In this document: positions 1 to 31,795 of the stretch, in pieces
Numbering within the stretch: position 1 is the stretch's first letter
Layout of the letters: each line of letters starts with the position of its first letter
IMG/VR virus record: IMGVR_UViG_3300025652_000304
Coordinates: 1-31,795 of that record
Source of the DNA: a virus
Reading direction: 5' to 3' (one strand)
DNA: 31,795 bases
Notes under the pieces: model-generated
Seen by the model: the letters and a program-made list of their open reading frames with translations, nothing else
What the model was told of the DNA's origin: nothing
Databases searched by the model: none
Position numbers and translations under genes: made by a program

Positions 1-290
1 CCCTCGTCTGTTAGGTCCTTGTGGCCTTCTCCTAGAATATACCGCTCTAAATGTAAGTGCATGTTAGTGCCCCTGCTTGCAGCCTGATTCTTGACACGTT
101 CTGCTTCTACCTCACCAACACGTTTCTGCCACTTTAAAATCGACGCCATCTTCTCAGCGCTCTGTGTAGCAGATAAAATAGTAGTTACACTCGGCAACTT
201 CTTACCCGTTATCTCGTAATGACGTTTACCCTCTATCGATGTTCGCATCGACGCCGGGTACTGGTATAATTTATTCCATTTCATCTTCAT
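1..290 (-). CDS. PD-(D/E)XK (RecB/Cas4-like) exonuclease, N-terminal part, cut by window edge
   Basis: The reading frame starts at the ATG at 288-290 and is open to base 1, giving 96 residues of the N-terminus; the rest lies left of the window. Visible motifs are KKLPSVTTILSAT, then a helix with KWQKRVGEVEAE and AASRGTNMHLHLERY. I recognise this pattern from the single-strand or RecB-like exonucleases of marine T7-like phages, where the conserved RGTxxHxxLE segment precedes the catalytic D...ExK core. The catalytic core is outside the window, so activity is not shown here. In such phages the enzyme degrades host DNA or processes recombination ends. It overlaps the preceding small gene by 20 bp. 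A second ATG two codons later is an alternative start. Confidence 0.75.
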   Translation of the reverse strand, partial: MKMKWNKLYQYPASMRTSIEGKRHYEITGKKLPSVTTILSATQSAEKMASILKWQKRVGEVEAERVKNQAASRGTNMHLHLERYILGEGHKDLTDE

Positions 291-432
291 ATAATTTCTT
301 TTCATATTCAAAACCTTCCATCAACTCTTCGTGTAAGGTTTTCTCTTTCTTAAAAATTTCGTTAAATCTTTTTCGGTATAGTTCAGTAGACGGTCTAGAC
401 TTACCGTCCCACTTTTCCTTTTTTGTAGCCAT
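271..432 (-). CDS. small conserved phage protein, 53 aa
   Basis: This short charged protein begins MATKKEKWDGKSRPST and ends with an acidic EKKLYEDEME tail; it is probably mostly helical. The frame extends upstream to an ATG at 453, but the ATG at 432 is preceded by a GAAAGGA Shine-Dalgarno sequence at proper spacing and the upstream ones are not, so I chose 432. It overlaps the exonuclease gene by 20 bp, suggesting translational coupling and perhaps a helper role with it. Function is unknown. It looks like small proteins found beside phage exonuclease genes, but that is from memory of the pattern, not from a search. Confidence 0.7.
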   Translation of the reverse strand: MATKKEKWDGKSRPSTELYRKRFNEIFKKEKTLHEELMEGFEYEKKLYEDEME

Positions 433-450
433 AGCCATCCTTTCTATTCC

Positions 451-481
451 CATATAGTTTCTGCCATGACCAAGACGTCAA
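451..481 (-). promoter_or_regulatory. possible weak promoter in the 433-506 gap
   Basis: Read leftward, the 74-bp gap holds TTGACG (476-481) and TATATG (451-456), separated by 19 bp. The spacer is longer than the 17 bp optimum, so this is a weak candidate for transcription of the 53-aa gene and the exonuclease, downstream of the homing endonuclease gene. Confidence 0.25.
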
Positions 482-506
482 AACAGTTGAATAACTATAT
501 ATTACT

Positions 507-947
507 TCAAGTATTTTGGTGTAAATTTTTGACATTTCTATACTCTTCCAGGTTTACCACATTCTCTCTGCTTTGTGTAGAGTAATGTTCTATCACTTCT
601 TGTATCTTAGGTAACTTTGTATGAGCAAAAGGCCAAAGCAAACAACACACATGATACGCGTCTCTAAATGTACAACGCCATTTGTATTGTGGCAGATAAG
701 GTGTACCATCTTTCCGTAAACCTTTGACAGTCTTAGGTCTTAACGTTCCTACACCCAACACTTCATGGACCCAAATCAAAACAGATTTATCAGTCATGGT
801 TATCTCCATAGAAATACGCATAGAGTTACTTGTTCTATATCCTTTGCCTTTGTGTTTTTTCTTTTTCTCAATACCACGTTTGATATTGATACTGCCTTCT
901 CCATCAAAGAGACCGGCAATATATGCTATGTCAACTTCACCTATCAT
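507..947 (-). CDS. LAGLIDADG homing endonuclease, free-standing, 146 aa
   Basis: The N-terminus carries one LAGLIDADG motif, AYIAGLFDGEGSI (about residues 9-21), whose acidic residue is the metal-binding catalytic residue in this family. A Lys/Arg-rich segment follows, then RISMEITMTDKSVL and KWRCTFRDA, consistent with the DNA-binding beta saddle. One motif and about 146 residues fit the I-CreI-like class that works as a homodimer. Its start overlaps the stop of the upstream 70-aa gene (ATGA). It sits between small genes rather than inside an intron that I can recognise. Such enzymes cut a specific site in related genomes lacking the gene and so spread themselves. The target site is not identifiable here. 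Confidence 0.88.
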   Translation of the reverse strand: MIGEVDIAYIAGLFDGEGSINIKRGIEKKKKHKGKGYRTSNSMRISMEITMTDKSVLIWVHEVLGVGTLRPKTVKGLRKDGTPYLPQYKWRCTFRDAYHVCCLLWPFAHTKLPKIQEVIEHYSTQSRENVVNLEEYRNVKNLHQNT

Positions 948-1156
948 TTTTTTCCTTTCTGTTCAGCTATCCAAATAAGTTCTTCTAGCTTTGTTTTAAA
1001 CCTTGGGACACGTGATCTTTCTTTATGTATTACTTTTTTACCATCACTGTGCCCGTGTTCATGCTGGTCTCTTGTCGCTTGATTCTCTTCTCTTAATTCT
1101 ACCTCAACACCTTTTTCTAAATTTTTCAACCATTTAATCACGTTCAAAACCCCCAT
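944..1156 (-). CDS. hypothetical small charged protein, 70 aa
   Basis: The predicted protein begins MGVLNVIKWLKNLEKG and contains a His-rich stretch (DQHEHGHSDG) followed by a basic segment, ERSRVPRFKTKLEEL. The frame is open from a GTG at 1168, but the ATG at 1156 has an AGGTG sequence about 9 bases upstream and is preferred. It overlaps the homing endonuclease start by ATGA. The His-rich part could bind metal, but no known fold is recognisable. The gene fits the general coding pattern, and function is unknown. Confidence 0.55.
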   Translation of the reverse strand: MGVLNVIKWLKNLEKGVEVELREENQATRDQHEHGHSDGKKVIHKERSRVPRFKTKLEELIWIAEQKGKK

Positions 1157-1182
1157 AGATACCAGCACCTATGTTAATCATG

Positions 1183-1380
1183 TCAGTTGTGTTTAAAGCG
1201 CAGTGGCTTAAGCAAAGGGTGAGTATCAAAATACTCATCAAACTCCTTATCATGTATTTCTCCTTTCGAATTGCAAATTGCACATTGCATTACTGTATCG
1301 TTAGCAGGGTTTTCGGATTTGTGCACTTTGACAAATCCGTTTCCCTGACAGTTAGGACAAATCTTTTTTTGATTCGTCAT
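1183..1380 (-). CDS. small zinc-ribbon protein, DnaJ-type CxxC pair, 65 aa
   Basis: Two cysteine knuckles are visible, CPNCQGNGFV (about residues 9-18) and CAICNSKGEI (about 33-42), 20 residues apart. Each resembles the CxxCxGxG repeat of DnaJ or anti-TRAP zinc domains, so one structural zinc ion is expected. The C-terminus (KEFDEYFDTHPLLKPL) is probably helical. Its first 29 bp overlap the preceding 58-aa gene. Small zinc proteins of this type in phages often bind host proteins, but nothing in this sequence identifies a partner. Confidence 0.75.
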   Translation of the reverse strand: MTNQKKICPNCQGNGFVKVHKSENPANDTVMQCAICNSKGEIHDKEFDEYFDTHPLLKPLRFKHN

Positions 1381-1528
1381 CTGTATACTTACTTGTTGTT
1401 TTATTTGATTTACTTTCTGTTGGTTTTAGTGATGCAAGCATTGCAATATGTTGCGCTACTTCACCATAAGGTCTTGCCCACATATACTGTAAAAGTTGTT
1501 TTCTTTGTTCTTCTGTAAGTGTAAACAT
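1352..1528 (-). CDS. small conserved phage protein, 58 aa
   Basis: Read by hand from the minus strand: ATG at 1526-1528, TAA at 1352-1354. The protein begins MFTLTEEQRKQLLQYMWARP and continues GEVAQHIAML, then has a polar, Ser/Lys-rich tail. GGAG lies five bases before the start. The start overlaps the stop of the upstream ribbon-helix-helix gene (TAATG), and the end overlaps the zinc-ribbon gene by 29 bp. The helical N-terminus resembles small proteins I know from marine phages, and function is unknown. Confidence 0.7.
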   Translation of the reverse strand: MFTLTEEQRKQLLQYMWARPYGEVAQHIAMLASLKPTESKSNKTTSKYTDDESKKDLS

Positions 1529-1701
1529 TATTTCTCCTTCATCTTTCCGTTAAGTTTCTTTGCTTTTTCGTTTGCAATAGATTCTATAGTCTTGCTAATT
1601 GACAGTTGTGCATCGGGCAATAATACCTTCGACAACGCAATCAAAGTCTTGTATGTTTCATGTGTTAGAGAAACATTGCGATATTTAGTTATATCAGTCA
1701 T
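1528..1701 (-). CDS. ribbon-helix-helix-like DNA-binding protein, 57 aa
   Basis: The predicted order is a short strand (KYRNVSL), a helix (THETYKTLIALSKVL), a turn (LPDAQ) and a second helix starting at ISKTIESIANEKAKK. This matches the Arc/CopG ribbon-helix-helix plan, in which a dimer inserts its paired strands into the DNA major groove. The ATG at 1701 has AAAGGA about seven bases upstream; the ATG at 1716 has none and was not used. It is the first gene leftward of a divergent promoter region, a typical place for an autoregulated repressor. The repressor role is inferred from fold and position. Confidence 0.65.
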   Translation of the reverse strand: MTDITKYRNVSLTHETYKTLIALSKVLLPDAQLSISKTIESIANEKAKKLNGKMKEK

Positions 1702-1757
1702 GTTGATTCCTTTCATTTATTTATAATGACTATATAGGAGATTAATATAAAAAGTCA
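1702..1757. promoter_or_regulatory. divergent promoter region
   Basis: This gap separates the leftward RHH gene from the rightward 72-aa gene. Leftward, TTGACT (1753-1758) and TATAGT (1729-1734) lie 18 bp apart, a good sigma-70-type promoter. Rightward, TATAAT is present at 1722-1727 but has no well-spaced -35 box. An AGGAG at 1736-1740 is about 17 bases before the rightward ATG, further than usual. The RHH protein is a candidate to bind here. Confidence 0.55.
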
Positions 1758-1976
1758 ATGACAAAATTTATTTTATTAATGCTAGTTTGCAGTCAGATTC
1801 CAGGAAACGAATGTAAACCTGTGCCAACTCCTGTTCAAGAATTTGATAGCTATCATCAATGTGCTTATTTTGGGTATGATTACTCAGACACTTTGTTAAG
1901 ATCTATGGGTGATCAAACTGTGGACGAATACAGAATGTTTACAGCTTTTAGCTGCAAAAAAAATGCTTCAATATAG
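1758..1976 (+). CDS. small exported Cys-containing protein, 72 aa, on the opposite strand
   Basis: The N-terminus MTKFILLMLVC is a short hydrophobic segment suited to export or membrane anchoring. After it come a Pro-rich stretch (CKPVPTPV), the segment EFDSYHQCAYFGYDYS, and a final FSCKK. Cysteines are at 11, 19, 35 and 66. I recognise this layout from small marine-phage proteins of unknown function. It is one of only two rightward genes, divergent from the RHH gene and convergent with the next leftward gene (2 bp apart). The 71-aa protein at 5609-5824 has a similar layout, so the two may be distant relatives. Confidence 0.72.
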   Translation: MTKFILLMLVCSQIPGNECKPVPTPVQEFDSYHQCAYFGYDYSDTLLRSMGDQTVDEYRMFTAFSCKKNASI

Positions 1977-1978
1977 TT

Positions 1979-2173
1979 CTATCTACACATACACCCAAAA
2001 AATTGGGCACCTGCTAGTTTACCACTGGTGATAATGTATCTATTCATTTGTTCAAGATAAGTTGTGTACTTTTCTCGAAGTATATTACAATAGTCAAAAC
2101 AATCAGTCACGTCTTTTGCTATCGTGTACACATGATACATTTGATCCTTGAAGATTATTATATCTAGTTCCAT
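1979..2173 (-). CDS. hypothetical small protein, 64 aa
   Basis: The predicted protein begins MELDIIIFKDQMYHVYTIAK and has five cysteines, including DCFDYC and a C-terminal CMC. Its mixed hydrophobic and polar composition is protein-like. It overlaps the upstream 56-aa gene by 71 bp in another frame, which is more than usual in this genome, and it has only a weak purine-rich sequence before the ATG. It is therefore less certain than its neighbours. No family is recognised. Confidence 0.45.
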   Translation of the reverse strand: MELDIIIFKDQMYHVYTIAKDVTDCFDYCNILREKYTTYLEQMNRYIITSGKLAGAQFFGCMCR

Positions 2174-2273
2174 ATTCTTTTACTTTCTTAAACCAAAGAT
2201 CTTTATAGTATTGTTCTTTGGTATCGTGGTATTTTCTTGCTATCTCGTCTAGCTTCTCTGAGAGTTTCTCCAT
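2103..2273 (-). CDS. small conserved phage protein, 56 aa
   Basis: Read by hand: ATG at 2271-2273, TGA at 2103-2105. The N-terminus has the pattern EIARKYHDTKEQYYKDLWF, which I know from short proteins in marine podoviruses (helix, then K-D-x-Y-Y-K-D-L-W). AAAGG lies eight bases before the start. Both ends overlap neighbouring genes by 71 bp. The last 20 residues lie in the overlap and may be a non-conserved tail. Function is unknown. Confidence 0.6.
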   Translation of the reverse strand: MEKLSEKLDEIARKYHDTKEQYYKDLWFKKVKEYGTRYNNLQGSNVSCVHDSKRRD

Positions 2274-2433
2274 TACTTGTACCTTTCTCTATTATTTTTT
2301 TTATTGAATGTGTTTTCAATTCAACATTAACACCATAAGGTTTCCATGCTTTCTTCATTAGATTTAATTCTAATATAAATGTGGACCACTGACCTTGTGA
2401 TATACCATCAACGTTTACTGTAACTGTTTTCAT
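2203..2433 (-). CDS. conserved phage protein, 76 aa
   Basis: The protein begins MKTVTVNVDGISQGQWSTFI, followed by LELNLMKKAWKPYGVNVEL. The KAWKPYG segment is familiar from small marine-phage proteins. The fold is probably strand-helix-strand. GAGG lies eight bases before the ATG, and the start overlaps the upstream stop as ATGA. The last 23 residues are rich in Arg and Glu and overlap the next gene, so the conserved part probably ends near KKIIEKGT. Function is unknown. Confidence 0.65.
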   Translation of the reverse strand: MKTVTVNVDGISQGQWSTFILELNLMKKAWKPYGVNVELKTHSIKKIIEKGTSNGETLREARRDSKKIPRYQRTIL

Positions 2434-2597
2434 TTTTTTAACCTCTTCATTTCTTCGTACATTTTTTGTAATTTAAATACACTACAGTTAGATATAAAGT
2501 CTTGTACTTCTTCTCTCATTTCTTTCTGCTCTGCGTATACTTTCTGTTTATTTTTTAGTTGCACCATATCGATGCCCCATCTTGTTTGATCTGTCAT
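2430..2597 (-). CDS. small coiled-coil-like protein, 55 aa
   Basis: Read by hand: ATG at 2595-2597 with AAGGA upstream, TGA at 2430-2432. The protein begins MTDQTRWGIDMVQLKNKQKV and is nearly all helix-forming and charged, ending KMYEEMKRLKK. It is the first gene after the promoter candidate at 2618-2645 and is joined to the next gene by an ATGA overlap. Function is unknown. Confidence 0.68.
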   Translation of the reverse strand: MTDQTRWGIDMVQLKNKQKVYAEQKEMREEVQDFISNCSVFKLQKMYEEMKRLKK

Positions 2598-2617
2598 AAT
2601 ATTCCTTTCATATCTAA

Positions 2618-2645
2618 TGTATATAGGATATTATATGATTGTCAA
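2618..2645 (-). promoter_or_regulatory. sigma-70-like promoter
   Basis: Read leftward, TTGACA (2640-2645) is followed after 16 bp by TATACA (2618-2623). The -35 box overlaps the stop codon of the 46-aa basic protein gene, and the -10 box lies about 20 bases before the start of the 55-aa gene. It would drive the small-gene run 2597-1979. Confidence 0.5.
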
Positions 2646-2782
2646 CCCTTCCCCTGGCCCTTGTATCTTTTCGTACGTTTTTGGCGTTTTTCTTGCTTAT
2701 TTAACGATTTTTTATGTTTTCTAGGCCCTCTTTTTTTAGGTTTGTCACGAGGTGTGAAGAATTTAAAACTTTTTTTAGCCAC
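2642..2782 (-). CDS. very basic small protein, 46 aa
   Basis: Read by hand with a GTG start at 2780-2782 and TGA at 2642-2644. The protein begins MAKKSFKFFTPRDKPKKRGP. About 21 of its 46 residues are Lys or Arg and only two are acidic, giving a net charge near +19. It is probably unfolded alone and binds nucleic acid. It overlaps the zinc-ribbon gene by 8 bp, and the Shine-Dalgarno sequence is weak, consistent with translational coupling. I recognise the K-K-S-F-K-F-F-T-P-R opening from marine phages. Confidence 0.7.
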   Translation of the reverse strand: MAKKSFKFFTPRDKPKKRGPRKHKKSLNKQEKRQKRTKRYKGQGKG

Positions 2783-2996
2783 GAGTATCTTTAATTTCTT
2801 CTACTGATAAATCTATCGGCAGATAACTTATCTTACCATTTACTTTTTGTTCAATGTCTCCACCACAGTTTAGACATCTATAATAATCTTGTACTATTGA
2901 TATTAGTAATGTGTGGTCCTCACAATGTGGACAAACTCCATCTACCATTTTAGCTTTCTTAATTATCTCTGCAAAGATCGTGCTTTTTTTAGACAA
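2775..2996 (-). CDS. zinc-ribbon protein, 73 aa
   Basis: Cysteine pairs CPHC (about residues 22-25) and CLNC (about 41-44) are separated by a strand-rich segment, HTLLISIVQDYYRC, the layout of a zinc ribbon. The start is TTG at 2994-2996, preceded by GAAAGG about nine bases upstream; it overlaps the endolysin stop by 8 bp. Proteins like this in marine phages may bind nucleic acid or RNA polymerase, but that is inference. The family (a short single zinc ribbon) is clear, the role is not. Confidence 0.75.
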   Translation of the reverse strand: MSKKSTIFAEIIKKAKMVDGVCPHCEDHTLLISIVQDYYRCLNCGGDIEQKVNGKISYLPIDLSVEEIKDTRG

Positions 2997-3465
2997 GATC
3001 GACCGCCTTTCCTATTACTGGTTTGTATTTAGTTTTACCTTCTGATTTAAATGCGTGTAAGAATTGTTTTCTAGGTTGGTCAGTTGTGAAACTGCAGTGT
3101 ATCCATCCTGAATTAGGTTCGCCGGGCGTGTAGAACTCGAGTATCAATTGATCAAATTCTAGGTTCATGTAAATCCAATCAGCTAATTCTGCATTGTCAG
3201 TTCCCATACATTCAAAGTCTGCGGCCTCAGCTTTTGCATGTTGGCTGTTGATCGAGCTACCTATTTTTAGGCACAGCTGCTCGCTACGGAACCCGCTAGT
3301 CACCTTGACTCTACCAAAGTGATCACGTACCGGCTGTAAAATATTTTCACAAAGTGCTTTTAATTTCTCTATCTGACCTGAGTTAGGATTGTTATTGATA
3401 TCCAAACGAACAGCAGTATCTGATTTAATTAACTCTTGAAGAGTGAAGTTACGTGAAAGATTCAT
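2989..3465 (-). CDS. endolysin, peptidase M15 (D-Ala-D-Ala carboxypeptidase/endopeptidase) family
   Basis: This is a zinc peptidase that cuts peptide bridges of the cell wall to free progeny phage. The family core is visible: TSGFRSEQLC (about residues 56-65), the zinc-binding H76xxxxxxD83 in SQHAKAEAADFE, and the third ligand H123 in GWIHCSF. The length of 158 residues is the whole domain. The N-terminal FTLQELIKSDTA segment is typical of M15_3 proteins. There is no signal peptide, so it needs a holin to cross the inner membrane. The gene lies one base after the membrane-anchored protein gene at 3467-3802, a lysis-cassette arrangement. Confidence 0.9.
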   Translation of the reverse strand: MNLSRNFTLQELIKSDTAVRLDINNNPNSGQIEKLKALCENILQPVRDHFGRVKVTSGFRSEQLCLKIGSSINSQHAKAEAADFECMGTDNAELADWIYMNLEFDQLILEFYTPGEPNSGWIHCSFTTDQPRKQFLHAFKSEGKTKYKPVIGKAVDLV

Positions 3466-3466
3466 T

Positions 3467-3802
3467 TTAGTTTGATAGTGGATTTTTTGTGCTAACCTTT
3501 ATCTCTTCTATTTGTACTTTTAATAAATCTATTTCTTTTTTGTTGATTAAAGAAACAGTGTGTGAATGTTCTACTTGTTCATGTGTATGTGATGTGTCAA
3601 CATTTTCTAGTTTGTTAACTTTTTCTTCTAGTACAGCTATTGCACTTTCAATACCTGATGTATCTACTGTTGAGTGTTCTTGTGATTCTAATGCGTCTAA
3701 CTTTGTTACAATCTCACCATACTTAACAAACCCACCACCTATTGCTGCGATGACACCAAGTAATGCTGCGACTCCTGCTAGTTGACCTTTAATTTTATCC
3801 AT
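3467..3802 (-). CDS. membrane-anchored coiled-coil protein, holin or spanin candidate, 111 aa
   Basis: Residues about 6-26 (GVAALLGVIAAIGGGFVKYG) form one Ala/Gly-rich transmembrane segment. The remainder is a charged coiled coil, broken by a His-rich patch around THEQVEHSHT. Position directly before the endolysin gene and the small size fit a holin, but the long soluble coiled coil also fits an inner-membrane spanin or a regulator of lysis. GGAGG lies nine bases before the ATG. The start overlaps the end of the 605-aa gene by 8 bp. Confidence 0.65.
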   Translation of the reverse strand: MDKIKGQLAGVAALLGVIAAIGGGFVKYGEIVTKLDALESQEHSTVDTSGIESAIAVLEEKVNKLENVDTSHTHEQVEHSHTVSLINKKEIDLLKVQIEEIKVSTKNPLSN

Positions 3803-5612
3803 TTTTAAGTACCTCCAACTCCATTAAGATTTGTTGTTTTCTTGTGTTAATCTCTTGAAGCTTACGTGCTTTGATCTCCATCTTATCATTTTGAATATAA
3901 GTTGCAAGACTCTTATCTGCGTAAATTAATCTATTATCTACCATGTTTAATTGATCTAAATATATATCTTTTGGCTTATAAAATGAAGTCGCTTGATACT
4001 GGTCAAGTGATTCTTGTTGGCTGGTCATAGCTTCCATTTTAATTATATTTTTTATTTGTAGATTTTTAGATATATTTTTTATATCCTTGTCTACTTTTTC
4101 CATTACTTTTGCAAGATTTTTGACGATAGCTTTTTTCTGTTGTATAGCTTTTTGTTCTTTAATTTTTTTGGTTTGAACAACGGACTTCTTAGCAGTTTTG
4201 CTAACAAGTTTCTTTTCTTTAACTTCTTTTTTCTTTTCATCTTTTGCTTGTACCATTTTTGTAGGTTTCTCTTCAACAGATTCTTCTTCAGCCATCTCTG
4301 TAGGTTCTTCTTCTATCATTTCTTCGTCAGCCATCTCTGTAGGTTCTTCCAACATTTCTTCTTCAATCATCTCTTCTTCAATCATCTCTTCTTCTTGTGG
4401 AAAAGATTCTGTCACCATGGCTGGTTTTTCTTGTATCATTTCTTCTTGTGGAAAAGACTCTGTCATCATTGGCGGCTCTTCTTCTATCATTTCTTCTTCT
4501 TGAAATGTATCTGTCATCATAACTGGTTTTTCTTGTGAAAATGATTCTTCTTCCTCTGGCATCATAGGTAAAAATGTTGCAACTATTTCATTTGATTCTT
4601 CGTACACCTCCTCCATCATTGCATCATCAGCGAATAAAATCATAGGGCCATTTGTAAGTTCCATACCTTCAGGTTCCATCGCAAACTCTTGGTCCATCTC
4701 CATAAAAAATTCTTCTACAAACTCTTCTGCAAATTGAAATGTTTCCATTGGCATGTCCATAGGCATTTCCATTTCAAACTGTGGTTCTTCATCAAAAGTA
4801 AACTGTTCTTCAAAGAAAAACTCTTGTACATCATCAAACACTTGATTATCTAGATTTCCTAAATCATCTTGTACTTGATCTAATGAGTCTGATGCATCTT
4901 GATTTAAAACTGTATCATCGTAAGTCATAGTAAGAGCGGCACCTAGTAAGTTAGGACCACCTCGTTGCCCTGTGCCCGTGTTGTTATCTGTACCACTCCA
5001 TGACCAGTCTACTTTGTTTGATCCGTGGTTATTATAAATAACTTGATCATTGTACTGTCCACAGTCTGCAGCTTGGCCTCCAGAGTTTGATCCTGGGTAT
5101 CCGTTACAGTTTCCTTGAAACCCTACTATCTCTGTTCTTGTTTGTGTAGTTGTAGATAAAACATCACCTGATGAATCTTTTAATTGTATTGTGACTGTGT
5201 GTGAGTCTGCATTACCTGTTTTACCTTCACAGTTACCAGGTTGACTATCACAGTTTGCAACATCGATATAACTATTTAAAGTTATACCGTTGTCTAACAT
5301 CTCTTGTGTTCTAGTGTTATTTGTTAATGCAATGTCATCCACTGATAATGTAGCTGTGCCAGTAACTTCAAAATCACCACCAACACTATATTTGTATCCA
5401 CAGTTAGCTTGAGATGCGGGGCATGTTACATCAAATCCGTTTATTGTTGCACCATTAGATACAGTGCCAGATGAATTACCTGAATTAATTTGATCAGTAG
5501 CGTTAGAGTTCCAATCTACGCCGTCACCTGCGTTTGGAAGTAAGTTACCAGTTGTGATACTATCAGCTTGTGCTGCAGTAAATAGAAATAAAAAAGGTAT
5601 TAACCATTTCAT
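3795..5612 (-). CDS. exported protein with Glu/Met-rich repeats and Lys-rich segment, 605 aa
   Basis: A signal peptide (MKWLIPFLFLFTAAQA, cleavage near residue 16) is followed by a Gly/Asn/Ser-rich beta-type domain to about residue 235 with paired cysteines (C64 and C71 first). Residues about 250-445 are almost all Glu, Met, Phe and Pro, with degenerate units such as MMTESFPQEEMIQE and EEEMIEEEP. A sharply basic section follows (EKKKEVKEKKLVSK), then a helical coiled-coil end. The layout is globular, acidic brush, basic and coiled coil, in a protein sent to the periplasm. It lies in the lysis/envelope block. Its role is unknown; an envelope-binding or outer-membrane disruption role is a guess. 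The family seems to recur in marine phages. Confidence 0.8.
   Translation of the reverse strand: MKWLIPFLFLFTAAQADSITTGNLLPNAGDGVDWNSNATDQINSGNSSGTVSNGATINGFDVTCPASQANCGYKYSVGGDFEVTGTATLSVDDIALTNNTRTQEMLDNGITLNSYIDVANCDSQPGNCEGKTGNADSHTVTIQLKDSSGDVLSTTTQTRTEIVGFQGNCNGYPGSNSGGQAADCGQYNDQVIYNNHGSNKVDWSWSGTDNNTGTGQRGGPNLLGAALTMTYDDTVLNQDASDSLDQVQDDLGNLDNQVFDDVQEFFFEEQFTFDEEPQFEMEMPMDMPMETFQFAEEFVEEFFMEMDQEFAMEPEGMELTNGPMILFADDAMMEEVYEESNEIVATFLPMMPEEEESFSQEKPVMMTDTFQEEEMIEEEPPMMTESFPQEEMIQEKPAMVTESFPQEEEMIEEEMIEEEMLEEPTEMADEEMIEEEPTEMAEEESVEEKPTKMVQAKDEKKKEVKEKKLVSKTAKKSVVQTKKIKEQKAIQQKKAIVKNLAKVMEKVDKDIKNISKNLQIKNIIKMEAMTSQQESLDQYQATSFYKPKDIYLDQLNMVDNRLIYADKSLATYIQNDKMEIKARKLQEINTRKQQILMELEVLKNG
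4255..4620 (-). repeat. imperfect tandem repeats coding for Glu/Met-rich units
   Basis: Within the 605-aa gene the plus strand repeats short TTCTTCTTCTATCATTTC-like blocks, often followed by a CTGT or CACC turn. They code for EEEMIEEE units separated by P-x-M-x-T/A-x-S-F or PTEMA spacers. Units vary in length, so slippage or recombination between them probably changes the protein's length between strains. Confidence 0.7.
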
Positions 5613-5824
5613 TCTAATATAAGTTTTTTAATTGACTTTGACCCATCGATGTTCGACTCGAGCTCGGCCATCGACTTGATGCACTGATACTGAATGTTGT
5701 TATTTTTATTTGTTCGAGTTGCAATACGTTTACCTTTTAAACAATCTGACATAGATTCTTGTATTCTATGTTCCTTAATTTCTCCGTTGACAATCATAAG
5801 TAAGGCTATAATTAACTCTGGCAT
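5609..5824 (-). CDS. small exported-type protein with two cysteines, 71 aa
   Basis: The N-terminus MPELIIALLMIVNG is hydrophobic, short for a classical signal peptide, followed by EIKEHRIQESMSDCLKGKR and QYQCIKSMAEL (cysteines 28 and 48). The spacing hydrophobic segment, S-x-x-x-C, Y-x-C resembles the 72-aa protein at 1758-1976. It overlaps both neighbours by ATGA-type junctions, so it is translated with them. The pattern is familiar from marine podoviruses; function is unknown. Confidence 0.7.
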   Translation of the reverse strand: MPELIIALLMIVNGEIKEHRIQESMSDCLKGKRIATRTNKNNNIQYQCIKSMAELESNIDGSKSIKKLILE

Positions 5825-6204
5825 CAGTGCGCTGCCTTTCCGTTTGCTCTTACCTTATCTTTTAAATCTTCTATATCACTTAATGCTTTTTCTAATTGAT
5901 CTCTTAAAAATTCTATGTTGACTTTGTTTGTCATATTCATCTCTTGAGTCTCTTCCATCTTCTCTACGGACTTATATAAATCTTCCAATAAAAAATGTTG
6001 CTCCTGGTCCACAGGGACCTGTTCAGATTTTTTAAGTAAATCATTTTCAAACAACTCACGTGAAGTCTCTAACGAAACTAACCTAGCCGTTAGCTCTGTG
6101 TATGCGAACACGCCCATTGCAACTAAAATTATTAGGGATGCTACCGTCTTCATCGGCATCTGTACAGCTGCCTCTTCAGATATGTTCATTGGTTTTTTAT
6201 TCAT
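5824..6204 (-). CDS. single-pass membrane protein with coiled coil, 126 aa
   Basis: After a polar N-terminus (MNKKPMNISEEAAVQMPMKT), residues about 20-35 (VASLIILVAMGVFAYT) form a transmembrane segment. The rest is a long heptad-like helix (LEDLYKSVEKMEETQE, LRDQLEKALSDIEDLKDK) likely in the periplasm. The N-terminus resembles a marine-phage protein I know only as conserved. Size and topology fit an inner-membrane spanin subunit, but no outer-membrane lipoprotein partner is recognisable beside it. It is coupled to the 32-aa gene and the 71-aa gene by overlaps. Confidence 0.72.
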   Translation of the reverse strand: MNKKPMNISEEAAVQMPMKTVASLIILVAMGVFAYTELTARLVSLETSRELFENDLLKKSEQVPVDQEQHFLLEDLYKSVEKMEETQEMNMTNKVNIEFLRDQLEKALSDIEDLKDKVRANGKAAH

Positions 6205-6299
6205 TTTCTTTTCTGTCTTTTGGGTGTAAATAATTTATCTATAACTCCACATATTTTATCCAACGCTCCAAAAAATTTATATACAAATCTATCTATCAT
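6201..6299 (-). CDS. amphipathic microprotein, 32 aa
   Basis: Read by hand: ATG at 6297-6299, TGA at 6201-6203, with ATGA overlaps at both ends. The sequence begins MIDRFVYKFFGALDKICGVI and ends with a Lys/Arg cluster (PKRQKRK). The first 24 residues form a hydrophobic-faced helix and the tail is basic, fitting a peripheral membrane peptide. The perfect fit into the overlap chain and the recurring M-I-D-R-x-x-Y-x-F-F-G pattern make it a likely real gene. Confidence 0.68.
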   Translation of the reverse strand: MIDRFVYKFFGALDKICGVIDKLFTPKRQKRK

Positions 6300-6976
6300 C
6301 TAGGGTCTTTCCACTCTATTTGTTTTTTATTTTTAGCTTCTTCTTTTGCTTTAGCTTTGTCCATAGCTTCTAATTCTTTTGTCATTTGTTTCTGTGCTTC
6401 TAAATCAGCTTTTGCTCTATCTTTCATACGTTTGACATATGTTTCATAATCCGGTCTTTCATGATCGTACTTAGACCATAATGCTTTTGCATCTTTACCA
6501 ATTTTACCATCTATAGGACAAGGTGTGCCTGCTTGTATCATAGACTCAAACACTCTTTCGTCTTGACAAAGTATAGCTACAGCTGCAACTTTCATACCGA
6601 AGTCATTTAATATTCTTGCTAATTTTAATCTTTCACAGTTCTTATCAATAACATGCTTACCACCACTAACACCCAAACCAAATGTTTGCACACCTAATGA
6701 TACACCCACAGCACAAACATCTTGTGTCATACTGTTGTATGATGGTGCACCTGCACTTGGCGGTGCTGACTTAACATTAGAATTACTTGTAGAGTTTGTA
6801 GTTGTATTAGAACTAGACCCTGTTTGGTATGTTGTAGTAGCAGTAGATGTATACCCACCCTCAATAGCAGTATTAGATCCTGATGTGTTAGTCTGAGTTG
6901 AACCTGGATACGCTGGTTTTGCAAATGCTAATAAACAAAATAAAACAATCAGTATGCCTGTAAAATAATAGTTCAT
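6296..6976 (-). CDS. exported protein with conserved Cys domain, 226 aa
   Basis: A signal peptide starts MNYYFTGILIVLFCLLAFA, followed by a Ser/Thr/Asn-rich linker (about residues 25-75). The conserved domain from DVCAVGVSLGVQTFGLGVSG to GTPCPIDGKIGKDAKALW has four cysteines and is likely disulphide-bonded in the periplasm. A charged, Lys/Glu-rich helical tail follows. The frame extends to an ATG at 7015, but the start at 6976 has GGAGG eight bases upstream and begins after the end of the Cys-rich gene (stop at 6981-6983), so I chose it. I recognise the domain from marine phages, where it is unassigned. It may act in the envelope during adsorption or lysis. Confidence 0.78.
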   Translation of the reverse strand: MNYYFTGILIVLFCLLAFAKPAYPGSTQTNTSGSNTAIEGGYTSTATTTYQTGSSSNTTTNSTSNSNVKSAPPSAGAPSYNSMTQDVCAVGVSLGVQTFGLGVSGGKHVIDKNCERLKLARILNDFGMKVAAVAILCQDERVFESMIQAGTPCPIDGKIGKDAKALWSKYDHERPDYETYVKRMKDRAKADLEAQKQMTKELEAMDKAKAKEEAKNKKQIEWKDPR

Positions 6977-6980
6977 CCTA

Positions 6981-7142
6981 TTAACCTCCATTACTTTTTT
7001 CAACCTCGTTTTCATATGTTTTATCTACATTACTGTCTTTGCATTCACATCCTTCACAGGTGCAAATGCCATATTCATCTGCATGTAAGTCTTTGTCCTC
7101 ACCACAATGACATGGGTGAAAACATTTATTACACACTGTCAT
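6981..7142 (-). CDS. Cys-rich zinc-binding-type microprotein, 53 aa
   Basis: Read by hand: ATG at 7140-7142, TAA at 6981-6983. Eight cysteines are grouped as C4xxC7, C11xC13 and C27xC29, C32xC34, with histidines at 9, 12 and 20. This fits one or two zinc sites. It begins MTVCNKCFHPCHCGED, and the acidic tail ends in SNGG. It starts one base after the 33-aa gene ends. Its last codons hold the GGAGG for the next gene, which couples the two. I recognise the layout from marine phages; function is unknown. Confidence 0.7.
   Translation of the reverse strand: MTVCNKCFHPCHCGEDKDLHADEYGICTCEGCECKDSNVDKTYENEVEKSNGG
6985..6989 (-). promoter_or_regulatory. ribosome binding site deciding the start at 6976
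   Basis: GGAGG on the minus strand lies inside the last codons of the 53-aa gene, eight bases before the ATG at 6974-6976. It supports that start over the longer frame from 7015. Confidence 0.75.
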
Positions 7143-7143
7143 A

Positions 7144-7245
7144 TTATTTAATCCAGCTTGTTAACCAACTCCAAATCTTTTTAATTGGTGTTACAACCCA
7201 TCTTCTCCAAAGATTTGCTGCTCTGTTTATTACTCTTTTAATCAT
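7144..7245 (-). CDS. Trp-rich cationic microprotein, 33 aa
   Basis: Read by hand: ATG at 7243-7245, TAA at 7144-7146. The start overlaps the stop of the 216-aa gene by 8 bp and has GGAG about eight bases upstream. The peptide begins MIKRVINRAANLWRRWVV and ends with IWSWLTSWIK. It has five Trp, eight Lys/Arg and no acidic residue. It would form an amphipathic helix with a break at Pro20, the look of a membrane-active peptide. A lysis or inhibition role is inferred only from composition. Confidence 0.62.
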   Translation of the reverse strand: MIKRVINRAANLWRRWVVTPIKKIWSWLTSWIK

Positions 7246-7888
7246 TTTTCTTCTCCTCAATTTCGTAAAAGAACTTGTCGGTGTCTTCTGTCTTCCATTG
7301 TCCAGAATCTTCTACGTTCCATTCTGAAGTTTGCACTTTCCAGTCAGGAATATTATCTTTCACAGTGAAAGAAGGTAAATCCCATATACATCTATTGTTA
7401 GGTTGTGCTGCATAATTACCATCATTTAATGCAATTATGTGTGCGCACTTATGTTCGTGCGGTATCTCAGAATGTTCGACGTCTAGTATATTACTCTCTG
7501 GATGTGCAAAGTCAACGGTAAATAAATATTTACCGTGATGCCATTTTTTATCTTTGCCTATGTACTTACCTGAAGTACCTGCTAATAAATCCCAAATATG
7601 AACAGCAGGATAATAGCTAAAACAATTCCAAAGCTGAAGTTCATCAAGTCTACGTTTTGGAACATCTTCCGGTCTAAATCCTCTCTGAATGAAGGCAGAT
7701 ATCGGGAGACGATAAAAGACAGCGCCATTCTCCATAATCGCATGGAATAGAATAGCACGACCTGAAATAGCGCTAAGACCAAACACAATGCAGTCTTCAA
7801 CTTCTCCATGATGTTTTTTAAGATCATATAAGTACTCCTTTTTTATTTGTGCATACTCTGGTGGTATGTTTGCATTTAAATAAGCCAT
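7238..7888 (-). CDS. conserved phage protein, 216 aa
   Basis: The protein begins MAYLNANIPPEYAQIKKEYL, then DLKKHHGEVEDCIVFGLSAI and GRAILFHAIMENGAVFYRLP. I recognise it as a conserved protein of T7-like cyanophages and pelagiphages near DNA replication genes; no biochemical function is known to me. The body is beta-rich with many Trp and His; the tail is acidic and ends in EEKKND. GAGGA lies six bases before the ATG. It is the first gene leftward of the polymerase. Confidence 0.75.
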   Translation of the reverse strand: MAYLNANIPPEYAQIKKEYLYDLKKHHGEVEDCIVFGLSAISGRAILFHAIMENGAVFYRLPISAFIQRGFRPEDVPKRRLDELQLWNCFSYYPAVHIWDLLAGTSGKYIGKDKKWHHGKYLFTVDFAHPESNILDVEHSEIPHEHKCAHIIALNDGNYAAQPNNRCIWDLPSFTVKDNIPDWKVQTSEWNVEDSGQWKTEDTDKFFYEIEEKKND

Positions 7889-7897
7889 AAATATTCC

Positions 7898-9757
7898 TCA
7901 TTTTATATCACCCCAATTAGACCCTTTTTCATAATCTACCTTGTTAGGTATCTCAAGTTCAACTGCAGATTCCATAATTTCTTTTATACGTTTAGCTTTT
8001 TTATCATCTTCTACAGAAATATCCAACTCGTCATGCACTTGTATGTGTGCAACAATGCCTTCTTTATACAGTTCTAACATTGATTTTTTAGTCATATCTG
8101 CAGCAGATCCTTGAATTAATTTATTTAAAGCTTTGTATGTATAAGCACGCTTGATACCTGGCCCATGTTCCTGGACAGCTTGATCAAAAGGTAATGCTTT
8201 ATGCATACCAAAACTATTTGGTTCCCATAAATGAAACCTACAAAGTCTGCCAAGTAAAGTTCTTATCTGTCCACGTTGTTGTGCTCTGTTAGATACAGAC
8301 CTTGTTAAACTTTTAACAAACGGAACTCTTTCATGATAGATAGAAAATAGTTCTTCTGCTTTTTCTTTTGATACACCAAGTTCTGCTTGTAGTTTAGCTT
8401 TACCCATACCATAAAACAAACCAAGATTAATTACTTTAGCTTGACTTCTTGGTATGTCTGCCATCTTAGCAACGATTGTATGAAAGTCAGCGTCATCTTG
8501 TAGGTAAGAATCTTTGACACTAAAGACACTTGTATCTTGATCAAGGGATGCATAGTGTACTACTAGTCTTGGTTCTTGTTGACTGTAGTCAAAGCATCCC
8601 CACTCGCAACCAGACTCAGGAATAAAGAGGGATCTAATCATCGGTCCTAAATCTTTGTTGCGTGCAGGAATTTGTTGTAGGTTTGGATTCGAATATGAAA
8701 ATCTACCAGTTACTGTCCCACCAGTATCTGATCTAATCTGATTTATATCTGCATGAATCCTACCATTATGTTCGTGTTTAATAATTGTATCTATAAATGT
8801 TGTATGTGCCTTGTTAATCTCTCTTGCTTTTGCTATACATTGTACTAAAGGATGATTATGAGTAGAAAGAAAGTTTTTAGTAAATGAAGGCGCTTGTGTT
8901 TTTGCTGTCCGTTCGTATTCCAGGTTTAATTTATCAAAGACTTTGGCTATCGACCGCGCTGCCCATATTTGAGTTTGTACTCCTGTTTCTTTTTCTACTT
9001 TTTGGAGTAATGTTTCTTCTTGTTTCGCTAGCTGTTGCTTCAGTGTATGAGCTTTTTGAACGTCCACTCTCACGCCAAGAAATCGCATATCGACCAGGCA
9101 AGGAAAAAGATCCGTTTCCAAATCAAAAATAGATTGTAAGTCTTGATCTATAATTTCTTTCTGCATAACTTTCCACAAAGCTAAAGTTAACTCTGCATCA
9201 CGTTCAGCATAGTTACCTACATACATTGCAGGCATCTTCCACATGTCAGCTTTAGGATCTAGTCCCCATTCTTTTGCTGCATTGTTTAGTTCTGCCTCAC
9301 TCTTACCTTGACCACAATAATCCCAACCTAATGATCCAAGATCAAATCTAAATCTATTCTCATTAACAAGTGATGCTGCAATCATGGTGTCAACAATTCT
9401 TCCATTAACTTTTATACCCATAGCTTTAATCCATGAGATATCATACATTGCATTGTGAAATATTTTAGTAGAGTTAGATGCACAAATATCTGTAAACCAT
9501 TGAATTACTTTACTTTTTTCTAGGTTACCACCACCCTCGTGATCGAATGGAAAGTACCCTGCATAGCCATCTGTTGCAATTGCAATGCCAACAACTTTAC
9601 CTTTACCAACTACAGAACCTGAGCCCATAGTTTTTAATTCTGGATCATGTGTTTCTAAATCAATTGCAATCTCATCACAAAATCTTAAATCCGGAAACTC
9701 AGTAGGTTTAACCCATTCTGTCTGTGCTTTAAATATCATATTATTTTTTAGGTTCAT
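7898..9757 (-). CDS. polA: DNA polymerase I, family A, with 3'-5' proofreading
   Basis: This is the phage replicative polymerase. The exonuclease domain shows IAIDLETHDPEL (D33, E35), FHNAMYDISWI and YAERDAELTL. The polymerase domain shows motif A FDYSQQEPRLVVHYAS (D390), motif B RSQAKVINLGLFYGMG with the YG pair, and motif C IQVHDELDIS (D576, E577). No 5' nuclease domain is present. The length of about 619 residues fits marine phage PolA. The position equal to E. coli F762 is Leu (L445). ATG at 9757 has a purine-rich AGAAGAAG upstream and overlaps the previous gene by 17 bp; the second ATG at 9739, which follows that gene's stop by one base, is a good alternative. Confidence 0.95.
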   Translation of the reverse strand: MNLKNNMIFKAQTEWVKPTEFPDLRFCDEIAIDLETHDPELKTMGSGSVVGKGKVVGIAIATDGYAGYFPFDHEGGGNLEKSKVIQWFTDICASNSTKIFHNAMYDISWIKAMGIKVNGRIVDTMIAASLVNENRFRFDLGSLGWDYCGQGKSEAELNNAAKEWGLDPKADMWKMPAMYVGNYAERDAELTLALWKVMQKEIIDQDLQSIFDLETDLFPCLVDMRFLGVRVDVQKAHTLKQQLAKQEETLLQKVEKETGVQTQIWAARSIAKVFDKLNLEYERTAKTQAPSFTKNFLSTHNHPLVQCIAKAREINKAHTTFIDTIIKHEHNGRIHADINQIRSDTGGTVTGRFSYSNPNLQQIPARNKDLGPMIRSLFIPESGCEWGCFDYSQQEPRLVVHYASLDQDTSVFSVKDSYLQDDADFHTIVAKMADIPRSQAKVINLGLFYGMGKAKLQAELGVSKEKAEELFSIYHERVPFVKSLTRSVSNRAQQRGQIRTLLGRLCRFHLWEPNSFGMHKALPFDQAVQEHGPGIKRAYTYKALNKLIQGSAADMTKKSMLELYKEGIVAHIQVHDELDISVEDDKKAKRIKEIMESAVELEIPNKVDYEKGSNWGDIK

Positions 9758-9935
9758 AAATATGTTCTTCTTCTATTATTTTATTTAGTTTATCTTTATT
9801 ACTAAAAGCATACAAAGCAGCGTGGTGATCTTTAGGATATATCTCCCATGAAACTAATCTAGGATATATTTCTAAATCAAACATATACTTGTCTTCAACT
9901 TTAATAGTTTTTTTAATTATAGATTTACTCGGCAT
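9741..9935 (-). CDS. small conserved phage protein, 64 aa
   Basis: The protein begins MPSKSIIKKTIKVEDKYMFD, then LEIYPRLVSWEIYPKDHHAA. It has a short basic N-terminus followed by a strand-rich body. It overlaps both the DUF3310 gene (11 bp) and the polymerase start (17 bp). Its location inside the replication operon suggests a helper role, but no domain is recognised. Confidence 0.65.
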   Translation of the reverse strand: MPSKSIIKKTIKVEDKYMFDLEIYPRLVSWEIYPKDHHAALYAFSNKDKLNKIIEEEHIYEPKK

Positions 9936-10143
9936 TGTAGTCTCTTTCCTTTATCATTTCTAAATAATGTATAGCTTTATCTATGTCTTCTACTCCGCCT
10001 TTGTGAGAGTGTCTGCATATGTATTTTATAGCATTCCCCTCTGCAAAAAGCAATTTATTCTTGTTTATAAATTCTGCTGGCTGTATTTTCATGTACATAT
10101 AATGTGTACCTGAAACTTGTTTTAAGTATGGATCGTCGCTCAT
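9925..10143 (-). CDS. DUF3310 (SaV-like) protein, 72 aa
   Basis: The family core is visible: HYMYMKIQPAEFINKN, AEGNAIKYICRHSHKGG and EDIDKAIHYLEMI. Similar small proteins are found in many phages near DNA metabolism genes and are described as nucleotide-kinase-like, though the activity is unproven for this group. The start overlaps the helicase stop (ATGA). Confidence 0.88.
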   Translation of the reverse strand: MSDDPYLKQVSGTHYMYMKIQPAEFINKNKLLFAEGNAIKYICRHSHKGGVEDIDKAIHYLEMIKERDYNAE

Positions 10144-11576
10144 ATTTTAAACTCCTTAGATTTGTTTGGACATTTTATTAAGTATAAATTTTTCATAGTT
10201 CTTGTGATACCTACATACCAAACACGATATTCTTCATCTTGTTTTTGTATAGATTTTTTTGCTCCTTTAAGTGTATTTGCTGTGTGGTTTAAAAACAAAA
10301 CAACGTTAGTCGCTTCACCACCTTTTGCACCATGTATCGTTGATACTTTTATTCTTGCTTCTTTAGTTGGATCTTCATTGTTAAGTAACAATAACTTCAT
10401 GTAAGTTATCTGACTGTCAGATACATTGTTAAATGCATCATACCATTTTAATGATAGATTCATTGGTCCTTTTATTCTTTCTTTAATTCTTTGTAATTGT
10501 ATATCAGGAAGAGTGATCTTTTTTTGTAATTGAGACCAGTATTGTATATCCTCATACAAACTTTTACCAATACTATTTCCTTGTGTTGTATTAAAAAATA
10601 AACCTTTCTTTTTTAAATAAGTTGGTATTGGTTTTAATAATGATTTAGTTCTTGTAAGTATTAACCAATCACTTGTAGACATATCTATATCTGATAGTTT
10701 ATATCTTTCGTAAATTTCACCAAATTCAGACTTTGGAAAATACTCTTTGTCAATTCTATTATCTTGTATTCTATCAATGACATCTAATGCAATTTTCTGT
10801 ATACTACTCGGCACTCTTTCTGATTTTGTAAGTGGTATTTCTGTTGCATCATAGTCAATAAAAGAATCTACATCTGCACCGGCCCAACCAAATATAGCTT
10901 GGTCATCATCACCTGCTACCCACACATCACACTTTGTATCTTGTTCTATTTTATTTATCATAGACCATTGTATTAGGGAAAGATCTTGTGCTTCATCTAC
11001 AAATATAACATCAAACTCTGGTACATCTTTTGTATCTAAAAATTTTTGTATCATGTCTGTAAAATCTATAAGACCATGTACTTTTTTATAGTTGTTAATT
11101 TCTTTTTCTATTGCATCTAGTTTGTCTCTTTCAATTTTAGATAGGTGTTCGTTTAAATCCAACTGATCTAATACAGATATTTGTTTTACTCTTGCTAAAT
11201 TAATTAACCCTAGATACTCACTGTCAGATGAAAATATACCATTCCAATTATTGGTTTCATATGACGCGTATTTAATTTGTATGCCACAGCTATCACCGAT
11301 TGCTTTGTAGTTAAGATCTTGCATAACGTTTTCTTCTCTAAGACCTAGTCTATTAAATGCTAGTGAGTGTAACGTTTGAAAGTATTTTATATCTTTCTTG
11401 GTAAGTTCTGTTTTTATTTTTAAAAACCTATCTCTTGCTTCACCCGCAGCTTTACGAGTAAAAGCAAAGTAACCTATACGATTTAGCGGTGTGCCTTTGT
11501 CCACATACTTCTGTACTTCATTTAACAATCTTCTTGTCTTACCTGTGCCTGGTGGACCTACTACCTTATATCTCAT
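10140..11576 (-). CDS. SF1 DNA helicase, UvrD/PcrA-like, 478 aa
   Basis: Superfamily 1 helicase motifs appear in order: Walker A GPPGTGKT (residues 7-14), motif Ia with YFAFTRKAA, motif II VDEAQD (D194, E195), motif III AGDDDQAIFGWAGAD, motif V VSTIHGAKGGEATNVV and motif VI VWYVGITRT. The enzyme probably unwinds duplex DNA with 3'-5' polarity using ATP, in replication or repair. It is shorter than UvrD (about 720 residues), with smaller 1B and 2B parts. It starts at ATG overlapping the primase stop (TAATG) and ends in ATGA with the DUF3310 gene. Confidence 0.93.
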   Translation of the reverse strand: MRYKVVGPPGTGKTRRLLNEVQKYVDKGTPLNRIGYFAFTRKAAGEARDRFLKIKTELTKKDIKYFQTLHSLAFNRLGLREENVMQDLNYKAIGDSCGIQIKYASYETNNWNGIFSSDSEYLGLINLARVKQISVLDQLDLNEHLSKIERDKLDAIEKEINNYKKVHGLIDFTDMIQKFLDTKDVPEFDVIFVDEAQDLSLIQWSMINKIEQDTKCDVWVAGDDDQAIFGWAGADVDSFIDYDATEIPLTKSERVPSSIQKIALDVIDRIQDNRIDKEYFPKSEFGEIYERYKLSDIDMSTSDWLILTRTKSLLKPIPTYLKKKGLFFNTTQGNSIGKSLYEDIQYWSQLQKKITLPDIQLQRIKERIKGPMNLSLKWYDAFNNVSDSQITYMKLLLLNNEDPTKEARIKVSTIHGAKGGEATNVVLFLNHTANTLKGAKKSIQKQDEEYRVWYVGITRTMKNLYLIKCPNKSKEFKI

Positions 11577-13144
11577 TAGTAGTTACTCTCTTTTCTTTCA
11601 ACTGGTTTATATTCTATCTTATCTATATGTAATTGTTTTAGTCTACATACTTTAATTGTTTTACCATCTACATTTAATGAATGATTAAACTCAACTTGAC
11701 ATTTATCTTTTAGTTTCTGTGCTATTCTTTCCTCTGGTATTTTCCAACTAGATCCTAGGTGATCTATAAAAGAATTAAATCTAAATAAATGAAAACCTTC
11801 TTCTGTCAAACAAGAACCACTGTTGATTTGTATTCTGTTTTTTGCACGTGGACCATTGACACAATATTGATATAGTTCTTCATTCAATCTATCTTCTATT
11901 TGTGTACCTGCTGGAGGTGATATCTTAGTAGAACCTTTTCTAAGTTCTGTTAGTTTTGCTCTAAAATCTTTTGGTTTTAATGGTTCATGGTAGATACCTG
12001 TCTGTTCCCATATTAAATCTAACAACTCAGTTTGTTTTGTAATTAATCTTCTGTGGTTTGCAACAACACCTTCTTTAGTTCCATCGGGTAGTACAACATT
12101 GAATCTATATTCTGGTTCTGCATACATTATAATTTCAAAATCTGTGATGTCAGGAAACATTGTAATACTATCTGACTTAACACCAAACGGTCTTGAGAAA
12201 CAAAGTGTACGCATGCATTTACTTTGTATTGGATCTTCATAACAAGTATGACCTGCAGTATCTTTTTTCCATGCAGTTATTTTAGAATCTAGTTTTGTTT
12301 TATCCCATGGGTCTTCTAGATAACTATAGTTTGCTTTTGCAACTTGATCTGGCCATTTGTCTTTGTATTTCTTTTTAGCAAAGACCATGTAGTTATACAT
12401 AAACCTATCTCTGCCATCATCTAGTTTTCGTTTTGAACACAATGCTAAACATGGTGGACCATCTTCAAACTCTGGATCTGTACCTATTAATATATTTCTG
12501 TATGTTTCATCTACTAGTTTTTCTAGTTCTTGTTTACCAATCTTGCTTTGATTAGCAACTTCTATAAATTTTTCTAAATCTAATTTGTTATTATCTTTAT
12601 CAACTGCATATCTTTTTGTGCTACCATTATTGTAGTAAGGTAAGTTTATAAAGTTACCTGGTTTTATTTCGCCTTTGTCATCTTCCTTTAATTCTTTCTG
12701 TTTTGGAAAAACCTCTGTGTCAGGATCTAATCCAAGTGGCAGAAGAAAAGACTTCAATGCCGAGATTAGATCGACAGCTGGTATGGGTTCTTTTAAAAAC
12801 AAATAACAATGCAATCCTCCACTCTTAGATAACAATGGTATTAGTGGTAATTTAAATTGTTGAAACAATGCTAGATAATTTTCAACTTTAAAACTTGAAT
12901 AATCTTTTGAGTCTATGTCAATACAACCAAACTGAACTGTTTTATCTAATCTACATGGTTGTATACCAATAGATATTTTACCTTCAATGTGATCTTTATA
13001 ATCACCTTGTGTAATTGGTCTACCAGCCCACTCATAGTTTGGTTTGAGTTTGTTTTTGTCAGTGTCTAATTGTGCCGAAGACATATCGGCAATACCAAAG
13101 TCGCCTTGGTATCCAGTAAATAATTCTATAAATTTTTCAACCAT
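11576..13144 (-). CDS. archaeo-eukaryotic-type primase/primase-polymerase
   Basis: Family motifs are visible: motif I FGCIDIDSKDY with the catalytic DxD (D76 and D78 from the chosen start), motif II SKSGGLHCYLFL with the sxH signature (H112), and motif III GNFINLPYYN. This family makes RNA or DNA primers for the polymerase. Further on, GHTCYEDPIQSKCMRTLC has a three-cysteine cluster that may bind zinc. The frame is open to a GTG at 13171, but that start lies inside a GC-rich hairpin; the ATG at 13144 (MVEKFIELFTG) is preferred, and GGGA lies shortly upstream. It is tightly coupled to the helicase downstream. The protein ends in ESNY, as does the ssDNA-binding candidate upstream. Confidence 0.82.
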   Translation of the reverse strand: MVEKFIELFTGYQGDFGIADMSSAQLDTDKNKLKPNYEWAGRPITQGDYKDHIEGKISIGIQPCRLDKTVQFGCIDIDSKDYSSFKVENYLALFQQFKLPLIPLLSKSGGLHCYLFLKEPIPAVDLISALKSFLLPLGLDPDTEVFPKQKELKEDDKGEIKPGNFINLPYYNNGSTKRYAVDKDNNKLDLEKFIEVANQSKIGKQELEKLVDETYRNILIGTDPEFEDGPPCLALCSKRKLDDGRDRFMYNYMVFAKKKYKDKWPDQVAKANYSYLEDPWDKTKLDSKITAWKKDTAGHTCYEDPIQSKCMRTLCFSRPFGVKSDSITMFPDITDFEIIMYAEPEYRFNVVLPDGTKEGVVANHRRLITKQTELLDLIWEQTGIYHEPLKPKDFRAKLTELRKGSTKISPPAGTQIEDRLNEELYQYCVNGPRAKNRIQINSGSCLTEEGFHLFRFNSFIDHLGSSWKIPEERIAQKLKDKCQVEFNHSLNVDGKTIKVCRLKQLHIDKIEYKPVERKESNY

Positions 13145-13200
13145 AAAGATCCCGGGTCGGAGCGGCTCCACTCTCGCTTTGCCGCTCCTATCTGCTCCAT
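13126..13200 (-). other. possible 24-codon leader reading frame
   Basis: In the gap before the primase gene, ATG at 13198-13200 opens a 24-codon frame beginning MEQIGAAKREWSRSDPG. It ends at TAG 13126-13128, 19 bp inside the primase coding sequence in another frame. It spans the GC-rich hairpin. No clear Shine-Dalgarno sequence precedes it. It may be a leader peptide, or the remnant of a longer primase N-terminus in a shifted frame, or chance. Confidence 0.3.
13159..13188 (-). promoter_or_regulatory. GC-rich hairpin before the primase gene
   Basis: GGAGCGGC (minus strand, 13181-13188) and GCCGCTCC (13159-13166) are an exact 8-bp inverted repeat with a 14-base loop. It is far more GC-rich than the surroundings, and a CCGGG run follows. 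No U-tract follows, so it is not a standard terminator. It could be a transcript processing or stabilising element, a translation control element for the primase, or an origin-linked structure. Confidence 0.6.
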
Positions 13201-13210
13201 AAGAGTAGAA

Positions 13211-13972
13211 TTAGTAGTTAGATTCCTCTTGTGTTACAGCTGCAGCTTTTTGCTGACTGTTTTTCAAAGAGTTATAAAAATCTCTAGCCATTTGATATAG
13301 GCCGGCATTGTCTACTTTTCTTACCATAGACACATTGTAACCATGCCAAGTAAAACTACCTGAGTTTTCAACAGAATTTAATTTATAAATTCTAGAAAAT
13401 GTAGGTGCTTGTAAAGATTTTCCTGTGTTAGGATCGTTTTCAAATTCATTCTCCATTAAAGAATTCCATTGTCTACTTACCTTAAGCTGTGTTGACTTCA
13501 TAGTCATCAAAGCTTTCTCCGGTCTCTCACCATTAATAATTACAAAGTGATTTGCTGTTTTGATAATTTCATTTCCATTATCTAACATATCTTTGTTTCT
13601 ATCATTTTGAGTTACCTTCGACATAATTCCAGGTCCTCTGTCATTATGTATAGGTCTACCTTCTCTTTTTTCAAAAGGTGCCCACTCTGGATATGTCATC
13701 TTGTAGAATACAGGAATAACTTCTATTCCTTTTTCTCCATTATACAGTTTCTTTGTAACTGTATTGTAGAACATACCAGCTTCAGCGCCTTCTACATACT
13801 TTGCATGTTTCTTTTTAGTCTCATCTGATCCTGATTGTAACAGTTTCAGAAAAGGTAAAGCTAGATCTTGTTTGTCTACGTTCTCTAAACCCATTCCTGA
13901 GTCTGATACGAAGTCCAAAGTTGCTAATGATCCGCTTTCTTGTTTTGCTACGTCTCTTGTTTCTTCATTCAT
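13211..13972 (-). CDS. conserved phage protein, probable ssDNA-binding protein, 253 aa
   Basis: After an acidic N-terminus (EETRDVAKQESG), the sequence QDLALPFLKLLQSGS and YVEGAEAGMFYNTVTKKLY resembles a conserved marine-phage protein that I recall as a candidate ssDNA-binding protein. The central beta-rich section includes GIEVIPVFYKMTYPEW and NHFVIINGE. The C-terminus (AAAVTQEESNY) is polar, as in many SSBs, but not the classic DDDIPF. Its position between the conserved coiled-coil protein and the primase supports a DNA replication role. The ssDNA-binding role is inference. Confidence 0.7.
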   Translation of the reverse strand: MNEETRDVAKQESGSLATLDFVSDSGMGLENVDKQDLALPFLKLLQSGSDETKKKHAKYVEGAEAGMFYNTVTKKLYNGEKGIEVIPVFYKMTYPEWAPFEKREGRPIHNDRGPGIMSKVTQNDRNKDMLDNGNEIIKTANHFVIINGERPEKALMTMKSTQLKVSRQWNSLMENEFENDPNTGKSLQAPTFSRIYKLNSVENSGSFTWHGYNVSMVRKVDNAGLYQMARDFYNSLKNSQQKAAAVTQEESNY

Positions 13973-13973
13973 A

Positions 13974-14534
13974 TTATTTGTTCCTTGTTATTTTTGTTTT
14001 GTTTCCCTTAAACAGATTAAAATGTTCAGAAGGTAAGTCTAAATCTTTTTCGACTCGCTCTCTGAATAGTGCTTTGAGAGTCATGGGTTCCACTTTAAGC
14101 TTTTGAACCGGTTGGTACCCATTGCTCTCGGCAAGGTTTGCATATTCGCTCGCCTTGTTATCTTCGTTTCGACCAAAGGAAACAGTGATTTCATTCTTAA
14201 TCAAATCACCCAAGTCGTTATTTCGAAGCCAGTTAAATGCGCCTTCCTTTTTATCTACAGGAATTGTTGCGCTATAAATTTCTTTTACCTCTATTGCAGA
14301 ACCATCTTTTAATTTCATAGTTTTTAGTTTCATAGAGTCCATAATTTCTGGTATCACTTGTTGTGAAAGTTTATCCGCTTGTTGTTTTTTTCTAGATAAT
14401 CTTTCTTCTTCAATTTTAATTTCATCTTCTAGCTTTTGTAATTCTAAAACATGGCTAGATAATGACTCAACATTATTTAATTCATTTACTTGTTGAGGTG
14501 CATCCTCAATAAACATTTTTTCTAAGTTACTCAT
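13974..14534 (-). CDS. conserved phage coiled-coil protein, 186 aa
   Basis: Residues about 25-65 form a charged coiled coil (KLEDEIKIEEERLSRKKQQA), followed by a conserved domain, IPEIMDSMKLKTMKLKDGS, VKEIYSATIPVDKKEGAF and NEITVSFGRNED. I recognise it from marine T7-like phages, where it lies beside the ssDNA-binding-type gene; function is not known to me. ATG at 14534 has AGGA about eight bases upstream and is preferred to the ATG at 14552, which lacks one. It overlaps the preceding gene by 8 bp. Confidence 0.72.
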   Translation of the reverse strand: MSNLEKMFIEDAPQQVNELNNVESLSSHVLELQKLEDEIKIEEERLSRKKQQADKLSQQVIPEIMDSMKLKTMKLKDGSAIEVKEIYSATIPVDKKEGAFNWLRNNDLGDLIKNEITVSFGRNEDNKASEYANLAESNGYQPVQKLKVEPMTLKALFRERVEKDLDLPSEHFNLFKGNKTKITRNK

Positions 14535-14883
14535 CTGTATTTCCTCTTTCATATAAATTTATTTCTATTGGGTAGTATTGTCTTTCTTGTTTGTCCCACT
14601 TTAATAAATTGTATTTACCATTAGTCATATCAGAAACTATAGAACATGTAACTCCAATAATTGCAGGATCACCTGTTAATAATAAATAATCTTCTGGTGT
14701 AAAATCTTTTAATAGATTTCTTAATTTAAAAATTAGTGGACCAGGAGAAAAAATAATTTGTGATAATTCAGGAAGTAAAAATTTAAACTTACCGTATTTA
14801 CCTGCACCGATAATATTTATTTTTGGGTTACCTGTTTTTGTACCTGGTATTTCCTGTATCACGTAAACTATATTTTCTTTCAT
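14527..14883 (-). CDS. conserved phage protein, 118 aa
   Basis: Recurrent segments are VYVIQEIPGTKTGNPKINII, FLLPELSQIIFSPGPLIFKL and DYLLLTGDPAIIGVTC. The pattern is familiar from uncultured marine phages without a function. It is beta-rich, with a D-P-A-I-I-G loop and a KWDKQERQYYPIEIN end. It is the first gene leftward of the divergent junction, and its ATG is preceded only by a weak Shine-Dalgarno sequence. Confidence 0.7.
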   Translation of the reverse strand: MKENIVYVIQEIPGTKTGNPKINIIGAGKYGKFKFLLPELSQIIFSPGPLIFKLRNLLKDFTPEDYLLLTGDPAIIGVTCSIVSDMTNGKYNLLKWDKQERQYYPIEINLYERGNTDE

Positions 14884-14940
14884 GGCTTGACTTCTATTTT
14901 ATATTTGATATCTTGTCAACTAGAAAGAAGAAAATAAATT
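14884..14940. promoter_or_regulatory. divergent promoter region at the strand switch
   Basis: Rightward, TTGACT (14887-14892) and TATCTT (14909-14914) are 16 bp apart, and AGAAAGAAG lies about 10 bases before the SNF2-like gene's ATG. Leftward, TTGACA lies at 14914-14919, but no good -10 box is well placed; TATAAA lies only about 10 bases away. The two TTGAC sequences form an inverted pair around an AT-rich core, a possible shared control site. Confidence 0.5.
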
Positions 14941-16371
14941 ATGAATTACAAATTTAAAACTAAGCCATACGCACATCAACTCAAAGCATTAGAAATGTCT
15001 TGGGAGAAAAAAGCTTTTGCGTATTTTATGGAAATGGGTACAGGTAAATCTAAAGTGTTGATAGACAATGTTGCAATGCTTTATGACAAAGGTAAAATCA
15101 ATGGTGTATTAATTATTGCACCAAAAGGTGTATATAAAAACTGGTATAGTTCTGAAATACCTACACACTTACCAGATCATATAGAAAAAGTGTCCGTATT
15201 GTGGCAAGCAAATATTACAAAACAACAACAAGAAACACTAAATACATTATTTAAAACAGGAACTGATCTACATATTTTATGTATGAATGTTGAAGCTTTA
15301 TCTACAACTAAAGGTGTTGATTTTGCAGCTAAATTTATAAACTCACACAACACGATGATGGCAATAGATGAGTCTACTACAATAAAAAATCCAGAAGCTA
15401 AACGTACAAAAAATATTGTGTCACTTGGTGTAAATGCAAAGTATAAAAGAATACTTACAGGATCACCGGTAACTAAATCACCATTAGACTTATACAAACA
15501 ATGCGAGTTCCTTGACCCCTGGCTCTTGGATCATAATTCTTATTACTCGTTTAGAACTAGATACGCTATTATGAAGACAGCAAATTTTGGTGGACGATCG
15601 GTACAGATTGTAGTTGGTTATCGTAACCTTGCTGAATTATCAGAAAAACTAAAACCGTTTTCTTATCGTGTATTAAAAGATGATTGTTTAGATCTACCAA
15701 AAAAAACTTTTATGAAACGTATTGTACAACTTACACCGGATCAAAATAAAGTATACACACAGATGAAAAAAGAAGCACTTGCAATATTAAATGGCAAGAT
15801 GATTACCACTGCAAATGCATTGACACAGTTGATGAGATTGCAACAAATAACTTGTGGCCATTTCAAAGCAGATGATGGCACTGTTCAACAACTAAAAAGC
15901 AATAGACTAAATGAGTTAGTCGATGTGCTATGTGAAATAGAAGGTAAAGCGGTTATTTGGGCTCATTGGCAAAGTGATGTAAAACATATTATAGATGCAC
16001 TTGTAGATGAGTTTGGTCCTGGCTGTTATGTAGATTACTATGGTTTGACACCACAAGATGAAAGACAACAAAACATAAAACGTTTTCAAGATGATGAAAA
16101 ATGTAGGTTTTTTGTAGGTACACCTCAAACTGGTGGATATGGTATTACACTTACTGCAGCTTCTAATATGATATACTATTCTAATGGTTATGATCTTGAG
16201 AAAAGACAACAGTCAGAAGCACGTATTGATCGTATTGGCCAAACTAAACCTATGACATATATAGATATTATGTGTGAAGATACAGTTGATGAAAGAATTG
16301 TAAAAGCTTTACGTAAGAAAGTTAATATTGCAAGTCAAGTTATGGGAGAAGAATTAAAAGCTTGGATATAG
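14941..16371 (+). CDS. SNF2-type SF2 helicase/DNA translocase, 476 aa, plus strand
   Basis: SF2/SNF2 motifs run in order: Q-type KPYAHQLKALE, Walker A MGTGKSK (G33-S37), DEXH motif II as IDESTTIKNP (D143, E144), motif III LTGSPVTKSPLDLY, motif IV with VIWAHWQSDVKHI, motif V GTPQTGGYGITLTAA and motif VI QSEARIDRIGQT (R428 nearby). SNF2-like proteins use ATP to move along DNA or remodel protein-DNA complexes. In marine phages such a gene often accompanies replication genes. It is the only large gene on the plus strand, divergent from the conserved 118-aa gene and convergent with the 65-aa gene 26 bp away. A role in replication is inferred. Confidence 0.92.
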   Translation: MNYKFKTKPYAHQLKALEMSWEKKAFAYFMEMGTGKSKVLIDNVAMLYDKGKINGVLIIAPKGVYKNWYSSEIPTHLPDHIEKVSVLWQANITKQQQETLNTLFKTGTDLHILCMNVEALSTTKGVDFAAKFINSHNTMMAIDESTTIKNPEAKRTKNIVSLGVNAKYKRILTGSPVTKSPLDLYKQCEFLDPWLLDHNSYYSFRTRYAIMKTANFGGRSVQIVVGYRNLAELSEKLKPFSYRVLKDDCLDLPKKTFMKRIVQLTPDQNKVYTQMKKEALAILNGKMITTANALTQLMRLQQITCGHFKADDGTVQQLKSNRLNELVDVLCEIEGKAVIWAHWQSDVKHIIDALVDEFGPGCYVDYYGLTPQDERQQNIKRFQDDEKCRFFVGTPQTGGYGITLTAASNMIYYSNGYDLEKRQQSEARIDRIGQTKPMTYIDIMCEDTVDERIVKALRKKVNIASQVMGEELKAWI

Positions 16372-16397
16372 GAAAAAATAGGACTTACGTGTGAGCG

Positions 16398-16595
16398 CTA
16401 CAATTTTTGTAATAAGACTACAATCACACCACCCATACCTGTCATAATAGCACCCATAGAAACTAAAAGTATTCTTTCAATTCTAGTTATATGGTTTTGT
16501 AGTTGGTTCATTCTATCGTAGGTTTGTTTCTGCATGATACGACACAGTTTTTCATGTGATTCTATTTTCTGTAATGCGCTTTCTTTATTTGGCAT
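16398..16595 (-). CDS. XhlA/holin-like membrane protein, 65 aa
   Basis: The N-terminal half is helical and charged (KIESHEKLCRIMQKQTYDR). The C-terminal residues about 42-62 (ILLVSMGAIMTGMGGVIVVL) form one transmembrane segment. This order and length match hemolysin XhlA-type holin-linked proteins. It lies at the downstream end of the structural operon, after the 670-aa gene, whose end it overlaps by 11 bp. It could be the holin or an accessory to the protein at 3467-3802. Confidence 0.7.
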   Translation of the reverse strand: MPNKESALQKIESHEKLCRIMQKQTYDRMNQLQNHITRIERILLVSMGAIMTGMGGVIVVLLQKL

Positions 16596-18597
16596 ACTTA
16601 CCTACTATGTAACAAATAGGTTCTAATATTTTTCTATATACTCTACCTAATAAATGCACCTTGCCTCTTGACTCCTGTCTAATGTCTATAGTTCTATGCA
16701 CTGCAATATGTTCTAATATTTTTTTAACTATTTTATTTGTTTTAGATAGTTTTACAAGTGGTAAGAATATTTTATGATATCCTTTTTGATATTCAGGTGC
16801 CAAACCTTTTGAATGTTTTAACCAAATTTTATTTCTAAAAGATCCAAAACCGTAAGAGTCGTTCATCATAGTGCAGACGATCTTGCCGCCACCGCCTCCG
16901 CCACCGCCGCCGCCTCCTCCGCCACCAACGGATGTTGGAGCATTTTGATAACTTGAGTAAGCAGAAGATATTCCTGTAGGTGTTGATACACTACTTTGAC
17001 TTGGTGGTCCTTTTGTTGATACAGTTCCCATGTTAGCTCCACCACCTGTAGCTGGGCTAGATGAAGGACTATCATCTCTGCTATCTCCACCAGGTCTGTT
17101 GGTGCCTGTAGGTGCAGAAGGTGCACTTGGTGCAGGGCTATCGTCTCTGTCATCTCCACCTGGTCTGTCTGTGCCTGTTGGTGGGCTAGGTGGTGCTGGT
17201 GGTTCGTAATTCATATCATCAAATTCAAAATCATCTTCTAATGGTGTTATAGTTCCTGAGTCTACTAGTTGTTTTCTATCTGGATAATTATAACTATCTG
17301 AAGTTTCACCTATGTCTTGATAATCTGAATATACTACTTGATCATCAAGATCTTTAAATCCAAATATATCATCTTTTGGAGTTGTGTCTAGCATCTCGCT
17401 GCCTGAATCATCATCAGCTGTTTGTATGCCAGCAGCTATTTTTTCTGGATCTCCATACTGTAATTGATCTAGCATAGTTTTTTCTTTTGCCATTGCTTCT
17501 TCTAAATCTTTTTTTCTTTGAACTAAGTCTGTGTTTTGATATTGTTCTAAAGTCATTCCACCTAAAGTTTTGTTTATTGTATCAATTCTTTTTTGATAAG
17601 CATCTTGTAATCCGTAATTTGGATCTAAAGGATTACCAGATACAGGATTGTATCCTTTCATCAAACCACTTTGTATTGTGCCATCTTTAACATCGTACAT
17701 TTCATCTAATGCAGTTTGTCTTGGATCTCTGTCTGGTAATATTGCTCCTAATGCTTTTCCAATTAAAGTTATTGGAACTCCAACTGCTAAATTTATACCA
17801 GCTTCTATAGCTGCTCTTTTAATATCAAAGTCTGCAGGAAGACCTAATTTTTGTAATAAACTTGTGTTATCTGCTATATCTTCTTGTGTTACTACATCAG
17901 TTGCTGCTGCTTGTGCATCAAGATCTTCATATATAGGTTGGCCTGTTACAGCATTATAAGTAATGCCATCTGGACCTAAAATTGTTTTAACTGCTTGTGG
18001 ATCAACCGCATTATCAATAATTCCTGTTTGATTTGTTAGTGGCGATGCTCCTGTAATTTGAAAGTCTCCAACATTACTAGGTTGTGTTAAATCTTCCACC
18101 ATTATACCCGTATCAGTAGGAAGTCTAGCTCCACCTGCTGCTCCTGATGCTAAAAAAGGATCAGATGAAGGTGGTGTTGGTGGTTCATAAGTTTGAGCAT
18201 CATCATAGTCTTTAATGTCTATATCCATGTCTGGATCTAAACCTATAAATCCAGAAGGCCCTGGAGTTACACCTGGATCAAAGCCTGCAATAGGTTCTGG
18301 AGTTGGGTCATCAAAAACTGGTAAAGTCGCTTGACCCGCGTCGCCTGATCCTCCGCCTGATGGTGGTGTTGCAGCTTGAGGTGTATCAAACATTGGTAAA
18401 CCTTGCATATAAAGCCTCATGAGATCTGAATATTTAGTAGGACCTAGATAGTCATACTGTATACCAGAATAGTCTGGAATATTACCTAGTAGGAAGGGAC
18501 TAGTATCTGTAGTTGTTCTTAAATTAGATACATCAATACCTTCATCAACTAAATCTGGATCGGTTACTATTAATGATTTAAAATCTTCACTAGACAT
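16585..18597 (-). CDS. Pro/Gly-rich virion-region protein with polyglycine hinge, 670 aa
   Basis: The N-terminal half is acidic and low in complexity, with Pro/Asp-rich segments such as DPTPEPIAGFDPGVTPGP. A helical, hydrophobic section near residues 255-290 (AIEAGINLAVGVPITLIGKA) might cross or bind a membrane. Repeats of APSAPTGTNRPGGD-like units come near residue 480, then 14 consecutive Gly, then a conserved C-terminal domain, KIVCTMMNDSYGFGSFRN, with EYQKGYHKIFLPLVKL and HIAVHRTIDIR. I recognise the C-terminal domain from marine phages. It starts at TAATG overlapping the 1288-aa gene, so it is probably a structural or ejection protein. Confidence 0.7.
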   Translation of the reverse strand: MSSEDFKSLIVTDPDLVDEGIDVSNLRTTTDTSPFLLGNIPDYSGIQYDYLGPTKYSDLMRLYMQGLPMFDTPQAATPPSGGGSGDAGQATLPVFDDPTPEPIAGFDPGVTPGPSGFIGLDPDMDIDIKDYDDAQTYEPPTPPSSDPFLASGAAGGARLPTDTGIMVEDLTQPSNVGDFQITGASPLTNQTGIIDNAVDPQAVKTILGPDGITYNAVTGQPIYEDLDAQAAATDVVTQEDIADNTSLLQKLGLPADFDIKRAAIEAGINLAVGVPITLIGKALGAILPDRDPRQTALDEMYDVKDGTIQSGLMKGYNPVSGNPLDPNYGLQDAYQKRIDTINKTLGGMTLEQYQNTDLVQRKKDLEEAMAKEKTMLDQLQYGDPEKIAAGIQTADDDSGSEMLDTTPKDDIFGFKDLDDQVVYSDYQDIGETSDSYNYPDRKQLVDSGTITPLEDDFEFDDMNYEPPAPPSPPTGTDRPGGDDRDDSPAPSAPSAPTGTNRPGGDSRDDSPSSSPATGGGANMGTVSTKGPPSQSSVSTPTGISSAYSSYQNAPTSVGGGGGGGGGGGGGGKIVCTMMNDSYGFGSFRNKIWLKHSKGLAPEYQKGYHKIFLPLVKLSKTNKIVKKILEHIAVHRTIDIRQESRGKVHLLGRVYRKILEPICYIVGKYAK
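16885..16926 (-). repeat. polyglycine tract, 14 codons
   Basis: A GGC/GGT/GGA run codes for 14 glycines in the 670-aa protein, joining a disordered section to the conserved C-terminal domain. The tract is much more GC-rich than the rest of the genome. Codon mixing argues against pure slippage. Confidence 0.9.
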
Positions 18598-21500
18598 TAC
18601 GCCATTCCCCTTTGTCTTAACCTTATAGCCTGTTCTTCAGGACTTAGCAATGCCTGTTCTGAAGGTGTTAACCCTGTCTGTGTTAACGATGCCTGTTGCA
18701 CTGGCTGTATCATTGTTGGATCCACAGTTGGTGTTGTAGGCAATGTAGATTGTGTCATATTATCGTAAGATGGTAGGTATTCTTCTATATTAATATCAAA
18801 TTCATCATCAAAAGATAAATCTCTTAACTCATCTTGTATTTCAATTAACACATCTCTTACCTCTTCAAATGGATTATCTACACCAATACGGTCTTCAATT
18901 TGTCTAAATTCTCTTTGTATATTTTCTGATGGAAAAAATGGTGTGTATATATCATTATCCAATCTATTATATAAATTAATTAGTTGTCTTTCTCTAAACT
19001 CAGTTCTAATAGCGTCCATGTCTGTACCCAAAATATCTGCAGCTTGAATGTTTGCACGCATTTGTTTATCATTATTAAATTTAGCTCTGTTAGCCACAAT
19101 AAATCTTTCAATAACATCTCTTCCTGTTTTAGGTCCACCTTTTAATAGTGACTCAGATCCTCCAGTAAATAATGCTCTTGCTTCCCTGTTACCTCTTTGA
19201 TAATCAGAAATTTTAAAACCCATAGATCTAACAGGATCTATCTTAACTTGTCTATACCCTAAAAATCCTGTCAACTCATCCGGTAATTCAAAAAACTCTC
19301 CACGATCTGATGGTTTATCAGCTGCTGCTTGATATAATCTTGTAAGTTGTGGGTAAGAAAAAGGTAACATTGATTTTGCTAAATGTTCAATCATGTTTTT
19401 GATTGCAGTTCCCGGTTCATTTTCCATTTGCGCTTGAGTATAAATTTGTCTACCTTCTCTAGTTTTACCTTCTCTTGCAATTAAATCTAATGCTGCTTCA
19501 GTGTAAATTGCTTCTGATATAAATGGTGATGCAAGTTCACCAGCTGCTTCTGCCATACCTTTCATAACACCTTTCATTAATACATCTTCGTCTTCTATTC
19601 CTTGTTGAATATTATTAAGTAAAGTTTGAAAAGGTCTTGTTACTGTGTCGTATGCATTACCATGACTAAAATCTACATATTTTAAATCACCTGTTTCTTC
19701 ATCTCTAATTGGTAGAATAGTAGAATTTTTAGACCACTCAGGTAGAAATTGTTTTAATGCACGCAACTCTTCATTAGTTACATTGTATAAACCTTGAAAT
19801 CCTTTTTGTATTCCAATAGGTGCAATACCTAATACAGTTGTCATACCTGCTAATCTTTTTAAACCAATAGATCGTAATGCAGGATCCTTAATTTCTTTAA
19901 TAGATCTTTTTGCAATGTTAGTTGTTGTTCTTAACATTTCAGATGGAAACGACATAAAAGTTCCAAGTGGTAAACGTCTTAAAGCTCTTACAGTATCTGA
20001 TACATATGCATAGTTTGGTACAGTGTTTCTTACAATGTCAGCTGCTTCTTCTTTTAATTGTCTTTCAGTAAATTTTATACCTGCTTTAGTATATGCACCT
20101 CTAAGCCTTTGCATTTCAACAGCATAGTTTGCTATCTTAAATAAATCATCTTCTGCTGTATATAAATCTTCTGCAAATTTCATACCTGATTTTAATTTTC
20201 TACCAGTTCCTGATGTAAGTTTTTTCATCATAGATTCTAATGGTTTTCCAATATTTAAATTTTCACCCATACGAGTATCTGTTAAAAGATTTTTTATATC
20301 TCCTAATTGTACTTGTGAGTTTACCACTCCAAGTTCTAGTAATTCTCTGTATGCTTCATTTGCTTCTGCTGATCTTTTTCCTACTTGTAATTTACCAAAT
20401 GCATCTCTAAATGCTCTACCAACTAATGCAGGGTTTTCAAATAAAATACCATTACCAGCAGAAAAAGCGGTAGCAGAAAATAAATTTCTAAAGTGTGTTT
20501 GCGGTGATAAGATTGTTTTTGCAACTTGTGATGCTGCTTTTGGAAACAATACTAAATTTCTATATCCCCATGTTAATCCTTTTTCAATACCAGTTGCACC
20601 TTCTCTGGGTTCAAATAAAAATTTTAAAGTTTTAGTGCTATCTCCTAATCCTTCAGCAATAGCTTTAGTGGTAAACTTACCTGCTAATGGATTAATAGTA
20701 AACTCATCCTTAAAATATGGTGTCATGTATCTATCTAATTCTACTATTTCTTGATTAGGTAATGCTTCTGCCGCTTCTAATGCATCATCAAAAAAGAAAC
20801 CTCTTGATCCGCCCGGTGTAGTTGCAGTAGCTGCTTTTTTAATTGCATCATCTTGTTTTGCAATATTTTCAAACAACTCATTTTTTCTAGCAATGTTAGA
20901 TAACTTTGTCATACTATTGTAGATAGAAAATCTAGGATCTTCTATTTCACCAAACAATTTTTTTATAACTGCTCTATCTTTACCAGGTGTTTCAGCTAAC
21001 AAACGTTCTGGTTTAATATCATCTGTTACTACTCTTTTAAAAAACTTATCTATCTGTGGTCCCTCTTCTGCTAAAGTTCCTTGTGTAAATTTTATAGGTA
21101 AACCTGGAGGTGCTTTTTGATTTTTTGCAGATTTAATTACAGCGTCAACCATACTTTGTGCTTGAAAATCTGTTAGGTTTTTACCATTTTCTTTTGCATA
21201 TCTTTTAAAATATTCTTTTGTGCCTTTGATTGCTTCTTCTGTTGGTGTGTAAGCTAAAAAAGGCAACACAGATTTATCTTCAAATATTCTATAAGTGCTA
21301 CCAAGATAATCTTTTACTCTTTTACCCATTAATGTTTTTAAAGTTTGTACATCTTTAGGTGCGTTTGATGATGCGTTAATTAAATCTACAAATTTTTCTC
21401 TTGCACCACCTATTGCTTCAAATATATTTTCTATAGATTCGTCTGTTGCACCATTGTCTTTTAAAAACTTGTGTGTTCTAGCTGCTGCACTGCTTGGAAT

Positions 21501-22463
21501 AGCTTTACTTAATTCACCTTCAAATAAAATATCATTTAGTTCTTTGTATATGTCAGCTTTTCTTTTGTCTGATGATTTGTCTAATACAGATTTTACCATT
21601 GGAAACATGCTGTCTACTTCAGAATCTATTGTCTTAACTAACTCCATAGCTCTGTTGGTATCAGCCATAGTAGCACCTTTTTCTGCCATCTTAGCTTCAA
21701 AGATTGATTGTGGTTTTGCACCTCTAGCTCTTAATGCAGAAAATGTTTTATTAAAAAATTTATCTAATTTAGAATTACTAAACTCTATGTTTTTACCACG
21801 TAAAGCTGCAGCTTTAATACCTTTACCTACACCATATACAATCGGTGTTATTAATAAAGACTCTGCACCAAACTTTGTTCTGTTCATTAATTTTTTAAAT
21901 GCATCTTCTCTACCACCTTCATCGGTTACTTCTTCTAAGTCTGTTGGCCCAGCTTCAAACACATCACCAAAAGTTCCAAGTTCTTCTACATCAGCAACAA
22001 ATGCTTCACCTGCTGCCCCACCTGCAACCCCTGCTGCAAATCTTTTTTTACCAATAGTTTTATTAAAATCATCTGCTTTCTTTGCAGCTTTCTGTAGGTT
22101 AGTACCTTTTATGTTCATGTAGTTACCAGCTTTTTTAGCTTTAATTGCTTTACTAGCTAGTTTAAAACCTATACCACCTGGTACACCTATTTGAACTAAA
22201 CCTTCTGTAAGTCTACCTATTGCTGTATCATCTGCAATGTCTTCAAATATATTTATTTTATCAAACATTTGTTCAACATCTGCTGCAAGATCTGTATCAA
22301 AACCTAAATCAATTAATTCTGCACCAAGAGATATAACACCTTCAGGTACTTTTATAACACCAGATGCAACTCCTGCTAAAGCAGAGGTAATTGCACTTCT
22401 TTCACTATTGATTTCTTCGTCTCGTAGGGAGGTAAAGCCTTCTGGATCTATAATCTCAGCCAT
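18597..22463 (-). CDS. large probable internal virion/ejection protein, 1288 aa
   Basis: This is the longest gene. Early Ala/Gly-rich segments (AITSALAGVASGVIKVPEGV, AAGVAGGAAGEAFVADVEEL) can insert in membranes. Most of the rest is long helical, Lys/Glu-rich sequence with an extended central region (RNLFSATAFSAGNGILFENP). The C-terminus has a conserved-looking TGLTPSEQALLSPEEQAIRL motif. Size, helix content and position among virion genes fit podovirus ejection proteins (T7 gp15/gp16-like), which form a channel for DNA. No lytic transglycosylase motif is visible. GGAGG lies close before the ATG. Function is inferred. Confidence 0.65.
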   Translation of the reverse strand: MAEIIDPEGFTSLRDEEINSERSAITSALAGVASGVIKVPEGVISLGAELIDLGFDTDLAADVEQMFDKINIFEDIADDTAIGRLTEGLVQIGVPGGIGFKLASKAIKAKKAGNYMNIKGTNLQKAAKKADDFNKTIGKKRFAAGVAGGAAGEAFVADVEELGTFGDVFEAGPTDLEEVTDEGGREDAFKKLMNRTKFGAESLLITPIVYGVGKGIKAAALRGKNIEFSNSKLDKFFNKTFSALRARGAKPQSIFEAKMAEKGATMADTNRAMELVKTIDSEVDSMFPMVKSVLDKSSDKRKADIYKELNDILFEGELSKAIPSSAAARTHKFLKDNGATDESIENIFEAIGGAREKFVDLINASSNAPKDVQTLKTLMGKRVKDYLGSTYRIFEDKSVLPFLAYTPTEEAIKGTKEYFKRYAKENGKNLTDFQAQSMVDAVIKSAKNQKAPPGLPIKFTQGTLAEEGPQIDKFFKRVVTDDIKPERLLAETPGKDRAVIKKLFGEIEDPRFSIYNSMTKLSNIARKNELFENIAKQDDAIKKAATATTPGGSRGFFFDDALEAAEALPNQEIVELDRYMTPYFKDEFTINPLAGKFTTKAIAEGLGDSTKTLKFLFEPREGATGIEKGLTWGYRNLVLFPKAASQVAKTILSPQTHFRNLFSATAFSAGNGILFENPALVGRAFRDAFGKLQVGKRSAEANEAYRELLELGVVNSQVQLGDIKNLLTDTRMGENLNIGKPLESMMKKLTSGTGRKLKSGMKFAEDLYTAEDDLFKIANYAVEMQRLRGAYTKAGIKFTERQLKEEAADIVRNTVPNYAYVSDTVRALRRLPLGTFMSFPSEMLRTTTNIAKRSIKEIKDPALRSIGLKRLAGMTTVLGIAPIGIQKGFQGLYNVTNEELRALKQFLPEWSKNSTILPIRDEETGDLKYVDFSHGNAYDTVTRPFQTLLNNIQQGIEDEDVLMKGVMKGMAEAAGELASPFISEAIYTEAALDLIAREGKTREGRQIYTQAQMENEPGTAIKNMIEHLAKSMLPFSYPQLTRLYQAAADKPSDRGEFFELPDELTGFLGYRQVKIDPVRSMGFKISDYQRGNREARALFTGGSESLLKGGPKTGRDVIERFIVANRAKFNNDKQMRANIQAADILGTDMDAIRTEFRERQLINLYNRLDNDIYTPFFPSENIQREFRQIEDRIGVDNPFEEVRDVLIEIQDELRDLSFDDEFDINIEEYLPSYDNMTQSTLPTTPTVDPTMIQPVQQASLTQTGLTPSEQALLSPEEQAIRLRQRGMA

Positions 22464-22471
22464 TTGTCCTC

Positions 22472-23242
22472 CTATCTAAGTAATGCCGAATATTCTGGTA
22501 ATTCTACTGCTACGTTGCCATCAAATTCAATTACTTTACCATTTTCTACATCAATATAAACTCCAGGTGTTTTACCTTTTGTTTTATATTTACCGTCTTT
22601 AAATTTAATGTTTGATCTTGGGTTTTTTCCTGCCGCTCTTAACGCTGGTGCAACTTTAATATCAAATGCAGCATGATTAAATGCTTTACTACCTTCGCCA
22701 TATATACTTCTATAACTAGTTACTGCTCTTTCTAAATTAGCTTCTGCTCCATAAGTTTTTCCTCTCATTTCTGATTGAATAATCTCAGCAGTTTTTGCTC
22801 TTATTTGTTCTGCGGTAGCGTTAGGTGGTAATAAAAATCTAGCTTTTTTTTCTGCTGCCAATACACTAGTTTTATCAGGTTTTGCTTCTGTCATAGCTTG
22901 ACTAATACCTAGTTTAACAGCGCCACTTTTAATTGCTCTTTCTCTTGCATCATCAGCTTTTACAAATTGTTCATAAGGACCTTTTGCAGAACCAACTATA
23001 TTCTGTAGTGCACCATCGCCTGCAAATTTACCTGATGCTAAGTTTAAACCAAACTGACCTATGGGTAATCTTGTTTGCGGTGTAAATTCTTCTAACAATG
23101 AAGCAAGTTCAGGTGTCAGTTCTCTTGCTCTACCTGCTATGTCACCAACTTTTTTCTGTTCTCTATCTACAATACCAGTCATGATACCATCATTAACCTG
23201 GCCACCTCTTCTAAACATAGGTCTCTTTAAAGCTCTAGACAC
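22472..23242 (-). CDS. phage virion-region protein, 256 aa
   Basis: It starts with GTG at 23240-23242, overlapping the upstream TAG by one base, with GGGAG upstream. The N-terminus RPMFRRGGQVNDGIMTGI is a recurring marine-phage motif related to the Gly-Gly segments in the next two proteins. The middle is helical (ARELTPELASLLEEF) and the C-terminus strand-rich (TPGVYIDVENGKVIEF). Role unknown, most likely part of the tail or an internal virion complex. Confidence 0.68.
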   Translation of the reverse strand: MSRALKRPMFRRGGQVNDGIMTGIVDREQKKVGDIAGRARELTPELASLLEEFTPQTRLPIGQFGLNLASGKFAGDGALQNIVGSAKGPYEQFVKADDARERAIKSGAVKLGISQAMTEAKPDKTSVLAAEKKARFLLPPNATAEQIRAKTAEIIQSEMRGKTYGAEANLERAVTSYRSIYGEGSKAFNHAAFDIKVAPALRAAGKNPRSNIKFKDGKYKTKGKTPGVYIDVENGKVIEFDGNVAVELPEYSALLR

Positions 23243-25110
23243 TAGAATATTCTCCCGTATATGTCCGCTCCTGCCAAACCAATACCTAGAGCTTGCATCA
23301 AGGGACTTGATTGCGCTGCTGCTGGAGCATCAGATAATCTTATTGTTCCTGCACCTGGTGTAATACCTGCAATACCTTGACCAAATCTAGATAGTGCTTG
23401 TCTTGGTTCATCGATTGCCATCTGTGCTGCTTGTCTTTGTGCATCAAGTACAGCTTGGTTTTGTGCTTGTTGCGCTGCACCTAGTGTGCCTAAACCAGAT
23501 ATCTGTGCTCTGCTAAAGTCTTGTGCTCTTGCACCTAGTCCACCTTGTAGGTTTGCAATACCCATTTGGTTTGCTAAATCTTGTTGTCTTCTTGCTGCTG
23601 CATTTTGAAAACCTGATTGTCTTAAGTTTGCTAATGTCTGTGCTCTGTTCTGGTCGCTTGCCGCTTGATACTCGGCTCTTTGTACACCTTCACGTCCACC
23701 GCCAAAAGCACCTGGTACACCAAGTGTAGCTGCTGCGGTTTGATTGGCTCTGATCTGTGCTTGTTTATCAAAATCTTGCATCGTTGTATCGATAACTTGT
23801 TGTTGATAAGGTGACATGTAAGATTGAATTGATCCTGTACCTGTACCTGCGCCAGTTCCAGTTAATGCTGTGCTTGCGTCTGCAGCTGTTCCTGCTTTTG
23901 TTAAGAAAGGTTGAAAAGAACCTAGCCCTGTTTGACCTAAGTTATAAGCTTGAGTTTGTGCTGCATCTTGTGCTGCAACTTGCGGTGCAAGATCAGCCAT
24001 ACCTGCTTTTGTAATACCGAATTGTTGTGCCTGTGCTTGTCTTTGTGCAAACTGTGCATCTGTTTCACCAGGTTGTTTCATGTTTGCAGTTGTAACTGAA
24101 GGTAAACCTGCTTGTGTTGCAAGATCTGTTAAATATGTTCTTTGTGCTGCTTCTACAAATTCTGGTGGTAAACTTCTTACTTCTTCATAAGTTCCACCTG
24201 TTTGAAAACCTACTCTGCCTCCTGCTTGTGCCATTTCTCTTGGTTGGTCTTTTCTTTTAACCATTTCATCTATCATCATTTCTATTTGAATGATTTCATC
24301 TTCACTTAATTCGTTTAAAGGTTTACCAAATTGTTTCATGGCTATTGCTTCCATGACCTGGTTTCTTTCATCCATTGCATCTGGCGCTGAAGCCATCATT
24401 GTACCATTTGCAAGACCCACTCTGCCGCCTTGTTTCAACATAGGCATTGGAATACTTAAACTATCATACGGACCTTCTATCATCATATCTTTGTCATAAG
24501 GATATTCATTTTCAAACATAGGCATAACATCCTGCATGTATCTCGCACCAGGATATCTTTCTTCTAGAGTTCTGCCATCTCCATCTCCTATAGGTCCAGG
24601 TAGTGGAATGGCACTAGATCTTCTTTCACCCGTATCTATGGGTCCAGGTAGTGGAATAGGTTTACTTTCTAAATTTTCTATTTTTTTTCTAGTATCTGGA
24701 TCACTCATGTCAGGAAATCTTTTAGAATCTGTAGTTATTTTTTTATCTGGAACGTCATAATAATCTTCAGCTCCTGAGTCTATTCCAATGTTTTTTCTGT
24801 ACCCATCATCAGGAGTACCATCTGGACCTTGTGGACCAAAACCTTCGTTAAGATCAGTCATTTCATTTGCTACCATTCTTGCTGCAACTGATTCAGGTAT
24901 CTTGTATCTGTCTACAATAAAATTTACAATTTTAGCTGCTTGGCCTGGAGGAGTTTTTTCTAAAAGTTTTTTTATAACTTTCATAATTTCAGCTTGATTG
25001 CCTTGTAATTTTTCAGCAAGTGATTTTGCCATGCCGCCTGGAGTAATTTTACCTAATAGGTTTAAAATGCCTGCTGCATCATCTTTTAATTTATCTGTGT
25101 TGATTGCCAT
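23242..25110 (-). CDS. virion-region protein with GGRVG motifs and Gln/Ala-rich helices, 622 aa
   Basis: The first 90 residues are helical (AKSLAEKLQGNQAEIMKVI). Next is a Pro-rich linker (RRSSAIPLPGPIGDGDG), then motif GGRVGLANG at residue 228 and GGRVGFQTGG at about residue 297, each in a disordered context. The remaining half is Gln/Ala-rich (NQMGIANLQGGLGARAQD), typical of long tail-lumen or ejection proteins. AGAAGGG lies seven bases before the ATG. It is coupled by overlaps to both neighbours. Role inferred as an internal virion or tail protein. Confidence 0.65.
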   Translation of the reverse strand: MAINTDKLKDDAAGILNLLGKITPGGMAKSLAEKLQGNQAEIMKVIKKLLEKTPPGQAAKIVNFIVDRYKIPESVAARMVANEMTDLNEGFGPQGPDGTPDDGYRKNIGIDSGAEDYYDVPDKKITTDSKRFPDMSDPDTRKKIENLESKPIPLPGPIDTGERRSSAIPLPGPIGDGDGRTLEERYPGARYMQDVMPMFENEYPYDKDMMIEGPYDSLSIPMPMLKQGGRVGLANGTMMASAPDAMDERNQVMEAIAMKQFGKPLNELSEDEIIQIEMMIDEMVKRKDQPREMAQAGGRVGFQTGGTYEEVRSLPPEFVEAAQRTYLTDLATQAGLPSVTTANMKQPGETDAQFAQRQAQAQQFGITKAGMADLAPQVAAQDAAQTQAYNLGQTGLGSFQPFLTKAGTAADASTALTGTGAGTGTGSIQSYMSPYQQQVIDTTMQDFDKQAQIRANQTAAATLGVPGAFGGGREGVQRAEYQAASDQNRAQTLANLRQSGFQNAAARRQQDLANQMGIANLQGGLGARAQDFSRAQISGLGTLGAAQQAQNQAVLDAQRQAAQMAIDEPRQALSRFGQGIAGITPGAGTIRLSDAPAAAQSSPLMQALGIGLAGADIYGRIF

Positions 25111-26705
25111 TAAGTAACCCTTCTCTCTAAATTTTTCATTGTATCATACATCTTTTGTGCTCCTTTTTCAATGCTTCCATTGCCTGCTCCTCTTACAGCA
25201 TCTGCTGTAAATACAAACTCATTTTTTGATAACATTGCTGGAACGTCATCTGCTTTTTCTTTTATACCAACTGGTACAAATCCACCTTTAGCTCTGTAAT
25301 CTAATTCTGTAACACCACCTTGATTAACTCTAGGCTTACCCATAGGCATAGTGCCACCCATCAAACCAACCCTGCCGCCTGATGCAAATCTTTGATTATA
25401 CACAACAATACCTAAATCATCAATTGCTTCTTGTTCACTTTTATATTGTTTGCCACTTATAGGATCAGTTAAATAATATTGTTCTTCTTGTGCTTGTTGC
25501 GCTGCTAAAACTCTATCTCTAATAGCGTCCATTTCAGCAATACTTTTCATTGAACCATCTGCCATATTAGGTAACATCATTGATTCAGGCATTCCTGTTA
25601 ATGAATCTTTTGGTTTAGGTGGTTTTTGAGATGTTAAAGAATAGGGTTGTTGAGTGTTCATTATGTCTTGTATAATTCTATCCCTCATACCTTTTACAGC
25701 AGGTATACCTCTCATAGGTCCTGGTGTAGAATCGTATTTTTTAGGGTTTATGCCGTATTTAGATAAATTACTAAAATCAAAACTTCTACTCATTTGATTT
25801 ACAGCTCTTGCTGCATTGTTTCTTCTTATGTTTTCTTGTAAAGAATTTCTCATTCTAGGATCAACTAAATCTCCATTAGCTAAACCAACTCTACCACCTG
25901 TTGCCATACCCTGACCAACTATACTATCTATATATTTATCTTTTTCTTCATCACTCATGGCTGCATATTGTGGATTACGTAATGGTGTGTAATAACTATC
26001 CATGTAACCTCTCATTTGTTGTTTAACACGTGTGTTTCTTCTAGCCATGTACTCTTCCATACTTTCACCAGGTTGTTGTGGTTCAAATTCACCTGCAAAA
26101 TAACTATATAATGCAGAAGCACCTGATGTAATACCGCCTACTAATAGTTTTTGTTTTACCATTGATGGTAATTTATCTCCTCCAGGTATTTTACTAAATA
26201 CTTTATCTGATGTTTCTCTTACAACATCTAAACCTTTTGTTTCTGTTGTGCCAGGAAGTTTTTTACCTGCGTTTGCAGTTTCTTCAAAAGGATTTACTTT
26301 ATCTTTTTGAAACAAAGCTTTTCCTTTTTGTACATTTTCTGCACTTAATGGATTAGTAAAACCACCTCTTAATCCACCACCTGTAATATTTGACATTCCT
26401 CTTTGTCCACCTAAATATCTTGCACCTGCTCCTGCTGCAAAAGTTCCAAGACCTTGTTTAAGTGCATCACTGATACTACCTTTTTGATCAAATCTACCTA
26501 CACCTCTCATGATGCCTGCAATAGCAGGATTAAATGGTGCAACAAACGGTGCAGCTTTAACTGCAATGTCTGCAAGTTCATTAGGTATTAATTTTCTAAA
26601 TCTATCTTTTAGTTTACTACCAAGACCAAACTTTTCTCTAGGTGCCACATTCATAATGCCACCTTTTGCACGCATTTGTCTTCGCATTTGAGCTCTTGTA
26701 ATCAT
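25110..26705 (-). CDS. virion-region protein with GGRVG motifs and VPAMLSKNEFV tail, 531 aa
   Basis: The N-terminus is basic (RRQMRAKGGIMNVAPREKFG). GGRVG motifs appear at residues 270 (GGRVGLANG) and 443 (GGRVGLMGG). The C-terminus carries GGFVPVGIKEKADDVPAMLS and KNEFVFTADAVRGAGNGS, a signature seen in long phage tail or internal proteins. The gene is preceded by two hairpins. It probably belongs with the 622-aa and 256-aa proteins as a set of virion components. No enzyme motif was seen. Confidence 0.65.
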   Translation of the reverse strand: MITRAQMRRQMRAKGGIMNVAPREKFGLGSKLKDRFRKLIPNELADIAVKAAPFVAPFNPAIAGIMRGVGRFDQKGSISDALKQGLGTFAAGAGARYLGGQRGMSNITGGGLRGGFTNPLSAENVQKGKALFQKDKVNPFEETANAGKKLPGTTETKGLDVVRETSDKVFSKIPGGDKLPSMVKQKLLVGGITSGASALYSYFAGEFEPQQPGESMEEYMARRNTRVKQQMRGYMDSYYTPLRNPQYAAMSDEEKDKYIDSIVGQGMATGGRVGLANGDLVDPRMRNSLQENIRRNNAARAVNQMSRSFDFSNLSKYGINPKKYDSTPGPMRGIPAVKGMRDRIIQDIMNTQQPYSLTSQKPPKPKDSLTGMPESMMLPNMADGSMKSIAEMDAIRDRVLAAQQAQEEQYYLTDPISGKQYKSEQEAIDDLGIVVYNQRFASGGRVGLMGGTMPMGKPRVNQGGVTELDYRAKGGFVPVGIKEKADDVPAMLSKNEFVFTADAVRGAGNGSIEKGAQKMYDTMKNLERRVT

Positions 26706-26728
26706 ATATGTTAAATTTTGTTTATATT

Positions 26729-26750
26729 AAAAAGGCAGGTATTTCACCTG
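26729..26750 (-). terminator. possible weak rho-independent terminator
   Basis: On the minus strand, CAGGT (26746-26750) and ACCTG (26736-26740) pair around a GAAAT loop, and UUUUU (26729-26733) follows after two C. The stem is only 5 bp. It lies in the 84-bp gap between the 113-aa gene and the 531-aa gene. Confidence 0.4.
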
Positions 26751-26763
26751 AATTTATACTAAT

Positions 26764-26780
26764 ACTTGTTTTTAACAAGT
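26764..26780. repeat. AT-rich perfect inverted repeat, 7-bp stem
   Basis: ACTTGTT (26764-26770) and AACAAGT (26774-26780) are exact complements around TTT. It lies just downstream of the 113-aa gene stop (26790 on the minus strand) and upstream of the second hairpin. It may be a transcript 3' end or processing signal. Confidence 0.45.
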
Positions 26781-26789
26781 AAATCAAGA

Positions 26790-27131
26790 CTATGTTGTAA
26801 CTTCTCTAGGCTTAGATTCAAGCGCTGATAATATTACATGTAGTCGATTAGCCGTAGCTGCAGTCACTTTTAATACTTCACTTTCCTGTAATACTAAAGG
26901 TGCTGTAAGTAATTCTGTTGTGCCATTTGCTGATATCGACTTAGTCTTAAACACACTAAATACAGCATCTGATGTATCAGTAATAGTAACCGTTATAGTA
27001 TCTGCATTACCAGAGTCTTCTGATACTAATATAGACTTTATGATAGCAGTGGTTGCTGTAGGCACAGTATACAATGTTGTAGCTGATGTAGAAGTTAAGT
27101 CTACTTTTTTATTTACAAATGAATTAGCCAA
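26790..27131 (-). CDS. small beta-rich virion protein, 113 aa
   Basis: The sequence alternates hydrophobic and Thr/Ser residues (TTLYTVPTATTAIIKSILVS, DTITVTITDTSDAVFSVF), consistent with a beta-sandwich. It starts with TTG at 27129-27131, with GGAGG at 27141-27145, nine bases upstream. It follows the 54-aa gene in an overlap. I recognise it as a marine-phage protein linked to tail or decoration roles, without proof. Confidence 0.7.
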   Translation of the reverse strand: MANSFVNKKVDLTSTSATTLYTVPTATTAIIKSILVSEDSGNADTITVTITDTSDAVFSVFKTKSISANGTTELLTAPLVLQESEVLKVTAATANRLHVILSALESKPREVTT

Positions 27132-27288
27132 AGAAATATGCCTCCGCTTCTGCTTCGTCTTTTAAATCTTGTTGATAGGTAGTATTTAATTTTTGCACTA
27201 TACTATCTACATCTCTTACAAAAGACTGTTGAGTTTGTTGATCATATTCTCTATCGGGTTGTGTTAATGATTGTACAATTCTTGCCAT
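27124..27288 (-). CDS. small helical virion-region protein, 54 aa
   Basis: Read by hand: ATG at 27286-27288, TAA at 27124-27126. The protein begins MARIVQSLTQPDREYDQQ and continues QKLNTTYQQDLKDEAEAEAY. GGAGG lies about nine bases before the ATG. It sits between two beta-type genes and shares overlaps with both. The V-x-Q-S-L-T-Q-x start is familiar from marine phages. Confidence 0.75.
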   Translation of the reverse strand: MARIVQSLTQPDREYDQQTQQSFVRDVDSIVQKLNTTYQQDLKDEAEAEAYFFG

Positions 27289-27656
27289 TATACTAATCCT
27301 CCTATATAAAATTTTTTTAAAAACTGAATACCACCTTCTGTTTCTCCCGTGTCTACATTGTACTTACCGTAGCCACTTAAACCTTCTCCACCTAGATTAT
27401 ATCCTAATCCAAGGTTACGAATTCTTTCTCCACCTTCTCCTACAAATAATTCTTGATCATCTAAAAATATTTGATCTCTACCTTTACGACGTTCATAATC
27501 TCCTATAAGAGTTATTTTATCATTAAAAGGTATATCTAATTTTAAAATTACATCTATTATTTCTGAATCAATTTGTAAAGGTGTGTTAGGAATATCTTGT
27601 TTTCCTGATTTTGTATAATTTATTTGTGGTTTAATTATATCTAATATTCCTGCCAT
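27288..27656 (-). CDS. conserved virion-region protein, 122 aa
   Basis: The protein begins MAGILDIIKPQINYTKSGKQ. It has alternating strand-like segments (ITLIGDYERRKGRD), a glycine-rich stretch (LGLGYNLGGEGLSGYGKYN) and ends in FYIGGLV. The layout suggests an antiparallel beta structure of about eight strands, perhaps a small barrel. The N-terminal 25 residues are not strand-like. Start and stop overlap neighbouring genes by TAATG. No function recognised. Confidence 0.65.
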   Translation of the reverse strand: MAGILDIIKPQINYTKSGKQDIPNTPLQIDSEIIDVILKLDIPFNDKITLIGDYERRKGRDQIFLDDQELFVGEGGERIRNLGLGYNLGGEGLSGYGKYNVDTGETEGGIQFLKKFYIGGLV

Positions 27657-29803
27657 TATCTTCTTCCATCTGGTTGATAGTCTATTCTAAAAGTACCTAC
27701 TTTCCAAAACTGACCTGTGCTTGTGTTATCTATTTTTAATGATATTGATCTAGCACGTGCTCGTGTGTCTATTTTTTGTGTGCCTGATGTTACTGTAAAT
27801 GGACCTAAAGAAGAACTTGCCTGTGCATCATTTGGAAAATCTCTTAGATTTAATGTTATTCTTGCATCTCCTGTTTGTGCTAAAAAATCTGGTATGACTC
27901 TTCTTATTTTCATCATAAACTCACCATCACCATCAAGTCCTTGTTGTCCAATATCAAAATCTCCAGATTCAATTGATGCAGTAATTGCAGTTGTCTGACC
28001 TTCTTTAACTTGATTTAATCCTGTTTCATGTTCGTAGTAAGTTGATGTGCCATCACTATTACCATAAACATAATTAACATCTGTTGTTGAAGTTGTGCCA
28101 CTTGAATCATATTCTGTTGCATGAGGTTTACCAAATACGGCTGAGTCTTGCCATGCGGATCTAGCTAATGTACCACTAGTCCACACTGGTCGCTCGGGAC
28201 TTGAGTCAAGATAATTGTATGCAACCATTCTATTTACAGTTCCTGAACTTGAACTTGGATAGAACCACATAATTTCACCAAACAAATTATTTAATCCTGC
28301 ATTGATGTGTTGTTTAGGAGTCGTATTAATATCGTCAAAAACAAAATCTTCAACTAAACACGGTAATGATTCTAGTTTACCAGTGTATCTAAAGAAACCG
28401 TTTTCTGACATCCAATAAGCAGCACCATCAACTTCAACAGCTGCGTTTTGTCCAATCAATCCACAGTTAGTACCAACTTGTTGAAATGAGAATGTAAATG
28501 GTGGACCAACAAAACGCATAATAAATAATGCAGTATCAGTCCAAATATAAATTGCATCACGACCACGTATTGCTCCCATAATTTTTGATCCATCTGCAAG
28601 TCTTTGTGTACCTGCAGTATTAGTAGCTGATGGTGTATAAGTATTTATATCTTCTTGAGACGAGAATCTTACAAACATTTCATCTTGTGTAGATTTTGTT
28701 CCAATTGTTGTTTCTGTTCCAAAAAATATCAAGTGACGATCCGGTGTTGATACTAGACTAAATGCAGAAGCTGTTGGTGCACCAGTTATAATAGTTGCTC
28801 TTGTATCAGTTGCATCTGTTGGATTTGAATTCCATTCAAATGTTTCACCTCCATTAATTGTTGCAATTAACTTATTACCTAAATTATCTAAAGACCATAA
28901 ACCTGGTGCTGTAACAATATCTCCTGATGCTGCTGCGTTCCATGCAAAAAAGTTTGATGCATCAGTTACTGTTGCACCAGAACTATGTGTTGCTGCTGTT
29001 GTACCATTAGCACCTCTTGTTAGTCCAGATAAAGTTCCACCACTATTTGATGTATATGTAATTAATTCTGTTCCTATAATAACCGTTCCTGAAGATGGAA
29101 ATGAAGTTGAACTTGCCATTGTCAATGATGTTACACTTGCATTAATTCCTGATGATAGTGTTGATGTAAACTGACCTGCTTGTTGCCCGCCCCATGATCC
29201 AAGACCAAAACCTGTCGATGCAACCTCAACTGCTGGTCCTACAGGATAGTAGTGTCTGACACGAATACCACCTGATGTAGATGCTCCTGATCCTGTCTCA
29301 TTAGATCCAGTATCAATTGTAAGTGTCGTATCTGTTGGTATTGACGTTACCATAAATTTATTGTCGTCAAAATTACTAGAGTTAAAATTAGAATTAGTAA
29401 TAGATGAAAAATTATCTAATAATACAATATCAAATTTATTAATATTGTGTGCTGAAGAAAAAGTTAGTGTAACAGTTGAAGAACCATTAGTTGTAGAAAA
29501 AGCTGATGTTAAAGTTGTTGTAGATTTGATTGGATGTATATCATAAAATATACCACCAGAATAAGCATATAAAATTCTGTTTGTGCCTAATGCTGCATAC
29601 TTAATACCTGATGTATTTACAAAATGATGAATAGCAGTGTTTCGACCTGTAATATCAACAGATCCTAGTTGAGACCAACCGCCTATTTTTTCAGGTGAAC
29701 CATATCTAAAACGAACATTGTCACCACTAACCCATTGGCTCTCACCACCTGTTGAGGTTACTTGTTTATTAAATCCTGGTGCAAATTTTACTTTTTGTAA
29801 CAT
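27656..29803 (-). CDS. tail protein, P22 gp10 (DNA stabilization)-like, 715 aa
   Basis: The N-terminus VKFAPGFNKQVTSTGGESQW, then VRFRYGSPEKIGGWSQLG, is typical of marine-phage proteins similar to P22 gp10 tail-stabilisation proteins. It is beta-rich with repeated blade-like segments and many Trp and Thr/Ser. Two inserted beta segments (residues about 95-165 and 210-280) resemble Ig-like adornments, the second with TLSGLTRGANGTTAATH. The C-terminus KVGTFRIDYQPDGRR is also a familiar ending. It probably seals the portal to the tail. GAGG lies five bases before the ATG. Homology is judged by eye. Confidence 0.72.
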   Translation of the reverse strand: MLQKVKFAPGFNKQVTSTGGESQWVSGDNVRFRYGSPEKIGGWSQLGSVDITGRNTAIHHFVNTSGIKYAALGTNRILYAYSGGIFYDIHPIKSTTTLTSAFSTTNGSSTVTLTFSSAHNINKFDIVLLDNFSSITNSNFNSSNFDDNKFMVTSIPTDTTLTIDTGSNETGSGASTSGGIRVRHYYPVGPAVEVASTGFGLGSWGGQQAGQFTSTLSSGINASVTSLTMASSTSFPSSGTVIIGTELITYTSNSGGTLSGLTRGANGTTAATHSSGATVTDASNFFAWNAAASGDIVTAPGLWSLDNLGNKLIATINGGETFEWNSNPTDATDTRATIITGAPTASAFSLVSTPDRHLIFFGTETTIGTKSTQDEMFVRFSSQEDINTYTPSATNTAGTQRLADGSKIMGAIRGRDAIYIWTDTALFIMRFVGPPFTFSFQQVGTNCGLIGQNAAVEVDGAAYWMSENGFFRYTGKLESLPCLVEDFVFDDINTTPKQHINAGLNNLFGEIMWFYPSSSSGTVNRMVAYNYLDSSPERPVWTSGTLARSAWQDSAVFGKPHATEYDSSGTTSTTDVNYVYGNSDGTSTYYEHETGLNQVKEGQTTAITASIESGDFDIGQQGLDGDGEFMMKIRRVIPDFLAQTGDARITLNLRDFPNDAQASSSLGPFTVTSGTQKIDTRARARSISLKIDNTSTGQFWKVGTFRIDYQPDGRR

Positions 29804-29805
29804 AA

Positions 29806-30849
29806 TTACCTCGCTGTTGTTGGGATTCCTGTTGATGTAACTAATGGGGATTCTGCAAATGCCATGTAGATGTATGTATCTCCAGAACCATTAACTTTTG
29901 CTTCACTAGCTATTCTTAATTTAAAACCATTTGAAAGTATGTCTGCAAAAAAACTTGCAGTTTCTGCGGTATTAGCATTTGGTCTTAAAATTCTTTCTGC
30001 TTTGTTAATTGGATCTCTTTTATTGTCATAAATAACCCAATCTTCAGCTCCATTAGTTTTTTTAAGCATAAAAAAAGCTGGTTTAAATCCTGTATAAATA
30101 AAAGCACCATTAGTTGAGTTATTTCCTGTGTAGCTTCCAAATTTTGAGTAGCCTTTAACTTCGTTAAAACAGTAAGCTATATGTGTATTACCATTTCCAT
30201 TAGTTTCTGAACCCTCACCTAAAGTAAAAACACTTGAAGTTGGTGCAGTATTATTCCATCTACCTGAATTACTATTTGTTGCATTAGTTTCATTTAAAAT
30301 CAAATAATCATTTTGAGGTGTAGAAGTATTTGCAGAGTGATAAACATTCCATTCTTTAGTCACTGCATAATTTTTTACAATTATAACATCTGGTGCTACA
30401 CCTAATCCATGACCAACAGTTGCTCCAGCAGTTTCAGTTCCTGTGTATTTAACGATACTAAATCCACTTGTAGTATTAGCACTAACAGTTGAGGTTATAC
30501 TTCCATCAGAATTTGATGATGCAGAGCCACCAGCTTCCCAATTCCATGCTACATGACTATCGCCATTATCATTTACATTAGCATCACTACCTACAGTAAA
30601 ACCATCTGAACCAAAAGCTGTTAATCCATTTGCTACTGTTGCTTCTGCTGAATTTCTATCTGAGCCAATAACTTTAGTTACACCTCTAATTGAATCATAT
30701 ATTTGATGATCTCTTGCATCTGGTCTATTTTTAATCCACACCCAATCTGGTTGAAAACCTACACCTGTAACAGCTAGTGTACCACCATTTCCTGTATAAA
30801 GTTTTGTCTGAAAATAAAGTTCTGGGTCATCTATTGTTGTATAAGCCAT
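29806..30849 (-). CDS. fibre-type protein with three tandem repeats, 347 aa
   Basis: Three related units of about 100 residues are visible, each with Y-T-G, then (G/V)-F/V-x-P-D/A, then K-N/K and W-x-(I/V)-Y: GFQPDWVWIKNR (31-42), GVAPDVIIVKNY (150-161) and GFKPAFFMLKK (254-264). Each ends with F-x-x-x then NGxGDxxxxxxx: GDSHVAWNW, GNTHIAYCF, GDTYIYMAF. The unit is common in marine-phage tail or fibre proteins. It lies between the gp10-like protein and the last fibre gene, and probably forms a beta-rich surface structure. Confidence 0.75.
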   Translation of the reverse strand: MAYTTIDDPELYFQTKLYTGNGGTLAVTGVGFQPDWVWIKNRPDARDHQIYDSIRGVTKVIGSDRNSAEATVANGLTAFGSDGFTVGSDANVNDNGDSHVAWNWEAGGSASSNSDGSITSTVSANTTSGFSIVKYTGTETAGATVGHGLGVAPDVIIVKNYAVTKEWNVYHSANTSTPQNDYLILNETNATNSNSGRWNNTAPTSSVFTLGEGSETNGNGNTHIAYCFNEVKGYSKFGSYTGNNSTNGAFIYTGFKPAFFMLKKTNGAEDWVIYDNKRDPINKAERILRPNANTAETASFFADILSNGFKLRIASEAKVNGSGDTYIYMAFAESPLVTSTGIPTTAR

Positions 30850-31795
30850 TATCCATACTCCGCTAGGTTTTTTGTGTTAAGTGCATAAAATGATTTTGCT
30901 GAACCATCTCCTGTTATATTAGGAGAGTATTCAAAATTACCATAACCATTATCATCTGTATTGCTTGATGATATTGAAAAAACTGGATTACCAAAGTTAC
31001 AAGAAACTTCTCCAGAATCTCCTGTTCCAAGATCACCAACACCAAAAAAATAATCATATCCTGTTGGAATATCTATTCCTGTACTGCTTTGTAATGCACC
31101 ATTTTTTGAAAAATATAATTTATGATTATCTAAATCTAAATAAATTCCTAAAATATCATTTGTTGTTAAAGTTGCACCATGTGATGAGTTTGTTCCATTA
31201 ACATATACAGTTCCGTCAGCAACATAATATGAATAAGACAATGTTCCACTTTGACCTAAATAATTAAATCCACTTGTTAATAAAGTTGATGCATATGTAA
31301 ATGAAGCATCTGTTGCAACACCAAGAACATGATTACTTCCACCTGTTAATTTAATTTCTGCATAATATTTTCCACTACTTGCACCTATGGTAGTAACATT
31401 ATGAAATCTTCCTCTAACATCAGATTGCACACAATCTAAATTACCATTAGATAATTCTGAACCATATGCTGTTGCTATTAAGGGACTTAATGTTGCAAAA
31501 TTATTAGTACAAGTATCAGTAGTTTGATCTATTGCTGTAAGGTTATTTACAGTAAAGTTATTTCCATTTCCTGATACATCTGCACCTAGACTACCAGAGC
31601 TTTCAAAGTCTAAATAGAATCCATTTGTGCCAAAGGTTAAACCAGATACATCTTTTGGTTTCCATATCCCACTATCACTATCAAATTCTCCAAATGATGT
31701 TGGGTCTAGTGCTGTGCCATCAATTAAAACAACTTCTGCCATGTAGCCACCATATGCCATATTTGTAGAGGTTGCTCTTACTCCTATAGCATGTT
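30849..31795 (-). CDS. tail fibre-like protein with SPRY-type domain, C-terminal part, cut by window edge
   Basis: An ATG at 31760 could start a 303-residue protein, but the same frame continues without a stop through the right edge (codons read HAIGVRATSTN before it), so this is most likely the C-terminal part of a longer protein. The segment GGYMAEVVLIDGTALDPTSF is a familiar marine-phage fibre motif. SGKYYAEIKLTGGSNHVLGV, then IYLDLDNHKLYFSKNGALQ, matches the B30.2/SPRY pattern, a beta-sandwich that binds ligands. The protein probably recognises the host surface. It overlaps the next gene by one base. Confidence 0.78.
   Translation of the reverse strand, partial: HAIGVRATSTNMAYGGYMAEVVLIDGTALDPTSFGEFDSDSGIWKPKDVSGLTFGTNGFYLDFESSGSLGADVSGNGNNFTVNNLTAIDQTTDTCTNNFATLSPLIATAYGSELSNGNLDCVQSDVRGRFHNVTTIGASSGKYYAEIKLTGGSNHVLGVATDASFTYASTLLTSGFNYLGQSGTLSYSYYVADGTVYVNGTNSSHGATLTTNDILGIYLDLDNHKLYFSKNGALQSSTGIDIPTGYDYFFGVGDLGTGDSGEVSCNFGNPVFSISSSNTDDNGYGNFEYSPNITGDGSAKSFYALNTKNLAEYG

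Follow-up and report, generated by a model that had tools for sequence, protein, structure and literature searches.

Open reading frame 3795-5612 of the window, the 31,795-nucleotide stretch of viral DNA analyzed here (IMG/VR record IMGVR_UViG_3300025652_000304), encodes an exported protein, T, that is no orphan: judged from sequence and structural models, it appears to work in a conserved trio, c1-T-c2, and to carry a swapped carbohydrate-binding-like head, neither of which the initial annotation of this DNA had noted. Our best reading, which we hold tentatively and with a little less than even confidence, is that T is the periplasmic effector of a late c1-T-c2 module that would breach the outer membrane together with holin and endolysin. 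The trio would stand in, lipoprotein-free, for the lipoprotein-based spanin. The genes concerned and the parts of T are as follows.

2989-3465, minus strand: M15 peptidase endolysin, directly after c2 (Pfam PF08291, E 2e-14; PHROG 894 endolysin, E 3.5e-40).
3467-3802, minus strand: c2, with an N-terminal transmembrane (TM) helix, a periplasmic coiled coil and a C-terminal NPL; its start overlaps the T stop by 8 nt.
3795-5612, minus strand: T, the exported central protein of the trio, 605 aa, with about 230 homologous loci.
3798-4007, minus strand: conserved T tail, residues 536-605, FYKPKDIYLDQ...Y..ND..., with a helix at its end (near-invariant columns; co-varies with both partners).
4008-4214, minus strand: basic helical segment of T, residues 467-535, net charge +13, lineage-restricted (AlphaFold2, charge count).
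4215-4874, minus strand: acidic Glu/Met/Pro/Phe leash of T, residues 247-466, net charge -68, predicted to be disordered (low pLDDT).
4908-5561, minus strand: swappable beta-sandwich head of T, residues 18-235, six Cys, carbohydrate-binding-like (AlphaFold2, VIA, Pfam, distances).
5562-5612, minus strand: Sec (SPI) signal peptide of T, residues 1-17, without a lipobox (sequence; hydrophobic N-terminus in 101/101 relatives).
5609-5824, minus strand: small two-Cys protein of exported appearance, PHROG 24646, optional; some family members have it between c1 and T.
5824-6204, minus strand: TM and coiled-coil protein, PHROG 20984, optional; inserted between c1 and T in some family members.
6296-7015, minus strand: c1, an exported Cys protein, PHROG 20531-like, upstream of T (PHROG match).

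The layout of T proposed in the initial annotation was borne out, as the open reading frame runs from a Sec signal peptide through a six-Cys beta domain, an acidic disordered stretch and a basic stretch to a helical tail. Comparison with seven homologues revealed purifying selection on every part of T, with dN/dS values of 0.05-0.13 for the N-domain, 0.15-0.19 for the acidic stretch, 0.15-0.48 for the basic stretch and, where estimable, 0.08-0.28 for the tail. Because dN/dS reveals this constraint, ORF 3795-5612 is, on the sequence evidence, a real coding sequence and not a chance reading frame. The signal peptide reads MKWLIPFLFLFTAAQA, with DS after the cut, and a hydrophobic N-terminus followed by an AxA-like site is present in all 101 non-redundant relatives, 99 of which have an even number of Cys residues. 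This combination is as expected of an exported, oxidized protein, and the conservation of the export signal agrees with the original description of T as an exported envelope factor. A loose lipobox pattern was matched by 3/101 T and 4/101 c1 proteins, and T showed neither a lipid nor a barrel by which it could be anchored in the outer membrane. Whole-protein scans of Pfam, PHROGs and NCBIfam returned nothing useful and no enzyme family match, consistent with the undescribed class suggested at the outset. Neither of the two results named beforehand as telling against that description was obtained: no known enzyme fold covered the acidic section, and the signal peptide was not absent from the relatives.

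The acidic stretch contains 64 Glu, 28 Met, 19 Phe and 16 Pro; its richness in these residues had been recognized correctly, while its length is nearer 220 than the 190 residues first estimated. Its DNA contains degenerate tandem repeats of 15, 39 and 51 bp, and AlphaFold2 predicts disorder for residues 263-488, with pLDDT under 50 across most of the leash. The Met-rich character of this brush holds for the window protein (12.7% of the acidic stretch) but is local, the family median for the whole protein being 3%; since Met richness is not a family trait, the proposed chelation of metal by Glu and Met was set aside. The switch in charge from -68 to +13 is likewise present but less unusual than had been thought, as two other long ORFs of the window also pass the charge-switch test and a basic stretch of at least +6 is common, though not universal, among the relatives of T (71/101). 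Because about 30% of the relatives are without a strong basic stretch, the suggested binding of LPS or DNA by the basic end is unsupported.

AlphaFold2 models residues 18-235 of T as a confident beta sandwich, as would be expected of a CBM_4_9-like module, with strands at pLDDT about 90 and Cys at positions 64, 71, 121, 128, 169 and 184. The best structural match returned by VIA was the sugar-binding domain of Fbs1 (Z 14.8, 2.8 Å, 164 residues), followed by phage tailspike C-domains, CBM61, CBM4 and CBM16 at Z 10-12; the values for CBM4 and CBM61 were 10.7-11.1, and aligned lengths, Fbs1 included, were 131-164 residues. There are at least three head types in the family, and Mosig has a further one that goes undetected by the head profile. 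Type II heads open with an NLxxNG.FE motif and all match CBM_4_9 in Pfam, as the best match in nine of ten, at 14-22 bits, which is below the gathering cut-off of 25.9. No Pfam CBM match above the curated cut-off was found for type II heads, and none for window T. Two records annotate T as 'putative carbohydrate binding domain containing protein'. On the models, the head is a carbohydrate-binding-type sandwich, and it may bind carbohydrate.

Pairwise distances between heads show little relation to those of the tail, c1 and c2 (rho 0.15, 0.12 and 0.14), whereas tail distances follow those of c1 (rho 0.83) and c2 (rho 0.68), all values being uncorrected for shared ancestry. Two loci, L001 (of the window type) and L078, have an identical c2, a 93% identical c1 and heads of different types. 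As the head is uncorrelated with the partners while the tail co-varies with them, the head appears to be a swapped specificity module and the tail is likely to be the contact with c1 and c2.

Searches of viral contigs and phage records located T in about 230 marine phage loci, including the cultured phages HTVC033P, HTVC202P, HTVC023P, Baldr EXVC032P and Mosig EXVC030M; HTVC115P and more distant marine phage loci also have c1 with a long exported protein encoded after it. The order of the trio is kept in nearly all loci, on podoviral, T7-like and T4-like (Mosig) backbones. The trio is obligate: c1 lies within 900 nt upstream of T in 166 of the 167 loci with room for it, six of them with c1 overlapping the T start, and c2 lies downstream of T in 179/179. 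The TM helix of c2 is found in 95/101 relatives and the NPL end in 100/101, the coil being judged from sequence, and the translational overlap of 8 nt between the c2 start and the T stop recurs in 60/101. No convincing structural match to c1 emerged from a fold search (best Z 3.8), and the similarity of c1 to Pfam 'New_glue' (E 3e-5, below cut-off) was rejected as low-complexity. We also discounted c1 as a host gene in MAG contigs (L314-L332; Flavobacteriaceae, Woesearchaeota, Porticoccaceae and others), which are likely misbinned phage contigs.

Several variations on these genes were encountered. The window c2 has a His-rich stretch, SHTHEQVEHSHT, which appears to be lineage-specific, because only 23/101 relatives have at least five His and the others have fewer or none; a metal site is possible. 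At marine loci L319, L323 and L326, c1 is followed by several exported proteins, which by eye resemble spore-coat-U and pilus-chaperone types, and then by an NPL coil protein. Roseophages CRP-207 (L227:3292-3873) and CRP-810 (L228:6204-6626) encode TM-coil proteins that end in NPL like c2 and are annotated 'lysozyme'; no lysozyme profile supported this label on either protein, and it is probably a misannotation. In CRP-810, gp53 (L228:4818-5573), annotated 'OmpA family', matches PHROG 20531 (c1) and has no Pfam OmpA domain.

The place of the trio can be taken by other genes. The cassette polA - X - PHROG 20984 - PHROG 24646 is retained by HTVC027P and 023Pt_psg01, X being gp13 and gp14, the natural swap partner of the trio, where gp13 is a TM-coil protein and gp14 an exported Cys protein. 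In HTVC023P-type phages the trio and HTVC027P-like gp13/gp14 are alternatives in this cassette and do not occur together: gp13 or gp14 was found in 0/230 trio loci and T or c1 in 0/82 gp14 loci, and crosswise searches of 24 whole records gave a match limited to the signal-peptide region common to both sets. Because the one slot is used mutually exclusively, the gene content suggests that the trio and gp13/gp14 have equivalent roles. The pair (L233:8980-9833 in HTVC027P), in which gp14 has a Cys-hairpin-Cys arrangement, is itself undescribed and has over 290 relatives in viral contigs.

A check of gene order upheld the earlier placement of T beside lysis genes. Of 59 non-redundant loci with 1.5 kb present on both sides, 42 have an endolysin or holin-like gene no more than 1.5 kb from the trio, an endolysin in 25 cases; holin-like genes were called by architecture only, except for GTA_holin_3TM and PHROG 3427 members. 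Random positions in five comparison genomes gave 0-25%, an approximate null, since in two of the five the profiles failed to pick up lysis genes. The trio of L315 directly abuts genes for an endolysin-like lysozyme and a PHROG 3427 holin, and that of Mosig has as its neighbor a GTA_holin_3TM gene that scores above the Pfam cut-off; in the T7-like AP013540 the trio sits between a holin-like gene and the terminase. The M15 endolysin of HTVC202P is about 19 kb from the trio. Elsewhere in the window, a conserved gene at 7238-7888 (minus strand) matches PHROG 3704 'ferredoxin' and a similarly placed HTVC027P gene is called 'PurM', so that the labels conflict, and an ORF at 507-947 (minus strand) with a GLFDGEGSI motif resembles a LAGLIDADG homing endonuclease.

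Compared with two-component spanins, c2 has the N-terminal TM helix and periplasmic coiled coil of an i-spanin, and the trio genes are overlapping or adjacent within a lysis cluster; neither T nor c1 is an outer-membrane lipoprotein with a lipobox, as an o-spanin would be. No lipoprotein ORF was found in the window, HTVC202P or HTVC033P, the positive control L331 being detected, and the lipoprotein candidates of Baldr and AP013540 look spurious. No sequence relation of the trio to known two-component spanins was found in PHROG searches, which are weak tests: window c2 matched the Rz-like PHROG 8821 at E 0.09, and searches with Rz PHROGs 739 and 214 across trio genomes gave coiled-coil cross-matches in control genomes too. 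Spanin substitution is the simplest reading because of the inner-membrane coil, the exported partners, the lysis position and the lack of a lipoprotein ORF. The strongest counter-evidence comes from L331, in which a PHROG-recognized canonical Rz/Rz1 pair lies a few genes from an intact trio; the trio is therefore not simply a spanin substitute in every phage.

We propose that the N-terminal helix of c2 would be anchored in the inner membrane with the coiled coil projecting from it, and that T and c1 would be exported by Sec and then oxidized. The conserved T tail would dock on c1/c2, giving a physical c1-T-c2 complex, and the acidic leash would give the sugar-binding-type head enough reach to contact an outer-envelope glycan (on the LPS/O-antigen side, or peptidoglycan). 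Once endolysin had removed the wall, the bridge would pull on or destabilize the outer membrane. We infer this action on the outer membrane, like the complex and the glycan binding, from sequence and computation.

A host-specific swapped head is not obviously needed by an outer-membrane disrupter, and the main rival is receptor masking or superinfection exclusion, in which the exported head would bind the host receptor glycan late in infection, with c1 and c2 as export or anchoring partners, so that progeny are kept off the dying cell and debris and rivals cannot adsorb. The free exchange of the head (rho 0.12-0.15, against 0.68-0.83 for the rest) is as expected of a ligand-specific module, the sugar-binding-type fold is common to the T head and phage tailspike C-domains, and the trio coexists with Rz/Rz1 in L331. 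However, T has no evident route from periplasm to surface (SPI signal only, no lipobox, no barrel), the trio is enriched beside endolysin and holin genes, and the TM-coil pair that replaces it in its slot lacks a sugar-binding head; we regard masking as unlikely. The lysis-gene neighborhood and the Rz/Rz1 pair of L331 would also suit a lysis regulator or accessory, by which the trio would sense or tether peptidoglycan or the outer membrane and time or localize holin-endolysin-spanin action; most trio genomes examined have no separate spanin to assist, although the spanin profile searches are weak, and this role seems distinctly less likely still.

Two further alternatives strike us as very improbable. 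CBM-like domains are common on phage tail spikes and the AP013540 trio lies near tail-fiber genes, as might be expected if T were a virion or tail-associated adhesin built into particles, its N-terminal hydrophobic stretch unused for export. The N-terminus and AxA-like site conserved in 101/101 relatives and the even Cys count in 99/101 point instead to the oxidizing periplasm, and the genes that accompany T are c1 and c2 rather than tail genes; because a Sec signal peptide conserved in this way speaks against T being a virion component, the adsorption role raised in the initial annotation is left unsupported. The sugar-binding-type head could also serve adhesion or host reprogramming unrelated to lysis, such as cell aggregation or the 'sibling capture' proposed for phage-borne curli genes, and pelagiphages do carry other envelope modules, e.g. 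CsgGF (PMC9599517, PMC9004378). Against this stand the position of the trio near lysis genes and the lack of any curli gene annotated beside it in the isolates examined.

SAR11 are the ocean's commonest bacteria, and few marine organisms are as numerous as they and the phages that infect them. The trio may be how SAR11 phages get out across the outer membrane with no lysis lipoprotein of the usual kind, and head swapping suggests that the importance of some host-specific glycan to the phage extends beyond entry to the exit or envelope stage. That lipoprotein-free breaching, with an inner-membrane coil acting via an exported, host-matched and interchangeable lectin-like head on an acidic leash, is widespread in phages of SAR11 and their neighbors is a wider claim that we consider doubtful; if true, it would be one candidate explanation for the exit of marine phages that have no spanin. 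Kongari et al. 2018 detected no spanin for about 13% of the phages of Gram-negative hosts, left their exit open and discussed possible non-lipoprotein routes (PMC6139136). Among the papers searched, none linked SAR11 phages with spanins. The spanin of Rhodobacterales cobaviruses is a lipoprotein-TM u-spanin, and the trio is therefore not universal in marine alphaproteobacterial phages.

Among known systems, CBM_4_9, CBM16 and CBM61 modules and the Fbs1 sugar-binding domain have a fold like that of T residues 18-233 (Z 10-15); the T head differs from CBM_4_9 in scoring below the Pfam gathering cut-off and in being attached to a phage envelope protein. TonB spans the periplasm with an extended, Pro-containing stretch that is first acidic and then basic, as the leash and basic segment of T may do, but no TonB C-terminal domain was found in T, which has a different helical tail and no ExbBD-type TM at its N-terminus. 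The pelagiphage CsgGF curli genes, a proposed lysis pore (PMC9004378), are likewise a phage-encoded envelope module but a separate gene set; a curli relation of the trio was rejected, as no homology was seen and the proposed lysis and adhesion roles concern other genes. HTVC027P gp13/gp14 share with the trio the slot before the PHROG 20984, PHROG 24646 and M15 genes, the pairing of a TM-coil with an exported Cys protein, and a signal-peptide region common with c1; they are without the sugar-binding-type head and acidic leash and are unrelated past the signal peptide. Two-component spanins (lambda Rz/Rz1, T4 PseT.3/PseT.2) resemble the trio in being adjacent or overlapping late genes near holin and endolysin, and in joining a TM and periplasmic coiled-coil protein to exported partner(s). 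The trio differs from them in that it has no outer-membrane lipoprotein, requires a third, exported Cys protein, and has a large partner with a sugar-binding-type head on a 220-aa acidic leash.
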